64,000 nucleotides of DNA, from positions 62,001-126,000 of the forward strand of contig JANQHD010000028.1 in NCBI GenBank assembly GCA_028282805.1, read 5' to 3'. Shown in pieces: positions 1-64,000 of the stretch. Made by a program: the position numbers and the translations under genes. The notes beneath the pieces are model-generated. The model was given only the letters and a program-made list of their open reading frames with translations, ran no database searches and was not told the DNA's origin. Source of the stretch: Phycisphaeraceae bacterium (GTDB lineage Bacteria; Planctomycetota; Phycisphaerae; Phycisphaerales; Zrk34). Numbering within the stretch: the stretch's first letter is position 1; each line of letters starts with the position of its first letter.

Positions 1-58
1 CTTCGCTATCGATTCGGCAGCCTTCCCGGCCCTCGATCATGGGCCATAAAAGACACAT

Positions 59-146
59 AAAAGGAAGCATTCTACTTTTCGTAGTGATCCAACGGAAGCG
101 CGGCCCCTCGGCTCCTACGGGATCAAGAAGTAGAACGTTCCTTTTC
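59..146. repeat. Imperfect long inverted repeat (stem-loop)
   Basis: Bases 59-79 and 125-145 are near-complementary (AAAAGGAA..TTCTACTT against its reverse complement, about three mismatches). The inner sequences (GATCC / GGGATC) extend the pairing, so the segment can fold into one long hairpin around a GC-rich loop. It lies in a gene-free stretch. It could be a terminator for a gene left of the window or a small dispersed element; nothing decides between these. Confidence 0.4.
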
Positions 147-175
147 TTTTCCACCTTCTTCTTCTCCGACAGATT

Positions 176-236
176 GATCGTTTTTAGTCTAAAAACTATA
201 AGTGACCACCGGGACAAAGCCATGGCTGGACAGGCC
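176..236 (+). repeat. Direct repeat copy A with 17-bp palindrome
   Basis: The unit opens with a perfect palindrome, GTTTTTAG-T-CTAAAAAC (180-196), then CTATAAG, and continues with GGGACAAAGC..ATGGCTGG.CAGGCCG. The same order recurs at 419-480, and weaker similarity (a GCTGGCCTT word) continues for about 50 bases past each copy. No coding function is visible. Confidence 0.6.
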
Positions 237-418
237 GATTAGGTTGGGAACGGCGCACGTGCTGGCCTTTCACCCTTCAGCACTTCCACCCTTCAGCGCG
301 TCGTGTGCGTGGATTTTACGAGACGCACCGTCCCAAGCACGATCACGCGCGATCGTGGTGTGTCTCGGAACCTCGATGCGCCTGACACGCTCGCCAACCG
401 CGACGCCTCACGCAAGTT

Positions 419-480
419 AATCGTTTTTAGACTAAAACCTATAAGCGGTCGCGGGACAAAGCGATGGCTGGGCAGGCCGG
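419..480 (+). repeat. Direct repeat copy B with 17-bp palindrome
   Basis: Second copy of the 176-236 unit, about 243 bases downstream. Its palindrome (423-439) has one mismatch (GTTTTTAG-A-CTAAAACC), followed by CTATAAG and the shared GGGACAAAGC and GGCTGG words. Confidence 0.6.
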
Positions 481-568
481 TCCCGTTGGGGGCGGTGCGT
501 GGGCTGGCCTTCTACGCCCTACACCCTGTACCCCTCGTGTTTCACCGCGCGCGACACCCCATGCAGTT

Positions 569-597
569 TAATCGTTTTTAGACTAAAAACTATAAGG
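569..597 (+). repeat. Direct repeat copy C (palindrome core only)
   Basis: Third copy of the palindrome core, perfect at 574-590 (GTTTTTAG-A-CTAAAAAC), preceded by TTAATC and followed by CTATAAG as in the other copies. The downstream part of the unit is missing. Apart from the three copies and the 59-146 stem-loop, nothing was found in bases 1-685. Confidence 0.55.
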
Positions 598-685
598 CAG
601 TCATAAAACTAGAAAACGACCCCGAAACAAGCCGGTGACCGGGTGGGCGGGGCGGGCCGGTCGGCGCCGGCGTCCGTTCGGCCTT

Positions 686-1363
686 TCAGTCCTGCAACAG
701 CCGGCTCGCCAACGCCCATGCGCCGGCCATCTTATCCTGACCGACGCGCGCCGCCGGGTGGTACGCGGCCACGACGTGGATGCCGATGCCGTTGACCGGA
801 ATCGGCTGTTTTCGATCCCGGCGTTCAGCGTGTTCGCCCGCAATGACCCCGGCCCCCAAGGCCTCTTGGGCGCATTGCCACGCGTCGCTTCCCATACAAA
901 CCAGCACGCGCAAATGGGGCATGTGCGCCAGCACGAACTTGAGCACGCGGGCGCCGTATGCCAGCCCTTCACTTTCATTGGGTAACCGGCCGCTGGTTTC
1001 ACCGTCGCCGCGCAGCATGTTGGCCAGCGCCGAGCCGTAGAGCAGGCCGCAACGCTGCGGCGTCGACGCGCGGCACAGGCCGTGCGCCTTGATCATTCGT
1101 TCAAGGTTGGTGTTTGTCTTGCTGCCGGGCCGGCGGGTGCCCGACGGTTCGTGGTGGTAGGGACGCGGGTCACTCGCGTCCCACCGTTGGTGGATCAGCG
1201 AACTGGGCGCGAAGTCCTTGGCCAGCAGCAGCGCGTGCCCGTTCCAATCGCCGTACAGGCTTTCGGTGCCGTACAGCCGGGGCTCGTTGGGCATCAACCG
1301 GTGGGCGTTGTCGTAGCCCGCCAGTTGGTGCTGCGTGATCCAGTCCGGTAGCGGTGGCGTCAT
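686..1363 (-). CDS. Uracil-DNA glycosylase superfamily-like protein
   Basis: A 225-residue protein. An early strand reading LLLAKDFAP and a late strand-plus-loop VVAAYHPAARVG resemble the two active-site motifs of the UDG fold (water-activating acidic motif and His-Pro motif). The middle contains N.L..M and a GSALANML segment often seen in UDG-like families. The likely job is base excision on DNA or a related glycosidic cleavage, in the cytoplasm. The start at 1363 gives a compact domain; an in-frame ATG at 1447 would add 28 residues without recognisable similarity. It is a single gene with no obvious partner. The exact UDG family is not recognised and substrate specificity cannot be read from the sequence. 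Confidence 0.6.
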   Translation of the reverse strand: MTPPLPDWITQHQLAGYDNAHRLMPNEPRLYGTESLYGDWNGHALLLAKDFAPSSLIHQRWDASDPRPYHHEPSGTRRPGSKTNTNLERMIKAHGLCRASTPQRCGLLYGSALANMLRGDGETSGRLPNESEGLAYGARVLKFVLAHMPHLRVLVCMGSDAWQCAQEALGAGVIAGEHAERRDRKQPIPVNGIGIHVVAAYHPAARVGQDKMAGAWALASRLLQD

Positions 1364-1751
1364 GGTGTGAATCCCCGTAATCTCGTCAAACCGTGCCCTC
1401 TGGCTTTCATCGGTTGTCGGGTGCGGCGGCTTGAGCAAGCAGCGCATCCGGTTTCGAAGCAAACGCCCACCCCGTGGGCGGGCCTGTTCAACGCGTAATA
1501 GCGGGCTTAACACGGCGGCCACGTTGGTGCGCCGTGCGCACCGGCGCGCGAAGGGTGTTTTTGGTGCGTGAGCGGGGGTGGTTCTGTCGCGGCGCGCGCA
1601 CGGCGTCACTCGGGTGCGCGGCGGCGTGCGCGCTGACGGGTCACGCTGCGCACCACGGCTTCGCACGGGTGGGGGCAACCGTGTTTTGAGCTTGAAAACA
1701 AGGGCGGTGCGAACACCCGCGCGCCGCGACGCCGCGGTTGTGCGCGGGCGG
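1364..1751. other. Intergenic stretch without a supported gene
   Basis: 388 bases between the UDG-like gene and the TPR-YggX gene, both on the minus strand. Long open frames here are antisense or read-through artefacts of high GC. A hairpin at 1464-1480 (CGCCCA..TGGGCG) followed on the minus strand by TTTG could be a weak terminator for the TPR-YggX gene. At 1680-1698 an imperfect TGTTTT..AAAACA palindrome resembles the palindromes at 180, 423 and 574. Confidence 0.4.
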
Positions 1752-2396
1752 TTATTCCGCGGCGTGCTCGGCGGCGTAAGCCTCGGCTTCGGCTTCCGTG
1801 AAACCCAACCACTCGAGCATCTGCTGTTCGTAGATCTGCTGGTGGTTGATGTTCGAAAAGTCGAGGCGCAGCTCGTTGATGACCTTGGTGCCCTGGCCGA
1901 TCCACTCGTTCCACGTCTGCGTGCAGTAGTGGTCGGCGATGAATCGGCCGATCGCACCCGGCAGCGGGGGGGTGGTGAGCTTGCCGCCGGCGCGGCCCGT
2001 GCGGCGGCACACGACCTCGCCCTCACCGGCGGCTTCCTGCGATGGCTCTTGCGTTTCGACTTCGGGCACGGGTTGGCCGAGCTTTTTCAGCAGCTCGCCC
2101 ATGGCGCGTTGGGGCATGACGTCGCCGTGCTCCGCGGCCACGGCGTAGCCCTTGGTCAGCACCTCGACGGCCTGGTCGTCGGCGCTGGCCTTGATCATCG
2201 TCTGTGCCAGCAACTGGTAGGCGCGCGAGAGCGTGGGGTCGAACTCGATGGCCTTGCGCAGCGCGGCGGCGGCCTCTTCGTAGCGCTCGGCCTCGCGGTA
2301 GGCGCTGCCCAGCGAGAGATAGGCCATGCCGTCCGGCGCCTCGCGGGCCATCTTTTCCCACTGCTCGATCCGTTGGTTGAGTTGGTCTTGGTCCAT
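1752..2396 (-). CDS. TPR protein fused to Fe(II)-trafficking (YggX-like) domain
   Basis: 214 residues in two parts. Residues about 1-110 are helical with TPR consensus (MAYLSLGSAYREAERYEEA, then a second repeat). After an acidic linker, the C-terminal ~80 residues match the small protein YggX: a Cys near the domain start (VVCRRTGR), then PPLPGAIGRFI, W.EW..QGTKVINELRL and a final QQ.M.EWLGF. YggX proteins are about 90 residues and protect Fe-S enzymes or handle iron; the TPR part probably adds a protein-docking surface. An ATG at 2396 is preferred over an in-frame GTG three codons earlier (2405). The fold assignment of the tail is firm; the function of the fusion is inferred. Confidence 0.75.
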   Translation of the reverse strand: MDQDQLNQRIEQWEKMAREAPDGMAYLSLGSAYREAERYEEAAAALRKAIEFDPTLSRAYQLLAQTMIKASADDQAVEVLTKGYAVAAEHGDVMPQRAMGELLKKLGQPVPEVETQEPSQEAAGEGEVVCRRTGRAGGKLTTPPLPGAIGRFIADHYCTQTWNEWIGQGTKVINELRLDFSNINHQQIYEQQMLEWLGFTEAEAEAYAAEHAAE

Positions 2397-2435
2397 GGTG
2401 CCCACAGCATAGGGCCCCGGCGTCCGCGCGGCGAA

Positions 2436-3482
2436 TCACCACGCCGTCAGCTCGCCCGTGATCGGCTCGACCAGGTCCTTGACCGTCACGATCCCCAGCG
2501 GCCGGCCGGCCCCGTCGACGACCAGGCCCATGGCGCTATGCTCGTCGCGCAGCAGCCGCAGCGCCTCGCGGATCGATTGGTCCGACGCCATCTGCGGCAT
2601 CGGCCGGGCCAGCTCGTCGAGCGGCGGGCACACGTCGACGCCGTGCCGCAGCACGTCCAACACCGACAGCACGCCCGCCACGCGCCCCGCGCCGTCGACC
2701 AGCGGCAGGCGCGCGTACGACGTGCGGTCGGCGATCGCCCACACCGCCTCCGGCGGCTTGCCCGCCTGCACCTGCTGCACCTGCCCCCACGGCACCATCG
2801 CGTCGCTCGCGTGACGCTCGGTCGGGTGCAGCACCCGGTCGATCACCTCCGACTGGTACGCGCTGATCAGCCCCAGGTCGATGCCCTCCTTCATCAGCTG
2901 CGTCACCACCCGCCGGGGGTGCAGCGCCGCCGAGCCGAGCTGCGGCGTGCCCAGCGCCTTGCTCAGCAGCCAGCTGATGCCGTCGACCAGCGGCCCAACG
3001 CCCGTGAAACGCACGACCTTCTGCGTCACCCAAAGAAACCGCGCGAACAGGTACGTCAGCCGGTCGGTGTACGTGCGGAACAAATCCTTCGGCAACACCT
3101 CGCCGAACACGAACAGCATCGGCGTCAGTATCAGCGCGGTGATGCCGACGATCTGCCAATCGCTGTAGGCCATCGCGGCCAGAAGCCCCGAAATGCCCAG
3201 CGACGCGAGGTAGTTGACGACGTTGTTGCCGATCAACAGCGTGCCCAGCACGCGGTTGGGGTGCGCGACCATGCGCTCCAACAGCGTCGCCCGCCGGTCG
3301 CCCGCATCGACCAGCAGGTGCAGACGCACCCGGTTCAGCTGGTACACGCCGGTCTCCATCCCGCTGTACAGCGCCGAGCCGCACAGCCCCGCGAACGCCA
3401 TCAACCACCACACCACCATCGGCACCGCCGGCGCAGCGTCGGCGATGATCAACAAACCCAACAAGTCCAACAAGCCGCTCAT
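2436..3482 (-). CDS. CNNM/CBS-pair membrane protein (second of two)
   Basis: 348 residues. Four hydrophobic segments in the first ~180 residues form a CNNM (DUF21) transmembrane domain with the typical SGMETGVYQLNR and IGNNVVNYLAS motifs, followed by two CBS domains. CNNM proteins are linked to Mg2+ or Co2+ transport, with the CBS pair sensing nucleotides. The start codon overlaps the stop of the preceding paralog as ATGA (3479-3482), so the two are translationally coupled and may form a heteromer. It lacks the C-terminal CorC_HlyC domain that the partner has. The older label hemolysin is not supported by anything here. Confidence 0.85.
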   Translation of the reverse strand: MSGLLDLLGLLIIADAAPAVPMVVWWLMAFAGLCGSALYSGMETGVYQLNRVRLHLLVDAGDRRATLLERMVAHPNRVLGTLLIGNNVVNYLASLGISGLLAAMAYSDWQIVGITALILTPMLFVFGEVLPKDLFRTYTDRLTYLFARFLWVTQKVVRFTGVGPLVDGISWLLSKALGTPQLGSAALHPRRVVTQLMKEGIDLGLISAYQSEVIDRVLHPTERHASDAMVPWGQVQQVQAGKPPEAVWAIADRTSYARLPLVDGAGRVAGVLSVLDVLRHGVDVCPPLDELARPMPQMASDQSIREALRLLRDEHSAMGLVVDGAGRPLGIVTVKDLVEPITGELTAW

Positions 3483-4807
3483 GCCTCACCCCCCGCGTCG
3501 TCTTCCAGCGACAGCACCACCGACTCCACGCGCCCGCCTTCCATGCGCTCGACTTCCATGCGCAGGTTGCCCAGCGCCGCGGCGTCGCCGATCGACGGTA
3601 TCCGCCCCAGCAACGCCGTGACCAGCCCGCCCACCGTCGCCACACGCTCCGGCAACCGGTCGGCGCCGAACATCTGCCCCCAGTCGTGCACCGCCAACAT
3701 CCCGCTGACGCGCCACCGGCCGGCCCCGATCTCCACGCTCGCCGGCGTCTCCGGGCTCTCGGCGCGCTCCTCGGGTGTGAAGTCGAGCTCGCCGACGAGC
3801 CGTTCGACGATGTCCTTGAGCGTGACCAGCCCCGCGGTGCCGCCGTACTCGTCGACGGCGATCGCCAGGTGCGTGCCGCTGGCGCGAAACTGCTCGAGCA
3901 ACTGGTCGACGCGCTGCAGCTCCGGCACGTACGTCACCGGTGTGATCAGCTTCTCGGCCGACACCGACGCGCCGCGCCGCTGCGCCAACAGGTATTGCCG
4001 CGCATACACGATGCCCTCGAGGTGGTCGAGGTCGCCGCGGTAGGCCGGTATCTTCGTCGCCTTCTTCCCGTCGATCAGCCCGCGCAGCTCGCCCCCGCCG
4101 TCTTCGATGTCCCACGCCACCACGTCGACACGCGGCACCATCACGTCGCGCACCTTCAGCGAGCTCAGCGACACCACCTCGCGCAGCAGGTGTTCTTCCG
4201 TGCGGTCGATCACGCCGCGCTTCTCGCTGACGTCGACCAACCCCGCCAACTCCGCCTCGCTCAGCGCCGGCGGGCGGTGCGGCGGGGCGAACAGCCGGCC
4301 CAGCGGCGCGATCACGAACCGTTGCAGCACCACACGCAGCGGCCCGATCGCGCGGTGCGCCGCCCACAGCGGCACCGCCACCGCCCCCACCCACCGCGTC
4401 GGCGACAGGTTCGCCACCATCTTCGGCATGACCTCGCCGAACACGATGATCATCAGCAGCGGCGCCAGCGTGCCCACCGCGATCCAAACCGCGTCGTGCG
4501 CCGGGTCGAGCTTGAGCACCAGCGCCGAGCCGATCACGAAGTACAGCACGTTGACCGCCATGTTGCCGAGCATCAGCGTGATCAGCAGCATCTGCGGCCC
4601 GGCGAGCAGGCCCGCCACGGCCCGCCCCGTCACGCCGCGGTGTTGGGCGAGCTTCTGACGGTCCGCCGCGTTCATGCCGAACAACGCCGTCTCCGACCCG
4701 CTGAAAAAACCCGACAGCACCAGCAGCGCCGGCATCAGCGCCATCAGCGGCACGTCGCCGGCGGCCCAGGGCAGCTCGGCCAAAATGATCGCGGCCGGCC
4801 CGGTCAT
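3479..4807 (-). CDS. CNNM/CBS/CorC_HlyC membrane protein (first of two)
   Basis: 442 residues. An N-terminal CNNM domain of several membrane segments (FFSGSETALFGMN, LMLGNMAVNVLYF, FGEVMPKMVANLSPTRWV) is followed by a CBS pair beginning near VRDVMVPRVDVVAW and a C-terminal CorC_HlyC domain. A divalent-cation transport role (Mg2+/Co2+) is known for the family. The start at 4807 is chosen because it overlaps the cyclase stop as ATGA (4804-4807); longer frames lie inside the cyclase gene. Coupling to a nucleotide cyclase is notable because CBS domains bind adenine nucleotides. Confidence 0.87.
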   Translation of the reverse strand: MTGPAAIILAELPWAAGDVPLMALMPALLVLSGFFSGSETALFGMNAADRQKLAQHRGVTGRAVAGLLAGPQMLLITLMLGNMAVNVLYFVIGSALVLKLDPAHDAVWIAVGTLAPLLMIIVFGEVMPKMVANLSPTRWVGAVAVPLWAAHRAIGPLRVVLQRFVIAPLGRLFAPPHRPPALSEAELAGLVDVSEKRGVIDRTEEHLLREVVSLSSLKVRDVMVPRVDVVAWDIEDGGGELRGLIDGKKATKIPAYRGDLDHLEGIVYARQYLLAQRRGASVSAEKLITPVTYVPELQRVDQLLEQFRASGTHLAIAVDEYGGTAGLVTLKDIVERLVGELDFTPEERAESPETPASVEIGAGRWRVSGMLAVHDWGQMFGADRLPERVATVGGLVTALLGRIPSIGDAAALGNLRMEVERMEGGRVESVVLSLEDDAGGEA

Positions 4808-7686
4808 TTCGAACTCAGCACCAGCTCGCCGGCGAAGTCGTCGGGCGGGCTGATCTCCAGGTAGCTCTGGCACGCGTTGAGGTACTGCTCGACCAGCTTG
4901 CTGTGGCCGTGGTCCATCGCCAGCTTGTTCATCAGCTCGATGCAGCGGTCGAACTGTTTCGATTGGAACGCCTCGACGGCCGCGGCGGTGTCTTCCGTCA
5001 GTTTACGCTGCGCCTCGGTCGCGTCGGCGTGGGTGTTGACCAGCTCGTACACCGCCACGCCCCGCGTCTTGCCGACGACCTGAAGCCTGCCGATCGGCCG
5101 CAGCAGCATCTCGCCGCGGATCAGCTCGTACGTGTTCTCGTTGACCAGCACCTTGGTGTCGAACGCCTTGTTCGCGCCCTCGAGGCGCGACGCGAGGTTC
5201 ACGGTGTCGCCGATGACGGTGTAGTCGCTGCGCTCCGGCGGCGCGCCGAAGTCGTCGACGGTCATCGGCCCGGTGGCGATGCCGAAGCGGATGGTCAGCT
5301 TCGGCATGTTCTTGAAGAACTCGTCCTCCTCTAGCTCCTCGAGCGCCGCGAAGCACTCGAGCACGCTGCGGCAGGCGTGGACCGAGTGGTTGTCGTCGTC
5401 GAGCGGCGCGCCCCAGAAGGCCATGATGCAGTCGCCCATGTACTTGTTGACCGTGCCGCGCCCTTCCATGATGCGCAGCGTCATCGCCCGCAGGTAGCGG
5501 TTGAGCAGCTCCTTCATCTGCTGGCTGTCGAGCTGCTCGGTCACCGACGTGAAGCCCGCGATGTCGCAGAACATGCACGTCAGGTCGTGGCGGCCCTGCT
5601 TGATGAGCGTGGGGTTGGCCACGAGCAGGTCGACCAGGTCTTTCGACACGTAGTTCTTGAACTGCTTGGTGATGCGGGCGCGTTCGCGCTGCTCGACGAC
5701 CAACCGGTAGACGGTCACCGCCATCCACGCCGCGGCGCCGCCGAGGCACGGGCCCGCCGCGGCGACCACGAGGTTGCCGTAGTCGAACAGCACGATCCCG
5801 TTGAACACGAAGTACGCCGTGCCGATCAGCGTGCTGACCACCAGCGCCCGCACCGGCGGCATCAGCGCGGTGATCAGCGTCACCGCGCCGCCGAGCAGCA
5901 GCATGGCCAGCAGGTTCGCGATGACCGGCGCCTGCTGGAGGAAGTGGCCGGTGACGATCGCGTTGATCAGCGCCCCGTGGCCCACCACGCCCGGCGTGTT
6001 GGGGTGCAACGCCGTGTGGATCTGGTCGGTGAGGCTGCCCGTGGCCGTCCACCCGATCAGGCAGATGCGGCCGTCGACCATCTGGCGCAGCCGTGCGCCG
6101 GTCTGGTCGACCTTTGCTCGGTCGCGTGCGATCGCGGCCCGTGCCTCCGCCAGCTTCGCGAGCGCGTCGGTGATCGTTTGCTTCAGCGCCAATTCTTGTT
6201 CGCTGAGGTCGTCGTAGCTTTCGAGTTCTTCGAGTATGGGCCGGACACGCTCGACGAACCGATCTCGCAGCCGATCGCGTTGCGCGTTGAGCGCCCGCCG
6301 TTGGTCGTGGTCGAGGTCGTTGGCCTGTAGGCGGTCGCGCGTTTCGATGTAGCCCACGCGCATCGCGAGGGGGAACGTCGTCTCGAGCTCCGGGTCGGTC
6401 GTCAGCTTGTTGATCGCGCCGTCCGCGATGTTCTGATTGAAGTCGATGGCTTGGCGGACAGACGCGAGCCGCGCGACCAGGCCGATCGTGATGTGCTGTG
6501 TGGGCTCTTGCTCCGCGGGGTCGTACAACCGCTGCCACGTCGGCGCGTTGCTGGGCCAGGTCACGATCATGCGGTCGTGCGGGTACTCGGCGTAGTACTC
6601 GTTGAACCGTTCGGGGATCATGGGGATGGCGATGTCGACCCGCCGCCCGTCGGGCATGTGCGCGTCGGGGATCACGGTCCGCCCGAACTCGACGCGCACC
6701 TTCTCGGGCGGCACGCCGAGGTACAGGCACGCCACGGCCAGCGCGAAGTGCGGCACGGCCCGTTGGTGCTGCACGACCCACATCGGCATCGTCCGTACGA
6801 CGCCGTCGGAGTCGCGTTCGAACGAAACCGAGCTGACCACGCGCGCCGCCCGGGTGAGCTGAGGCATGGGCATGGTCAGAAGCACGCGGTCGTCCGGCCG
6901 GTAGGCGGGGGGGTATCGGCCGGCGGCGTGCAGCACCGACGCGATGCGCTCGTGCTCACGCTCGATCGCCTCGACGTGGATCGTGTCTCGCGCGTTCGGC
7001 AGCAGCATGGCGAGGCAGGTTTCCAGGTCCGGCTGCTCGCCGGTCTGGGCGAGGCGTTCGGCGACGCAATCGCGGATCGCCGCGAGCTGGTACTTGCGGT
7101 AGCCCGCGGTCAGGTCGCGCACCTGGGCGTCGGTCAGCGACAGCCGTTTGCCGATCTCGTTTGCGCCGGTGGCGAGGTCCTTGCGCAGCTCGTCGACCAC
7201 CGCCTGCTGCCACGGCTGGCGCGCCCCCAGCGCCTCGGCGGCCAACGCCAACACGCAGTTGCCCGCCCGCTCGATCGACTCGGCCAGCACGCGGTCGTCT
7301 TCGATGGCCACGATCGGCGCACCGGGCTCGTCCGTCGGCTTGACGTAACGCACTTCCTGCGGTTCGCTGAACAGCAGGTCGAACGCGATCACCTTCGCGC
7401 CGGCGGCGTGCAGCTCGTCGACGACCGCCGCGAGGTCGGCGCGCGGCCAGGGCCAACGCTTCCAGCGTTCCAGCGCCTTGTCGTCGATGTCGACGTGCAC
7501 GATGCGGTCGGACGGCGGGGGGGTGAAGTGGTTGAACCACTGGCTGCGCTTGTCGAAGGCGATGTGCTCGAGGTGGTTGAACCCGCCCGACACCGTCGCG
7601 ATCATGGCGGCGACGGTCACGGCCAGGCCGATCGAGATGCTGCGCCGGGTGCGTGACCCGGTGGCGGTGGATGTGGGGTCGGGCAT
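4804..7686 (-). CDS. CHASE2-domain class III adenylate/guanylate cyclase
   Basis: 960 residues. A membrane anchor (~17-37) precedes a large periplasmic CHASE2 sensor (about 40-540; DRIVHVDIDDKALE near its start, GVVGHGALINA near its end), then two or three membrane segments and a cytoplasmic cyclase domain from about residue 700. Both metal aspartates are visible, D708 in FCDIAGFT and D752 in YMGDCIMAFWG, plus the IGDTVNLASRLEG helix. It should make cAMP or cGMP in response to an envelope signal. A long helical insertion (~430-520) within the sensor is rich in Glu, Arg and Ala. It heads a three-gene coupled operon with two CNNM proteins and lies downstream of the FecR-barrel operon. Confidence 0.92.
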   Translation of the reverse strand: MPDPTSTATGSRTRRSISIGLAVTVAAMIATVSGGFNHLEHIAFDKRSQWFNHFTPPPSDRIVHVDIDDKALERWKRWPWPRADLAAVVDELHAAGAKVIAFDLLFSEPQEVRYVKPTDEPGAPIVAIEDDRVLAESIERAGNCVLALAAEALGARQPWQQAVVDELRKDLATGANEIGKRLSLTDAQVRDLTAGYRKYQLAAIRDCVAERLAQTGEQPDLETCLAMLLPNARDTIHVEAIEREHERIASVLHAAGRYPPAYRPDDRVLLTMPMPQLTRAARVVSSVSFERDSDGVVRTMPMWVVQHQRAVPHFALAVACLYLGVPPEKVRVEFGRTVIPDAHMPDGRRVDIAIPMIPERFNEYYAEYPHDRMIVTWPSNAPTWQRLYDPAEQEPTQHITIGLVARLASVRQAIDFNQNIADGAINKLTTDPELETTFPLAMRVGYIETRDRLQANDLDHDQRRALNAQRDRLRDRFVERVRPILEELESYDDLSEQELALKQTITDALAKLAEARAAIARDRAKVDQTGARLRQMVDGRICLIGWTATGSLTDQIHTALHPNTPGVVGHGALINAIVTGHFLQQAPVIANLLAMLLLGGAVTLITALMPPVRALVVSTLIGTAYFVFNGIVLFDYGNLVVAAAGPCLGGAAAWMAVTVYRLVVEQRERARITKQFKNYVSKDLVDLLVANPTLIKQGRHDLTCMFCDIAGFTSVTEQLDSQQMKELLNRYLRAMTLRIMEGRGTVNKYMGDCIMAFWGAPLDDDNHSVHACRSVLECFAALEELEEDEFFKNMPKLTIRFGIATGPMTVDDFGAPPERSDYTVIGDTVNLASRLEGANKAFDTKVLVNENTYELIRGEMLLRPIGRLQVVGKTRGVAVYELVNTHADATEAQRKLTEDTAAAVEAFQSKQFDRCIELMNKLAMDHGHSKLVEQYLNACQSYLEISPPDDFAGELVLSSK

Positions 7687-7749
7687 AACGGCTTTAGTTT
7701 ACATCAACGCGGCGGGGCGGTGCGAGTTGGGCGTGTGGCGGGGCGCAAC

Positions 7750-7775
7750 AAAAAGGCCCGCGTGTGAGCGGGCCT
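7750..7775 (-). terminator. Intrinsic terminator after the FecR gene
   Basis: Perfect 8-bp stem AGGCCCGC / GCGGGCCT (7754-7761 and 7768-7775) with a 6-base loop. On the minus strand it is followed directly by a run of five T (plus-strand A at 7750-7754). It separates the barrel-lipoprotein-FecR operon from the cyclase operon. Confidence 0.8.
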
Positions 7776-7799
7776 GTGGGGTCTTGGGTTGTTGGGTGG

Positions 7800-8663
7800 T
7801 CAGGTGCTTCCGCCGAGGCTGTCCTTGAGTTGCTGCGCCTGCCGCATGGAGCTCATGAGCGACTGCGAGCCGCGCAGGTTGTTGGTGGCGTTGGTCAGGC
7901 CGTCGTTGCCGCCGGTGTCGCCGCCCTTCGAGCCGTCGGTGTTGTTGTTCATGCCGGTCTGGCCGGCGCCGGTCTTGCCCGTCTGGTTGGGCGAGGTCTG
8001 GCCCTGGCCGTTGTTCATGCCCTCGCCGCCGGAGAGGTTTTCGCTTTGGCCGTTGTTGTTCTGCTGGTTGATGGCGTTGTCTTTGTTGCCGGCCGAGGGG
8101 TTGAGGTTGAGCCCGCCGCCGTAGCAGTTGCCGGTGGTGGCGGTGCCGCGCACGGCCATGGTGCCGGTGGGGCTGGCGATCTGGAAGTCGTTGTCGAGGC
8201 CGACGTGTTTGACTTCCATGTTGAAGTTGCCGCGCGGCATCATGAGCAGGGTGCGGATGGTGTCGCCGTCTTTTTGCAGGTCGGCGATGGTCATCTCGGT
8301 CAGGTGCCGGACTTCGAAGTCGGCGTTGGGCCCGAGGGCCAGCATCACGTTGCCCCGCAGGCCGGTGCGGATGGTCGCGCCGATCGGCAGCACGTCGCCT
8401 TGCTTGATGGCCGTCCAGTCGTCGGTCTCGGCCATGCGGTACGAAGCCTTGCCACGGATCGACTTGACCCGCACGGTCATCTCCACCTCGGCCGGTTCGG
8501 CGGGCGCCGCTTCGTCGGTGTTATCGGGTTGGGTGGGTTGCGCCTGGGTGGCTTGCCCCACTGGGTCCTCTTCCACGGCGAGGTAGGCTTGGGCCGGGGG
8601 AGCCGATAACAGCGCCATAGCCAGCGTTACGAGCATCAACAGCAAGGATTGTCGGTACATCAT
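7800..8663 (-). CDS. Secreted FecR-domain protein with Asn/Gly-rich tail
   Basis: 287 residues. A signal peptide (cleavage likely after PPAQA, ~26) leads to an acidic/Pro linker, then a FecR domain (~60-170) with the usual order: VRVKSIRGKASYR, GDVLPIGATIRTG, and a closing ASPTGTMAVRGT. The last ~110 residues are low complexity, rich in Asn, Gly, Gln and Ser. FecR domains sit in the periplasm and often act in envelope signalling or adhesion; no sigma-binding part exists here. The start at 8663 overlaps the lipoprotein stop (ATGA), showing coupling to the gene before it. The strong terminator at 7750 ends the unit. Confidence 0.8.
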   Translation of the reverse strand: MMYRQSLLLMLVTLAMALLSAPPAQAYLAVEEDPVGQATQAQPTQPDNTDEAAPAEPAEVEMTVRVKSIRGKASYRMAETDDWTAIKQGDVLPIGATIRTGLRGNVMLALGPNADFEVRHLTEMTIADLQKDGDTIRTLLMMPRGNFNMEVKHVGLDNDFQIASPTGTMAVRGTATTGNCYGGGLNLNPSAGNKDNAINQQNNNGQSENLSGGEGMNNGQGQTSPNQTGKTGAGQTGMNNNTDGSKGGDTGGNDGLTNATNNLRGSQSLMSSMRQAQQLKDSLGGST

Positions 8664-9178
8664 GGTGACCTCCCATCGTAATCCTGAGCACGACTGACTG
8701 TACCCACAAACTCTATGCCAGATAAAGCCTGCTGTTCGGTGCCGGGCTGCATAATTTCCAGAAAAACCAGTTCACGGGTCGCGTAGCGGGGGTGAGCGCC
8801 GATTAAATGCATGGTCAGGCCGCCACGGATGTCGAGGATCCGGCAGAGGATTTGGGCCACAGTCCCCCGCAGCACCGCCTGGTCACCCGGCCGATCGAAG
8901 CCTTCGTCCAATAAACCCTGCTCGGTCAGCCAGGCGACGCGTTGTTCGTAGCTGGTGTTGGGGTCGGTTTCGTTGGCCAGCTCGATCAGGCCGTGGAACG
9001 CGTCGTTGTTGGTCGTCACCGGTTCGTCGGCCAGGCCGTGCCAGAAGTCGAGCTCGGCGGAGGCCTGGTTCTCGTCGTATTCGGTGATCAGCGGGCTGGC
9101 GTGGCGGGTGCCTTCGCAGCCGAGGGTTCCCAGGCCGAGCAAGGCCACGATCGGGTAAATCGTCATCGCGCGCATCAT
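8660..9178 (-). CDS. Lipoprotein of unknown function
   Basis: 172 residues. A type II signal peptide ends in LLGLGTLGC, giving Cys21 as the lipidated residue. The mature part is mostly helical and acidic, then ends in a beta-rich stretch (HPRYATRELVFLEIM, GIEFVGTVSRAQDYDG). No family was recognised. It sits 41 bases downstream of the barrel gene and overlaps the FecR gene by four bases, so it is probably an envelope partner of both. The start at 9178 follows an AGGG-like sequence; an in-frame ATG at 9202 is also possible. Confidence 0.65.
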   Translation of the reverse strand: MMRAMTIYPIVALLGLGTLGCEGTRHASPLITEYDENQASAELDFWHGLADEPVTTNNDAFHGLIELANETDPNTSYEQRVAWLTEQGLLDEGFDRPGDQAVLRGTVAQILCRILDIRGGLTMHLIGAHPRYATRELVFLEIMQPGTEQQALSGIEFVGTVSRAQDYDGRSP

Positions 9179-9219
9179 GGTATCCCTGTGAGTCGGGCTC
9201 ATCGCAAGGGTAAAGTCGG

Positions 9220-10728
9220 TCAGAAGGCGTAGGCCACACCGGCGTAGAGGTAGTGGCGTTCGTCGTTGTCGGCCGAGACCGCCGTGCCGGGGAAGTACAC
9301 GCCGTACCGCACGAACACCCCGAAGTCGCTGGTCACGCGCCAGTTGGCGTACACGTCGGCCTCGACGCCGAGGAAGTGGTTGTTGCTCGTCGCCTCGTCG
9401 ATCGGGGCGCCGGAGTCGAGCTTGTTGTACACGAAGAAGTCCACGCCCACCTGCATGTCGCGGAACAGGTCGCTCTCGCGCAGCGGGAAGGTCGACCCGC
9501 CCAACCGCACCATCGCCAGGTTGCTGACCGGCGCGGCGAAGGCCAGGCCCGTGTTGGCGAAGCCGAACGCGTTGAACGCCTTGTCGTGGGTGTTGGGCCG
9601 GTTGCCGCCGAAGGTGTTGGACGTGTCCAGCGCGCGGTCGTCGTCGCCGCTGGCGAAGATCGTTTCCAGCTCGATCTGGCTCTTGGCGTCGTCGAAGAAG
9701 TAGTACGTCAGCTCCGTGCGGACGGCCCACGCCTCGATGTCGTCACGCGTCTGGTCGCCCAGCACCAGCCCGATCGGCGTCGGCACCCCCGCCACCAGCA
9801 CGAAGCTGTTCGAGTTCGTCTCGCCGGTCTGGTACACCGCCTCGAGCTCGTAGCCCAGGCGGGGCATCAGCTTGCCCGTCGAGCCGATCGCGAAGTACTC
9901 GCTGTCGTAGTTGAAAGCCGTGGGGAACGCCGTGGCGCCGATCGTGATCACGCCGAAGTCGTCGTCGTTGAAATCCCTTTGTACCAAGGCGTAAACGAAC
10001 GGCTTGTGGTTCTCGAAGCCCAGGTACGTGAGCTTGCCGCCGAAGAACTTGCGGTCGGTGTCGGTGTCGTAGCCGGGCCGCGACGAGTCGATGTCGATCA
10101 CCGAGCTCTTGGGCGTCATGCCGAACAGCGTCTCGACCTCGAACACGTTCGCCAACTCGGTCTTCGTCGTCACCGCGTAGAGCTGTTCGCTGAGCGTCAG
10201 GCCCGTCGCCCACTCGACGTACTGCCGGCCGGCCTTGACCGTGAAGTTCCAATCGGAGTAGCGCCCGTCGTAAGCCTCGACGGCCCGGCGGTAGTCGAAC
10301 TTGTACCACCAGCGGTCGCCGATGGGGTAGTCGAAGCGGTCGCCGCCGCCGGTGCGGAACGAGTCGTTGTTGTTGAAGTCCTGGTACAGGAACCGCAGCC
10401 GGCCGTAGAACTCGTGCACGCCGTCGATGCTCAGCCGGCCGTACACGCGGTTGTCGTACTGGCGCAGGATGCGGGTCGACTGGTCGTCGTCGTCGACGGC
10501 GAGGAACCCGAAGTTCACCAGCGCCCCGTAGTCCAGCAGCATCCGCTCGCCGAGCGACAGCGACGGGTTGGCCCGCAGCACGTAGTTCTCTTCGGCGTCG
10601 CGGAGCTGTTGCTCCAGCCGGCGGCGTTGCTCGTCACCGATCTGTGCGCTTGCGGGTGTTGCCCCGACCCAAGCCATGATGCCGAGCAGGCCGACCCACA
10701 GCAGACGATTGACATGATGTTGGTACAC
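9220..10728 (-). CDS. Outer-membrane beta-barrel protein (alginate-export-like)
   Basis: 502 residues. A signal peptide ends at ATPASA; a short charged helix (DEQRRRLEQQLRDAEE) follows, then alternating amphipathic strands to the end. The last residue is Phe in YAGVAYAF, the classical signal for outer-membrane insertion. Overall pattern and length resemble alginate-export type porins, though the substrate cannot be told. Translation must start at GTG 10728, since later ATGs would destroy the signal peptide; a GGAG lies ten bases upstream. First gene of a unit with a lipoprotein and a FecR protein. Confidence 0.75.
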   Translation of the reverse strand: MYQHHVNRLLWVGLLGIMAWVGATPASAQIGDEQRRRLEQQLRDAEENYVLRANPSLSLGERMLLDYGALVNFGFLAVDDDDQSTRILRQYDNRVYGRLSIDGVHEFYGRLRFLYQDFNNNDSFRTGGGDRFDYPIGDRWWYKFDYRRAVEAYDGRYSDWNFTVKAGRQYVEWATGLTLSEQLYAVTTKTELANVFEVETLFGMTPKSSVIDIDSSRPGYDTDTDRKFFGGKLTYLGFENHKPFVYALVQRDFNDDDFGVITIGATAFPTAFNYDSEYFAIGSTGKLMPRLGYELEAVYQTGETNSNSFVLVAGVPTPIGLVLGDQTRDDIEAWAVRTELTYYFFDDAKSQIELETIFASGDDDRALDTSNTFGGNRPNTHDKAFNAFGFANTGLAFAAPVSNLAMVRLGGSTFPLRESDLFRDMQVGVDFFVYNKLDSGAPIDEATSNNHFLGVEADVYANWRVTSDFGVFVRYGVYFPGTAVSADNDERHYLYAGVAYAF

Positions 10729-10762
10729 GTCCCTGATTCTCCATGTCGTTTAGATGGCAGAG

Positions 10763-10792
10763 ATTGTACGGCCCCGCATACGCTAGCCGCAA
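10763..10792 (-). promoter_or_regulatory. Candidate sigma70-type promoter for the barrel operon
   Basis: On the minus strand, TTGCGG (10792-10787), an 18-base spacer and TACAAT (10768-10763), about 35 bases upstream of the GTG start. The -10 is close to consensus and the -35 is weak. Confidence 0.4.
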
Positions 10793-10952
10793 TGTGCCCG
10801 ATGCTCGACCATCGCCCGACCGTGGCGACAAAACACTCCGCGCCGGCCCTGCGCCGGTTGCTCGTGCCTTTGACTTTGATCGGGTAAAGTGCTTCGGGCT
10901 CACCAATCGGGCCGACATCCGCCGCCTCGCGAAACACGCTTGGAGCCGATCG

Positions 10953-11990
10953 ATGAGCGATCACACCCTGTTGCAGCCGTATCTCAGAACGCTGGCACGG
11001 GGCGCAAGCCTTGATGAAGCCAACGCTTACGCCGCTTTTGAACTGATCATGACCGGCCAGGCCACCGACGCCCAGATCGGCGCCCTGCTCGCCGCGATGG
11101 CCGTGCGGCCCGGCGGGCCCAGCGTCGACGAGATCACCGGCGCCGCCAAGGTCATGCGCCGCCACGCCGCCGCCGTGGCCGTGCCCGACGGCCTGAACGT
11201 CATCGACACCTGCGGCACCGGCGGTGACAGCGCCGGCACGTTCAACATTTCCACCGCCGCCGCGCTCATCGCCGCCGGCGCGGGCGCCGCCGTCGCCAAG
11301 CACGGCAACCGCTCGGTCACCAGCAAGTCCGGCTCGTCGCAGGTGCTCGAAGCGCTCGGCGTCAAGCTCGACGTTCCGCCGCAAACCCTCACCCGCTGCC
11401 TCGAACAGGCGCGCATCTGTTTTTGCTTCGCGCCCGCGCACCACCCGGCGATGAAGCACGCGATCGGCCCACGCAAAGAACTCGGCTTCCGCACCGTGTT
11501 CAACGTGCTCGGCCCGCTGACCAACCCCGCCGGCGCCAAGCGACAGGTCATGGGCGTGTTCGACGAAGCGTTGACCGAACCCATCGCCCACGTGCTCGCC
11601 GCGCTCGGCAGCGAACACGCCATGGTGTTGCACGGCTCCGGCCTCGACGAGCTCGCCCTGCACGGCCCGACGCGCATCAGCACCGCGCGCGACGGCGCCG
11701 TGACCACCAACACCGTCACGCCCGAAGAACTCGGCTTCAACATCACGCCCCTCGACACGCTGACGGTCGACAGCGTCGAGCGGTCGGCCGAGGTGATCCG
11801 CAACCTGCTGTCGGGCGAAACGGGCCCGGCGCGCGACATCGCCACGCTCAACGCCGCCGCCGCGCTCGTCGTGGCCGGCATCGCCGACGACCTGAAAGCG
11901 GGTGTGCAACTGGCCGGCGAAGCGATCGACTCGGGCAAGGCATTAGCCGCGCTCAACGAGTTGATCCGCATCACCAACGACACCGCTTAA
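10953..11990 (+). CDS. trpD: Anthranilate phosphoribosyltransferase
   Basis: 345 residues. Transfers phosphoribose from PRPP to anthranilate, the second step of tryptophan synthesis. The PRPP-binding glycine motif IDTCGTGGDSAGTFNIS and the following KHGNRSVTSKSGSSQVLEALG, plus the Mg-binding DEL segment (GLDELAL), are all present and the length is normal. The ATG at 10953 has a GGAG seven bases upstream; a longer frame from 10743 covers the promoter region of the divergent barrel gene. It stands alone, without other trp genes nearby, as is common in planctomycetes. Confidence 0.96.
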   Translation: MSDHTLLQPYLRTLARGASLDEANAYAAFELIMTGQATDAQIGALLAAMAVRPGGPSVDEITGAAKVMRRHAAAVAVPDGLNVIDTCGTGGDSAGTFNISTAAALIAAGAGAAVAKHGNRSVTSKSGSSQVLEALGVKLDVPPQTLTRCLEQARICFCFAPAHHPAMKHAIGPRKELGFRTVFNVLGPLTNPAGAKRQVMGVFDEALTEPIAHVLAALGSEHAMVLHGSGLDELALHGPTRISTARDGAVTTNTVTPEELGFNITPLDTLTVDSVERSAEVIRNLLSGETGPARDIATLNAAAALVVAGIADDLKAGVQLAGEAIDSGKALAALNELIRITNDTA

Positions 11991-12076
11991 ACCCGACGAC
12001 CACCCACGTAGAAAGCCCACATCGCCCTCGCCCGCCCGATAGCGTGCCGTACCGGTGTCCTCGCTTTAGCCATAAC

Positions 12077-12097
12077 TTGTTTTTCGACGAAAAACAA
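12077..12097. promoter_or_regulatory. Perfect 21-bp palindrome downstream of trpD
   Basis: TTGTTTTTCG-A-CGAAAAACAA, perfectly symmetrical, in an AT-rich gap between convergent trpD and the M32 peptidase. The core GTTTTTCGACGAAAAAC has the same layout as the palindromes at 180, 423 and 574. It could be a protein-binding site or, with a T-rich stretch at 12120-12140, part of a weak terminator. Confidence 0.35.
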
Positions 12098-12169
12098 CTA
12101 AATCTAAATAGTGCAAAGTCTTTTTAAATAAAGTTTTAAGTCAGTAAATCGCAACGAGTGTTTCGTGTT

Positions 12170-13684
12170 TTAAAGCCCGTACAGCGGCCGCAACTTGCCC
12201 TCGACGTGACGCATGAACGGATCGGCCGACAGCTTCGAGCCGGTCACGTGCTCGCACAACGCCTCGCTGCGATACGTCTTGCCCAAGGCGTGAATGTTTT
12301 CATTCAGCCACCGGCGCAGCGGTGTGAACTCACCACGCGCGAACATCGCGTCGACGTCGCCGAGTTGGTTGCACGCCGTTTCGTAAAACTGCGCCGCGTA
12401 CAGGCTGCCGAGCGTGTACGTCGGAAAGTACCCGATCGAACCCATCGACCAATGGATGTCCTGCATGCACCCCGCCGCCGGGCCCGGCACCTCGACGCCG
12501 AGGTAATCGTGGTATCGGCTGTTCCACGCCTCGGGCACGTCGGCCGCCCCCAACTCGCCGCGCGCCATGAGCCGTTCCAACTCGAACCGAATCAGAATAT
12601 GCAAGTGGTATGTGACTTCGTCGGCTTCGACACGGATCAACGAACGTTGCACCACGTTGCACGCGGCGTACGCGTCGTCGCCACCCGCGCCCGCCACCGC
12701 ATCGCCGAAGTACTCGCCCAGCTTCGGCCCCGCCCATTGCCAGAACCCGCGCGATCGGCCGACGTGGTTCTCCCACAGCCGCGACTGGCTCTCGTGGATC
12801 GACAAACCCACCGCGTCGCCGGCGGGCTGGCCGATCTTGTCGGCGGGCAGGCCCTGCTCGTACATGCCGTGGCCGGCCTCGTGCATGGTCGAGCCGAGCG
12901 CATCGGTGAGCATGTCCTCATGAAACCGCGTGGTCAGGCGCACGTCGTGGCAGTGCGTGCCGCCGCAGAACGGGTGCGCCGCGACATCGAGCCGGCCGCG
13001 CGAGTAATCGAAACCGATCTGCTCTGACACCATGCGCACGTAACGCATCTGCGCATCGATCGGAAGCTTGATGTCGTTGAGCTTCGCGCTGGGCGCGGCG
13101 CCGTTATCGAGCAGCTCGTTGGTAAACGCCACGAGGCGCTGCCGCAGCGGGCCGAACACGCCCTGCACGTACGCCGCGTTCATGCCCGCCTCGTATCCCT
13201 CGGCCAGCGCATCCCACGCCTCGCCGTCCTCCGCCCAGCCGTAACACTCGGCCTGCGCAATGTTCAGGTCGATCACCTTCTGCAGGTGCGGCTCGAACAT
13301 GCCAAAGTCGTCCGCCTTGCGCGCTTGCTGCCACGCGGCCTTGGCGGCGCTGGTCACACGAGCGACCTCCGCCACCAGCTCGGCCGGCAGCTTCGTGTTG
13401 CGGTCGTAGTCCCGGCGGATCTCACGCAGGTTCACCGCGCTGCCGCTGGTCGGGTCGCTGATCAGGTCGATGTCCGACTCGCACTCGGCGAGCCACTCGG
13501 CGATGCGCGGGCTGGTCGCCAGCTCGTGCGCGATCGACGCCACCTGCGCCAACTGCTCGCCGCGGTAAACGAGGCCGCCGGGCGGCATCATCGTTTCCTG
13601 GTCCCACCCGAGCAGGCCCATGGTTGCGTGCACCGCCGACAGTTTTTGCTGGTGCGCGATCAATTGGTCATAGGTTTGGCTCAT
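12170..13684 (-). CDS. M32 family metallocarboxypeptidase
   Basis: 504 residues, the normal length for thermostable carboxypeptidase 1. Removes C-terminal amino acids from peptides in the cytoplasm. The Zn-binding HExxH is HEAGH at 268-272 with the family context TMHEAGHGMYEQG; the preceding HPFCGGTHCHDVR and the later GLSIHESQSR (a second conserved H-E-S) also match the family. The start ATG overlaps the stop of the RdgC-like gene (ATGA, 13681-13684), so it is the second cistron of a coupled pair. Confidence 0.93.
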   Translation of the reverse strand: MSQTYDQLIAHQQKLSAVHATMGLLGWDQETMMPPGGLVYRGEQLAQVASIAHELATSPRIAEWLAECESDIDLISDPTSGSAVNLREIRRDYDRNTKLPAELVAEVARVTSAAKAAWQQARKADDFGMFEPHLQKVIDLNIAQAECYGWAEDGEAWDALAEGYEAGMNAAYVQGVFGPLRQRLVAFTNELLDNGAAPSAKLNDIKLPIDAQMRYVRMVSEQIGFDYSRGRLDVAAHPFCGGTHCHDVRLTTRFHEDMLTDALGSTMHEAGHGMYEQGLPADKIGQPAGDAVGLSIHESQSRLWENHVGRSRGFWQWAGPKLGEYFGDAVAGAGGDDAYAACNVVQRSLIRVEADEVTYHLHILIRFELERLMARGELGAADVPEAWNSRYHDYLGVEVPGPAAGCMQDIHWSMGSIGYFPTYTLGSLYAAQFYETACNQLGDVDAMFARGEFTPLRRWLNENIHALGKTYRSEALCEHVTGSKLSADPFMRHVEGKLRPLYGL

Positions 13685-14979
13685 GTCGTTACCTCCTGCG
13701 GCGTGGTCACTTCAGTGACCACGCTCACCGGCTCACGAACTTGCGGCGCCGGCGCGACCGGTTTCCGCCGCGCGGTGATCCACTGGCGCATGTGCTGGCG
13801 GATTGTGTCCCACCGCTGCGAGGTGCGCTCGGCGAGAAACGCCGCGTACAGCGCGTCGAGCGTGTCGCTCAGCGCCGTGGTCAACTGCAATCGCGCTTCG
13901 ACCAGGTCGTGCGGGTGCTCGACCTCGTGAATCTCCGGCAGCAACGCCGACGAAACGATCATGCGGTCGGCCTGCAGCGTCAGCTCCCACTGGTGCTGGC
14001 CGTCGGAAACGATCAGCCCGAGCTTGCGGGGCCACTTGCCCGCCGACAGGGCGGCGGCGGCCTCGTTCATGCGCGTCGGCGCACCGCCGCGCAGCGTCTG
14101 TTTGCCGTCGGCGTCCCACGCGCAGTCCATGTCCAGCGTTTTGTCGATGGCGATGAACGCCTCGGTCTCGCCGTCGGGCAGCGTGATCGGCACCACGCCC
14201 TCGGCGGTCTCGAGCCGGTGCCACAGCCACAACGCCCACTCGTTGCCGAGGAAGTCCTTCATATCGCCCGCCTTGGCGACCCACGGCACGACCGGCTCGC
14301 TCAGGTCGCGCCGCCCGTCGGCGCTCTCGTAGTCGGCCGTGGCCTTGGCCGGCGGGCCGGTGAAGGCACTGGGGCGCAGCGTTTCGAGCGCATCGCGGTG
14401 GGGCTTGTCGGCCATGAGCCTCGCGGCCAGCGGCCCGGCGCTGACCGGCTCCAGCGTCAGGTCGAACGCTTGGTAGAACAGACTCACCAACTTCTCGCTG
14501 ACCGTGTTGCCCGCGCCCCCGGCGTACACGGTCTGGCTCGCCAGGTCCCACAGCACGGGCACCATCTTCGACTTGCGGAACTTGCCCGCCGCCAGGTCTT
14601 CCTGCATCTGCCGGCCGGCCAACTCCGCGGCCTCACGCTTCTGCGCCTTGCTGGCGAAGCCCGACGGGTTCTCCGCGGCCAGCGCCGTGGTGTTCATCGT
14701 TTTGTACGCCTGCTTGATCGCCGGGGGCACCTTGTGCGTGTCGAAACGCATCGCCAGCAGCACCATCCGGCCGAAGTTGTTCTTCTCGAAACTGAACTGG
14801 GTGTCGAACAGGTGTTCGCCGGTGACCCAACCGACCTCGACCTCGTTGGGGGCGCCGATCTCGGTCTCGCGGAAGCGGTGCTCTTTGAGGGTGTCGAGCA
14901 GGTTGTCGTCGCAGACGGCCGGGCCCTCGCCCGAGTACTGGAAACGCGTGTACGTGATGCGGCCGGACTGGAATGCCAT
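13681..14979 (-). CDS. RdgC-like recombination-associated protein
   Basis: 432 residues. The N-terminal half follows the RdgC pattern: a GWV motif (VEVGWVTGEH), a strand with MRFDTHKVPPAIKQAY (compare EKILPSPVIKQAL in E. coli RdgC), a charged helix SKAQKREAAE, then FRKSKMVPVLWDL and an SEKLVSLF helix. RdgC is a ring-shaped DNA-binding protein that limits RecA activity. This protein is about 130 residues longer than the E. coli protein, with a diverged C-terminal half. The start at 14979 gives the conserved N-terminus; the open frame runs on upstream without similarity. Coupled to the M32 peptidase. The assignment rests on pattern similarity only. Confidence 0.6.
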   Translation of the reverse strand: MAFQSGRITYTRFQYSGEGPAVCDDNLLDTLKEHRFRETEIGAPNEVEVGWVTGEHLFDTQFSFEKNNFGRMVLLAMRFDTHKVPPAIKQAYKTMNTTALAAENPSGFASKAQKREAAELAGRQMQEDLAAGKFRKSKMVPVLWDLASQTVYAGGAGNTVSEKLVSLFYQAFDLTLEPVSAGPLAARLMADKPHRDALETLRPSAFTGPPAKATADYESADGRRDLSEPVVPWVAKAGDMKDFLGNEWALWLWHRLETAEGVVPITLPDGETEAFIAIDKTLDMDCAWDADGKQTLRGGAPTRMNEAAAALSAGKWPRKLGLIVSDGQHQWELTLQADRMIVSSALLPEIHEVEHPHDLVEARLQLTTALSDTLDALYAAFLAERTSQRWDTIRQHMRQWITARRKPVAPAPQVREPVSVVTEVTTPQEVTT

Positions 14980-15123
14980 GCGGTGATCTTTCTCGCCGAT
15001 ACGCGGTGCGGGGTGGTGGTTTCGAGTCAGGCAATATACGCCCTCGGCTTTGCAGTAGCCACGGCAGACCTGTCGATAATTCTCCATAAGTGACAGCCTC
15101 TCCGGGCCCGAATTGGAGCAAAC

Positions 15124-16014
15124 ATGAACTTCCCCGACTGGTACCAGCAGGCCATCATGCAGACCGCCCGCGTCGGCGAGCTCGACGTGTTTTTCGCCTT
15201 CGGCTGCCAGAAGTCCGGCACCACCTGGCTCGAGCACCTGCTCGACGGCCACCCGCAACTGGCCTGCGCCGGCGAGGGTCACATCGGCGACCTGTTGGCG
15301 AACCTGCTGCAACAGGCCGCCAACGCCTACAACGCTAAAGACATGGCCAACTGGAAGCTCGACGAGCAAGACCTGTTAAGCCTGATGCGCCTGGCCGGCG
15401 ACCGCCTCCTGCACCGCTACCTCCAGCGTCGCGACAAGCCCGGCCTCAAAGCCGTGGGCGACAAGTCGCCGGAGTACGCGCTGACCATGCCCGTGCTGGA
15501 TCGGCTGTACCCGAACGCCAAGTACATCCACATCATCCGCGACGGGCGCGACGCGTGCGTGTCGGGCTGGGCGCACCTCAAGCGTGCGGGCCAGCAGTCG
15601 CAGTTCGAACGGTTCGAAGACTACGCCGAGTACTTCGCGCAGCACCACTGGGTGCGTTACATCGTTACCGCGCAGGAGATGGGCGCGCAGCTCGGCGACC
15701 GCTACATCGAGGCACGCTACGAATCGCTCAAGGCCGACCCCGAGCCGAAGGTCGAACACCTGCTGGCGTTTCTGGGTGTCGACTGCGACGAGCAATCGGT
15801 CGCGGCGTGCCTGGAATGGGGCTCGTTCCAACGCCTGTCCGGCGGCCGCGCACCGGGCGAAGAAGACACCCAATCCCACTTCCGCAAGGGCATCGTCGGC
15901 GACTGGCACAACCACTTCAGCGCCGAAGCGATCGAACGCTTCGAGCACCACGCGGGCCCCGCACTCGACGCGCTGGGTTACCCCCGCGGCGACACGGCCG
16001 AGGCCGTGGCGTAA
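15124..16014 (+). CDS. Sulfotransferase family protein
   Basis: 296 residues. The PAPS-binding loop is visible as QKSGTTW (29-35), and the 3'-phosphate motif as IHIIRDGRDACVSGWAHLK near residue 140, followed by YESLKADPE. Such enzymes move sulfate from PAPS to an alcohol or amine on a carbohydrate, lipid or peptide; the acceptor cannot be told. A GGAG lies seven bases before the ATG. It is divergent from the RdgC-like gene. In a genome with several sulfatases, both addition and removal of sulfate are thus encoded. Confidence 0.87.
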   Translation: MNFPDWYQQAIMQTARVGELDVFFAFGCQKSGTTWLEHLLDGHPQLACAGEGHIGDLLANLLQQAANAYNAKDMANWKLDEQDLLSLMRLAGDRLLHRYLQRRDKPGLKAVGDKSPEYALTMPVLDRLYPNAKYIHIIRDGRDACVSGWAHLKRAGQQSQFERFEDYAEYFAQHHWVRYIVTAQEMGAQLGDRYIEARYESLKADPEPKVEHLLAFLGVDCDEQSVAACLEWGSFQRLSGGRAPGEEDTQSHFRKGIVGDWHNHFSAEAIERFEHHAGPALDALGYPRGDTAEAVA

Positions 16015-16070
16015 TCAATCATCTTACGGATCGATCAGTTCGGATACGTTGGCATGTATAATCGCACGAT

Positions 16071-16583
16071 ATGCTCTATCCATGGGATCAACAATTAACC
16101 GATAGCCAGCGGAAAGACATCGCAGAGTTGGCCTGTCGGTTTGATATAGGCTGGATCGAACACAAGCACTTCATCGAGTGGGCTGATCGTCAGATAGCAG
16201 GGTCTGACGAGCCTTGCATGGCAATTATTGATCTGGCCATCTCACAACCCCCACCCAACAGCATTGAACGGCTGCTCTTTCGCGACTGGATTGGATCGAT
16301 GTATTGCTCAGACGATTACGTGGTTGGTGTTCGGAGAACGTTTTTGAGGCTAAGGGCAGCCGTTGAATCAGGTTCGATCTCCGTTGGGCAAGCCATTGCT
16401 GATGGACTCGATCTTGCGTTTGGTGTTGGCTATGAATCGCAGATATACGCGCATTTCAGCAATCTCGATGTGGACCGCGAGGTGTGCCATGACCATGGTG
16501 ACAAACCAGATCATCTCAAGTCTCTAAACGCATGCACGATCGAAGCACTCCAGAACTTTGGTGATGGCACTTGGGATTTCTAG
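16071..16583 (+). CDS. Hypothetical protein, AT-richer than its neighbours
   Basis: 170 residues with no recognised family. The sequence is soluble, rich in Asp, Ile and aromatic residues, and mainly helical (DSQRKDIAELACRFDIGWIEH; VGVRRTFLRLRAAVESG). Codon use is clearly less GC-rich at third positions than in the sulfotransferase and prfA genes on either side. It starts 56 bases after the sulfotransferase and its stop is 12 bases from the convergent prfA stop. The composition suggests recent transfer; small orphan genes like this are sometimes immunity or toxin-associated proteins, but nothing in the sequence proves it. Confidence 0.6.
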   Translation: MLYPWDQQLTDSQRKDIAELACRFDIGWIEHKHFIEWADRQIAGSDEPCMAIIDLAISQPPPNSIERLLFRDWIGSMYCSDDYVVGVRRTFLRLRAAVESGSISVGQAIADGLDLAFGVGYESQIYAHFSNLDVDREVCHDHGDKPDHLKSLNACTIEALQNFGDGTWDF

Positions 16584-16595
16584 AAATGATCTGGC

Positions 16596-17672
16596 TCACA
16601 GCGCCGCGAGGCGTTGGGCCTTGTCCTGCTCGATCAGGGCGTGGACCATTGCGTCGAGTTCGCCGGCGAGTATCGGTTGCAGGTTGAAGCTGCCCGCCGA
16701 CGAGCCGAGGCGGTGGTCGACGGCGAGGTTGTCCTTGTAGCGGTAGGTGCGGATGCGTTCGCCGCGCTGGCCGGTGCCGATCATGGCGCTGCGTGACTCG
16801 GCGCGCTCGGCGTCGGCTTGTTTCTTGAAGTGCTCGTACACCCGCGCCCACAGGAGCTGCCAGGCCTTCTCGCGGTTCTGGTGCTGGCTCTTGGTGTCCT
16901 GCATGCGGACCTCGATGCCGGTGGGGGTGTGCTTCATCTTCACGGCGGTGGCGACCTTGTTGACGTTCTGCCCGCCGGGGCCCTGGGCGGTGGTGATGTC
17001 GATCTCCACGTCGTCCTCGTTGATCTGAACGTCCACGGTCTCCGGCTCGGCGAGCACGGCCACGGTCGCGGTCGAGGTGTGAATCCGGCCCTGCGACTCG
17101 GTCGCGGGCACGCGCTTCACGCAGTGGGTGCCGCCCTCGTAGCCGAGGTGTTGCCAGACATTCTCGCCCTTGACGGAGACGACGGCGGACTTGAAGCCGC
17201 CTAAGTCGGCGGGGCTGGCGTCCATCACGTCCCACTTCCAGCCGTGGGCCTGGGCGTAACGCTGGTACATCTCCAGCAGGTCGCCGACCCAGATGCCCGC
17301 CTCGTCGCCGCCGACGCCGGCGCGGAGTTCGAGGATCACCGCGCCGATCGCGCGGTCGTCGGAGGTGACCAGGTCGCCTTTGATCTGCTCGATCAGCTCG
17401 GCGGCGCGCGCCTCGACCTGCGGCAGCTCGTCTTTGGCCATGGCGGCCATGTCCGCGTCGTCGTCGCCGAGCATGGCGCGCAGGTCCTCGGCCTCGGCCA
17501 ACGCCGCCCGGTAAGCGGTGTACTGTTTGACGATCGGCTCGATCGCCGCCCGCTTCGTGCTCAGCGCGATCATACGATCCGGGTTCGACGCGACGGCCGG
17601 GTCGGCCAGGTCGACATCGATCCGCCGGAGCTGGTTGGCCAGTTCGTCGAGTTTGGAGATGAGGGCGGTCAT
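16596..17672 (-). CDS. prfA: Peptide chain release factor 1
   Basis: 358 residues. Reads UAA/UAG stop codons and triggers peptide release. The catalytic GGQ is at 233-235 in AQGPGGQNVNK, and the stop-codon-reading tripeptide is PAT (189-191, in KRVPATESQGR), which marks RF1 and not RF2. Full length. The region directly upstream of the ATG is a GAGTCTT tandem array (17672-17746), leaving no normal Shine-Dalgarno close to the start; the best match, AGGA, is about 13 bases away. Confidence 0.97.
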   Translation of the reverse strand: MTALISKLDELANQLRRIDVDLADPAVASNPDRMIALSTKRAAIEPIVKQYTAYRAALAEAEDLRAMLGDDDADMAAMAKDELPQVEARAAELIEQIKGDLVTSDDRAIGAVILELRAGVGGDEAGIWVGDLLEMYQRYAQAHGWKWDVMDASPADLGGFKSAVVSVKGENVWQHLGYEGGTHCVKRVPATESQGRIHTSTATVAVLAEPETVDVQINEDDVEIDITTAQGPGGQNVNKVATAVKMKHTPTGIEVRMQDTKSQHQNREKAWQLLWARVYEHFKKQADAERAESRSAMIGTGQRGERIRTYRYKDNLAVDHRLGSSAGSFNLQPILAGELDAMVHALIEQDKAQRLAAL

Positions 17673-17746
17673 TGAGTCTTGAGTCCTGAGTCTTGAGTCT
17701 TGAGGTGGGGAGCCTTGTGCTCAAGACTCATCCCTCAAGACTCTCA
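17672..17746. repeat. GAGTCTT heptamer array with inverted arm
   Basis: GAGTCTT, GAGTCCT, GAGTCTT, GAGTCTT in direct tandem (17674-17701), then a GC-rich loop and the inverted words CTCAAGACTC..CTCAAGACTC (17720-17745), forming a large imperfect hairpin. It fills the leader of prfA. The same word family recurs at 33240. Confidence 0.85.
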
Positions 17747-17754
17747 CGCCATGT

Positions 17755-17786
17755 AAAAACCGCGAGCGCGTGTGCGCTCACGGTTT
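17755..17786 (-). terminator. Intrinsic terminator of rpmE
   Basis: Stem AAACCG-GAGCGC / GCGCTC-CGGTTT with a GTGT loop and one internal mismatch. On the minus strand the hairpin is followed by a short T run (plus-strand A at 17755-17759). Lies just after the rpmE stop. Confidence 0.7.
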
Positions 17787-17807
17787 GTGATATTTCGCGT
17801 ACGGTTG

Positions 17808-18026
17808 CTACTTCTTGCCGAAGTAGTTGCCGCCGAAGCGCTTCTGGAACTTCTCCACGCGGCCCGCGGCGTCGACAAACTTCTGCTTGCCCGTGAAGAA
17901 CGGGTGGCATTGCGAGCAGATGTCCAGGTGCAGTTCCTCGCCGGCGGTGGTGTGCGTGGTGAACGCGGCCCCGCAGGCGCAGGTGACCTTGGTTTCGGCG
18001 TACTTGGGATGGATCTTGGCCTTCAT
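17808..18026 (-). CDS. rpmE: 50S ribosomal protein L31, zinc-binding form
   Basis: 72 residues, the usual length. Has the zinc-ligand cysteines of the C+ form: CAC at 16-18 and CSQC at 37-40, followed by the conserved [20 protein letters not shown] core. The presence of cysteines suggests that zinc-dependent swapping with a C- paralog is possible, though none is in the window. GAGGAAAGG precedes the ATG, and a good promoter (18059-18086) and terminator (17755-17786) make it a monocistronic unit. Confidence 0.97.
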
Positions 18027-18058
18027 GGCGCACCTTTCCTCGTCAAATCGAGCCCAAT

Positions 18059-18086
18059 ATATTAGCGACCGGTTGCCGGAGGGCAA
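18059..18086 (-). promoter_or_regulatory. Candidate sigma70 promoter of rpmE
   Basis: Minus strand TTGCCC (18086-18081), a 16-base spacer and TAATAT (18064-18059), about 33 bases before the rpmE ATG. It lies at the edge of the adjoining repeat array. Confidence 0.5.
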
Positions 18087-18097
18087 GGGGAGGGGGG

Positions 18098-18243
18098 ATG
18101 ACCAGTGCTCAATCCCCAAATCCCAATAACCAATTCCCAATCAATGACCAATGACCGAATGCTCAACGGGCCCGCCGGAATTGGGATTTGGGCCTTGAGT
18201 ATTGGGATTTGATTGGGAATTGGTTGTTGAGAATTGGTCATTC
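18098..18243. repeat. TTGGTCA/TTGGGAT-type array forming a long hairpin
   Basis: Left arm made of variants of CAATGACC and CAATCCCAAAT (18098-18168), right arm of ATTGGGATTTG, ATTGGGAATTGG and ATTGGTCATT (18178-18243), with a GGGCCCGCC tip. The arms are reverse complementary in blocks. It fills the gap between the ABC ATPase stop and the rpmE promoter. Confidence 0.85.
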
Positions 18244-18264
18244 CACCGCCGCGGAGCGGTGGCG

Positions 18265-19317
18265 TTACGCGACCATCGATTCGATGTCGTGGGTCGACAC
18301 CCAGTGGCCGGGCCGGCCGGGCACCTCGACGAGGTCGGGGCGGTCGAGCAGGTCGGCCCGTTCGAAATACGTCACGCCGGCCTCGGCTTCGGCGGGCACG
18401 TCGTGGGCGGTCTGGTCGGTCTCGCTGGACAACTGGTACTTGGGGTTGTCGTAGACGATCGGGCTGGGCACATCGCCCAGCAGCATGATCCGCTCCTGTT
18501 TGCCGGCCGGGTCGGGCGTGGGCACCGCGCTCATCAGCGCCTTGGTGTACGGGTGCAGGGGGTTGTTGTACAGCTCGTCGCGGTCGGCGAGCTCGACGAT
18601 CCGCCCGAGGTACATCACGGCCACGCGGTCGCAGAAGTGCTCGACCACGGCGAGGTTGTGCGCGATGAACAGGTACGACAGGCCGAACTCTTCTTGGAGG
18701 TCGTTGAGCAGGTTGAGCACCTGGCTCTGGATCGACACGTCGAGCGCGGAGACCGGCTCGTCGCACACGATGAAGTCGGGGTTGAGGCCGAGGGCGCGGG
18801 CGATGCCGATGCGTTGGCGTTGGCCGCCGGAGAACTCGTGCGGGTAGCGGTTGGCGTAGTCGGCGGAGAGGCCGACGCGTTTGAGCAGGGAGGCGACGCG
18901 GTCGGCGAGTTCGGCGCCCTTGGCGATGCCGTGCACCTGCATCGGTTCGCCGATGATGCGCCCGACGGTCATGCGCGGGTTCAGCGAGCCGACGGGGTCC
19001 TGGAAGATGATCTGCATCCGGCGGCGCATCTGCTTCATCTCGGCGGCGGAGAGGCCGAACACGTCATGGCCGTCGAAGGTGACGTAGCCGGACGTGGCGG
19101 GGATGAGCCGGAGGATGGTGCGGCCGATGGTGGTCTTGCCGCAGCCGGACTCGCCGACGAGCCCGAGGGTTTCGCCGCGGCTGAGTTCGAAGCTGACGCC
19201 GTCGACGGCCTTGACTTGTCCGACGGTGTGCTTGAACACGCCGCGCTTCACGGGGAAGTGGGTGACGAGGTTGTCGACTTTCAACAGCGGGCCGGCGTTG
19301 GCGGGTGGGTCGGTCAT
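18265..19317 (-). CDS. Oligopeptide/dipeptide ABC transporter ATP-binding protein (OppF/DppF-like)
   Basis: 350 residues. Walker A is GESGCGKTT (55-63), the signature is [15 protein letters not shown], Walker B is [14 protein letters not shown], and the C-terminal tail has the [15 protein letters not shown] segment typical of peptide and nickel importers (oligo_HPY region). It powers import of short peptides with two permeases and a binding protein. None of those partners is adjacent: the next genes are a hibernation factor and rpmE, so it is an orphan ATPase here. Confidence 0.93.
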
Positions 19318-19363
19318 GGTGGCATGATAACGGTCGCGGCGGACCGAGGGAAAGCGCGGCGGG

Positions 19364-19678
19364 TCAGCGGTAGCTCTGGCGCTTGTCGGCCTCGCGGCGG
19401 GCGATCCGCTTGACCTTGTCGGCCGCGTCGCTGATCACGGTGTAGATGTCGGCCCCGCGCTCCTCGACGACGAACGGCTCCAAGCCCGCCAGCCGCACCT
19501 CCATGGTGCAGCGTTTGTCGTCGTGGGCGTCGCGCTTCTGCTTGTCGTCGCGGAGGTGCACCTCGACGCGCGTCACCTGCTCGCCGAGGTTGCTGAGGGC
19601 CCGCTCGACCTGCTCGTGGATGTGTTGCTCGATGGTGTCTGAGCCCTGGATGTCGCCGTAGTTGATCTGGATCAGCAT
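19364..19678 (-). CDS. Ribosome hibernation-promoting factor, short type (HPF/RaiA family)
   Basis: 104 residues covering only the N-terminal ribosome-binding domain. The pattern matches the family: [42 protein letters not shown], and the late [12 protein letters not shown] helix. It should bind the 30S decoding centre and silence or store ribosomes in slow growth. The dimerising C-terminal domain of long HPF is absent, so 100S formation would need another factor. It lies divergently from ilvD. Confidence 0.82.
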
Positions 19679-19805
19679 CGGGTGCCCCTTCTGATACGTG
19701 AGTCGGCCGGGAAATGGTATACCACGCGGGGGCCGGTTTCACCCGGTCGGGACGAAAACCGGCGGGCGATGTGCTAAGATTCTTCCCCGCAAAGGATCCA
19801 ACGAT

Positions 19806-21497
19806 ATGAACGCCAAACTGAACAAGTATTCCTCCCGCATCACCCAGCCCGCCAGCCAGGGCGCCAGCCAGGCCATGCTCTTCGCCACGGGCATGACCGA
19901 GGCGGACATGGACAAGCCGCAGGTCGGCATCGCCAGCTGCTGGTACGAGGGCAACCCGTGCAACATGCACCTCAACGACCTGGCGGCCGAAGTTCACGCG
20001 GGCGTCACCTCGGCGGACATGATCGGCATGCGGTTCAACACCATCGGCGTCTCCGACGGCATCGCCATGGGCACCGACGGCATGTCGTTCAGCCTGCAAT
20101 CGCGCGACCTGATCGCCGACTCGATCGAGACGGTCATGGGCGCCCAGTGGTACGACGCGCTGGTGGCGCTGCCGGGTTGCGATAAGAACATGCCCGGCAC
20201 CGTGATCGCCATGGGCCGGCTCAACCGCCCGAGCATCATGGTCTACGGCGGCACCATCAAGCCCGGCTGCACCGAAGTGCAGGGCGAGGAGCGTGTGCTC
20301 GACGTGGTCAGCGCCTTTCAGAGCTACGGCGAGTCGCTGGCGCAGAAGATCACCGAGGACGAACGCCGGGCGATCATCGCCAACAGCTGCCCCGGCGCCG
20401 GCGCGTGCGGCGGGATGTACACCGCCAACACCATGGCCTCGGCGATCGAGGCGCTGGGCATGTCGCTGCCGTATTCGTCGTCGACGCCCGCCGAGGACGG
20501 CGGCAAGCACGACGAGTGCCGGCGGGCCGGCGCACAGGTGCGCAAGCTGCTCGAGATGGACCTCAAGCCGCGCGACGTCATGACCCGCCCGGCCTTCGAG
20601 AACGCCATGGTGCTCGCCATGGCCATGGGCGGCTCGACGAACCTAGTGCTGCACCTGATCGCGATGGCCCGCTCGGTCGACGTCGAGCTGGGCATCGATG
20701 ACTTTTACAACGTCCAGCAGCGCATCCCGCTATTGGCCGACCTCAAGCCGAGCGGCAAGTACGTCATGGAAGACGTGCACAAGATCGGCGGCGTGCCCGC
20801 GATCATGAAGTACCTGCTCGCCGAGGGCCTGATCGACGGCGATTGCATCACCTGCACCGGCAAGACGCTCGCCGAGAACCTCGCCGCCGTGCCCGAGCTG
20901 CCCGCCGACCAGCAGATCATCGCGCCCGTCGAAGCGCCGTTGAAGGCGACCGGGCATATTTCGATTTTGCGCGGCAACCTCGCGCCCGACGGCGCGGTCG
21001 GCAAGATCACCGGCAAGCAGGGCCTGGCCTTCACCGGCCCGGCGCGCGTCTACGACTGCGAAGAGGACATGCTCAAGGGCCTGGAGGACGGCCAGATCGC
21101 CGGCGGCGACGTGATCGTGATCCGCTACGAGGGGCCCACCGGCGGGCCGGGCATGCCCGAGATGCTCACGCCCACCAGCGCGCTGGCCGGCGCGGGTTTC
21201 ATCGACGACGTGGCGCTGATCACCGACGGGCGGTTCAGCGGCGGCAGCCACGGGTTCATCATCGGCCACGTCTGCCCCGAAGCGCAGGAGGGCGGCCCGA
21301 TCGCGCTGGTGCAAGACGGCGACGTGATCACCATCGACGACAACACCGGCGAGATCAAGATGGACGTCAGCGAAGACGAACTCGCCAAGCGGCAAGCCGC
21401 GTGGGTCAAGCCGGCTTACAAGGCCAACCGCGGCACGCTGTGGAAGTTCATCAAGAACGCCAAGCCCGCCAGCGAAGGGTGCGTGACCGACGAGTGA
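19806..21497 (+). CDS. ilvD: Dihydroxy-acid dehydratase
   Basis: 563 residues. Dehydrates 2,3-dihydroxy-isovalerate and -methylvalerate in valine, isoleucine and leucine synthesis. Cluster-ligand candidates are C52 (NPCNMH), C125 (PGCDKNMPG) and C195/C201 ([17 protein letters not shown]), and the carbamylated-Lys region and [11 protein letters not shown] and [10 protein letters not shown] motifs are present. The ATG at 19806 starts the conserved NKYSSRIT sequence; the longer frame is leader. Its stop overlaps the next ATG (TGATG), coupling it to a PHP phosphatase. Confidence 0.97.
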
Positions 21498-22294
21498 TGC
21501 TCGCCACTTACCACAACCACACCGGCTACTCCGACGGCAAGGGCGCGGTCGACGACCTGATCGCCTCGGCGCGCAAGCTCGGTGTGGGTGAGCTGGGCAT
21601 CTCCGACCACTACACGCTGTTTCCCACCGGGCGTGTGATCGAGTGGTCGATGAAACTGGACCGGCTCGACGAGTACGTCGCCGAGATCACCGCGGCCAAG
21701 GAAGCGACCGAAGACGTCGCGGTCCGCCTCGGCCTCGAGGTCGACTGGTTCCCCGGCTGCGCCGACGCAATCCGCGCGGCCCTCGGCGACCACCCCTACG
21801 ACTACCTAATCGGCTCGGTGCACTTCGTCGACGAGTTCCCGATCGATTCGTACGCGGAAGACTGGCAACGCCTCAGCGTCGACGAACGCGACGACATGCA
21901 CGAGGGTTACTGGCGGCGCATCATCTCGCTGGCCGAGTCGGACCTGTTCGACATCGTCGGCCACGTCGACCTGACCAAGAAGTTTGGTTTCTACCCGCGG
22001 CGCGACCTGACGGCGTTGGTCGGCGAAGCGCTCGAGGCCATCGCCGACACCCGGCTGATCGTCGAGCTGAACACCAACGGCTGGCACAAGCCCTGCGACG
22101 ACGCGTACCCGACGGTCGACATCCTCCGGGGCTGCAAGCGGCGGGGCGTGCCGGTCACGCTCTCGTCCGACGCCCACGACCCGGCCCACCTCGTGCGCGA
22201 CTTCGACCGCGGCACGCAACGGTTGCTCGAAGCTGGCCACAAGGCCGTCGCCCGCTTCGCCGAGCGCCAGGTGCGGTTCGACCCGCTGACCTGA
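21497..22294 (+). CDS. PHP-domain phosphatase (histidinol-phosphatase-like)
   Basis: 265 residues. The four PHP metal motifs can be seen: YHNHTGYSDG (8-17), ISDHY, SVHFVDEFPID with GHVDL, and the final LSSDAHDPAHL. The trinuclear metal site fits phosphoester hydrolysis; the closest type is histidinol phosphatase (HisK/HisJ). The start overlaps the ilvD stop as TGATG, so both are made from one message, which would link histidine and branched-chain synthesis, or it may act on another phosphomonoester. Confidence 0.85.
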   Translation: MLATYHNHTGYSDGKGAVDDLIASARKLGVGELGISDHYTLFPTGRVIEWSMKLDRLDEYVAEITAAKEATEDVAVRLGLEVDWFPGCADAIRAALGDHPYDYLIGSVHFVDEFPIDSYAEDWQRLSVDERDDMHEGYWRRIISLAESDLFDIVGHVDLTKKFGFYPRRDLTALVGEALEAIADTRLIVELNTNGWHKPCDDAYPTVDILRGCKRRGVPVTLSSDAHDPAHLVRDFDRGTQRLLEAGHKAVARFAERQVRFDPLT

Positions 22295-22295
22295 T

Positions 22296-22658
22296 TTAAC
22301 TTGACTTGTGGCTGTCGTCGATCGCCTGCGTTTGCTTGACGGCGGACCAGGCGTCGAGGATCAGCTCGCTGAGCATCGGGTGCAGCGCATCGTCGCCAAA
22401 CGCTTGACGCAGGTCGGCGGTGTGGCGTTCGATGCCCACGCGGGCGCGGTCGATGCCCAGGGCCCGCTCGTCGGCGGGCAGCTCGTCGGCGTGGCGCAGG
22501 GCCATGGCGATCGCCTGCAGGCCGATGATCGCGGGCACGGACCGCTTCCACGCCCGGCCGTCGGCGTCGTCGGGCAGGGCCACGGCCGACTGGGCGAACT
22601 CGACCCACCGGCCCAGCAGCACCGCCCACGTCAGCCTTGATGCGTCGGTTTCACTCAT
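22296..22658 (-). CDS. Conserved-looking small hypothetical protein
   Basis: 120 residues, all-helical and soluble, with no recognised family. Sequence such as RLTWAVLLGRWVEFAQSAVALP followed by RAWKRSVPAIIGLQAIAMAL looks like a folded helical bundle, and the C-terminal part (HPMLSELILDAWSAVKQTQ) is amphipathic. It is convergent with the PHP gene, with the stop codons one base apart. Base use matches its neighbours, which supports coding. Confidence 0.6.
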   Translation of the reverse strand: MSETDASRLTWAVLLGRWVEFAQSAVALPDDADGRAWKRSVPAIIGLQAIAMALRHADELPADERALGIDRARVGIERHTADLRQAFGDDALHPMLSELILDAWSAVKQTQAIDDSHKSS

Positions 22659-22733
22659 CGCCCACAGTGTAGCGTTGGCGTGGCCATGGCGGGGCGGTAT
22701 CATCGTGGCGTGGGTGAACAAAAGGAAAAACCG

Positions 22734-24353
22734 ATGGCCAGCAAGTCCGGGTCGACGACCGTCCGTGGGATCGATTACGCCAGCACCTTCCGCTTCACGG
22801 AGATCTTCCGCGCCTTCCGCATCGCTACCCAGCCGGGCAAGCTGGCGCTGGGGCTGATGTACGTGGTGGTGATCTTCGTCGCGTCGCTGGTGCTCGACGG
22901 CCTGATGGGCGGGGCGAGCGTGCGGCCGGGCGAGTTCGAGCTGTACACCCAGGCCGATGGCGGCGAGCAGTTCGACGCCAAGCTGGAAGACAAGGCCGAG
23001 CGCTCGCGCTCGCAGCTCGAGTCGCTGATGATGCGCCGGCTGAGCATCAAGCGCAGCGAGGCCGAGAAGAAACTCGAAGGCGATCGGCCCTGGTCGGCCG
23101 CCCGCGACGGGATCAACACTTATTGGAACGAACGCGTCGGCCAATACAAGAAGGCTCAGCAGGACAAGGGCGCCAAGCCCGACCCCGACGTCGTCGAGAC
23201 GCTCGAAAAAGCCCGCCGGGACGACCTGGCCAGGGTCAAGGCGCTGACGCCCACCGGCATCTTCTCGCAGGTGTTGGAGATCAAGATCAACGCGTTCGCG
23301 CGCCTCGTGACCGCGGTGTCCGAGAAGAACATCGGCTGGGAGCAGTTCAACCCGGCCAACAAGCTGGAAGGCGCCGCGTTCACCACGCCGGACAGGCAGA
23401 AGCCGACCGTCATCGGCTCGCTGCGCACGGTGGTGTACGAGCTGCCGGCGTGGCTTTGGCACGCGCACAAGACGTTCATGATCATCTGGATGATCGTGTT
23501 CCTCGCGGTGTGGGCGTTGTTCGGCGGGGCGCTGAGCCGGATGGCCGTGGTCGAGGCGGCGACGGACGAGCGCGAGTCGGCGGTTGGCGCGTTTGGCTTC
23601 GCGCGCCGGCGGTGGTTGCAGTACGTGCTGGCGCCGGTGATCCCGCCGATCATCGTGTCGCTGTTCGCGCTGGGGCTGGCGGCGGTGGGGCTGCTGTTCC
23701 ACGTGCCGGCGCTGGACGTGATCGCGAGCGTGCTGTTCGCGCTGGCGGTGCCGATCGGGTTCGTGATGGCGTTCTTCCTGGTCCTGTGGGTCGGCGGCGT
23801 GCATTTGATGTACCCGGCGATCAGCGCCGAGGGCACCGACGCGTTCGATGCGCTTTCCCGCAGCTACAGCTACGTGCTCAACCGCCCGTGGCGGTTCGTC
23901 TTCTACTCGCTGGTCGCGCTGGTGTACGGCACGGTCACGTACCTGTTCGTCGGGCTGTTCGTGTTCCTCGCGCTGTACCTGGTGCAGGGCGCCACGTCGC
24001 TGTGGACCGGCACGTTCGACAAGATCATGCCCGAGCCGCGCCTGGGCCACCTCGGCTACGACGCGGCGTACGACGAGCTGTCGGCCACGGGCAAGCTCGC
24101 CGCGGTCATCGTGCGGGTCTGGGTCTACCTGGCCATCGGCCTGGTCGCGGCCTACGCGGTCAGCTTCTACTTCTCGGCCTACGGCACGATCTACCTGCTG
24201 CTGCGCCGGCGCTGCGACGGCGTGAGCACGGGCGAGGTCTACACCGAAACCGCCTCTGCCCCCGCGCCGGCGCCCGGCGACAAGCTCGAGCCCGGTGAAG
24301 GCCAGGCCGACGCCGTCGAACCCTCCCCGCTCAGCGAGGCCGACGCCGAGTAA
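22734..24353 (+). CDS. Polytopic inner-membrane protein of unknown function
   Basis: 539 residues. One membrane segment at about 40-62, then ~150 hydrophilic residues with a charged, helical stretch (EDKAERSRSQLESLMMRRLSIK..AEKKLEGD), then about six more membrane segments between ~235 and 500, and a Pro/Ala/Glu-rich tail. The membrane part is reminiscent of polytopic proteins that line up several paired helices (for example DUF4013-like), but no family is certain. AAAGGAAAAA precedes the ATG at 22734; an earlier in-frame ATG (22680) lies in the leader. Single gene between two convergent or co-directional metabolic genes. Confidence 0.7.
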   Translation: MASKSGSTTVRGIDYASTFRFTEIFRAFRIATQPGKLALGLMYVVVIFVASLVLDGLMGGASVRPGEFELYTQADGGEQFDAKLEDKAERSRSQLESLMMRRLSIKRSEAEKKLEGDRPWSAARDGINTYWNERVGQYKKAQQDKGAKPDPDVVETLEKARRDDLARVKALTPTGIFSQVLEIKINAFARLVTAVSEKNIGWEQFNPANKLEGAAFTTPDRQKPTVIGSLRTVVYELPAWLWHAHKTFMIIWMIVFLAVWALFGGALSRMAVVEAATDERESAVGAFGFARRRWLQYVLAPVIPPIIVSLFALGLAAVGLLFHVPALDVIASVLFALAVPIGFVMAFFLVLWVGGVHLMYPAISAEGTDAFDALSRSYSYVLNRPWRFVFYSLVALVYGTVTYLFVGLFVFLALYLVQGATSLWTGTFDKIMPEPRLGHLGYDAAYDELSATGKLAAVIVRVWVYLAIGLVAAYAVSFYFSAYGTIYLLLRRRCDGVSTGEVYTETASAPAPAPGDKLEPGEGQADAVEPSPLSEADAE

Positions 24354-24437
24354 AGCCGCCCGCACCGCCGCCGCCCCACCCGCGGCGCGATCCGCTACAA
24401 TGCCCGCCTTGATTTTGATCGAAGAAAGGGCTCAATC

Positions 24438-25031
24438 ATGAGCGTGACCCGACACGTCATCGCCGCGCTGGTCCAAAACGAACCCGGTGTGCTCGCGCAC
24501 GTCGCGGGCATGTTCGCCGCACGCGGGTTCAACATCGACTCCCTCGTGGTCGGCCGGACCGAGAGCAACAAGCTCAGCCGCATGACCATCGTGCTCACCG
24601 GCGACGACGCCGTGCTCGAGCAGGTCCGCAAGCAGCTGGCCAAGATCGTCGAGGTGGTCAAGGTCGTCGACTACTCCGGCACCGATTACGTCGAGCGCGA
24701 CCTGTTGCTGGTCCGCCTCAACGCCGGCGCCGACAAGCGCAACGACGTGATCCAGCTGGCGCAGATGTTCCGCGGCAAGGTGGTGGACGTGGGCCACGGC
24801 GAGCTGATGATCGAGCTGTCGGGCACGGAGGACAAGCTCGAATCGTTCATCGAGCTCGCCCAGCCGCACGGCATCGTCGAGGTCGCGCGGACGGGCGTGA
24901 TCGCCATGCCGCGCAGCGAGAAGACGCCCGGCAAGACCCCCGTCGCCCGCCGCGTCCGCGCGACGGCCGGCCCCGACGAGACCGACGACGCCGGCCCCGC
25001 CATCGACCCCGGCGACCTGCCGCCGGGTTGA
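24438..25031 (+). CDS. ilvN: Acetolactate synthase small (regulatory) subunit
   Basis: 197 residues. The N-terminal ACT domain (HVIAALVQNEPGVLAHVAGMFAARGFNIDSL, then VGRTESNKLSRMTIV) and the second small-subunit domain (KVVDVGHGELMIELSGTEDKLESFI) are typical. It activates the catalytic subunit and gives valine feedback inhibition. The catalytic gene (ilvB) is not adjacent; ilvD is 3 kb upstream. The last ~35 residues are a Pro/Asp-rich extension not found in most homologs. GAAAGGGC upstream of the ATG is a fair ribosome site. Confidence 0.93.
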   Translation: MSVTRHVIAALVQNEPGVLAHVAGMFAARGFNIDSLVVGRTESNKLSRMTIVLTGDDAVLEQVRKQLAKIVEVVKVVDYSGTDYVERDLLLVRLNAGADKRNDVIQLAQMFRGKVVDVGHGELMIELSGTEDKLESFIELAQPHGIVEVARTGVIAMPRSEKTPGKTPVARRVRATAGPDETDDAGPAIDPGDLPPG

Positions 25032-25061
25032 GTGAGGAATGGAAACAACCGATAGTTTGCC

Positions 25062-25160
25062 TTAACCGCGGAGAGCGCGGAGACCGCCGAGCGACGCGGA
25101 GGTTGGGATTTTAAAGAACCTCTGCGTCTCTGCGCGGCTTTGCGACCTTCGCGGTTTAAC
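25062..25160. repeat. CGCGGAG/CTCTGCG-type array forming a hairpin
   Basis: Left arm TTAACCGCGGAGAGCGCGG.. to GCGGAGG (25062-25102), right arm CCTCTGCGTCTCTGCGCGG.. to GCGGTTTAA (25117-25159), with an AT-rich TTGGGATTTTAAAGAA loop. The arms are built of GCGGAG words and are largely reverse complementary. Located between ilvN and the glycosyltransferase gene, ending just before its ribosome site. Confidence 0.8.
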
Positions 25161-25178
25161 CACATAGGAAACGATCAC

Positions 25179-26951
25179 ATGACCTCGCCATACACGATTG
25201 CCCACGTCACTCACGAAGCCGTCGAAAAGCTCGGCGGCATCGGCACCGTGCTCGAAGGGCTCATGACCAGCCCCGTCTACAAGGAACACGTGCAGCGTTC
25301 GATCCTCATCGGGCCGTGCCAGACGCACGTCGCTGTCGACCCGGCCAAGCGGCTCGGGCCCGAGGGCACCGTGCTCTACTCGAGCGTCGATCAGATCGAC
25401 ACGCTCGGCCTCGGCCGCAAGCTTCGCCCGATCGAGTGGGCCTTCAACACACCCATCGTCTACGGCAAACGCACCTTCGACATCCCCGGCGACAAACGCT
25501 CGGGTGAGGCCGACGTGCTGATGATCGATATCTTCAACATCAACCACGACCGGCTGGCGCTATTCAAGTTCCGCCTCAACGAGCGGTTCGGCCTCGACTC
25601 CGGCAAGTACGACGACGAGTGGGGCTACGAGGAATACATCCGCCTGGCCGAGCCGGCGTTCTACGCGCTCAACGCGCTGCTCGCCGACGACGAGAAGCCC
25701 TGCGTCGTGCTCAGCCACGAGTTCATGGGCATGGGCGCCGCGCTCAAGTGCCTGCTCGACGGCGGCGACGACTTCCGCACCATCTTCCATGCCCACGAGT
25801 GCGCCACCGCCCGCCACCTCGTCGAGCACCACGACGGCCACGACACGATGTTCTACAACGTGCTCCGCCAGGCACGCAGCGGCAAGAGAAAGCAATACGT
25901 CGAGGACGTGTTCGGCGACCTGTCGGGCGTCTTCCGCCACCAGCTGATCTCGTTGTCGCACTGCTGCGACGCGGTCATGGCCGTGGGCGATTACACCGCC
26001 GACGAGATGCACTTCCTCGGCCGACACTTCGACCACCACGACATCGAGCTGGTCTACAACGGCGTGCCCGCGGCGAAGGTCACGCAAAAAGCCCGCAAGG
26101 CCGCCCGCAAGATGCTCGTCGACTACAGCAAGAAACTCGTCGGCTACGAGCCCGACGTGCTCATGACCCACGTGACCCGCCCGGTCATCTCCAAGGGCAT
26201 GTGGCGCGACATCCAGGTCTGCCAAAACCTCGACCGCCACTTCGAGCAAGAGGGCCTCAAGGGCGTGCTCTACATCCTCACCAGCGCCGGCGGCACGCGC
26301 CGGCCGCAGGACGTGAAGCACATGGAAAAAGAGTACGGCTGGCCCCGCGACCACCGCTCCGGCTACCCCGACCTCGTCGGCCCCGAGGAAGACCTGTGGA
26401 AGATGATCCACGCCTTCAACGCCAACCACGAGAACGTGCAGGTGATCTTAGTCAACCAGTTCGGCTGGTCGCGCGAGCGCATCGGCAAACGCTGCCCCAA
26501 GGACATGGACATCGCCGACTTCCGCTGGGCGACCGACGTCGAGTTCGGCATGGCCACTTACGAGCCGTTCGGCATCAGCCCGCTCGAACCGCTCGGCAGC
26601 GGCGCGGTCTGCGTGATCTCCAACGTCTGCGGTTGCGAGGGCTTCGTCGAGTACGTCACCAAGGGCAAGCCCATCGACAACGTGCTCGTCGCCGACTACA
26701 CCAACCTCGACAAGAAGCGCAGCATCGACTCGCTGCTCGGCATGACCCGCGACGAGCGCGACGCGATCGAGCAGGTCGAGTCCGCCCGCATCGCCGACGA
26801 GCTGATGCAGCGCATCCCGCTGACCGACGACGCCCGCAAGGCCCTGCTCAAAAGCGGCCAGGAGCTGGTCACGAAGATGGGCTGGGACCAGGTCGTCGAG
26901 AACAAGCTGCTGCACGTGCTCGACCGAATCGTGAACAACAACGACGATTAG
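25179..26951 (+). CDS. GT-B glycosyltransferase, glycogen/starch-synthase-like
   Basis: 590 residues. The N-terminal motif AVEKLGGIGTVLEGL, followed by RSILIGP, corresponds to the glucosyl-acceptor loop (K-x-GG-[IL]) of glycogen synthases, and the C-terminal half has the nucleotide-sugar motif EPFGISPLEPLGSGAVCVISN (E-x7-E). HVTHEA at the N-terminus and SHEFMG, FHAHECATARH in the middle look like active-site loops. It most likely extends an alpha-glucan from UDP- or ADP-glucose in the cytoplasm. Resemblance is between GT3 and GT5 and is not decisive. AGGAA precedes the ATG at 25179; the longer frame runs into the repeat array. Confidence 0.78.
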   Translation: MTSPYTIAHVTHEAVEKLGGIGTVLEGLMTSPVYKEHVQRSILIGPCQTHVAVDPAKRLGPEGTVLYSSVDQIDTLGLGRKLRPIEWAFNTPIVYGKRTFDIPGDKRSGEADVLMIDIFNINHDRLALFKFRLNERFGLDSGKYDDEWGYEEYIRLAEPAFYALNALLADDEKPCVVLSHEFMGMGAALKCLLDGGDDFRTIFHAHECATARHLVEHHDGHDTMFYNVLRQARSGKRKQYVEDVFGDLSGVFRHQLISLSHCCDAVMAVGDYTADEMHFLGRHFDHHDIELVYNGVPAAKVTQKARKAARKMLVDYSKKLVGYEPDVLMTHVTRPVISKGMWRDIQVCQNLDRHFEQEGLKGVLYILTSAGGTRRPQDVKHMEKEYGWPRDHRSGYPDLVGPEEDLWKMIHAFNANHENVQVILVNQFGWSRERIGKRCPKDMDIADFRWATDVEFGMATYEPFGISPLEPLGSGAVCVISNVCGCEGFVEYVTKGKPIDNVLVADYTNLDKKRSIDSLLGMTRDERDAIEQVESARIADELMQRIPLTDDARKALLKSGQELVTKMGWDQVVENKLLHVLDRIVNNNDD

Positions 26952-28168
26952 TCCGCCGGCGTCGTCGTCGGTTGGTCTTCTTCCGTACCAATCGTCTCCA
27001 ACCCCACCACGGGCCCGGTGCCGTGCGCCAACAGCGCCACGGCCCGGTCGTCGGGGTGGGCAATGACGATCTGCGGGCCCCACTGAAACACGATCCGCCG
27101 ATCCGGCAACGCGGTCGCATCGCACGCGAACCACGAAACAAAAGGCGTTTCAACCGCGTACCGCACCCTGTTTTCGGGCTTGTCGCCGTCGACAAACAGC
27201 CCGTACAGGGACCACGGCCCCGTCGTGACCTGAAGGTCGCAGGGTGGGATGACGGCGCTCGTGCCATACGCGAGGTAGTTGCGAGGTTGGAACTGCCCAT
27301 CGCGGATGTCGCCCGGGTGCGCCGCGGCGATCGGTGCGAAGTTCTTTGTGATCGTGGTCAACACGGGTTTGGCGACATGGTCTTTGAAGAGCACCAGGTC
27401 GTACGCGCCGTCTTGATTCGGTGCGACCGCCAACCGCGTTCTTGCCAGGCTCACGTCTAATTCTCGGTAAAGCTGTTTTTTTGAGCCGTCGAGCGAGACG
27501 CGGTGGATGTGGCCGTCGTGGTAATCGAGGTAATACACCCAGCCGGTCGCCGGCCCCGTGATCTCGCTTGGTTTAACGACCGCGATCTCGTCGAGCGTGT
27601 TCATGCTGACCGCGTTGTACCACCACGCGATCGGCGTGTAGGTGATGGCGTGGATGAGCAAGCACGCCGCGACGCTCCGGGTCCAGCGGTTCGGCGTCCG
27701 CCAGAGCAAGCCCAGCACGAACGGCCATTCGACGATCAGCGTGATCGCAAACGCCAGCGCGATCGCGGTGACCCCGAGCAGCGGGAGCATATGGTTGACG
27801 TTGCTCAGGTCAACGACCAGGCTCGACGATTCAACGTGGTACTGCGGGTCGGCCATGAACGGCACGCCGAGTTCACGCGCGTGCGAGTAGAGCTTGATAT
27901 AGCCGAAAAACGCCGAGACGTAATTGGCGACGATCATGACGACAACGGCGATGATCGCGCTCCGCCAGTTCTTGCGCATGAAGCAGAACAGCATGGCGCC
28001 TTCGATCAACCCGATGAAGAAGTTGCCAAACATCAGGTGAAGGATCGGCGACCTCATCAGGGCGGTGCCCGTGTTGGCGTGCGCCGATCCTGTGATCACC
28101 AGCAGCGCGGCAACGCCGACGCCGCAGAGCAGCGGGGTGCGTTTCGGCTTGAGCTGTTCCCCAGTCAT
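26948..28168 (-). CDS. Polytopic membrane protein of unknown function
   Basis: 406 residues. About five or six membrane segments in the first ~210 residues (first at ~14-31, then NFFIGLIEGAMLF, AIIAVVVMIVANYVSAFFGY and others), followed by a ~190-residue beta-rich domain (GWVYYLDYHDGHIHRVSLDGSKKQLYREL, RRIVFQWGPQIVIAHPD) that looks propeller-like and is probably periplasmic. No family recognised. The first segment resembles a signal peptide (ITGSAHA). Its stop codon TAA overlaps the convergent glycosyltransferase stop TAG by four bases. Confidence 0.65.
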   Translation of the reverse strand: MTGEQLKPKRTPLLCGVGVAALLVITGSAHANTGTALMRSPILHLMFGNFFIGLIEGAMLFCFMRKNWRSAIIAVVVMIVANYVSAFFGYIKLYSHARELGVPFMADPQYHVESSSLVVDLSNVNHMLPLLGVTAIALAFAITLIVEWPFVLGLLWRTPNRWTRSVAACLLIHAITYTPIAWWYNAVSMNTLDEIAVVKPSEITGPATGWVYYLDYHDGHIHRVSLDGSKKQLYRELDVSLARTRLAVAPNQDGAYDLVLFKDHVAKPVLTTITKNFAPIAAAHPGDIRDGQFQPRNYLAYGTSAVIPPCDLQVTTGPWSLYGLFVDGDKPENRVRYAVETPFVSWFACDATALPDRRIVFQWGPQIVIAHPDDRAVALLAHGTGPVVGLETIGTEEDQPTTTPAD

Positions 28169-28244
28169 GACGTAAACGATACCCCAACGCTCGCAGATCC
28201 GCGAGCGGTTTCGTGTTGACCTGCGGCGCGGTTGCTCGGACACT

Positions 28245-29738
28245 ATGGGCATGTCCGACCGGGATAATCTCGAACGCCTGCTGACCGCGCGGCACCCGTG
28301 CATCTCGATCGTGTCCAACGAAGAGGCGTACGTGCTCGACGTGCTGTACCGGCTGGCGATCGACCAGGGCCGGGAGGTGCGCGAGTGGTCGGCGAGCCGG
28401 GGCCTGACGCTCGGGCCGCTCACGCACGGCGAGCGGGTGGCCGACACCGAGAACCCCGCGGCGGCGATGTTCTACCACCTCAAGCACGACGCGTCGTGTT
28501 TTCTCGTGTTGCTCGACCTGGCGCCGCACCTCGGCGATGCGAAGGTGGTTCGCATGCTGCGCGACGCCGTGGAACGCGCCCGGCAGATCCGTGGCCACGT
28601 GATCCTCATCGACCACGAGGAGCCCCCGGCCAAGATCGTCGAGCCGATCGCCACGCGCTTTGAGGTCTCGCTGCCCGACGAGTCCGAGTTGGCCGAGCTG
28701 GTGCGCGACACGATCCAGCGTGAACACCGCCAGGAGCGCGTCAACGCCAAGGTGTCACGCGAGGGGTTGGCGACGATCGTGCGGACGCTGCGTGGCTTGT
28801 CGCGCCGGCAGGCCGAGCAGATCATCGTCGACACCGTCGCCGAGGACCGCCGGCTCGACGAGCGCGACATCAGCCGTATCCTCGCGCGCAAGCGGCAGAT
28901 CATCCACCGCGACGGGTTGCTCCAATACGTCGAGAGCCCGGCGGACCTGTCGGAGATCGCCGGGTTCCACCGGTTCAAGCAGTGGCTCGAGATGCGGCGC
29001 GAGACGCTCAGCGCCAAGGCGATCAAGTTCGGCCTGCGCCCGCCGCGCGGCGTGTTGATGCTCGGCGTGCCCGGCGCGGGTAAGTCGCTGTGCGCCAGGG
29101 CCGTGGCGACCGCGTGGCACCGGCCGCTGCTGCGGTTGGACCCGGGCGTGCTCTACGACCGCTACATCGGCGAGTCGGAGCGCCGGCTGCGCGAGGCGTT
29201 GCAGCAGGCCGAGGCGATGAGCCCGATCGTGTTGTGGGTCGACGAGATCGAAAAGGGCTTTGCCTCCGCCGCGGCGCACAACGTCGACGGCGGCCTGTCG
29301 CAGCGCATGTTTGGTTCGCTGCTGACGTGGATGCAGGACCACCACGCGCCCGTGTTCATGTTCGCCACGGCCAACAACATCGAGGCGCTGCCCCCGGAGC
29401 TGCTGCGCAAGGGCCGGTTCGACGAGATATTTTTCGTGGACATGCCGACGCCGGAGATACGCAAGCGCGTCTTCGAGGTGCACTTGGCCAAGCGCGGACG
29501 CGACGCGAGTAAGTTCGACCTGGCGACGCTGGTCGCGGCGTCGGACGGCTTTACCGGGGCCGAGATCGAACAGGCGATCATCTCCGCGCTGCACGAGGCG
29601 TTCGCGACGGGCACGGACGTGAACACCGAGCTGATCGCCGGAGCGCTCGAGCACTCGCCGCCGCTGTCGGTGACGATGGGCGAAGAGATCGCACAGCTGC
29701 GCTCGTGGGCCGCCGAACGCTGCGTGCCGGTCGATTGA
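28245..29738 (+). CDS. Ycf46-type AAA+ ATPase
   Basis: 497 residues. An N-terminal ~240-residue domain (inactive AAA-like, with LVLLDLAPHLGD and HVILIDHEEPP) precedes an active AAA module: Walker A GVPGAGKSL at 274-282, Walker B IVLWVDEIEKGF near 330, sensor 1 FATANN and the arginine-finger stretch LPPELLRKGRFDEIFFVD. The WxDEIEKGF box is typical of the chloroplast/cyanobacterial Ycf46 family, whose function remains poorly known. A TTGACC (28216) and CACTAT (28241) just upstream might give a leaderless message from the second ATG at 28251. Confidence 0.9.
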   Translation: MGMSDRDNLERLLTARHPCISIVSNEEAYVLDVLYRLAIDQGREVREWSASRGLTLGPLTHGERVADTENPAAAMFYHLKHDASCFLVLLDLAPHLGDAKVVRMLRDAVERARQIRGHVILIDHEEPPAKIVEPIATRFEVSLPDESELAELVRDTIQREHRQERVNAKVSREGLATIVRTLRGLSRRQAEQIIVDTVAEDRRLDERDISRILARKRQIIHRDGLLQYVESPADLSEIAGFHRFKQWLEMRRETLSAKAIKFGLRPPRGVLMLGVPGAGKSLCARAVATAWHRPLLRLDPGVLYDRYIGESERRLREALQQAEAMSPIVLWVDEIEKGFASAAAHNVDGGLSQRMFGSLLTWMQDHHAPVFMFATANNIEALPPELLRKGRFDEIFFVDMPTPEIRKRVFEVHLAKRGRDASKFDLATLVAASDGFTGAEIEQAIISALHEAFATGTDVNTELIAGALEHSPPLSVTMGEEIAQLRSWAAERCVPVD

Positions 29739-29739
29739 C

Positions 29740-31164
29740 CTATTCCGGCTGCGTGATCTGGAACTGCGACTCGTACTTCTTGCGGTTCTGCTTCGACCAG
29801 TAAACCGAGGTCATGAACACCGGCTGCTTCTGAAAGGTCAGCTCCCAGTCGTTGAGCTTGCGCATGAGCTTCGTCACCAGTTGCGGGTGTTCGGCGGCGA
29901 GGTCGTGGCGTTCGCTGACGTCCTCGGCGAGGTTGAACAGCTGCGGCGGGCGGTGGGGCAGGCGGAGCAGCTTCCAGTCGCCGTCGCGGATCGCTGCGTT
30001 CTTCAGCGCCGCGCGCCAGTAGAGCGTGTCGTGCGGGCGGGCCTCGCCCTTCTCGCCGCGCAGGTACGGCAGCAGGTCCACGCCGTCGTAGGTCTTCTTC
30101 GGGTTCAACGTCGATTCGGCGTCGACGCCCGCGGCGGCGAGGAACGTGGGCAGCAGGTCCAGCGCGATGAACGGCTGGTCGTACGTCTTGCCCGCGGGCA
30201 GGCGCTTGGGCCAGGTCACGATGTACGGCACGCGGATGCCGCCCTCGTGCAGCATGCCCTTCTGCCCCCACAGCGGCGCGTTGATCGACGCGTTCGACTG
30301 GCACGGCCCGCCGTTGTCGCTGAAGAACACGATCAGCGTGTTGTCGAACTGCCCGGTGTCTTTCAGGTGCTTGACGATCTTCGCGACGCTTTCGTCGAGG
30401 CAGTGTTGCATGGCGGCGTAGGTGCGGCGACGCTTGTCGGCGATGTGGGCGAACTTCGCCAGGTCCTCCTCCTTTGCTTGGAGCGGCGTGTGCGGCGTGT
30501 TGTACGACAGGTAACAGAACCACGGCTGCCCGGCGGGCGTGCGGTCGATGAAGTCCAGCGTTTCCTGCGTGAACCAGTCGGTCAGGTACGGCACGTCGAT
30601 CTGTTTGACCCGGTCGTTGTTGCGCCACAGCTGGTTGTTGTCGGGCTTGGGGAAGTAGTTGTGGTTGCCCTTGAGCATGCCGAAGAAGTAATCGAACCCG
30701 CGCGCGTTGGGCAGGTGCCAGTCGGCGCTCTGGCCGAGGTGCCACTTGCCGATCAGGGCGGTGTGGTAGCCGGCGGCCCGCAGGTGGTCGCTGATCAGCT
30801 TCTCGTCGTGCGGGATGGCGAGGTACTCGGGGTTGACGTGCTCGGGGTGGGTCAGGTTGTGCTCGTAGCCGAAGCGGTTCTGGTACCGCCCGGTCAGGAG
30901 CCCGGCGCGCGAAGGCGAGCAGACCGCGCCGCTGACATAGCCCTGTGTGCACCGCACGCCCGCCCCGGCCAGCGCGTCGATGTGGGGCGTGGCGATCTGT
31001 TTGGAGCCGAAGCACGACAGGTCGCCGTAGCCCATGTCGTCGACGAGGATGACGAGGATGTTCGGCCGGGCGTCGGGCTCGGCGAAGCAGGCGGCGCAAA
31101 CGAACAGCCCCGCGACGCCGAACGCGAGGGCCCGGATCGCTGACGGTCGGGGATGGGTTTTCAT
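29740..31164 (-). CDS. Secreted sulfatase (formylglycine type), tandem copy 2
   Basis: 474 residues. Signal peptide (cleavage near FVCAACFA), then the sulfatase core: metal-ligand DD (42-43), C82-S-P-S-R (to be converted to formylglycine), GRYQNRFG, GKWHLG, and FFSDNGG. The family hydrolyses sulfate esters on sugars or peptides outside the cytoplasm. It follows its paralog (31170-32588) at five bases, and the two are alike along the whole length, a recent tandem duplication. The last residues (QFQITQPE) are almost the same as in copy 1 (EYQLTQPE). Its stop is one base from the convergent Ycf46 stop. Confidence 0.93.
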   Translation of the reverse strand: MKTHPRPSAIRALAFGVAGLFVCAACFAEPDARPNILVILVDDMGYGDLSCFGSKQIATPHIDALAGAGVRCTQGYVSGAVCSPSRAGLLTGRYQNRFGYEHNLTHPEHVNPEYLAIPHDEKLISDHLRAAGYHTALIGKWHLGQSADWHLPNARGFDYFFGMLKGNHNYFPKPDNNQLWRNNDRVKQIDVPYLTDWFTQETLDFIDRTPAGQPWFCYLSYNTPHTPLQAKEEDLAKFAHIADKRRRTYAAMQHCLDESVAKIVKHLKDTGQFDNTLIVFFSDNGGPCQSNASINAPLWGQKGMLHEGGIRVPYIVTWPKRLPAGKTYDQPFIALDLLPTFLAAAGVDAESTLNPKKTYDGVDLLPYLRGEKGEARPHDTLYWRAALKNAAIRDGDWKLLRLPHRPPQLFNLAEDVSERHDLAAEHPQLVTKLMRKLNDWELTFQKQPVFMTSVYWSKQNRKKYESQFQITQPE

Positions 31165-31169
31165 GGCGG

Positions 31170-32588
31170 TTATTCCGGCTGGGTCAGTTGATACTCACGA
31201 TCATACTGCTTGGCGTGGGTCCGCATCCAGTTCATGCCGCTCATGAACAGCGGGGTGCTCTCGAATGAGGTCTCCCACGCGAACAGCTTGCCCATGAGCT
31301 CGCGGACCTTTTCGGGGTGTTGGCGTGCGAGGTCGTGCTGTTCGCCGACGTCGCTGGCGAGGTTGTAGAGCATCGGCGGCCGGTCGTGCATGCGGACCAG
31401 CTTCCAGTCGCCGTCGCGGATGCCGGCGGAGCGCATGATGATCCGCCAGTAGAGCGTGTCGTGCGGGCGGTGGTTGCCCATCTCGCCGCGCAGGTACGGC
31501 AGCAGGTCGACGCCGTCGAAGGGCTTTTTCTTGTTCTCGACCGCACGCCGGCTGATGCCCGCGGCCTCGAGGAACGTGGGCAGCAGGTCCAGCGCGATGA
31601 ACGGCTGGTCGTACGTCTTGCCCGCCGGGAGCTTGCCGGGCCAGCAGAAGATGTACGGCACGCGCACCCCGCCCTCGAGCACCATCGACTTCTGCCCGTT
31701 CAGCGGCGCGTTGACCGAGGCGTTGGAGTAACACGGCCCGCCGTTGTCGCTGAAGAACACGATCAGCGTGTTCTCGTGCTCGCCGGTGTCCTTGAGGTGC
31801 TGGACGAGCCTGCCGACGTTGTAGTCGAGGCAGTGCTGCATCGCGGCGTAGATGCGGCGCTTGCGGTCCTTGATGTGCGCGAACTTGGCGATGTCTTCCT
31901 GCTTGGCCTGCAACGGCGTGTGCGGGGTGTCGTGCGAGAGGTACACGAACCACGGCTGTTCCTTGGGTGTGCGATCGATAAAGTCGATCGCTTCGGTCGT
32001 GTACCAGTCGGTGGTGTAGGGCTCGTCGATCTTCGTGACCGGCTCGCGGCCGCGGTAGATGTTCTTGTTCTCGACCTTGGGGAAGTGGCCGTGGCCGCCG
32101 TAGCGGCCGAAGTAGTAGTCGAAGCCGCGCGAGAGGGGGTGGTGCCACTCGGCGTCTTTGCCGCCGAGGTGCCACTTGCCGATGATCGCCGTGGCGTAGC
32201 CGGCGGCCTTGAGGTACTGCGGCATGAACTTCTCGTCGCGCGGCACGGCGACGAACTCACGGTTGACGTGCGCGGGGTAGGAGAGGTTGTGTTCGAAGCC
32301 GAAGCGTTCCTGGTATCGGCCCGTCATCAGCCCGGCGCGCGACGGGGCGCAGACCGCGCCGCTGACGTAACCCTGCGTGCAGCGGACACCGGAGCGGGCC
32401 AGCGCATCGATGTGGGGCGTGGGGATCTGCTTGGAGCCGAAGCAGGACAGGTCGCCGTAGCCCATGTCGTCGGCGAGGATGATGAGGATGTTGGGCTTGT
32501 CGGCCGCGCGGGTCTGGCATGGAAAAAACGCCGTGGCACAGACCGCCAGCAGGCACGCGGTGAGTCTGAAGATGCATTGAGTCGCCAT
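31170..32588 (-). CDS. Secreted sulfatase (formylglycine type), tandem copy 1
   Basis: 472 residues. Signal peptide with a cleavage site near CQTRA, metal-ligand DD (40-41), C80-A-P-S-R for formylglycine formation, GKWHLGG and the VFFSDNGGP metal site. Same architecture as the next gene. The start at 32588 is supported by AGGAGG seven to eight bases upstream; the 5' extension of the frame has no similarity. Substrate unknown; nearby heparinase-like and sulfotransferase genes suggest sulfated polysaccharides. Confidence 0.94.
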   Translation of the reverse strand: MATQCIFRLTACLLAVCATAFFPCQTRAADKPNILIILADDMGYGDLSCFGSKQIPTPHIDALARSGVRCTQGYVSGAVCAPSRAGLMTGRYQERFGFEHNLSYPAHVNREFVAVPRDEKFMPQYLKAAGYATAIIGKWHLGGKDAEWHHPLSRGFDYYFGRYGGHGHFPKVENKNIYRGREPVTKIDEPYTTDWYTTEAIDFIDRTPKEQPWFVYLSHDTPHTPLQAKQEDIAKFAHIKDRKRRIYAAMQHCLDYNVGRLVQHLKDTGEHENTLIVFFSDNGGPCYSNASVNAPLNGQKSMVLEGGVRVPYIFCWPGKLPAGKTYDQPFIALDLLPTFLEAAGISRRAVENKKKPFDGVDLLPYLRGEMGNHRPHDTLYWRIIMRSAGIRDGDWKLVRMHDRPPMLYNLASDVGEQHDLARQHPEKVRELMGKLFAWETSFESTPLFMSGMNWMRTHAKQYDREYQLTQPE

Positions 32589-32657
32589 CGGGGGCCTCCT
32601 TGTCGCATATGACGAAGCGCACCACGCCCGCGGTACAAGGATCGACCCCAAAAAACG

Positions 32658-33224
32658 TTACTCTTCCATGATCTCTTTGCTCTTGGCGTCGACGGACTCG
32701 GCGACCTGGGCCTCGTACTTCTTGGTCAGGTCGTTGATCTGGTCCTTGGCGTCCTTGGCCGCGTCCTCGGCGATGTGCAGGGTCTTGTCCTTCTCGGCCT
32801 GGTCGACGTGCTTGTTGGCGTCGCGGCGGGTGTTGCGGATGGCGACCTTGGCCTGCTCGCCCATCTGCTTGATCGAGCCGGCCAATTGCTTGCGGCGGTC
32901 GGTGCTCAGCGGCGGGACGTTGAGGCGGATCGCCTTGCCCTCGGTCATGGGGTTGAGCCCGAGGCCCGCGGCCTGGATGGCCTTGGAGATCTCGCCGACC
33001 ACGCTCGGGTCGTGCGGCTTGATCATCAGCTGCGTCGGCTCGGGCACGGACACCTGCGCAAGCTGCCGCAGGTCGGTCTGCGAGCCGTAGTAATCGACCT
33101 TCACGTACTCGACCATCGCGGGGCTGGCCCGGCCCGTCCGCACGCCGCGCAACTCACCGCGGAGGTAGTTGACGGCCTTCTCCATGTGCTCTTCGCAGTC
33201 GAGTAGGATGTCGTCGAGATTCAT
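32658..33224 (-). CDS. frr: Ribosome recycling factor
   Basis: 188 residues, standard length. Splits post-termination ribosomes with EF-G. The conserved AVNYLRGELRGVRTGRASPAM opening, DYYGSQTDLRQLAQVSVPEP, and the closing RRDANKHV..AEKDK helices are all present. GGAGG precedes the ATG. It follows pyrH, with only a GAGTCTT repeat array between them, the classical pyrH-frr order. Confidence 0.97.
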   Translation of the reverse strand: MNLDDILLDCEEHMEKAVNYLRGELRGVRTGRASPAMVEYVKVDYYGSQTDLRQLAQVSVPEPTQLMIKPHDPSVVGEISKAIQAAGLGLNPMTEGKAIRLNVPPLSTDRRKQLAGSIKQMGEQAKVAIRNTRRDANKHVDQAEKDKTLHIAEDAAKDAKDQINDLTKKYEAQVAESVDAKSKEIMEE

Positions 33225-33238
33225 GGGTGCGCTGCCTC

Positions 33239-33304
33239 CAAGAGTCTTGAGTCCTGAGTCTTGAGTCTTGAGTTCCGCACTCACACCTCAAGACTCAAGC
33301 CTCA
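33239..33304. repeat. GAGTCTT heptamer array that provides the pyrH stop codon
   Basis: GAGTCTT, GAGTCCT, GAGTCTT, GAGTCTT in tandem (33242-33269), a short loop, then CTCAAGACTCAAGCCTCAAG (33286-33305) in the opposite orientation. The pyrH stop TGA (33304-33302, minus strand) lies inside the GGCTTGAGGCTTGAG sequence of this array. Same word family as at 17672. Confidence 0.85.
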
Positions 33305-34033
33305 AGCCTCCGCTGATACCACGGTCGCAACGCCGCCGCCCTTGACGACGTCCGCGATCTGCCCCGGCTGTTTCATGTTGAAGACGATGATGGGGATGTT
33401 GTGCGTGCGGCACATGTCGAACGCGGTCAGGTCCATGACCTGCAGGCCGCGGCGGATCGCCTCGTCGAACGTGAGCGTGTCGAACCGCTGGGCGTCGTCG
33501 TGCTCGACCGGGTCCTTGTCGTACACGCCGTCGACCTTGGTCGCCTTGAGCAGGGCGTCGGCGTTGACCTCCGCGGCGCGGAGCGACGCGGCGCTGTCGG
33601 TCGTGCAGAAGGGGTTGCCCGTACCGCCGACGAAGATGACCACGCGCCCTTTTTCCAGGTGCCGCAGCGCTCGGCCGCGGATGAACAACTCGGCGACCGA
33701 CGAGACGTTGATCGCCGACAGCACGCGGGCGGGCTGGCCAAGCTGCTCGAGCGCTTCTTTCAGCGCCAGGCCGTTGATGACGGTGCCGAGCATGCCCATC
33801 TGGTCGGCGACGGCCTGGTCGATCTGGCCCTGCTTGGCGAGGGTGGCGCCGCGGATGATGTTGCCGCCGCCCACGACGATCGCGACCTCGCTGCCGGCCT
33901 TGGCGGCCAGGGCGATCTCGCGGGCGATCAGTTGCAACTCGTCGCCGTCGATGCCGAACCCGCCGGGCTTGCAGAACGCCTCGCCCGACAGCTTGATCAG
34001 CACACGACGGTATTTTGGCACTTCGTCAGACAT
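33302..34033 (-). CDS. pyrH: UMP kinase
   Basis: 243 residues. Makes UDP from UMP with ATP; hexameric amino-acid-kinase fold. Visible landmarks: KLSGEAF near the start, GGGNIIRGA, GTVINGLALKEAL, and FVGGTGNPFCTTDSAASLRAAE. Complete. The final codons (VSAEA-stop) end in the repeat array, which supplies the stop. Followed by frr. Confidence 0.97.
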   Translation of the reverse strand: MSDEVPKYRRVLIKLSGEAFCKPGGFGIDGDELQLIAREIALAAKAGSEVAIVVGGGNIIRGATLAKQGQIDQAVADQMGMLGTVINGLALKEALEQLGQPARVLSAINVSSVAELFIRGRALRHLEKGRVVIFVGGTGNPFCTTDSAASLRAAEVNADALLKATKVDGVYDKDPVEHDDAQRFDTLTFDEAIRRGLQVMDLTAFDMCRTHNIPIIVFNMKQPGQIADVVKGGGVATVVSAEA

Positions 34034-34081
34034 CGGTCGCAGATTGTGACGTGTTCGCAGGCGATCGGCAAGTCCGCCCGC

Positions 34082-35077
34082 TCAAACCATCAGCGCCTCG
34101 AGCCGGCGGACCCGCTCGCCGATCGGCGGGTGCGTGGCGAAGACGCTGTTGAGGTTCTCGCGGCCGCGGGCGTTGAGGATGGGGTTGACGATGAACAGGT
34201 GGGCCGTCGCACGGTTGGCCACGGTCAACGGCTCGGTGTCGGCCGCGAGCTTGCGCAGCGCGTCGGCCAGGCCCTTGGGGTTGCGCGTCAGCTCGACCGC
34301 CCCGGCGTCGGCGAGGTACTCGCGCTGCCGGCTGACGGCGAACTGGATGAGCCGCGCCAGCAGCGGGGCCACGATCGCCAGCACGATCACGATCACCAGC
34401 ACGATCAACACCGCCGCGCCGCCGCCCTTGCCGCCGCTGCGCGAGCGGCCGCGCCCGCCGTAACGCAGCGAGCGCCCGGCGACGTCGGCGGCCATCACGA
34501 TCAGGCCCACCATCGTCGCCACCAGCATGGTCAGGCGGATGTCGTGGTGGCGGATGTGCGCCATCTCGTGCGCCATCACCCCCGCCAGCTCGTCGCGCGT
34601 CAGCCGTTGCCGCAGGCCCGTGGTGATGGCCACGGCGGCGTGCCGTGGGTCGCGCCCCGTGGCGAAGGCGTTGAGCGCCGCTTCGTGCATCACGAACACG
34701 CGCGGCATCGGCAAGCCCGCAGCGATCGACATCTCTTCGACCACGTTGAACAGCTGCGGGTCGTCGGCCTTCTGTATCTCGCGCGCACCGCTGAGCGCCA
34801 GCAGCGCCCGGCCGCCCGAAAAATAACTCCAGCAACCGGTCATCGACACGACGAACACACCCACCACGCACGCGAGCACCAAGCCCGGCAACGACACGCC
34901 GCCGTTGGCGTACAGCATGATCACCACGCCCACCGCGACGCACACCGCCACCGACAACGCGCCCATGCCCAGCACCAGCAGCGCGCTGTTGCGCTTGTTG
35001 CGGGCGATCAGGTCGTGGTACGTCAGGTCGGGCGGGTAGGCGGAAAACTTGTCGGCGTGGGCCGGTGCATCGGTCAT
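34082..35077 (-). CDS. htpX: HtpX-type membrane zinc metalloprotease
   Basis: 331 residues. Two membrane segments at ~33-55 and 63-82, the Zn-binding HEMAH at 170-174, two more hydrophobic segments (~183-200 and a long Val/Ile stretch near 225-245), and the third ligand region REYLADAGAVELT. HtpX degrades damaged membrane proteins. A glycine/arginine/serine-rich loop lies between the later segments (GGRGRSRSGGKGGG). It is the second gene after lemA (four-base gap), a pairing seen in many genomes. Confidence 0.92.
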   Translation of the reverse strand: MTDAPAHADKFSAYPPDLTYHDLIARNKRNSALLVLGMGALSVAVCVAVGVVIMLYANGGVSLPGLVLACVVGVFVVSMTGCWSYFSGGRALLALSGAREIQKADDPQLFNVVEEMSIAAGLPMPRVFVMHEAALNAFATGRDPRHAAVAITTGLRQRLTRDELAGVMAHEMAHIRHHDIRLTMLVATMVGLIVMAADVAGRSLRYGGRGRSRSGGKGGGAAVLIVLVIVIVLAIVAPLLARLIQFAVSRQREYLADAGAVELTRNPKGLADALRKLAADTEPLTVANRATAHLFIVNPILNARGRENLNSVFATHPPIGERVRRLEALMV

Positions 35078-35081
35078 CGTT

Positions 35082-35648
35082 TTAGAACTGCACCTGCGGC
35101 GCTTCGCGGACGGCCTCGTCGACCACCTCGAAGAACTCGCGCTGCTCGAAGTTGAACATGCCGGCGACGATGTTCGCGGGGAACTGCTGGCAGGCGGTGT
35201 TGTACCGGCTGACCACATCGTTGTAGTGCTGGCGCGCGAAGCCGATCTTGTTCTCCGTGCTCGTCAGCTCTTCCTGCAACTGCATGAAGTTCTCGTTGGC
35301 CTTGAGCTCGGGGTACGCCTCGGACAGGGCGAACAGCTTGCCGAGCGTGGCGGTGAGGAAGCTCTCGGCCTGGGCCTGCTCGCCGACCGAACCGGCGTCG
35401 ATGGCCTGCTGGCGGGCGCGGATGACGCTTTCGAGCGTTTCTTTCTCGTGCGAGGCGTAGCCCTTGACCGTTTCCACGAGGTTGGGGATCAGGTCGTAGC
35501 GGCGTTTGAGTTGGACGTCGATCTGCGCCCAACCGTTCTCGCACTGCACGCGCTTGGCGACCAGGCCGTTGTAGATCGCGATCACGGCCAGCGCGATGAC
35601 CAGCAGGATGACGACGAGGCCTCCGATGACGATGATGATGGGCAGCAT
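35082..35648 (-). CDS. lemA: LemA family protein
   Basis: 188 residues. One N-terminal membrane segment (PIIIVIGGLVVILLVIALAVI), then helices with the LemA signature KRRYDLIPNLVETVKGYASHEKE (about residues 48-70) and NVVS/RYN..FP..I.A. Its exact role is not known; it commonly pairs with HtpX. First gene of a two-gene unit; the ATG at 35648 is preferred because the longer frame has no membrane anchor first. Confidence 0.93.
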   Translation of the reverse strand: MLPIIIVIGGLVVILLVIALAVIAIYNGLVAKRVQCENGWAQIDVQLKRRYDLIPNLVETVKGYASHEKETLESVIRARQQAIDAGSVGEQAQAESFLTATLGKLFALSEAYPELKANENFMQLQEELTSTENKIGFARQHYNDVVSRYNTACQQFPANIVAGMFNFEQREFFEVVDEAVREAPQVQF

Positions 35649-35789
35649 GGGTAACCCCTTTATTTCAAGTTCGGCCGGGGGCCGGATTCCGGGTAGAGAA
35701 TACCGTTTTTCGACCACCCACGTGTGCGCGGCGGCGGGCGGGCTCTGGCAGATTCGCGACGGACGCGCATCCGGTAAACTCAGACGTCT

Positions 35790-36911
35790 ATGGACCAGAT
35801 GCGTTTCATGAAACGTGCGATCGTTTTGGCCCGGCGCGGGCGGGGGGCCGTGGAGCCCAACCCGATGGTGGGGTGCGTGATCGTCAAAGGCGGGCGTGTG
35901 GTCGGCGCCGGCTGGCACCGCAAGTTCGGCGGGCCCCACGCCGAGGTCGACGCCCTGCGGGACGCGGGCCGATCGGCGAAGGGGGCGACGGCGTACGTGA
36001 CGCTCGAGCCTTGCCGCCATTTCGGCAAAACCCCGCCGTGCGCCAAGGCGCTGGTTGAGGCGGGCGTCAAGCGCGTGGTCATCGGCGTGCGCGACCCGCA
36101 CCCGACCTCGGGCGGGGGCGTGGCGGTGCTGCGCCGCGCGGGCGTCGAGGTCGAAGTCGGCTTGTGTGCCGAGCAGTGCGCCGAGCTGATTGCGCCTTTT
36201 GTCAAAGGCGTCGCGCACGGCCTGCCGTACGTTACGCTCAAGTGGGCGCAGACGCTCGACGGCGCGATCGCCACCGCCGCCGGTCACAGCCGGTGGATCA
36301 GCAACGAGCAAAGCCGGCAACACGTTCATCGCCTGCGCGGCGTGGCGGACGTGGTCATGGTCGGCATCGGTACCGCGCTGGCCGATGACCCATGGCTCAC
36401 GGCGCGCGGCGTGCGCGTGCGGCGCGTGGCCCGGCGTGTCGTGGTCGACCCGGGCCTGCGGCTGCCGGGCAAGGCGAAACTGTTAGCGACATTGGACGAA
36501 GCGCCGCTCACGCTGGCGGTTTCGCGAAAGGTGCTGACGGAACGCGCGGCGAAAGCCGATCGATTACGCAAGGCAGGCGTGGAACTCGTGCCGCTGAGCG
36601 ACAAGCGCGACCGCCACGGCCTGCTCCGACTCAAACCGTTGCTGGCCCACCTGCACAAGGCGCACCAGGCGACGAACGTGCTGGTCGAGGGCGGGGCGGG
36701 CCTGCACGGGGCGCTGGTCGCCCAGGGGCTGGCCGACGAGTTGCTGGCGTTTATCGGGCCGAAGCTGCTGGCCGACGGCCGGGGCCTGCCGGCTTTTGTG
36801 CTTCCGGCAGCGGCCAAGCCGATTGAGAAGATGGACAAAGCCCAATCGTTGGAAATGGTTGAGTGCAAGCGATTGGGTGGCGATCTGATGGTGCGTTATC
36901 GGGTGTCGTGA
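35790..36911 (+). CDS. ribD: Bifunctional riboflavin deaminase/reductase
   Basis: 373 residues. The N-terminal deaminase has the zinc motif PHAEVDAL and PCRHFGKTPPC; the C-terminal reductase begins near LPYVTLKWAQTLDGAIA with the NADPH-binding VLVEGGAGLHGALV. It converts the pyrimidine intermediate in two steps of riboflavin synthesis. Start at 35790. No FMN riboswitch was seen upstream. A GC hairpin with six T follows the stop (36969-36990). Confidence 0.96.
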   Translation: MDQMRFMKRAIVLARRGRGAVEPNPMVGCVIVKGGRVVGAGWHRKFGGPHAEVDALRDAGRSAKGATAYVTLEPCRHFGKTPPCAKALVEAGVKRVVIGVRDPHPTSGGGVAVLRRAGVEVEVGLCAEQCAELIAPFVKGVAHGLPYVTLKWAQTLDGAIATAAGHSRWISNEQSRQHVHRLRGVADVVMVGIGTALADDPWLTARGVRVRRVARRVVVDPGLRLPGKAKLLATLDEAPLTLAVSRKVLTERAAKADRLRKAGVELVPLSDKRDRHGLLRLKPLLAHLHKAHQATNVLVEGGAGLHGALVAQGLADELLAFIGPKLLADGRGLPAFVLPAAAKPIEKMDKAQSLEMVECKRLGGDLMVRYRVS

Positions 36912-36968
36912 CAGGGCTTTACGCGGCAACCGGGAACGCGCGATAAAAGCGGCGACCTCGTGCGAGGA

Positions 36969-36990
36969 GGCCGGGCCGGCCGGATTTTTT
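36969..36990 (+). terminator. Possible intrinsic terminator of ribD
   Basis: GGCCGG-G-CCGGCC followed by GGATTTTTT. Self-complementary GC block plus a run of six T, 60 bases after the ribD stop. The palindrome leaves only a small loop unless the stem frays to four base pairs. Confidence 0.5.
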
Positions 36991-37013
36991 AAGTGGAAAA
37001 TGAGTTTTTCGGC

Positions 37014-37041
37014 TTGCTTTCCCGCCCGGCCGTGACATACT
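37014..37041 (+). promoter_or_regulatory. Candidate promoter of the PEP-CTERM gene
   Basis: TTGCTT (37014-37019), a 16-base spacer and CATACT (37036-37041), with a TGA before the -10. Moderate consensus match. A start point near 37048 would leave a UTR of about 180 bases. Confidence 0.3.
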
Positions 37042-37226
37042 GGGAGAGCGGTGCGTGTGCACCGAACGATTTGTGTGGTGAAGAGAAGAGAAGAGTCCCT
37101 TCCGGGATACCCTCATCACCCAAATCGACAACGGAGGTTTTGTATACGTGGTCACTTTTCACCACGTGGTGGGTCTGTGTGCTCGTAGGCACAGGGGCGC
37201 GCTGTAGGTGAAGTGGGGAAGAAGAA

Positions 37227-37979
37227 ATGAGAGAGTTACGTACCAAGCTGTCGTTGACCCTGCTGGCGGTTGTGCTGGCCTTCTCGGCGAACACCGCTTC
37301 TGCCGGTTTGATGACCAACATCTGGGACCTCGACACTCAGGGCTCGGTCGACCTTGGCACCGTCATCGGCCAGGACCTGACCTTGCAGGTGGGCGACAAG
37401 CTGTTCTACCACGACACGTGGTTCTCGAACGCCCAAGCGCTCGGCGGTGTGATCCTGCCGACGCCCGCGGCCATCACCGTCAGCTCGTCGGTCAGCTTTG
37501 AGGGCTACTTCGGGTTGCAGTTCAACATCGTCGGCTTCCAGGCCAACGTTGGGCAGGCCGCGAACTTCAACCTTGAGTTCGACGTCTGGGTGCACCCGGA
37601 CTTCCCGGATCGCTACATCAGCGACGTCCACATGGACCTGATTGGCGGCGGCGCCGCCGGCACGGGCAATGCCTCGATCACCGAGGCCGTGTCCGACGAC
37701 CAAGGCAAGAACGTACTCGTTGACGACCTGGGTTTCGAGAAGACCACGCTCTTCGTCGTGGCCAACGACCAGGGCTTCGACCGCCGCCAGGACTGGGGCT
37801 ACGTCGAACCGCTCCAGAAGCACATCTCGATCTTCAAGGACATCGGCATCACCGGTGGCACCGACGGCTCGGCCCACATCAGCGTCTTCACCCAGCACTT
37901 CAGCCAGATCCCCGAACCGGCTTCGCTGGCGCTGCTGGCGATGGGCGGCCTGGTCATCGTCCGCCGCCGCAAGGCCTGA
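37227..37979 (+). CDS. PEP-CTERM sorting-domain protein
   Basis: 250 residues. Signal peptide (cleavage after TASA, ~26), a beta-rich middle part with no known domain, and a C-terminal sorting signal IPEPASLALLAMGGLVIVRRRKA (motif PEP, hydrophobic helix, basic end). Such proteins are processed by an exosortase and often end up in extracellular matrix or on the surface; no exosortase gene is in this window. It has a long structured leader and a strong terminator, so it is a separate transcription unit. Confidence 0.9.
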   Translation: MRELRTKLSLTLLAVVLAFSANTASAGLMTNIWDLDTQGSVDLGTVIGQDLTLQVGDKLFYHDTWFSNAQALGGVILPTPAAITVSSSVSFEGYFGLQFNIVGFQANVGQAANFNLEFDVWVHPDFPDRYISDVHMDLIGGGAAGTGNASITEAVSDDQGKNVLVDDLGFEKTTLFVVANDQGFDRRQDWGYVEPLQKHISIFKDIGITGGTDGSAHISVFTQHFSQIPEPASLALLAMGGLVIVRRRKA

Positions 37980-38015
37980 TACGAAAAGACATCGCCCACA
38001 TTACGAATAGACCAG

Positions 38016-38049
38016 CCCCTCGGTCGCGCGACCGGGGGGTTGTTCTTTT
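38016..38049 (+). terminator. Intrinsic terminator of the PEP-CTERM gene
   Basis: Ten-bp stem CCCCTCGGTC / GACCGGGGGG (one G-U pair) with a GCGC loop (38016-38039), followed by TTGTTCTTTT. Stands 37 bases after the stop and faces rnhB. Confidence 0.85.
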
Positions 38050-38071
38050 GCCATGAAAACCTTGAAAACGC

Positions 38072-39049
38072 TCAGCGTTGGCGCACGAGTTGCTCGCTGG
38101 CGATGCCCAGTTCGCCCAGCGCCGGCTCGATCTCCGCGAGGAAGCGTTTGCCGTCGGCCGCGTAGCCCTTGGTCGGTTTCACGTCGGGCACGTGTTGTTG
38201 CCAGAACTTGTTGAATCGGCTCATGAGCAGCTCGCGCGTGTACTTGGCGGCCATCGACGCCAGCGCGACGGGCAGGTGACGCTGCTCGGAATCGACCTCG
38301 AAGCGGATCGTCATGCGGCGTTCGCCGTGGTGGACCGCGTACACGCTGGCCAGCGGCGACTCGTCGATCACGCGCACGTCGGCGCCATCGAACAGCAGGC
38401 GCAGCGGGTCGCCGTAGCGCGTGCGGCCGCCCTGGCGGTCGACGATGACGGTGGGATGGCGGGGGCCGAACTGTTGCCAGACGGCGTGCAGGTGGCCGGA
38501 CACGAACGTCCAGGCGCACCGCGCCTTGCTGCGGGTGGCGGCGACCATGCGGTTGAAGCGGTCTTCGAAGATCACCGCCGCTCTCAGCTCGTGCAGCTTC
38601 ACGCTCGCGGCGGTCATGACGATGTTGAGCTGGCTGCGCGCGATGGCGAGTTGGCCGGCGTCGTAGGTGGTCGGCAGGGCGGGGCCGCCGTGGTCGTCGA
38701 GGTACCACAGCTGGTCGGGCTGCCGGCTGTCGCCGTCGTAGGCCATGGCCGTGAGGTAGGCGTCGAGCGTGGCGGGGTCGGCGCCGGCGGTGTGCAGGAA
38801 CGCGAGCACGCCGCGCTCGAGGTGCTTCAACCCCGACGCGGGCGTGTAGAGTTTTTTTGAATCGTTGACCGCGATGCGGTGTTGCTTGTCTCTGATCGAG
38901 TCGCACACCGCCTTGCCGAGTGTTTGCCACAGGTTCGGCGGATCATCGGCGGGGTCGGCGTCGGGCAGCACGAACACGCTCCGCGCGATCACCAGCGGGC
39001 CGAACATCGGCCCGTACCCCGCCTCGTCGATCCCCGCGTAGATCAGCAT
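38072..39049 (-). CDS. Ribonuclease HII-like protein
   Basis: 325 residues, longer than the usual ~200 for RNase HII. The opening YAGIDEAGYGPMFGPLV places the catalytic D8 and E9; VNDSKKL (about 64-70), a later D in VIVDRQGG and the ASMAAKYTRELLM helix match the rest of the active site. Family members cut RNA at ribonucleotides within DNA. Extra segments between motifs (about residues 75-160) are unusual. Convergent with the PEP-CTERM gene. Confidence 0.82.
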   Translation of the reverse strand: MLIYAGIDEAGYGPMFGPLVIARSVFVLPDADPADDPPNLWQTLGKAVCDSIRDKQHRIAVNDSKKLYTPASGLKHLERGVLAFLHTAGADPATLDAYLTAMAYDGDSRQPDQLWYLDDHGGPALPTTYDAGQLAIARSQLNIVMTAASVKLHELRAAVIFEDRFNRMVAATRSKARCAWTFVSGHLHAVWQQFGPRHPTVIVDRQGGRTRYGDPLRLLFDGADVRVIDESPLASVYAVHHGERRMTIRFEVDSEQRHLPVALASMAAKYTRELLMSRFNKFWQQHVPDVKPTKGYAADGKRFLAEIEPALGELGIASEQLVRQR

Positions 39050-39145
39050 GGCCGGATTGTAACCGGTTGACCGCGAATCGCAGGGGAGCGTGGATGAACC
39101 CGGCCCTGCGGGCCGTCGCTAAACGACACCCTCATCTGACGCCTT

Positions 39146-39177
39146 GGTGGCTCGGTGGCTGGATGGCTGGATGGCTA
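39146..39177. repeat. GGATGGCT octamer array
   Basis: GGTGGCTC, GGTGGCTG, GATGGCTG, GATGGCT in direct tandem before the mnmA start. Same word family as the array at 58292, here without an obvious opposite arm. An in-frame upstream extension of mnmA is only this repeat. Confidence 0.75.
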
Positions 39178-39195
39178 ATTACCTATTATGCCCCC

Positions 39196-40332
39196 ATGGC
39201 CGCCACGAAGGGCAAGGTGCTGGTCGCCATGAGCGGCGGGGTGGATAGCTCCGTCGCCGCGGCGCTGTTGAAAGACGGCGGTTACGAAGTCGTCGGTTGT
39301 TTCATGCGCCTGGGCAGCCCCGGCGAGTCGTTGGCCGAGGGGTTAGCGGTGCCCAAGGAGACGTGCGACCCGTCGCTGGTGAAGATCGGCCACCAGGGCT
39401 GCTGCTCGATCAACGACGCGAAGGACGCGCAGCTTGTGGCCGCGAAGCTGGGTATCCCGTTTTACGTGCTCAACTTCAAGCGTGACTTCGGGCGGATCAT
39501 CAACTACTTCGTCGACGAGTACAACGCCGGGCGGACGCCGAACCCGTGCGTGCGCTGCAACGACTGGCTGAAGTTCGGCAAGCTCGCCGACTACGCGAAA
39601 TCGATCGATGCGCAGTTTGTCGCGTCGGGCCATTACGCACGTGTCGAAGACGTCGACGGCCGGCCGGCGCTTTTGCGCGGCGTCGACCACGGCAAGGACC
39701 AGTCGTACGTGCTGTTCGGCGCGAAGCGCGAGGCGCTGGCGCACACGCTGCTGCCGATCGGCAAGTTTGTGAAATCGGAGATACGCCAACTCGCGGCGGA
39801 GCTGGACCTGCCCGTGTTCGACAAGCCCGACAGCCAGGAGATCTGCTTCGTGCCCACCAACAACTATATGGACGTGGTGGGCAAGGTGGCCAAGGGCGAC
39901 GTGCACGCCGGCGACATCGTGGATCGCGAAGGCAACGTCGTCGGCGAACACCCCGGCCACCAGCACTACACGATCGGCCAGCGCCGGGGCGTGGGCGTGG
40001 CGTTCGGTTACCCGATCTACGTCGTCGACAAGGACGCCGAGGCGAACACCATCACCGTTGGCGAGGCGGACGACCTGTTGGCGACTGGCTTGGTGGCGCA
40101 CGAAACCAACTGGCTGGTCGATCCGCCGGGCGATCCGCTGAGCTGCAAGGTGAAGATCCGCTACAACGCCGATCTGGTCGATGCGATGGCGCAGGTGACC
40201 GGTGACGACGAGTTGAACGTGACGTTCGCCGAGCCGCAGCGGGCCGTGGCCCCGGGGCAGGCGGTGGTATGCTACGCCCACGACCGCGTGCTGGGCGGCG
40301 GGTGGATCGCCCGGGCTGAAGCCCGGGAATGA
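39196..40332 (+). CDS. mnmA: tRNA-specific 2-thiouridylase
   Basis: 378 residues. Adds sulfur to U34 of Lys, Glu and Gln tRNAs. The PP-loop AMSGGVDSSVAA near the start binds ATP, the catalytic cysteine lies in PNPCVRCN, the partner cysteine in DSQEICFVP, and GHYAR is conserved. The start at 39196 is chosen as the longer frame begins within an octamer repeat. The stop TGA is part of the TGACCAATG repeat that follows immediately. Confidence 0.95.
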   Translation: MAATKGKVLVAMSGGVDSSVAAALLKDGGYEVVGCFMRLGSPGESLAEGLAVPKETCDPSLVKIGHQGCCSINDAKDAQLVAAKLGIPFYVLNFKRDFGRIINYFVDEYNAGRTPNPCVRCNDWLKFGKLADYAKSIDAQFVASGHYARVEDVDGRPALLRGVDHGKDQSYVLFGAKREALAHTLLPIGKFVKSEIRQLAAELDLPVFDKPDSQEICFVPTNNYMDVVGKVAKGDVHAGDIVDREGNVVGEHPGHQHYTIGQRRGVGVAFGYPIYVVDKDAEANTITVGEADDLLATGLVAHETNWLVDPPGDPLSCKVKIRYNADLVDAMAQVTGDDELNVTFAEPQRAVAPGQAVVCYAHDRVLGGGWIARAEARE

Positions 40333-40361
40333 CCAATGCTCAATGACCAATGCTCAATGAG
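40328..40361. repeat. TTGGTCA-type array at the mnmA stop
   Basis: AATGACCAATGCTCA twice plus AATGAG (reverse complement TTGGTCA and TTGAGCA words). The mnmA stop codon TGA (40330-40332) is inside the first unit. One arm only. Confidence 0.8.
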
Positions 40362-40467
40362 CCTGCCGGGTTTACTCGGTGGAGTTTTTTTCTGCGCCGG
40401 TGAAACGGGCGGGGTATGATTGCGACTAAAGCGTATGCGATGGTGTGTTGATTCCTGGAGCGAAGCC

Positions 40468-40737
40468 GTGTTTATACTCGCCGAAGCCGATTGGGGCGCC
40501 GTGTTTGATTCACCCTTCGTGGTCCCGGTTTGTGGGGGCATCGTCGTCATCGTGGTTGTTCTCAGCAGCGTGTGGCGTTCACTGGAAAAGACCCGCATCG
40601 AGGCCCGCCTTAAGGAGCAGATGATCGCCTCCGGCTTCAGTGCCGACGAGATCGAACGCGTGATCCGCGCCACCAAGGGTGGCGACGAGGATGACGACGC
40701 GGAAGGCAAAGAGGCTGAATCACAAGGAGCGGCGTGA
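40468..40737 (+). CDS. Small membrane protein, paralog 1
   Basis: 89 residues. A GTG start at 40468 is chosen because GGAG sits seven bases upstream and it lines up with the paralog; an in-frame TTG at 40420 would add 16 residues. Short N-terminal amphipathic part (AEADWGAVF), one membrane helix (PVCGGIVVIVVVLSSVW), then a cytoplasmic helix SLEKTRIEARLKEQM and FSADEIERVIRA, ending in a very acidic tail. The same layout recurs in the next gene. Function unknown; the LK.QM...G.SADEIE pattern resembles short C-terminal oligomerising motifs. Confidence 0.7.
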   Translation: MFILAEADWGAVFDSPFVVPVCGGIVVIVVVLSSVWRSLEKTRIEARLKEQMIASGFSADEIERVIRATKGGDEDDDAEGKEAESQGAA

Positions 40738-41003
40738 TGTCATTGCTCGCTGAGATCGATTGGAACCGGATGTTTCGGCCGGAGATCATGGTCTTTGTCT
40801 GTGTGTTCGGGATGATCACGATCATTGCCGTGGCGGGCATTGTCTGCGGCATCTGGCACTCGGTGGAGAAGACGCGTGCCGAGGCCCGGCTCAAGCGGGA
40901 GATGGTCGCCAAGGGCTACCACGCCGACGAGATCGAACGCGTGGTCCGAGCAACGACGAGGGAAGAAAGGGAAGGGGAATCACCAATCACCAATGATCAA
41001 TGA
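40737..41003 (+). CDS. Small membrane protein, paralog 2
   Basis: 88 residues, clearly a duplicate of the preceding gene: AEIDWNRMF, a membrane helix (VCVFGMITIIAVAGIVCGIW), SVEKTRAEARLKREMVAKG and HADEIERVVRA. The ATG overlaps the previous stop (TGATG) and has AGGAG seven bases upstream, so both products are likely made in similar amounts and may form a heteromer. The last residues (SPITNDQ) and the stop are encoded by a TTGGTCA-type repeat array. Confidence 0.72.
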   Translation: MSLLAEIDWNRMFRPEIMVFVCVFGMITIIAVAGIVCGIWHSVEKTRAEARLKREMVAKGYHADEIERVVRATTREEREGESPITNDQ

Positions 41004-41101
41004 CCAAATCAATGTCCAATGCTCCAATGATCAATTGGCGCATGTTTGGACATTCGGTCATTGGGATTTGATTGGTCATTGATCATTGGTCATTGGGCAT
41101 T
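40978..41101. repeat. TTGGTCA-type array forming a long hairpin
   Basis: Left arm of CACCAATCACCAATGATCAA.. words (40981-41035), right arm of ATTGGGATTTG, ATTGGTCATTGATCATTGG (41062-41099), reverse complementary in blocks. The array begins inside the last codons of the small membrane protein gene. Confidence 0.85.
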
Positions 41102-41134
41102 CTTCACTCGCCGTATCCCACGCATCGTCATGAC

Positions 41135-41169
41135 AAAAAGAGGCGCCTGGAAGGGGACAGCCAGGCGCC
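41135..41169 (-). terminator. Strong intrinsic terminator on the minus strand
   Basis: Perfect 9-bp stem GGCGCCTGG / CCAGGCGCC (41142-41150 and 41161-41169) with a ten-base loop, followed on the minus strand by CTCTTTTT (plus-strand A at 41135-41139). No minus-strand protein gene lies upstream of it for more than 1.5 kb, which points to a non-coding transcript. Confidence 0.75.
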
Positions 41170-41291
41170 CCGAGGGGGTTGTCGTGGTCGCACACGTGGC
41201 GCGCCCACGGGGGTCGGATGCCCGGAGGGGGGAGGCCGGACTTCCGACTCGGGCGGGGTAAGTCGGGGGAGAGACGGGACCCCGCCCGTTA
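41135..41291 (-). ncRNA. Candidate C-rich structured small RNA
   Basis: About 157 nt between a minus-strand promoter (41298-41327) and the intrinsic terminator above. Possible stems: CGGGCGGGG / CCCCGCCCG, GTCGGA / TCCGAC, and CGTGG-GCGCG-CCACG. Four single-stranded C runs (CUCCCCCG, CUCCCCCCUCC, GACCCCCG, AACCCCCU) lie in or beside loops. Such C-rich loops can pair with Shine-Dalgarno sequences. No match to RNase P, SRP, 6S or tmRNA was found by eye. The reverse (plus-strand) reading as a lysC leader is possible but lacks a T run. Confidence 0.4.
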
Positions 41292-41297
41292 CACCGC

Positions 41298-41327
41298 ATT
41301 CTATGACCGGTGTTTTTCGGCCGTCAT
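41298..41327 (-). promoter_or_regulatory. Candidate promoter of the small RNA
   Basis: Minus strand ATGACG (41327-41322), 18-base spacer, TAGAAT (41303-41298). Four of six and five of six consensus matches. Predicted start near 41291. Confidence 0.35.
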
Positions 41328-41483
41328 CATTTGGACAAAATCAATTTGACGCGCCGGCGTTGCGACCCCGCCGCGGGCGGTGGATGGCGGGTTTTGGCCG
41401 CGTGTCGTGGCGGATTCTGCAGCACTCGTTATCATGCCCCGCTTGGTACGTTTGAGCAGGAAACTCGCAAAGGCGGTAACCCG
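41328..41483 (+). other. Leader region of lysC without a gene
   Basis: The rest of the 480-base gap 41004-41483. An AT-richer patch (TTTGGACAAAATCAATTTGACG, 41330-41352 region) is followed by GC-rich sequence and TATCAT at 41430-41435, which may serve as a -10. No lysine riboswitch core was recognised. Confidence 0.35.
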
Positions 41484-42800
41484 ATGGGTGTGAAGGTTTG
41501 TAAGTTTGGTGGTTCGTCCCTGGCCAGCGGCGAGCAGATCCGCAAGGCCGCCCAAATCGTGCAGAGCGACCCGGACCGGCGGTTCGTGGTGCCCTCGGCG
41601 CCCGGCAAACGCCACGGCGACGACCAGAAGATCACCGACCTGCTGTACCTCTGCCACGCCGCCGCCGCGCAGAAGGTCTCCATCGGCGAGACGTTCGAAC
41701 TGATCAGCGGGCGCTACCTGCAGATCGTGGCGGAACTGGAACTCGGGCTCGACCTCCAGCCGCACCTGGACACCGTGCGGAAGGACATCGAAGCCGGCGC
41801 CTCGGCCGACTACACCGCCAGCCGGGGCGAGTACCTCAACGGCCTGATCATCGCCGACCTGCTCGGCTGCACGTTCGTCGACCCCGTCGAGGTCATCTTC
41901 TTCGACGAGAAGGGCCGGTTCGACGCCGAGAAGACCCAGCACGCGATGAGCAGCCGGTTGGCGGAGGCCGACCGCGCCGTCGTGCCCGGGTTCTTCGGCT
42001 CGACGCCCGACGGGCAAGTCAAAACCTTCAGCCGGGGCGGCTCGGACATCACCGGCGCGATCGTGGCGCGCGGGGCCGCGGCCGAGGTGTACGAGAACTG
42101 GACCGACGTGTCGGGCCTGCTCATGGCCGACCCGCGCGTCGTCGACAAGCCGCACACGATCGACGTGGTGACCTACCGCGAGCTGCGCGAGCTGGCCTAC
42201 ATGGGCGCCTCGGTGCTGCACGACGAGGCGATCTTCCCCGTGCGCCTCGCGGGCATCCCCGTGAACATCCGCAACACCAACCGCCCCGAAGACGCCGGCA
42301 CGATGATCGTCGCCGAGGCCGACCCGCACGTGCACACCGGCACCATCACGGGCGTGGCCGGGCGCAAGGACTTTACCGTCATCGCAATCGAGAAGGCGTT
42401 GATGAACGCCGAGGTCGGCTTCGGCCGCAAGGTGCTCGGTGTGCTCGAGGCCAACGGCGTCAGCTTCGAGCACATGCCCTCCGGCATCGACACGCTCAGC
42501 CTGGTCATCGAAGACGGCGTGCTCGAGGGCAAGCTCGACGACGTGCTCGACGGCCTGCGCACCGAGTGCAAGCCCGACAAGATCGAGGTCTACCCCGAGA
42601 TGGCGCTGGTCGCCACCGTCGGCCGCGGCATGGCCCACCACCCCGGCATGGCCGCCAAGCTCTTCGGTTCGCTCGCCGACGCCGGCGTGAACATCCGCAT
42701 GATCGACCAGGGCTCGAGCGAGCTGAACATCATCGTCGGCATCGAGGTGGGCGACTTCGAAACCGCCGTGCGCGCGATCTACCAAGCGTTCGTGGGGTAA
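41484..42800 (+). CDS. lysC: Aspartate kinase
   Basis: 438 residues. Phosphorylates aspartate as first step to lysine, threonine and methionine. The N-terminal KFGGSS motif, the SRGEYLNG and TFSRGGSDITGA segments, and two C-terminal ACT domains (VIAIEKALMNAEVGFGRKVL and ALVATVGRGMAHHPGMAAKLFGSL) are present, so feedback control by lysine or threonine is expected. The ATG at 41484 begins the conserved core; the frame upstream is leader. Single gene with a bidirectional terminator after it. Confidence 0.95.
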   Translation: MGVKVCKFGGSSLASGEQIRKAAQIVQSDPDRRFVVPSAPGKRHGDDQKITDLLYLCHAAAAQKVSIGETFELISGRYLQIVAELELGLDLQPHLDTVRKDIEAGASADYTASRGEYLNGLIIADLLGCTFVDPVEVIFFDEKGRFDAEKTQHAMSSRLAEADRAVVPGFFGSTPDGQVKTFSRGGSDITGAIVARGAAAEVYENWTDVSGLLMADPRVVDKPHTIDVVTYRELRELAYMGASVLHDEAIFPVRLAGIPVNIRNTNRPEDAGTMIVAEADPHVHTGTITGVAGRKDFTVIAIEKALMNAEVGFGRKVLGVLEANGVSFEHMPSGIDTLSLVIEDGVLEGKLDDVLDGLRTECKPDKIEVYPEMALVATVGRGMAHHPGMAAKLFGSLADAGVNIRMIDQGSSELNIIVGIEVGDFETAVRAIYQAFVG

Positions 42801-42852
42801 GCGCTAAGCCGCTGCCCACGTGCTGTGCGAACCGCTGCGCCGGTGTTGCCTT

Positions 42853-42919
42853 AAAACACACCGACCCGGTCCCGCGCTCGTGGCCTTGGAGCCGTGGGTC
42901 CGGGTCGGTTTGAGTTTTA
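42853..42919. terminator. Bidirectional intrinsic terminator after lysC
   Basis: AAAAC..ACCGACCCG (42853-42868) pairs with CGGGTCGGT..GTTTT (42901-42917), with a smaller inner pairing GTCCC / GGGTC. T runs exist on both sides, so it can stop lysC (plus) and the PEP-CTERM remnant (minus). Confidence 0.7.
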
Positions 42920-42954
42920 CACGCAGCCGGTGTTTCCGGGGGCCGGGGTTTTGC

Positions 42955-43272
42955 TTACTTGCGGCGGCGCAGCAGCAGCGGGGCGGCCAGGGCGAGCAGC
43001 GCCACGCTCGCCGGCTCGGGGATGACCTTGTCGGTGTCAGCGCGGAAGTCCATGAAGTCGCCCGCGTCGAACACGCCCACCGGTGAGTTGCCGACGAAGT
43101 CGATCTCCAACGCCGCGAACGTGTCGCCCGCGCCGCCGAGCGTGCTAGGGGTCTCGATCGGGTCGATGTAAGTGGCCACCACGTCCCACGAACCGAGGAA
43201 GTCCGTGCCGCCGGTGAACGTGGTCGGTGCGCCCGGCCCGGCCGTCCAGCCGGCCAACGCACTATTCCCCAT
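42955..43272 (-). pseudogene. PEP-CTERM protein remnant (C-terminal ~100 residues)
   Basis: The frame encodes a beta-rich piece (FTGGTDFLGSWDVVATYIDP, TFAALEIDFVGNSPVGVFDAGDFMDF) and a complete sorting tail VIPEPASVALLALAAPLLLRRRK. No signal peptide is present: the frame opens at an ATG formed in the last bases of the nuclease gene, with a stop two codons before it. So the 5' part of the gene has been lost at about 43262, where GC-rich sequence meets the AT-richer nuclease gene. No 5' half was found on the far side (44012-44056). Confidence 0.7.
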
Positions 43273-44011
43273 GGGCTACCTTGCGAAGCGTGACAGACAT
43301 CTGGTACTCGTGTAATTCGATGTGCTCTTGTCCATCGCACGCCATCAGCAGATCCTCGGTGATCTCTCGTGCGATGATAATGCCTCGAACCAGTTGATCG
43401 GATTCCGCGAGGTTGCGCTTGATCCAATTGACATAGCGTAACAACTGGCCGACTACCCGGTCGTATCCGCGGGATACCTTAAGTTCGATCACAACGAGCG
43501 CGTTATTTCGATCTACCGCCAGGATATCGATAAACCTGCCGCCGACGGGATACTCGATCCCGCTGATGCCTTCATCCTCGTATAAACGTAAGCCCGTTTC
43601 GATGATCTCTAAGTTCTTAGACAGGAAGTTCTGCAAGTCTTTTTCATATGCAAACTCTCTGCTGTCATCGTTGTCTGAATTCTCGTCTGGCGTTATTGCT
43701 ATGGTCGGAGTTGGGCTGTCACGCGTAATAGGCTGTGGGTGCTTCTCCTTGTCGTAGAGCACGAAATGCTTGCTATCTAATTGATAAAAAAGGTCGTCGT
43801 TCATCGTTGTGCGATGATAATGAACACGACTCGGAGCATTCGTAGACATTCGAAGCAAATGGGCGGTAACGGTCCCCTTCTTGATCTTAGGGAAGTTCGT
43901 GGTGAACCATTCGACCACCTGATCTCGCGAAATAACATCCCCTTTGCGGATGCCGAGTCGGTCGACCATTTCGAACATCAATTCACGAGTAGATTTTTCG
44001 TAAATCGGCAT
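43262..44011 (-). CDS. NucS-like (DUF91) PD-(D/E)XK nuclease-domain protein
   Basis: 249 residues. The C-terminal half has the NucS/DUF91 nuclease pattern: YEKDLQNFLSKNLEIIETGL, then GGRFIDILAVDRNNALVVIELKVSRG, placing D and the E-x-K pair, and GQLLRYVNWIKRNLA. The N-terminal ~100 residues look like a winged-helix domain (DVISRDQVVEWFTTNFPKIKKGTVTAHLLRMS), probably DNA-binding. Such proteins occur in mismatch repair or as restriction-like enzymes. Base composition is clearly more AT-rich than its neighbours, and it replaces the 5' end of a PEP-CTERM gene, so it is likely acquired. Confidence 0.75.
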   Translation of the reverse strand: MPIYEKSTRELMFEMVDRLGIRKGDVISRDQVVEWFTTNFPKIKKGTVTAHLLRMSTNAPSRVHYHRTTMNDDLFYQLDSKHFVLYDKEKHPQPITRDSPTPTIAITPDENSDNDDSREFAYEKDLQNFLSKNLEIIETGLRLYEDEGISGIEYPVGGRFIDILAVDRNNALVVIELKVSRGYDRVVGQLLRYVNWIKRNLAESDQLVRGIIIAREITEDLLMACDGQEHIELHEYQMSVTLRKVAHGE

Positions 44012-44056
44012 CAGTGCCTCCCGGTGAGATGGATCGCTGCTCCATGATATAGCGGC

Positions 44057-46003
44057 TTACATCGCTTCCCGCACGAAAGCGGTGGTGCGCTCAATGATCG
44101 CCTCCAGCTTCACCATCTCCGCCTTCTCTTCCGTGCGCGGTTTGAACTCGACCTCGTCGTTCGCCAGGCCCTTGTCGCCCACCGTCAGCCGCAGCGGGAT
44201 GCCGATCAGGTCGGCGTCCTTGAACTTCACGCCCGGCCGTTCGGCCCGGTCGTCCAGCAACACGTCCAACCCCTCGGCCTGCAACTTCTCATAAAGCTCG
44301 TTGGCCACCTCCGCCGCCCGCCCCTCGTACTTGATCGGCGTGATGACCACGTGGAACGGCGCGATGCTCATCGGCCAGACCACGCCGCCGTCGTCGTTGC
44401 CGCCGTCGCGTTCGATCGCCCCGGCGATGATGCGGTTGATCCCGATGCCGTAGCAGCCCATCAGCGGGTGCACTTCCTGCTGGTTCTCGTCGAGCACCGT
44501 GACCTTCAGCGATTGCGAGTACTTGTCGCCGAGCTTGAAGATGTGGCCGACCTCGATGCCCTTCGATTCCCGCAGCACGCCGCCGTCGTCCTTCGGCGAC
44601 GGGTCGCCTTCGGTGGCGTTGCGGATGTCGGCGACCTGTGTCCTGTGGAATTGTTCTTTGGGTTGGTAGTCTCTTTCCCAATTAAAGTGCATCACGTGCT
44701 GGCTTGCAGCGTTGGCGCCAGTGACCCAAAAACCACTGTGTGTCGCATCAGGGTCAATGACGACATATGTTCTTGCTGCGACGCCGGTGGTTAAGTCATT
44801 AACGATATGAGGGCCGACGTATCCGATCGGGAATCCCGCTGATTTTGCTTCTGATTCGTCCATCAGCGACAGACCTATGTTGTCTGATTTAAGGCTCATT
44901 TCTCGACCGTGAAAACTCGTCAAGAATTGCCGAAGCTTCGCCTCATTTAGTTCGTGATCACCTCGTACCACAGCTACCCAATAGAAAACGAATCCGTCGT
45001 TTTCGAATCCGTATTCTTTTCTGAGCTTATGCGCGGTTGCCTGTTCTTCGGTTGTTAAATCGCCTTCTGCTTTAAACACGAGAGTCTTCAGCGTATGACT
45101 AGGTTTAAGCTTACCCCCGGCAAACGTAGACCAACCTTTGCACAGATCATCAATACTCGACGCATTGGGTGTATGGACTTCGGCCAGTTCACCCGTTGGT
45201 GGCGAGTCTTCCACATATTTAGCCCCCGGCATGCCGGGGGCTATATTCCCTGAGAAGATCACAGATATTTCGCGGCTCCCGATCTCGCACTTCTCGACGT
45301 TGGCCGCGTAGTTGCCCTTGTCGCTGGCGAGCACCGTGTCTTCGCCGGTGGGGCTGGGGATCATGAACTCGTGGCTGGCGTTGCCACCGATCGGCCCGGC
45401 CTCGGCTTCGACCACCACGTACGGCACGCCGCACCGGGCGAAGACCCGGCAGTAGGCGTCGTACATCTTGTCGTACGTCTCGCTCAGACCGCCCGGTCCG
45501 TCCAGCGTCAGGTGGAACGAGTACGCGTCCTTCATCTGGAACTCGCGGCTGCGCAGCACGCCGAACCGTGGGCGGAACTCGTCGCGGAACTTCGTCTGGA
45601 TCTGGTACAGGTTGAGCGGAAGCTGCCGGTAGCTGCTGACGTAGGCGTCGAACAGCTTGGTGCAAACCTCTTCGTGGGTCGGGCCCATCGCCTGATGGCG
45701 GCCGTGGCGGTCCTTCACCACGAACAGGTTGTCGCCGTAGGCTTCGCGCCGGCCGGTCTGCTCCCACCACTCGACGGGCTGGAGCGTGGGCATGAACACC
45801 TCGACGGCGTCGGCGCGGTTCATCTCCTCGCGGACGATCTGCATGACCTTCCGCAGCACCGCCGCGCCCAGCGGTAGGTACGTGTACGAGCCGGCGGCGA
45901 CCTGCTGGATCAGGCCCGCGCGGAGCATCAGTTGGTGGCTGGGGACGACGGCCTCGGCCGGCACCTGCCGCAGGGTGGGGATCAGCGATCGCGTCCAACG
46001 CAT
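44057..46003 (-). CDS. proS: Prolyl-tRNA synthetase (bacterial type), mosaic
   Basis: 648 residues. Class II motif 1 region, motif 2 (FRDEFRPRFGVLRSREFQMKDAYSFH) and motif 3 (MGCYGIGINRIIAGAIE) flank an editing (INS) domain (about residues 260-460) with TPNASSIDDL, the conserved VVRGDHELNEAKL and closing ADIRNATEGDPSP. It charges proline and removes mischarged alanine. The DNA for residues ~255-455 (about 44640-45220) is visibly AT-richer than the rest and contains few of the GC-ending codons used elsewhere. At its 3' DNA border a 24-bp perfect palindrome (45220-45243) encodes IAPGMPGAK in frame. The domain order is normal. Confidence 0.95.
   Translation of the reverse strand: MRWTRSLIPTLRQVPAEAVVPSHQLMLRAGLIQQVAAGSYTYLPLGAAVLRKVMQIVREEMNRADAVEVFMPTLQPVEWWEQTGRREAYGDNLFVVKDRHGRHQAMGPTHEEVCTKLFDAYVSSYRQLPLNLYQIQTKFRDEFRPRFGVLRSREFQMKDAYSFHLTLDGPGGLSETYDKMYDAYCRVFARCGVPYVVVEAEAGPIGGNASHEFMIPSPTGEDTVLASDKGNYAANVEKCEIGSREISVIFSGNIAPGMPGAKYVEDSPPTGELAEVHTPNASSIDDLCKGWSTFAGGKLKPSHTLKTLVFKAEGDLTTEEQATAHKLRKEYGFENDGFVFYWVAVVRGDHELNEAKLRQFLTSFHGREMSLKSDNIGLSLMDESEAKSAGFPIGYVGPHIVNDLTTGVAARTYVVIDPDATHSGFWVTGANAASQHVMHFNWERDYQPKEQFHRTQVADIRNATEGDPSPKDDGGVLRESKGIEVGHIFKLGDKYSQSLKVTVLDENQQEVHPLMGCYGIGINRIIAGAIERDGGNDDGGVVWPMSIAPFHVVITPIKYEGRAAEVANELYEKLQAEGLDVLLDDRAERPGVKFKDADLIGIPLRLTVGDKGLANDEVEFKPRTEEKAEMVKLEAIIERTTAFVREAM
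45220..45243. repeat. 24-bp perfect palindrome inside proS
   Basis: TAGCCCCCGGCA and its exact complement, with no spacer. It is in frame and adds a Pro/Gly-rich loop to the protein, immediately before the editing domain. It sits at the switch from GC-rich to AT-rich sequence, as expected for a mobile palindromic element or a recombination joint. Confidence 0.7.
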
Positions 46004-46123
46004 GGTTGGGCTCCTGCCTGGTGGCTTGGAAAAGCGGCGATCCTAGCCGATGAGGCCGATTCACGCGACCAATCGCGGATGACGCGAAAAAAGCAAATTT
46101 ATCTCTTGGCGCATCATAGTCGA

Positions 46124-46129
46124 TATAAT
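46124..46129 (+). promoter_or_regulatory. Perfect -10 box before the HTH-GspE gene
   Basis: TATAAT in an unusually AT-rich stretch (46080-46145), 37 bases upstream of the ATG. No good -35 at 16-18 bases; TTGGCG is 12 bases away. CAAGGAG is the ribosome site. Confidence 0.4.
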
Positions 46130-46165
46130 ATTTAATGATAATAAGCCGCCAGCAAGGAGTTTGTC

Positions 46166-47776
46166 ATGGCTAGGAAGCGAAAAACGACCAAGTCCCGTCG
46201 CACAACAAAGGCCCGGGATGACTCCGGGGCGAGTCCTGGGGGCAAGGCTGAAGGCAAACCCGCCGTTGTTCCCGCTGGTGCCATCTCAGAGCCCGCCGTG
46301 GGCGATCTGCTGAACATGGACCAGGCCATCGCCATGCTCAAGACGACCCGGCCGACGTTCTACCGTTGGTTGCGGGCCGGTCGGATCAAGGGCATGAAGG
46401 TCGGCCGGCAGTGGCGATTCAGAACGGAGGACCTCGAGCGGTTCCTCACCGGCCAGCAAGTGCAGATCGACCTGCCCGCCAGCATCGATCCATTGGTTGC
46501 GCTGTTGCGCAACCGGTTGGAGAAGACCGGCCACGCATCGCTCGACCGCGTCGAGGTCGCGCCCGTGTCCGAGTCGGTCGATTTGGCGGTCCGGGCGATG
46601 GTGTTGTTGTTGGTGCGATTGAATGCTTCGGACATCCACACCCACCCCAAGGGGCCGGCCGCGGTGGTCCGCATGCGTGTCGACGGCATGCTGCTCGAGG
46701 TCGCGGAGTTCGACCTGCGGTTGCTATCGCCGCTGGTCGACGCGTGGAAGACGCTCGCGTCCTGCGACCTGCACGAGCACCAGCGACCGCAGGACGGCAG
46801 CGTGTCGGCGTGCGTCGATGAGTCTCCACTCGATATGCGCGTCAACATCATGCCCGCGCAGGGCGGCCCTTCGCTGACCGTGCGCCGTATGCACAACTCA
46901 ATAAACAACCTCACGCTTGACATGCTGGAGATCAACAAGCCCGACCGCCAACGCATCGAGCGCTGGATCAACACGCCGTCCGGGTTCGTGCTTGTCAACG
47001 GGCCGACCGGTTGCGGCAAGTCGACGACGCTCTATTGTTGCCTATCAGAAATCAACCAGCCCGACCGGAAGATCGTCACGCTGGAGGACCCCATCGATGT
47101 GGTAATGCCCGGCTTGATCCAGTCGCGCGTCGACACAGAGGCGGGCATGACATTCGAAGCGGGCATCCGCATGGCGTTACGTGGCGACCCGGACGTGATC
47201 TGCGTCGGCGAGATCCGCAACCGCGACACGATGCTCGGCTGCATCCAGGCGGCGCTGGGCGGGCACCTGGTGTTCTCGGTGCTGCACGCGGACGACTCGG
47301 TCGCAGCGCTCAAGCGCATCACGGACCTCGGCGTCGACCCGTTCATGGTCGGCGATGCGCTGAAGTTGATCGTTAGCCAGCGTTTGCTCCGCCGCCTGTG
47401 CCCCGAGTGCAGTTGCGAGGTCGAGCCATCGCGTGAGCAGCTCGAAAGAGCCGAGGGTTTGGCGCGACTGGGTGGATTGAAGCCGAACCAGTTGAACCAC
47501 CGCTGGCGTGCGGCCGTGGGTTGCGCCAAGTGCGCCGAGACCGGCTACCGCGGGCGTTTCATGGTCACCGAGGCGTTAGAGATGAGCGGTTCGCTGGCGG
47601 CGGCGCTCGATCGGGGCGCGACACGGGAAAAACTGCACGCCATCGCGATCGGCCAAGGCATGACCACGCTCGTCGCCGACGGCGTCCGCCGGGCTTCCGA
47701 GGGCGACACGACGCTCGACGAAGTGTTCCGCTGTTTCGGTTCCGCGACCGCTCCGGTCGGTGTAAGCGGTGCGTGA
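46166..47776 (+). CDS. GspE/PilB-type ATPase with N-terminal excisionase-like HTH
   Basis: 536 residues. After a Lys/Arg-rich tail (1-20), residues 47-94 form a MerR/excisionase-type helix-turn-helix (MDQAIAMLKTTRPTFYRWLR, KGMKVGRQWRF). The rest is a type II secretion/type IV pilus ATPase: Walker A GPTGCGKST (279-287), Asp box TLEDPIDVVM, Walker B-like DVICVGEIRNRDT, and a zinc tetracysteine (C412/C415 with GCAKCAETGYRGR). GspE N-terminal domains normally bind GspL or PilC partners; here a DNA-binding module takes their place, so the protein may act on DNA or couple secretion to gene control. No other secretion genes are near. Confidence 0.88.
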   Translation: MARKRKTTKSRRTTKARDDSGASPGGKAEGKPAVVPAGAISEPAVGDLLNMDQAIAMLKTTRPTFYRWLRAGRIKGMKVGRQWRFRTEDLERFLTGQQVQIDLPASIDPLVALLRNRLEKTGHASLDRVEVAPVSESVDLAVRAMVLLLVRLNASDIHTHPKGPAAVVRMRVDGMLLEVAEFDLRLLSPLVDAWKTLASCDLHEHQRPQDGSVSACVDESPLDMRVNIMPAQGGPSLTVRRMHNSINNLTLDMLEINKPDRQRIERWINTPSGFVLVNGPTGCGKSTTLYCCLSEINQPDRKIVTLEDPIDVVMPGLIQSRVDTEAGMTFEAGIRMALRGDPDVICVGEIRNRDTMLGCIQAALGGHLVFSVLHADDSVAALKRITDLGVDPFMVGDALKLIVSQRLLRRLCPECSCEVEPSREQLERAEGLARLGGLKPNQLNHRWRAAVGCAKCAETGYRGRFMVTEALEMSGSLAAALDRGATREKLHAIAIGQGMTTLVADGVRRASEGDTTLDEVFRCFGSATAPVGVSGA

Positions 47777-47779
47777 TGT

Positions 47780-49576
47780 TTAGTCGATCGGTTCGTACCG
47801 CACGTCGAGCTGTACGGTTTTAACACCGCTCAGGTGGATCGCCAGCTTGCGGACGCCGTTGTTGGGGTTCTGCCCCGCGGGGTTGGGCGAGGTCGGCAGC
47901 GGGGCGGCGGGCATCACGGTGAACTTCGCCGCGGCGGGGGCCTTGGCTAGGGTCACGCGGAGTTGCTTGCCGTTCTGGCGGAGCGTGGCGCCGCGGCCGT
48001 CGTTGTCGATGACCACTTCCGCTCGTGTGTGCATGAACCACCACAATTCGCCGGGGGCTTTCAAGGCGATCCGGTCACGGCAGTGCACGTTCTCGTCTTC
48101 GAGGCTGATCGTACGCATCACGCTCCGTGCGTGCGGCGCATACGCGACGGTCAGGTCGGCGGTCGCGATCGAACCGTCGCGGTTGGTCTTGAAGCTGGCG
48201 ATCTTCGCCAGCGCATCTTTGGCTTGGTCCGGTCCCTTGCCGGGGTTGATCAACAAGGTGTTGTGCCCCTCGGCGCGCATGCGGTAGTACGTCCACCGCT
48301 TGCCGCCGAAGTAGGCGGGCAGGTTGTAGTTGTCCGCCCCGAGGTCGACCGCCCACCGCACGCCGTCGGATTCGAGCACGAACGAACCCAGGTCGAGGTT
48401 GCCGTGGTTCACGCCGTTGCGCCCGGCCTTGAAGCCGACGAACAGCGCGTTCTTATCGCCGTGCGCCGAACGCATCGTGACCGCTTGCAGGCCTTCGAAC
48501 ATCCGCGCGTTCGCCAGCGGCCTCGCCTTCGCTTCCAGCAGCGCCGGGTCGTACCAGATCAAATCCAACGGTGTCGGCCTCGCGTGTTGCACATGAAACC
48601 GCGCCCAGCCCGGCCGATCGAACTTCTTCGCCAGCCACCACATCTCCGGGTTGCGCGGCGTCGTGGCGCGGGCGTCGGCGAAGTTGAAGGTCAGCCCCGT
48701 CGGCCCCGTGCAGTGCACGGGCATGTCGCCGCTTTGGTTGAAGCCTTCGATCTGAGACAGGCCGAAGTCCGTGCCCAGCGCCGTGTCGAGCGACGCCATG
48801 AACGCCACCGTGTAACGCGTCGCGTAGCCCCAGTAGCCCGGGCCCTCGGCCCAGCCGCCGTCGGGCCCGTAGCTCTTGATCGCGATGGGCATCGACGTGA
48901 TCGCGTTGCTGAGCAACTCGGCGGCGAGCTGCGGTTCGTCTTCCGCGATGGCCAGCGCGCCGATGCCGATGCCGCCGTTGCACACCTGGTTCCAGTTGTA
49001 CGCCGAGCGCGTCCACCACGCCTTCTTGTCGTAACACTTCTTCGCTGGAAGCAAGCCCTTGGTGACGATCGCCTCGCGCATGGTCTTGCGTTGGGCCTCG
49101 GTCCATCCGTCGTAGCACCAGTCATAAGCAATACCAAAACCCGCGGTCATCTCGGCCGTGTCCAAAAAGTGCGACGGGTTCCAGTCCTTGAACTTCGACG
49201 CGGCCTCGATATCCAGCCACAGCCGGTCGAGGTAACGCTGATCGTCGGTCAGCTGGTACATCAGCCCCAGCGTCATCGCCGAGTCGACCACGCGCCGGCT
49301 CGTCGCCAAAAGCCGCCTGCCGTCGGGGATCGCGTACGTCACGGCGGGCTTGTCGAGCATCGCGTCGGCGTTCTTCTTGATCTTCTCGTACCAAGCGCGT
49401 GCACGATCGTCGGTTTCGATCAGCCTCTTGATGCGATCGATGTCGCTGGGGGTGATGATGATCCGTGGGTGCTCGGCCTTGAGCGTTCGCAAGTGTTCTA
49501 AAACGTTCGGCTCGGCGTGGCACATGGTCGTCATCAACAGCGCTAAGCCGCAAGCGGCGAGGGTCGTTCTTTTCAT
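47780..49576 (-). CDS. Heparinase II/III-like polysaccharide lyase
   Basis: 598 residues. Signal peptide (ends near MCHA), an alpha-helical toroid from ~30 to 330 (DWNPSHFLDTAEMTAGFGIAYDWCYD; YNWNQVCNGGIGIGALAIAED) and a C-terminal heparinase II/III beta-domain with NHGNLDLGSFVLESDGVRWAVDLG. These enzymes cleave uronic-acid-containing (often sulfated) glycans. It starts two bases after the preceding sulfatase stop, so lyase and sulfatase form one unit. The exact glycan (heparin-like, alginate or ulvan-like) is unknown. Confidence 0.85.
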   Translation of the reverse strand: MKRTTLAACGLALLMTTMCHAEPNVLEHLRTLKAEHPRIIITPSDIDRIKRLIETDDRARAWYEKIKKNADAMLDKPAVTYAIPDGRRLLATSRRVVDSAMTLGLMYQLTDDQRYLDRLWLDIEAASKFKDWNPSHFLDTAEMTAGFGIAYDWCYDGWTEAQRKTMREAIVTKGLLPAKKCYDKKAWWTRSAYNWNQVCNGGIGIGALAIAEDEPQLAAELLSNAITSMPIAIKSYGPDGGWAEGPGYWGYATRYTVAFMASLDTALGTDFGLSQIEGFNQSGDMPVHCTGPTGLTFNFADARATTPRNPEMWWLAKKFDRPGWARFHVQHARPTPLDLIWYDPALLEAKARPLANARMFEGLQAVTMRSAHGDKNALFVGFKAGRNGVNHGNLDLGSFVLESDGVRWAVDLGADNYNLPAYFGGKRWTYYRMRAEGHNTLLINPGKGPDQAKDALAKIASFKTNRDGSIATADLTVAYAPHARSVMRTISLEDENVHCRDRIALKAPGELWWFMHTRAEVVIDNDGRGATLRQNGKQLRVTLAKAPAAAKFTVMPAAPLPTSPNPAGQNPNNGVRKLAIHLSGVKTVQLDVRYEPID

Positions 49577-49578
49577 CG

Positions 49579-51129
49579 TCAGGCCCCAGCGATGCGCGGC
49601 ATGCGCGTCGGCTCACGCTGCATCTCCGCACACAGAAACGCGTGCATCAACGCCGCCTTCAGTTCCGCGTAACCCGGGTCGTCGAACAGGTTGCACACCT
49701 CGCCCGGGTCTTCCTGAAAATCAAACAGCTCGCCCCAGTCGCGGTCGCGGTAAAGCGTCAGCTTGTAACGCTCGGTCACAAACGTCCGCAGGTGCGGCGA
49801 CGTCGTGTTGTGTCGGTTCTCGCAGATCACCCAGTCGCGCGCCGCCGGCGCGTGGCCGCACCACACGCCCGTCTGGTCCACGCCCTGCATCTGCCCCGGC
49901 GCCCCCAGCCCGCACGCCGACAGAAACGTGCTCGGCAGGTCCACCAGCGCCTGCATCGCGTCGCTCACCCGGCCCGCCGGCACCTTGCCCGGCCAGCGCA
50001 CGACAAACGGCAAGCGGATCACGTCCTCGTAATGAAACGGCCCCTTCGCGATCAGCCCGTGCTGGCCGAGCAGGTGGCCGTGGTCCGTGGTAAACACGAC
50101 GATCGTGTCGTCCGCCACGCCCAGCTCGTCGAGCGCATCGACGATACGCCCGATCTGCTTATCCATCAGCGAGATCATGCCGTAGTACACCGCCATATCC
50201 TCGCGCAGCTCGCGCCCGTCGTGCAGGTGGCTGTGGTAACCGTGCGCCCACAGCTCGCTGACCTCGCCGAACTCTGGTGCGTCTTCCTGCGTCATCCGGT
50301 GGGGCGGGGGCATGCGCTCCAACTCGCCCGCAATCAACTTGCCCGGCTCCATCTGGTCCGGGTCGTACATACCAAACCACGGCTCCGGCGCCACGTACGG
50401 CGGGTGCGGGTCGTGAAAGCTCGCCCACGTGAAAAACGGCTTGCCCCCGGCCACCGCTTGTTCAATGTTCGCAATCGTCCGCTCCGCCGTCCACACGCTG
50501 TAGTGGTACTCATCCGGCAACCGCCACGGCTCGTGCGGCCGACCATAACCGCCGGCCCGCTTCGGCACGTCCTCCAACGCCAGCGGCGCTTCCTCGCCCT
50601 CCACCGGCTGAAAATAATCCCGCCAGTTGGTCAAGCCTTTCTCTTCCATCCACAGCGCGTAGTGCTGGCCGACGTGCGATTCGTCCGCGTGGTTACGCGC
50701 CAGCTCCACCTTGTCGAACCCGTACCACGGCCCGTCGAACCCGCGCCAAAACTCAAGGTCGCGCAACACCGGCTGACACTCCAGCGACTCGCTGCCCGGC
50801 TCCGACGCCAACGGCTGAAAGTGCGCCTTACCCACCAGGTGCGTCGCGTAACCCGCGGCGCTGAATTGCTCGCCCACGGTCGGCACGTCCTCGGGCAGCT
50901 TGACGCCGATCGTCCAGCAGCCGTGCCACGCCGGGTACATGCCCGTGATCATCGTCGCACGGCTCGGCGAACACACCGGGTTGTTGCAGTACGCCCGGTC
51001 GAACCGCGTGCCCTCCGCCGCCAGCCGGTCGAGCGCCGGCGTCTTGATCTTGTCGTTCACACACCCCAGCGTCGAAAAGTGTTGCTGGTCCGACGTGATG
51101 AGCAGCACGTTGGGGCGCTTGCTTGCCAT
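49579..51129 (-). CDS. Sulfatase (formylglycine type) next to the lyase
   Basis: 516 residues. Opens with RPNVLLITSDQQ (metal ligand D14), followed by C53-S-P-S-R, VGKAHFQ, and FTTDHGHLLGQHG. Unlike the two tandem sulfatases it has no visible signal peptide, so it would work in the cytoplasm or leave by another path. First gene of a two-gene unit with the heparinase-like lyase; together they would desulfate and cut a sulfated glycan. Confidence 0.93.
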   Translation of the reverse strand: MASKRPNVLLITSDQQHFSTLGCVNDKIKTPALDRLAAEGTRFDRAYCNNPVCSPSRATMITGMYPAWHGCWTIGVKLPEDVPTVGEQFSAAGYATHLVGKAHFQPLASEPGSESLECQPVLRDLEFWRGFDGPWYGFDKVELARNHADESHVGQHYALWMEEKGLTNWRDYFQPVEGEEAPLALEDVPKRAGGYGRPHEPWRLPDEYHYSVWTAERTIANIEQAVAGGKPFFTWASFHDPHPPYVAPEPWFGMYDPDQMEPGKLIAGELERMPPPHRMTQEDAPEFGEVSELWAHGYHSHLHDGRELREDMAVYYGMISLMDKQIGRIVDALDELGVADDTIVVFTTDHGHLLGQHGLIAKGPFHYEDVIRLPFVVRWPGKVPAGRVSDAMQALVDLPSTFLSACGLGAPGQMQGVDQTGVWCGHAPAARDWVICENRHNTTSPHLRTFVTERYKLTLYRDRDWGELFDFQEDPGEVCNLFDDPGYAELKAALMHAFLCAEMQREPTRMPRIAGA

Positions 51130-51184
51130 GCCCGTAGGGTAGCGGTTGAATATTTAAACCGCCAACACCACACAAAGCCCGCAC

Positions 51185-52366
51185 TCACTCCCCCGCGACC
51201 AGTTCGTGATACCACTCGGCCCACGCCTCGCGCAGCCCCTTCACGTCTTCGATCCCGGTGGGCGCGGCGGGCGTACGGCCTGCGTCGTTCCACCGCTTCG
51301 CCCAATCATCGAGCTGTACCCGAACGCGCTTGGCACCGGCACCGGGGCCGCCTTCCAACACCGCTAAATATGCCATCGGCGCTTGCTCCGGTGGGCCCCA
51401 CGTGATGACATCCATCACCACGTCGCGCGGCGCATCCATCGTGTGCGACCCCATCTCCTCGAGCTCATCGTCGAGGCTGTTCGGCACGCGCTTGCGAATT
51501 AGCTCCGCCAGGTTGTCCCTGTACTCGTTGCCGGTCGTGAAACGCGCCGTGCGGTGCCCCTTCATCGGCGCCAAACGCAACTCGACCGCGTCCATCTTCT
51601 CCACGATCGACACCGGCATCGACGCCAGCTGCGCGATCAACAACTCCGCGTCGGTGTCGTTTTTGTCCGCGACATACATCGCCAGAAGCCGCCTGTACCG
51701 TTGCCATTCCTGCGCTTCGAACGGCAGGTCCACCACGAAGGCCTCCCCGTCCATGCGGAACCAGGCGTGACCTCGTTTCGCCGCGGCGATCCACATCCGC
51801 GTCGTGATCCTGCCCCACTTGTTCTCGGGCGACTCGTTTCCGTGTTCCTCGGCCGTCTTGATCAGGTGCTCGTTCAACACCGCGTTCATCGCGCGCAACA
51901 AGCCCTTGCAATCCGGTATCACGACCTGTTGGGCGATGCCGGGTCGGCCTTCAAAATCCACGTACCGGCCGATCGTCTTTCGCTTCGTTTTCTTGATCGC
52001 CCGAAGCAACCGCCGCCGGGCGTCCGTCAACTCATCGCCCGCGAGCTGTTCGTCGATCTCCTTGAAATTAATGCGAAACAGCGAATTCAGAAAAAACACG
52101 TCGCCTTGGGTGATGAACTCGGTGAACTCTTGTTCCGCCTGCTTTTTGCTGCTCGCAGCTTGCTCTTCGGTCAACTCGCCATCTTGTTGTGTCTCGATGT
52201 ACACGACCTGTTCTGTTGTGTGATAGATGCCGTCGTAAAAAATCAACAGGTGCATCTCGTCCCGCTGCGCATCGTAATGCGTGCTGATCCGTTGGCCGGT
52301 CACGATGAGGCAGCCGGGCAACGCCAACACGCACGCCAGCAAGCAGGCCTGTGTGAGTCGTTTCAT
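51185..52366 (-). CDS. Lipoprotein of unknown function
   Basis: 393 residues. Type II signal peptide ending in LALPGC (Cys19), then a largely helical and charged soluble protein. No family recognised. Segments such as HYDAQRDEMHLLIFYDGIYHT near the N-terminus suggest a beta-start; the C-terminal ~100 residues contain YLAVLEGGPGAGAKRVRVQLDDW. AAAGGGGGAA is a good ribosome site before the ATG at 52366. It lies 25 bases after a DUF255 lipoprotein gene on the same strand. Confidence 0.7.
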   Translation of the reverse strand: MKRLTQACLLACVLALPGCLIVTGQRISTHYDAQRDEMHLLIFYDGIYHTTEQVVYIETQQDGELTEEQAASSKKQAEQEFTEFITQGDVFFLNSLFRINFKEIDEQLAGDELTDARRRLLRAIKKTKRKTIGRYVDFEGRPGIAQQVVIPDCKGLLRAMNAVLNEHLIKTAEEHGNESPENKWGRITTRMWIAAAKRGHAWFRMDGEAFVVDLPFEAQEWQRYRRLLAMYVADKNDTDAELLIAQLASMPVSIVEKMDAVELRLAPMKGHRTARFTTGNEYRDNLAELIRKRVPNSLDDELEEMGSHTMDAPRDVVMDVITWGPPEQAPMAYLAVLEGGPGAGAKRVRVQLDDWAKRWNDAGRTPAAPTGIEDVKGLREAWAEWYHELVAGE

Positions 52367-52391
52367 GCCGTTCCCCCTTTGCGTTGTGTTG

Positions 52392-54830
52392 TTAATCGTC
52401 ATCGAAAAACGCCGAGTTCCGCGACGCCAGCGTACCATCATCGCCCACCCCGACACTCAGTGTCAAAGCCTGCGTCGTCGGCAGCAGGCAGCTTCGGTCG
52501 TCGCACGCCTGCGTCCGCACCCCCAACTTGAACGGTCCGGCCCGCTCGACTTTCAGCGCCACCCTCACCCACACCTCGCCGGTGTACACCCGCAAGGCCT
52601 TGCCGAACACCGCGTCTTCCATCTCGTGTGACAACGGGTATTCCACGTCAATCAGTTTCACGCCCTCACCCTCGGCCAGCGTCACCGCCGTGGTGATCAC
52701 GTCATCGCCCGCCTCCTGTGGTGCGTACACGTGGTACGGCTCGTCGATCGTCAAACGCACCGCTACACGCAAGGTGTCGCCCGCCCTCACCCGGTCGTGG
52801 CTGACGAACGCCGCGACGCTTACCGGCTTCGCCGCGCTCGCCGCGTCGGGTTGCGGGCCTTGCGCCGACCCGTGTGCACGTGCCACCACCGCGACCGCTT
52901 TCTCGTCTGCGAGGTACGCCGCACTGACCGCCAGCAGTTCGCTCCCCCCGTACGGGTTCGACGCCATCACCGGTGCGAACAAGTCGAGCGTTCGGTGCAC
53001 GTCCAGCGTGTCACGCGCATCGCCGGTCAACCGACCCAGCCGCAGCAGCGCCCGTGCCGCCGACGCGTTCGCGTTCGGCACGTTCCCGCCGCTGTTGGGG
53101 TTCTTGCTCCTGAAAATCTTCTCGTCGTGCGCCGCCGACGTGTAATAAAACCCCCCGCCCTCCGCATCGGCGAACAACTCGCTCATCGTCGCCGCCAACT
53201 CGCGCGCCGTTTCCAACCAACGCCCATCACCCGTCGTCTCGTGCAGCTCGACCAGCCCGTTGCACAGGTACGCGTAATCGTCGAGGTACCCCGGCAGCCG
53301 CGCTTCGCCATCGCGGTACGTGCGGTACAGTCGGCCGCGCTCGTCGCGCAGCGAATCCAGCGCGAAGCCCGCCGCCCGTTCGGCGGCCCGCGTGTAACGC
53401 GGCTCATTTAACACCTTGCCCGCGTGCGCCAACGCCTCGATCATCAAGCCGTTCCAACTCGTCAGCACCTTGTCGTCGAGATGCGGGCGCACCCGCTTGT
53501 TGCGCTGTGCCAAAAGCTTGCCGCGCATCACGCGCAAGCGCGCCTGCAAACCCTCGTCGATCGATTTCGGCAGGTACAGCACGTTCGTCGGCATCCGCTC
53601 GCCCGTCGCCTCTTCCACGAAGTTGCCCCCGCGCCCCACGCCGTACGCCTCGACAAACACCGCCGCATCTTGCGCGCCAAGTGTCTCGACGATCTCGTCG
53701 TACGCCCACACGTAAAACCTGCCCTCTTCGCCCTCGCTGTCGGCGTCGAGCGCCGAGTAAAACCCGCCGCGCTCGTCGGTCATCTCACGCGCGATCCAGT
53801 CGTACGTCTCCGCCACCACACGCTTGTACCGCTCGTCGCCGGTCAGCTCGTAAGCGTCGGCGTAAGCCGCGATCAGCTGCGCGTTGTCGTACAGCATCTT
53901 CTCGAAGTGCGGCAGAAACCACCGCTCGTCCGTCGAGTAACGGTGAAACCCGCCGCCGACGTGGTCGTACACCCCACCGCGCATCATCGCGTCCAGCGTG
54001 CCCGTGATCACACCCAGCAAACGCTCGCTCTTGCCGCGCCGGTACTCGCCGATCAACAACTCGAGGTTGCCATGCGGCGGAAACTTCGGGCGCCCGCCAA
54101 ACCCGCCGTACTCGTCGTCGTACGCGCCGACGATCGTGCTCACCCCACGCTCGATCAACGCCCGGTCGATCTCAACCTCGCCCTCGTCGCGCACCTCGCC
54201 GAGCAGCTTGACATAACGCGTCAGCGTTTTGGCCTGCGCTTCGACCTGTTCCGGTTGCTGGCAGTACGCATCGCTCATCGCGACCAGCAGTTGCACGAAC
54301 TGCGGCTTGGGGAAATACGTGCCCGCGTAATACGCTCGGCCGTCGGGCATCAGCCACACCGAGTTCGGCCAGCCCCCGCCCCGGTTCAAGCCGCTGAGCT
54401 GGTAAAACGCCTGCGTCGCCAGCATGTACTGCGCATCGACGTCCGGCAGCTCCTCGCGGTCGACCTTGATCGACACGTATCGCTCGTTGAGCACCGCCGC
54501 CACCGCCTCGTCCTCGAACGACTCGTGCGCCATCACGTGGCACCAGTGGCACGTCGAATAGCCCACCGACAAAAAGATCGGCTTGTTCTCCTTACGCGCC
54601 AACTCAAACGCCTCATCGCCCCACGGGCGCCAGTCCACCGGGTTGTGCGCGTGCTGCAACAGGTACGGGCTGGTCGTCTGCGCCAGGCGGTTCGTATGCG
54701 TCGGCGGTGGCGTGTGGTCGGTGTGCATGTGCTTCGGCCCGGTGGCGGGGGTGGTGTCGGGTTGGTGGTCGCCACAGCCGGCGATCAGCCACGGCGCGAC
54801 GACGACAACGATAACAGCAGCGCATTTCAT
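52392..54830 (-). CDS. DUF255 thioredoxin-like/six-hairpin lipoprotein fused to a DsbD-like domain
   Basis: 812 residues. Signal peptide with lipobox LIAGC (Cys19), then a thioredoxin-like DUF255 domain with C94-H-W-C97 ([17 protein letters not shown]), and a six-hairpin glycosidase-like part ([33 protein letters not shown]). After ~residue 690 comes an additional beta domain ([33 protein letters not shown]) like the N-terminal domain of DsbD, with a C-x3/4-C pair. DUF255 proteins are usually ~650-700 residues and cytosolic; here the protein is exported and carries its own possible redox partner. Activity unknown. Confidence 0.82.
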
Positions 54831-54881
54831 AGCGGTGCGATACCTTTGCTTCGAACGAACGAGCTACCGCTATCTTAGCCC

Positions 54882-57701
54882 TCAGAAACCGGGCTGGTCG
54901 ATGATGAACCGGTCGCGTTTGAGGTCCCAGCGTATTTTTTTCGCGCGGGTGGGCTTGGGCTTGGTGATGTCGATGATCTGCACGTTGCGCCCGACCGCCG
55001 CGTCGAGGTGCACCGTCTGCGTGCTGCCGAGGTACCGCAACACCTCCGCGGTGATCACGCGTTGCGCCTCGCGCAGCCGCACCGCGCCGGTCGCGCGGAT
55101 CTCGTCGATGTCCAGCGACTCGATCTCGCTCGTCTCCAACGCCTTCAACCCGCCCACGCCCTTCATGTCCGCCAGCAGCTTGTCGCACTGCATCTCCACG
55201 ACCCGCTGCTTCTTGTCGGCGGGCTTGTGCGTCATGTTCACCGAACCGTCGAGCATGAGGTCCGTCGCCGCGCCGTCGAGCGTCATGCTCTTGGCCCACG
55301 TGAACAGCGTCACCCCCCGGCCCGAAATCGACACCGCCCCGCGGTCCTTGTTCGACTTAGTGGGGCGGTAGTCCTCGACGAGCATCGTGCCCTTGCCGAT
55401 CACGCGCGCCCGCTCGGTGGCGTTGTTGAACTCCAGCCGTTCGCCGCCGATCCGCAAGCGCGACGCGACCCTCTCGCGGCCGGTGTCCTGCCACGTCGTC
55501 GAAAGCAGCACCACCTTGCCCGCCGCCTGCATCGACCGCAGCAGCTGCCGCTCGTCGACCGCGTCTTTGTCTTCGCCCTCGACCTTCACCAGGTGCAGCG
55601 TCACACGCTCCGCCGACAGGCGGTTGACTTGGTCGGCCTTCTCCTCGCCCTCCGCGACGACTTCGCCGGTGATCTCCAGCTTCTGGGCGCCCTCGTTGTA
55701 ATCCAACATCTCCGTCCACGTCACGCGAACCTTCCGGCCATCGGGGTGCTTTTCGTCGGCCGGCTCGTCGAGCACGAACTCGCCCGCGCCCTTGGCCTGC
55801 GCCAAACCGCCGTCTTCGCTCACGGCCAACACCGGCACCTTCAGCGTCATGTTCTCCTGTTTCACCGTCACCGGGCGGGCGGCGCTGCCGGTCAAAAACG
55901 CGCTGCCCTTGGCCCCGTCCACCGTCAGCTGCTCCGCCGCGACGCGCGTGCCGTCTTCCATGCCCACCACGACCTCGCCGTCGGCGACCGCCGTGAGCAC
56001 GTCGACCTTCTCCTTGCCGTCTTCGGGGTCGACGAAAGGCTTGGTGAACGTCACGTCCAGCGTGTCCGCCTTGATGCTCTGCGTCGGATCGCCGATCGAC
56101 ACCGCGCCCTTCGCCCGCAGCTTGGCCGGGTGCTTGCCGCCCGTGATCGTCAGGTGCAGGTGCTCGCCGGCGATGTTGCCCTCGTCGCTGGTGATCTTCA
56201 CGCCGCCGCTGGCCAGCACCTCGCTGACCCGCCGCTTCTTGCCGCCGGGCGCAAGCTCGAAGGTGACCTTCAGCCGGTCGCCTTCCATCAAAAACTGTTT
56301 GTCGTCGATACGCACATCGCCCTGAAAATCGGCGCTGCGAATCGATTCGTTGTCCTCGTCGTCCTCGGGCAGTTCCAGGTCCACCCGCTTGCTCCAGCGC
56401 ACCGCGAAACCGGCGGGCAGGCCCTCTTCGTCGCCCTCGGCTTTGTCCGGCGGGGCGGCGATCATGCCCCGGCCCAACAGCGTCGCCACGCGCTCTTCGA
56501 GCCGCAGCTGAATCCGCTCGGCCTCGACCACCCCGAACCGCGGCGCGTCGACCGCCAAAGGCACCGCGCCCTCGCCGATCGCGTCGACCTTCTGCAGGCT
56601 GTCGAGGTATTCCAGCCGCGCGCAGGTGATGCGGTCCCTGTCTTTGCCGGTCAGCTCGACGGGCTTGCCACTGAGCACGAGTTGAAAATCGCTGTCGTTG
56701 CGCAGCACGCGCGGTCGCTGCTCCACGGGCCGCACGATCATCCGGCCCTTCCAGTTCATCACCATCTCGGGCTCGGGCTCGGCTAACGTCGGCTCGCCAC
56801 CCACCTGCGCCAGCAGGTTGCCCGGCACGCGATCGGCCGCGAGGGTTTCTTCCGACCGTTTCAGCCGCAGCGCGAACAGCGCCGTGAGCGTGTCGGCCTT
56901 GATCGTGCTGCCGTCGTAGTTGATGACCACGTCCCGCCCGAACTGCGCGCGGTAGTAGTGCGTCTTCTTATCGCCCACTTCGGCCGATGGCGGTTCGTTG
57001 TCGGCCTCGTCCGGTGCCCCGTCTTTCTTGGTCGACTGATCCGGCCGGAAGCGCAACTCGTTGCCCTCGATGATCTCGAGGTAGTTGATCCGCCCGGCCG
57101 CCTCGTTGAACACCAGCTTCATCCCGCGCCCGGTGAACTCGGCCCGCGGCGCGACGAGGCGTACCGCGCCGAGCGAGTCGATCTTGCCCGATTGGGCGTC
57201 AAATACCGCGTCGTCCAACTCGATCGTCAGCGCGCGGTCGGGCGAGTTCTTCGTCAGGTCCGGTCCCTCGGCACGCTCGTTCTTGAAGATGGTCACCACC
57301 ACGCCGCCGCGGAACGTGCCGCTCTGCGGGAAGTTGTCGGGGGCGATGATCCGCCCGGTCGCCGCGGTGATCTGCACCACTTGTTGCGGCGAGAGGTACA
57401 GCCGCGCCATCGGCCCGACCACGTCGAACTCGTACTCGGCGAGCGGTTCGAGCTGGTCGTAGCGGAACTCGCGCACCCGGTTCTTGTCGTCGAGCGAGCG
57501 GATCCACCCGCCGCTCGACGTGCCGATCGCGCTGGGGTCTTCGAGCGGCTTGACGTTCTCGGGGTCGAACTGCTCGACGGCGCCCACGAACTCGTCGTCG
57601 GCCGGCGGGTCGGGCTTGTCGCCGAGCAATTGCGTGACCACCACGACGATCAGAAACAGGGCGACGAAGATCGTGGCGAGTATGGCGAGTTTTCGCAGCA
57701 T
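54882..57701 (-). CDS. Giant OstA/LptA-like LPS-transport protein
   Basis: 939 residues. One N-terminal membrane anchor (AILATIFVALFLIVVVVTQLL, ~6-26), a disordered acidic linker, then ~900 residues of beta-strand repeats of the OstA/LptA jellyroll type (for example VRIDDKQFLMEGDRLKVTF, and GGVKITSDEGNIAGEHLHLTI). LptC plus many LptA modules in one chain would make a continuous LPS bridge. LptC is ~190 and LptA ~185 residues in E. coli. Located downstream of kdsD and kdsC on the same strand, which supports an LPS-transport job. Confidence 0.75.
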   Translation of the reverse strand: MLRKLAILATIFVALFLIVVVVTQLLGDKPDPPADDEFVGAVEQFDPENVKPLEDPSAIGTSSGGWIRSLDDKNRVREFRYDQLEPLAEYEFDVVGPMARLYLSPQQVVQITAATGRIIAPDNFPQSGTFRGGVVVTIFKNERAEGPDLTKNSPDRALTIELDDAVFDAQSGKIDSLGAVRLVAPRAEFTGRGMKLVFNEAAGRINYLEIIEGNELRFRPDQSTKKDGAPDEADNEPPSAEVGDKKTHYYRAQFGRDVVINYDGSTIKADTLTALFALRLKRSEETLAADRVPGNLLAQVGGEPTLAEPEPEMVMNWKGRMIVRPVEQRPRVLRNDSDFQLVLSGKPVELTGKDRDRITCARLEYLDSLQKVDAIGEGAVPLAVDAPRFGVVEAERIQLRLEERVATLLGRGMIAAPPDKAEGDEEGLPAGFAVRWSKRVDLELPEDDEDNESIRSADFQGDVRIDDKQFLMEGDRLKVTFELAPGGKKRRVSEVLASGGVKITSDEGNIAGEHLHLTITGGKHPAKLRAKGAVSIGDPTQSIKADTLDVTFTKPFVDPEDGKEKVDVLTAVADGEVVVGMEDGTRVAAEQLTVDGAKGSAFLTGSAARPVTVKQENMTLKVPVLAVSEDGGLAQAKGAGEFVLDEPADEKHPDGRKVRVTWTEMLDYNEGAQKLEITGEVVAEGEEKADQVNRLSAERVTLHLVKVEGEDKDAVDERQLLRSMQAAGKVVLLSTTWQDTGRERVASRLRIGGERLEFNNATERARVIGKGTMLVEDYRPTKSNKDRGAVSISGRGVTLFTWAKSMTLDGAATDLMLDGSVNMTHKPADKKQRVVEMQCDKLLADMKGVGGLKALETSEIESLDIDEIRATGAVRLREAQRVITAEVLRYLGSTQTVHLDAAVGRNVQIIDITKPKPTRAKKIRWDLKRDRFIIDQPGF

Positions 57702-57774
57702 GGCTTCCTGCTTCGTGGTTGGGCTGATGCCGGACCCGGGCGGCTACATCATTAGACGTCGGCGGGGTGGTGTT

Positions 57775-58293
57775 TTATCCGCTGTACGATTCGATGACCT
57801 CGTCCCACCGCCCCGCGGCGGTCAGCAGGTGCTCGATCGCCTCCCGCACCGCGCCGCGCCCGCCGGGCTTCTCGGTGACCAGCTCCGCCACCTGCTGCAC
57901 CTCCGCGGCCGCGTCGGCGGGGGCGATCGGCACGGCCACGCGCCGCAGTACCGGCAGGTCCTGCAGGTCGTCGCCCATGTACGCCACCTCGTCCGCTTCG
58001 ACGCCCAGGCGGGTGCACAGGTTCTCGAAGGCGATCAGCTTGTCGGCCGCGCCCTGTTCGACGATCTCGATGCCCAGCTCCTCGGCCCGCACCGCCGTCG
58101 CCCGGCTGTTGCGCGCCGTCAGCAAGCCCACCAGGTAGCCGCAGTCGCGCCACGCCTTGATCGCCAGCCCGTCGCGCACGTGGAAGCGCTTGGTTTCCTT
58201 GCCGGTCTCGTCGACGACGATCGCCCCGTCGGTCAGCACGCCGTCGACGTCGAGCAGCAGCAGGCGGATGTTGTGGGTGTTGTTCATATTCAT
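57775..58293 (-). CDS. kdsC: KDO-8-phosphate phosphatase, HAD family
   Basis: 172 residues. Nucleophile motif LLLLDVDGVLTDG, GLLTARNS motif II, a Lys in GAADKL and YMGDDLQDLPVL acidic motif. Removes phosphate from Kdo-8-P. Start at 58293 (MNMNN) has AGGTGG upstream; an in-frame upstream stretch (MARWLDGWMARWL) is just translated octamer repeat and is left out. Between kdsD and the OstA-like gene. Confidence 0.9.
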   Translation of the reverse strand: MNMNNTHNIRLLLLDVDGVLTDGAIVVDETGKETKRFHVRDGLAIKAWRDCGYLVGLLTARNSRATAVRAEELGIEIVEQGAADKLIAFENLCTRLGVEADEVAYMGDDLQDLPVLRRVAVPIAPADAAAEVQQVAELVTEKPGGRGAVREAIEHLLTAAGRWDEVIESYSG

Positions 58294-58385
58294 TAGCCAC
58301 CTAGCCATCCAGCCATCCAGCCATCGAGCCAACTAGAGCGTTCGCAACTCCTTGGTGGCTCGGTGGCTTGATACCTCGATGGCTA
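58292..58385. repeat. TAGCCATCC/GGATGGCT array at the kdsD stop
   Basis: Words AGCCACCT, AGCCATCC, AGCCATCC, AGCCATCG on one arm (58294-58327) and GGTGGCTC, GGTGGCTT, CGATGGCT on the other (58355-58384). The kdsD stop TAG (58385-58383 on the minus strand) belongs to the TAGCCATCG word. The array spans the whole gap between kdsD and kdsC, up to the kdsC start. Confidence 0.85.
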
Positions 58386-59408
58386 CCCCTCTATCACTTT
58401 CAGTGCGATCAGGTCTTGCACGTCGATGAGGCCGACGGGGTGGTCGGCGTCGTCGACGATGGGGATCTCGTCGAGGCGGTGCTCGCGCATCATCTGCACG
58501 GCGTCGCGCACGATCGCGGTGTGCGGCAGGGTGCGCGGGTTGCGCGTCATCACCTCGGCCACGGGTTTGTCGAACAGGTTTTTGCCCTCGCTGAGCAGCA
58601 GGCGGCGCAGGTCGCCGTCGGTCACGATGCCGGTGAGTTTCTCTTGCTTGTCGACCAGCAGCACGACGCCGGCGCGGCGCGGGCCGTGCGTGCCGCGCTG
58701 GGCCTCGGCGGCTTCGAGCACCCGCTGCACGCTCAACGCCTCGTCGATCAGCGGCAGGTTGTCGCCGGCGCGGAACCGCAACACGTCGACGATCGGCATC
58801 AGCTGTCGGCCGAGGTGCCCGCCGGGGTGGCGCTTGCGGAACTGGTCGGAGGTGAAGCCGCGCCGCTCGCTCGCGGCCAGCGCCAGCGCATCGCCGAGGG
58901 CGAGCATCGCGGTGGTCGACGCGGTGGGCGCGAGGTTGTGGGGGCAGGCCTCGGTCACGTCGCCGATCGCCAGCGCCACGGTGCTGATCCGCCCCAGGTG
59001 CGTCTCGGGGTGTGTGGTGATGGAGATGACGGGCACGTCGTCCTGCCGGACCAGCGCCGCCAGCGCAAGCACCTCTTCGGTGGTGCCGCCGTAGCTGAGC
59101 AGCACGACGACGTCTTCGCCGCGGATGCGTCCGAGGTCGCCGTGCATCGCCTCGGCGGGGTGCAGGAAGTGGCTGGGCGTGCCGGTGGAGGCGAGGGTGG
59201 CGCTGATCTTCTGGGCGACGATGCCGCTCTTGCCGATGCCGCCGACCAGCACCGTGCCCTCGCACCCGGCCAGCAGGGCCACGGCCGCGTCGAACCGTTC
59301 GTCGAGTTGGCCGACCACGTTCAACACCGCCTCGGCCTCGGCCTTCAGCACGCCCCGGGCCAGTTCGGTCGCTTCGCCCGCCGTCGTTTTTGCTGTGGAA
59401 TCACTCAT
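58383..59408 (-). CDS. kdsD: Arabinose-5-phosphate isomerase (KpsF/GutQ type)
   Basis: 341 residues. SIS domain with VLVGGIGKSGIVAQKISATLASTGTPSHFLHPAEAMHGDLG and SYGGTTEEVLAL, then a CBS pair in the last ~130 residues (VMTRNPRTLPH; EIPIVDDADHPVGLIDVQDL). Makes D-arabinose 5-phosphate for Kdo synthesis. First gene of a minus-strand cluster with kdsC and the OstA-like gene. Confidence 0.93.
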   Translation of the reverse strand: MSDSTAKTTAGEATELARGVLKAEAEAVLNVVGQLDERFDAAVALLAGCEGTVLVGGIGKSGIVAQKISATLASTGTPSHFLHPAEAMHGDLGRIRGEDVVVLLSYGGTTEEVLALAALVRQDDVPVISITTHPETHLGRISTVALAIGDVTEACPHNLAPTASTTAMLALGDALALAASERRGFTSDQFRKRHPGGHLGRQLMPIVDVLRFRAGDNLPLIDEALSVQRVLEAAEAQRGTHGPRRAGVVLLVDKQEKLTGIVTDGDLRRLLLSEGKNLFDKPVAEVMTRNPRTLPHTAIVRDAVQMMREHRLDEIPIVDDADHPVGLIDVQDLIALKVIEG

Positions 59409-59510
59409 ATCGGCCCGCGATTATCCGTCAGCGCGTCCATGCTGTAAAATGCACCCGATCGACCGCTCCTTTTGAAGGCAAACCGGCCCACCCGGCCGCG
59501 AAGTTCAGTC

Positions 59511-60539
59511 ATGGAAGACTACCGCGTCCAACTCGACAACTACCACGGCCCGCTCGACCTGCTGCTGTACCTGATCAAGCGCGACGAGATCGACATCCAC
59601 GACATCCCCGTCGCGCACATCACCGAGCAATACCTCAAACACATCGAGCACATCAAACGGCTGGACATCAACCTCGCCGGCGAGTTCCTCGTGATGGCCG
59701 CGACGCTGATGGAGATCAAGAGCGCCCTGCTCGTGCCGCACGAAGCCGAAGAGGGCGACGAAGCCGTGGTCGCCGCGGAAGACCCGACCGACCCGCGTTA
59801 CGAGCTGATCCAGCAGCTGCTGGCGTACAAACGGTTCAAGGACGCCGCCTACCAGCTCGACGACCGGCGCGAAGAGTTCGCGGCCCGCTTCGTGCGCAAG
59901 CCCGCCCGCCTCACCGACGACCCCGACGACAAGCTCGTCGAGCTCGACTTAGACGACATCTCGTTGTGGGACTTGGTCGAGGCGTTCGGCCGGATGATGG
60001 ACCAGATCGGCATCGCGACCGCGCGGCACGACGTGACCGCCGACGACACACCGATCGAGCTGCACGCCGCCGATATCGTCGACCGCCTCGAACGCGAGGG
60101 GCCGATGACGCTGCAACAGGTGTTTGAGGGCCGGCGGCGGGGCGAGATGCTCGGGCTGTTTTTGGCGCTGCTCGAACTGGCCCGCCAGCGCCGCCTGCGT
60201 TTTGCGCAGGAAACCCGCCACGCCGAGATCCGCATGACGTTGCGCGACGCCGCCGAGGTCGAGGCGGAGTTGGCCGGTGAGATCGAGGCCGAGTCGCTCG
60301 AGCGGGTCGCGCCCGACCCGACCAACGCCGACGAGTTCGAATGGCCCAGCGAAGCGGTGAAGGAGCGCTACATCCGCCGGCAGCAGCGGCGCGCGCGGGG
60401 CGAGTTTATTTTGGAAGACGAAGAGTTTGCCGCCGACGTCGCCTCGCTTGAAGCCGAAGAAGAGCGCGCCCCCGACTCAGAAGATCACAACGACAGCGCG
60501 GCCACCCCCGGATCGATCGAGCCGACACCCGAGCCCTGA
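59511..60539 (+). CDS. scpA: Segregation and condensation protein A
   Basis: 342 residues. The kleisin of the SMC-ScpAB condensin. The N-terminal domain (NYHGPLDLLLYLIKRDEIDIHDIPVAHITEQYL) and AGEFLVMAATLMEIKSALLVP are highly typical; the C-terminal winged helix is near LQQVFEGRRRGEMLGLFLALLELARQRRL. A further ~85-residue acidic tail is unusual and may be disordered. scpB is not adjacent. The ATG at 59511 begins the conserved core. Confidence 0.93.
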   Translation: MEDYRVQLDNYHGPLDLLLYLIKRDEIDIHDIPVAHITEQYLKHIEHIKRLDINLAGEFLVMAATLMEIKSALLVPHEAEEGDEAVVAAEDPTDPRYELIQQLLAYKRFKDAAYQLDDRREEFAARFVRKPARLTDDPDDKLVELDLDDISLWDLVEAFGRMMDQIGIATARHDVTADDTPIELHAADIVDRLEREGPMTLQQVFEGRRRGEMLGLFLALLELARQRRLRFAQETRHAEIRMTLRDAAEVEAELAGEIEAESLERVAPDPTNADEFEWPSEAVKERYIRRQQRRARGEFILEDEEFAADVASLEAEEERAPDSEDHNDSAATPGSIEPTPEP

Positions 60540-60614
60540 GTCACCCGCTCGGTCGATGCCGAAATGGGCGGTCTTGTCTCCGGGTTTTGCCGAAGAACTG
60601 GACGGGGCCGCTTT

Positions 60615-61433
60615 TTATTCCGCGTCCTTCTTGAGGCTTTCTTCTTCACCGAAATACACCTGCATTTCTCGTATCTCGATGCGCATCGCGTCCATCTTGT
60701 TCTTCAGGTCTTCCTTGCGCTGACGGAGCAACTGTTCGCTGTGCTCGCTGAGCGTGTCGTGGTTGTCCATCGTCTGCTGAAGGATATTTCGTTTCTGAGC
60801 GATCCGCTGCTCCAGTTGCTTGATCAACGCTTTTTGCACGGCGCGGTCGACCGAGGCCCGCATCAGTTCACGGTTCAGTTCGGTCAGCACGTCGCCGCCG
60901 AGCTGTTGCATCTGCTGACGTTCGTGCGCCGCGATCTCGATCTGCAGCCGGTCCAGCTCGTTGCGCTTGGCCAGCAGGTCGGCCTGCGAGACCATGCCGT
61001 TCTTGAACTGCATCTCCAGCCTCGCGACCTGGTTCTTGAGTCGTTCGAGGATCGCGTGGTGCAGCTTGCTGATTTCGTCGTCCTTGATCTTTGCGTGCAC
61101 CGCCGCCCGGTGTTCCTCGATGTGATTCACGACCACCTCACGCCGCACTTCGAGCAGACGCAGTTCCAGCTTCGCCTCGAACAACCGGTTATCCAGCCCG
61201 CGCAGCGTCTCGACCAGGCCCTCGGGGCTCATCGCGTCCGGCCCGAGTTCTTTGAGCAACCGCATGCGCGTGTCCTGCTGGATCGCGAGCTCGCGTTCCG
61301 TTTGGTCGTACGCGCTTGCGGTCGCGGCCAGGCGCTTTTTCATCGCCGTGATCTTCGGGAGTTCATCGCCGATCGCCGCCTGCGCCAGCACCGCGCACAC
61401 CACCATCGCCGTTACGATCCGCCACGTGTTCAT
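60615..61433 (-). CDS. Secreted coiled-coil protein of the ECF operon
   Basis: 272 residues. Signal peptide (ends near VLAQAAIGD), then almost entirely charged heptad-rich helix (for example RLEMQFKNGMVSQADLLAKRNELDRLQIEI), likely a long coiled-coil dimer in the periplasm, resembling adaptor-like helical hairpins. No known family. Third gene of the sigma/anti-sigma operon, with ATGA overlap (61430-61433), so it may be a signal-transmitting or envelope-stress partner. Confidence 0.75.
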   Translation of the reverse strand: MNTWRIVTAMVVCAVLAQAAIGDELPKITAMKKRLAATASAYDQTERELAIQQDTRMRLLKELGPDAMSPEGLVETLRGLDNRLFEAKLELRLLEVRREVVVNHIEEHRAAVHAKIKDDEISKLHHAILERLKNQVARLEMQFKNGMVSQADLLAKRNELDRLQIEIAAHERQQMQQLGGDVLTELNRELMRASVDRAVQKALIKQLEQRIAQKRNILQQTMDNHDTLSEHSEQLLRQRKEDLKNKMDAMRIEIREMQVYFGEEESLKKDAE

Positions 61434-62047
61434 AGGTAAGCTCCTTGCCGCCGTTGCCCGTCGAAGGCCGGGTCGCCGGGGGGTTGTCTGTCGAGTTGTT
61501 CGAGTTGTTCGAGTTGTTGTTTGGCGTTCAGCGCCCAGCGCGACCGCGGAAACAACTTGATCACCCGCTCGTAGCGCCGGCGGGCTTGTTCGATCTGATC
61601 CGATTGCTTGGCCAGCTGCTCGGCTTCGAACAGCAGCAGGCCCGCGGTCTGCGCCGAGTGGAAGTCGAACGACACCGCGCCCAGCGGGTCGGCTAAGCTT
61701 GTTGTATGCGCGGCCGGATCTTGCGCCAGCGCCCGCCGCAGCACGGCGGCTTGCCGGTCGAACTCCGCGACCGTAGCCGCGGCGGCGGCCTCGTCTGCGG
61801 GGCTAACCAACGGCGTTTGGGCCACGGCCCTATCAGGTGGCGAGGGCGAGGTCGGCCACCAAACGACCAGCGCGATCAAGCCCACAACACCCACGCCGCT
61901 CGCCGCGGCCGTCGCGCGCCGTCGTTGCGCCCGCCGGCGGCGCGCGATCCGCGCGACTCCCTCGGCCGAACCCGCCCAACGCGGCGTGTCGGGGGCGACC
62001 TCGTCGGCGTAGCGCAGCACTTCGGTGATCTGTGGGTCGTCTATCAC
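61430..62047 (-). CDS. Putative membrane anti-sigma factor
   Basis: 205 residues. GTG start at 62047 overlaps the sigma stop (GTGA). A short cytoplasmic part with Arg-rich stretch (ARRRRAQRRRATA), one membrane helix (GVGVVGLIALVVWW, ~58-72) and an extracytoplasmic helical domain with TPR-like ERVIKLFPRSRWALNAKQQLEQL. Position and topology fit an anti-sigma factor, but no zinc (ZAS) motif is seen in the first 60 residues. Confidence 0.65.
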   Translation of the reverse strand: MIDDPQITEVLRYADEVAPDTPRWAGSAEGVARIARRRRAQRRRATAAASGVGVVGLIALVVWWPTSPSPPDRAVAQTPLVSPADEAAAAATVAEFDRQAAVLRRALAQDPAAHTTSLADPLGAVSFDFHSAQTAGLLLFEAEQLAKQSDQIEQARRRYERVIKLFPRSRWALNAKQQLEQLEQLDRQPPGDPAFDGQRRQGAYL

Positions 62048-62583
62048 GCCTGTTCCTCGCTCAGCGCCTTGGCCAGCCGCGCCTTGGCACGGTGCAGGCG
62101 GGTGTCGACGGCGTTGCGCCGGACGCCCAGCGCCTCGGCCATCTTCGCGATCGACATCGACTCGAGGTACCGCAGTACGATGACTTCCCGGTCGCCCGCC
62201 GACAGCCGCCGCAGCGCGCGATGCACGTGCTGTTGGCGCTCGGCGCTCGCCAGCCGGTCGCCGGGCGTCAGCTCGGTTCCGGCGGGCACGCCGCGGTCCA
62301 TGCCCAGCCACCGCCGCCAGCGCGTTTCGCTGCGTTGGTGCCCCCGCGCCACGCGCACGGCGATCCCCGTCAGCCACGTCTTCAACGAGCTGTCGCCGCG
62401 AAACGTGCTCAGCTTCGACCACGCGACGACCAGCGTCTCCTGCACCACGTCCGCCGAGTCCGCCGACCACCCCGTCAGGCGGTAGGCCAGTTGGCTCAGG
62501 TACGGCTCGTAACGCTGCACGATCATGTCGAAAGCCTCGGCTTGGCCCTGCCGAAAACGCTCCACCAACGCTTGGTCCGTCAC
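62044..62583 (-). CDS. ECF-family RNA polymerase sigma factor
   Basis: 179 residues. Region 2 (ADVVQETLVVAWSKLSTFRGDSSLKTWLTGIAVRVARGH) and region 4 (RALRRLSAGDREVIVLRYLESMSIAKMAEALGVRRNAVDTRLHRAKARLAKAL) are separated by a linker. RpoE-like. Directs transcription of an envelope or stress regulon and its own operon with the anti-sigma and coiled-coil genes; all three overlap by four bases. Confidence 0.93.
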   Translation of the reverse strand: MTDQALVERFRQGQAEAFDMIVQRYEPYLSQLAYRLTGWSADSADVVQETLVVAWSKLSTFRGDSSLKTWLTGIAVRVARGHQRSETRWRRWLGMDRGVPAGTELTPGDRLASAERQQHVHRALRRLSAGDREVIVLRYLESMSIAKMAEALGVRRNAVDTRLHRAKARLAKALSEEQA

Positions 62584-62683
62584 GTCCGACAGGGGTTTGC
62601 TCCCGTTCGTGCCTATGAGTGTCCGCCACGCACGACGATCTTACAGGTAGCCTGGACTTTTCGTAAAATCACGCTCGGGTAAC

Positions 62684-62791
62684 GGTCGATCAGTCAGTTG
62701 GTCAATCGGTTAATCAGTCACACGGCGAGGCCCGCTTCAGCGAGCCGGGTTGTCCGAATACAATCTGATTGACCAGTCGATCGATTGACTC
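62684..62791. repeat. GTCAATCG-type octamer array with inverted arm
   Basis: Octamers GTCGATCA, GTCAGTTG, GTCAATCG, GTTAATCA and GTCA (62685-62720), then a GC hairpin, then TGATTGACCAGTCGATCGATTGACT (62766-62790) in the opposite orientation. Fills the divergent gap between the sigma factor and the macro-domain gene. Confidence 0.8.
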
Positions 62792-62813
62792 GGCCCTTGT
62801 TAAGGGGGCGCTC

Positions 62814-63344
62814 ATGAATCTCGCCACCAGAATGTCCGTCGTCGTCGGCGACATCACGCAACTGCAAGTCGACGCGATCGTCAACGCCGCCAACCAGCGC
62901 ATGCTCGGCGGGGGCGGCGTCGACGGCGCCATCCACCGCGCCGCCGGCTCAGAGCTGTTCGACGCGTGCAAGGCCGTCGACGAAGTCTCCCCCGGCATCC
63001 GTTGCCCGACCGGCGAGGCGCGCATCACGCCCGGCTTCGAGCTGCCCGCCCGGTTCGTGATCCACACCGTCGGCCCGGTGTACGCGGGCGGCAAGAAGAA
63101 CGAAGCCGCGCTGCTCGCCGGCGCTTACCGCAGTTCGCTGCAACGCGCCGCCGATTACGGCTGCCGGTCCGTCGCGTTCCCGTGCATCTCCACCGGCGTG
63201 TACAGCTACCCCAAACCCGAAGCCGCGCACATCGCCATCGAAACCACCCGCGCCTGGTTGGAAGACCACGACCTGCCCCAACAGGTCACCTTCTGCTGCT
63301 TCGCCAACGAAGACGCCAAGCACTACGCCGATTTGTCTGTTTAG
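62814..63344 (+). CDS. Macro-domain protein (ADP-ribosyl hydrolase-like)
   Basis: 176 residues, one macro domain. VGDITQLQVDAIVNAANQRMLGGGGVDGAIHRAAG is the family signature, with the catalytic D/N loop and later PCISTGVYSYP. Acts on O-acetyl-ADP-ribose or ADP-ribosylated targets. The ATG at 62814 with AAGGGGG upstream is chosen; the longer frame goes into the repeat array. Confidence 0.93.
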   Translation: MNLATRMSVVVGDITQLQVDAIVNAANQRMLGGGGVDGAIHRAAGSELFDACKAVDEVSPGIRCPTGEARITPGFELPARFVIHTVGPVYAGGKKNEAALLAGAYRSSLQRAADYGCRSVAFPCISTGVYSYPKPEAAHIAIETTRAWLEDHDLPQQVTFCCFANEDAKHYADLSV

Positions 63345-63443
63345 CTTATTGGCGTGAGCGGTGCCGTTTACTTGGCACGCCCGCCGCGCCGGTGGGTGTA
63401 TAATCGGCCCAGCAAACCATATACGTCGCCGGGAGAAACCGAC

Positions 63444-63992
63444 ATGTCCGGCACCTTCACCCACCCGCAGCTCGGCGAACTCGAGTTCGACATCGACCTG
63501 TGGCAGGGCGAGATCGCGCTGCCCTCGTTTGCCGTGTACACCGAGGCGGCCTCGCCGTACAACGACGACGACGCCACGCCCGGCCGCTACGAGTTGCAGA
63601 TCCACTGCGGCGACGACGACGTGCCCCCGACCGATGCGCAGGTCGCCGCCGCCCTGAGCCTGATCGAACACGAAAAAGCCCTCGCCGCGGCCCTGCCCGA
63701 CGCGCTGTGGGCCGACTTCATGGGCGAGGGCCCGGCCACCGGCATGTGGTGGCACGGCGACCTCGCGCAGGTCAACGAGATGATGGGCTGCCAAGAGAAC
63801 CTCGAAACCCGCGACCAGCTCGCCCGCCACTTCTCGCTGCAATCGGTCGGCGTCGGCTACCAGCACGAGACCGCCGTCGAACTGATGCTCAGCACGACCT
63901 GGGAAGAAGAGCACGGCGTCGGCGTCCTCGTCGACAACGGCAAGATCATCGGCATCGGCTACAGCCTCGACGTCCAACCATACGACGCGTGA
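63444..63992 (+). CDS. DUF6985-like protein, probably complete
   Basis: 182 residues, acidic, soluble. MSGTFTHPQLGELEFDIDL followed by WQGEIALPSFAVY is like the opening of DUF6985-type proteins, and the C-terminal ATTWEEEHGVGVLVDNGKIIGIGYSLDVQPYDA-like beta ending ends with a stop close to the window edge. GGGAGAAA precedes the ATG at 63444. Function unknown; the family is often found with polymorphic toxins or as a sensor-like domain. Confidence 0.65.
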   Translation: MSGTFTHPQLGELEFDIDLWQGEIALPSFAVYTEAASPYNDDDATPGRYELQIHCGDDDVPPTDAQVAAALSLIEHEKALAAALPDALWADFMGEGPATGMWWHGDLAQVNEMMGCQENLETRDQLARHFSLQSVGVGYQHETAVELMLSTTWEEEHGVGVLVDNGKIIGIGYSLDVQPYDA

Positions 63993-64000
63993 ACGCCCCA

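Follow-up and report, generated by a model that had tools for sequence, protein, structure and literature searches.

The INS editing domain of the proS gene of a Phycisphaeraceae bacterium (genome G000) differs sharply in composition and phylogeny from the catalytic body in which it sits. We consider it likely that this domain was exchanged en bloc for a divergent form, here called type B, and that recurrent recombination in conserved flanks imports divergent synthetase domains of this kind from a low-GC gene pool. The gene lies in the window, the whole 64,000-nucleotide stretch of DNA that was analysed, and its parts are listed in Table 1.

Assignment of proS to its family rests on NCBIfam PRK09194 and proS_fam_II and on Pfam tRNA-synt_2b, tRNA_edit and HGTP_anticodon, and the criteria for a bacterial-type prolyl-tRNA synthetase (ProRS) are met: a class II core, an INS domain between motifs 2 and 3, and a C-terminal anticodon-binding domain. 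In G000, the source of the window, the gene is single-copy and has no internal stop. A two-changepoint fit on third-position GC (GC3) located a block with a GC3 of 0.48-0.49 inside versus 0.93-0.94 outside, with a log-likelihood gain of 84; 60 shuffles gave gains of 9 or less. The first-pass annotation had reported a low-GC segment at 44640-45260 and identified it as the INS editing domain between motifs 2 and 3. The fitted limits agree with that segment to about 10 bases, and the identification is borne out by the position of the tRNA_edit match. The block fills the interval from GSR (residues 242-244) to VADIRNA (457), and its observed edges lie no more than a few codons from the INS domain borders. 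GC3 and phylogeny shift only within the block, not across the whole gene, and sharp edges were also observed in proS of two relatives, G007 and G003.

Table 1. Features of the proS gene and its low-GC3 block (positions in the window)
Feature	Coordinates	Strand	Basis
proS gene for a 648-aa prolyl-tRNA synthetase of bacterial type that contains an INS domain	44057..46003	-	NCBIfam, Pfam, fold match
Low-GC3 block: foreign-looking INS editing-domain cassette, codons 245-455 (211 codons)	44639..45271	-	Change-point fit, type-B INS clade
Pfam tRNA_edit match, residues 279-443, inside block	44675..45169	-	Pfam
N-terminal catalytic region, native and GC-rich (GC3 0.94), ending in conserved SDKGNYAANVEKCEIG	45272..46003	-	Change-point fit
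C-terminal region, native and GC-rich (GC3 0.93), with the anticodon-binding domain and, from VADIRNA onward, the second catalytic segment	44057..44638	-	Pfam, change-point fit
Lys306, invariant in 24 aligned ProRS	45086..45088	-	Alignment
His436, in GANxxxxH motif, invariant in 24 aligned ProRS	44696..44698	-	Alignment
Palindrome ATTTAGCCCCCGGCATGCCGGGGGCTATAT, in-frame insert near 5' edge of block; its core has 18 copies dispersed over G000, this one included	45217..45246	.	

Codon use in the blocks is nearly even and closer to that of low-GC accessory genes than to that of core genes (RSCU r of 0.39 vs -0.09). Conserved and variable residues of the block have a GC3 of 0.49 and 0.44, respectively, in proS (L001), and of 0.44 and 0.38 in the corresponding block of IleRS (L254); outside the blocks both kinds of residue stand at 0.92-0.97 (L001, L025, L254). 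As the conserved residues of the block are as GC-poor as the variable ones, we conclude that it was replaced. Amino-acid turnover as the cause of the low GC3 was rejected, because conserved block codons would then have stayed GC3-high. C-to-T hypermutation was also rejected, since A as well as T is raised at third positions.

These data bear on an explanation without any DNA import, in which exposed segments evolve very fast in place under antagonistic selection, with a region-specific AT-biased process. Great divergence of the low-GC blocks even among near relatives, as also seen in MetRS (below), would fit this explanation, as would frequent new insertions, one of them a native palindrome. 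It does not predict conserved codons as GC-poor as variable ones, nor the near-equal frequency of all four bases at third positions of the blocks, which is unlike a deaminase signature. Nor is it easily reconciled with a GC-poor host that has a GC-richer type-B INS, or with a type-B clade that spans three families and contains sisters from two of them (L114 of f6 and L116 of f3). We regard it as improbable.

To follow the block among relatives, a first set of 30 proS orthologs was enlarged to 78 from the order, class and phylum and from a GTDB scan. Low-GC blocks are present in proS of three genera of one family (G000, G007 and G003), and the INS domain is at host composition in other members (G002, G004, G005, G006 and G008). 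Low GC in all close relatives, which would have refuted a swap, is therefore not what is found. The INS GC3 is at least 0.20 below that of the flanks in 9 of the 78 orthologs, and the difference is reversed in L112, where an AT-rich host (flanks 0.43) has a GC-richer INS (0.57). Across the 70 orthologs without type B, INS GC3 follows flank GC3 closely (r 0.92, slope 0.97); no such correlation exists among the eight type-B members (r -0.08), an observed independence from host composition. Many other relatives (G010, G013, G015, G019, G021, G023, G024, G027 and others) gave no bacterial-type ProRS match, only a weak C-terminal one, which suggests that they use an archaeal-type ProRS without INS.

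Many of the relatives are metagenome-assembled genomes, and an assembly or binning artefact, or contamination, might produce such mosaics. This is hardly credible here: G007 (Planctomycetales bacterium ZRK34), which carries the proS block, is a complete genome in a single contig, and G060, with its MetRS block, is also a single-contig genome, so the blocks are not chimeras of metagenome assembly. The edges also match domain borders, the reading frame is intact, and the same site is affected in many independent assemblies.

The first-pass annotation had proposed separate phylogenies for the catalytic part and the INS domain, and the topologies differ, with AU rejections in both directions. In the INS tree, a divergent type-B clade comprises eight genomes from three families: L001, L002, L004 and L025 of family f1, L113 and L114 of f6, and L112 and L116 of f3. 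Its support is 100/99 in the 30-row tree, and its SH-aLRT is 98 in the 78-row tree. The tree of the catalytic part puts the same genes in their own families. Forcing type B to be monophyletic on the catalytic alignment costs 217 lnL units (AU p 1e-4), and family f1 as one clade is rejected on the INS alignment (lnL difference 95). A close pair illustrates the conflict: L002 and L028 are sisters by the catalytic part (99/93), and only L002 has a type-B INS. Type B was defined after the trees were seen, and the AU p-value is accordingly optimistic, although the likelihood gaps remain large. The INS domain is also short and fast-evolving, with long branches, so that the type-B clade could be inflated by long-branch attraction. 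With regard to a fusion of a free-standing editing factor of the INS superfamily (YbaK, ProXp) into ProRS, all matches in the searches made were ProRS-like; these trans-editing families were left out of the tree.

Since a low-GC INS is common to several genera of one family, a single ancient swap might be invoked, followed by vertical inheritance, in which selection on the mRNA or on the speed of translation at this domain maintained its low GC3. We disfavour this account as very unlikely. It does not allow for the observed conflict between the catalytic and INS trees, L004 has a type-B INS but a GC3 of 0.82, and type-A INS domains work at host GC3. Silent sites, moreover, should be randomised by 60-70% protein identity.

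Gene calls for a wider survey were home-made, with an amino-acid-composition filter; length-based calls gave false mosaics, in which spurious antisense ORFs were fused to real genes. For internal low-GC3 blocks, proS heads the list both among 202 genes from 370 kb of G000 and among 232 genes from 418 kb of G007 (in the latter, gain 52.7, next 12.7). In 1.51 Mb of G000, with 992 gene calls, the five strongest blocks are those of IleRS (first), ProRS (second), ValRS, AlaRS and MetRS; next comes an ORF that its amino-acid composition marks as a false fusion. With that ORF excluded, blocks of equal strength occur in five of nine recognised synthetases and in none of about 983 other calls (Fisher p 2e-11). 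Some of the sampled G000 pieces were chosen because they hold synthetases, so this is the fair comparison, and the restriction to synthetases is observed within the sample only. No such block was seen in LeuRS, ThrRS, AspRS or CysRS of G000, or in a handful of further large housekeeping genes that could be identified from their motifs, such as rpoC, groEL, uvrA, mutS and lepA. Besides proS, the block-bearing synthetase loci of G000 are L178/L254 (IleRS), L210 (MetRS), L201 (AlaRS) and L212 (ValRS).

The IleRS block is CP1, the ValRS block is the segment between HRIPVW and DPDVLDTWFSS, the AlaRS block is a stretch of about 100 residues upstream of LYETYGFP, and the MetRS block is part of the anticodon-binding domain. 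Recurrence of the AlaRS and ValRS blocks is known from few genomes only. Specificity of the blocks for editing domains was considered and rejected, because LeuRS and ThrRS are clean and the MetRS block lies outside any editing domain; editing domains are thus among the sites hit, without being the general target. Our results thus go beyond the first-pass annotation, in that the swap recurs across three families and similar blocks occur in other synthetases, also outside editing domains.

MetRS provides a second case: 11 of 30 orthologs carry a low-GC3 block, at roughly the same position in each. In the congeners G029 and G060, nucleotide identity of the gene is 75-93% up to codon 371 (83-93% at codons 297-371), falls to 43-57% over codons 372-496, and past the block is 89% over the next 25 codons and 72% and then 88% in the two stretches that remain, a replacement observed within one genus. 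Among pairs of orthologs with blocks, segment identity is about 0.35 at any flank identity; where blocks are lacking, it climbs with flank identity, from 0.41 to 0.77. Such decoupling of segment from flank is the pattern that repeated replacement would give.

The INS domain of proS is not decayed: the frame is intact, Lys306 and His436 are invariant, and the fold is kept. Lys306 probably corresponds to the lysine that serves editing in other ProRS (K279 in E. coli). The predicted fold (model pLDDT 85) aligns to solved bacterial ProRS over residues 1-648 with a Z of 47. The new INS domain probably still edits, and hydrolysis of Ala-tRNA(Pro) is inferred from the kept fold and residues, without activity data.

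The palindrome within the block belongs to a dispersed 22-30 bp family, AGCCCCCGGCATGCCGGGGGCT, found at 18 places in G000 and in no more than one copy in each relative tested. Four other sites that we examined are intergenic and terminator-like. Given this distribution, the proS copy probably entered the block once this was already in place, or it arose in the same species pool. Just downstream of proS (43262-44011, minus strand) lies a gene with a DUF7669 and a NucS-type PDDEXK nuclease domain, mostly at a GC of about 0.48. A linked mobile element was rejected, because this low-GC NucS-like neighbour is absent beside other type-B proS genes, and it is probably an unrelated accessory gene. 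Elsewhere in G000 (contig C28:580-11371, L230), a cluster of wholly low-GC genes, with GC3 of 0.38-0.44, is probably a recently acquired island.

A donor of the INS domain was sought widely. Among 397 genomes of the class nothing exceeded about 46% identity, and 392 genomes of the phylum yielded no closer type-B match. A pattern search of GTDB contigs did not find it, nor did searches of viral contigs or of plasmids and phages, where only ordinary synthetase genes were present. The proposal of the first-pass annotation, recombination of the editing domain from a different lineage, is supported, in that neither of the two conditions set for its refutation was fulfilled. Recombination itself is inferred, and so is the different lineage, as no donor lineage was identified. 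Pairwise identity among type-B INS domains is only 31-47% (L114 and L116, at 66%, are the exception), and the donor pool, the nature of which we infer, must therefore be very diverse.

Under the import of domains by recombination that we favour, a divergent homologous type-B INS would arrive by horizontal transfer from a pool with a GC3 of about 0.5. The conserved coding stretches SDKGNYAANVEKCEIG and VADIRNA..GDPSP would be the most likely anchors for homologous recombination, a mechanism that is inferred. With anchors in conserved flanks, only the domain would be exchanged and the enzyme would stay whole. The same process has probably acted repeatedly in related Phycisphaerae and on IleRS CP1 and the MetRS, ValRS and AlaRS segments. 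It is possible, but we put it forward tentatively, that Phycisphaerae synthetases have dedicated hypervariable cassette sites, with whole exposed segments repeatedly replaced from a diverse low-GC mobile pool, comparable to the specificity domains of restriction enzymes. The driver would be an agent as yet unidentified, be it a toxin, an inhibitor or a phage factor, directed at the surfaces of synthetases; any selective reason is at present an inference.

Whole-gene transfer of tRNA synthetases is already well documented. Here replacement falls mainly on a few synthetases and hardly occurs among the almost one thousand other genes of the genome, and such synthetases look as if they were rebuilt one segment at a time. 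Essential multidomain enzymes can therefore be mosaics, and gene trees built on them confused. This raises the testable question of what selective force favours new surfaces, or new editing domains, in ProRS, IleRS, MetRS, ValRS and AlaRS. Our literature search found whole-gene homeoalleles only and no report of recurrent single-domain replacement inside synthetases, which is weak evidence of novelty.

Compared with bacterial-type ProRS with a cis-editing INS (PMC11295145), the proS product has the same architecture, fold and conserved editing residues; it differs in that its INS is of another source than the catalytic body. That INS also exceeds the shortest ones among relatives of the family by about 60 residues. 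The closest parallel among synthetases is biased transfer of homeoalleles, in which divergent forms with the same function are exchanged at one locus between lineages, probably by recombination in conserved flanks (PMC3191353). As with homeoalleles (PMC3191353), the spread of the divergent proS forms over genomes disagrees with the phylogeny of the remainder of the gene, and there is one form per genome at one locus, as in the single proS of G000. The unit of exchange in homeoalleles is the whole gene, whereas here it is a domain-sized block flanked by conserved parts of the same gene. In this respect the blocks resemble the target-recognition domains that are shuffled in restriction-modification specificity genes, where highly divergent, replaceable segments are set in a conserved frame; unlike those genes, the synthetases are essential housekeeping enzymes, with no known recognition target or arms race.
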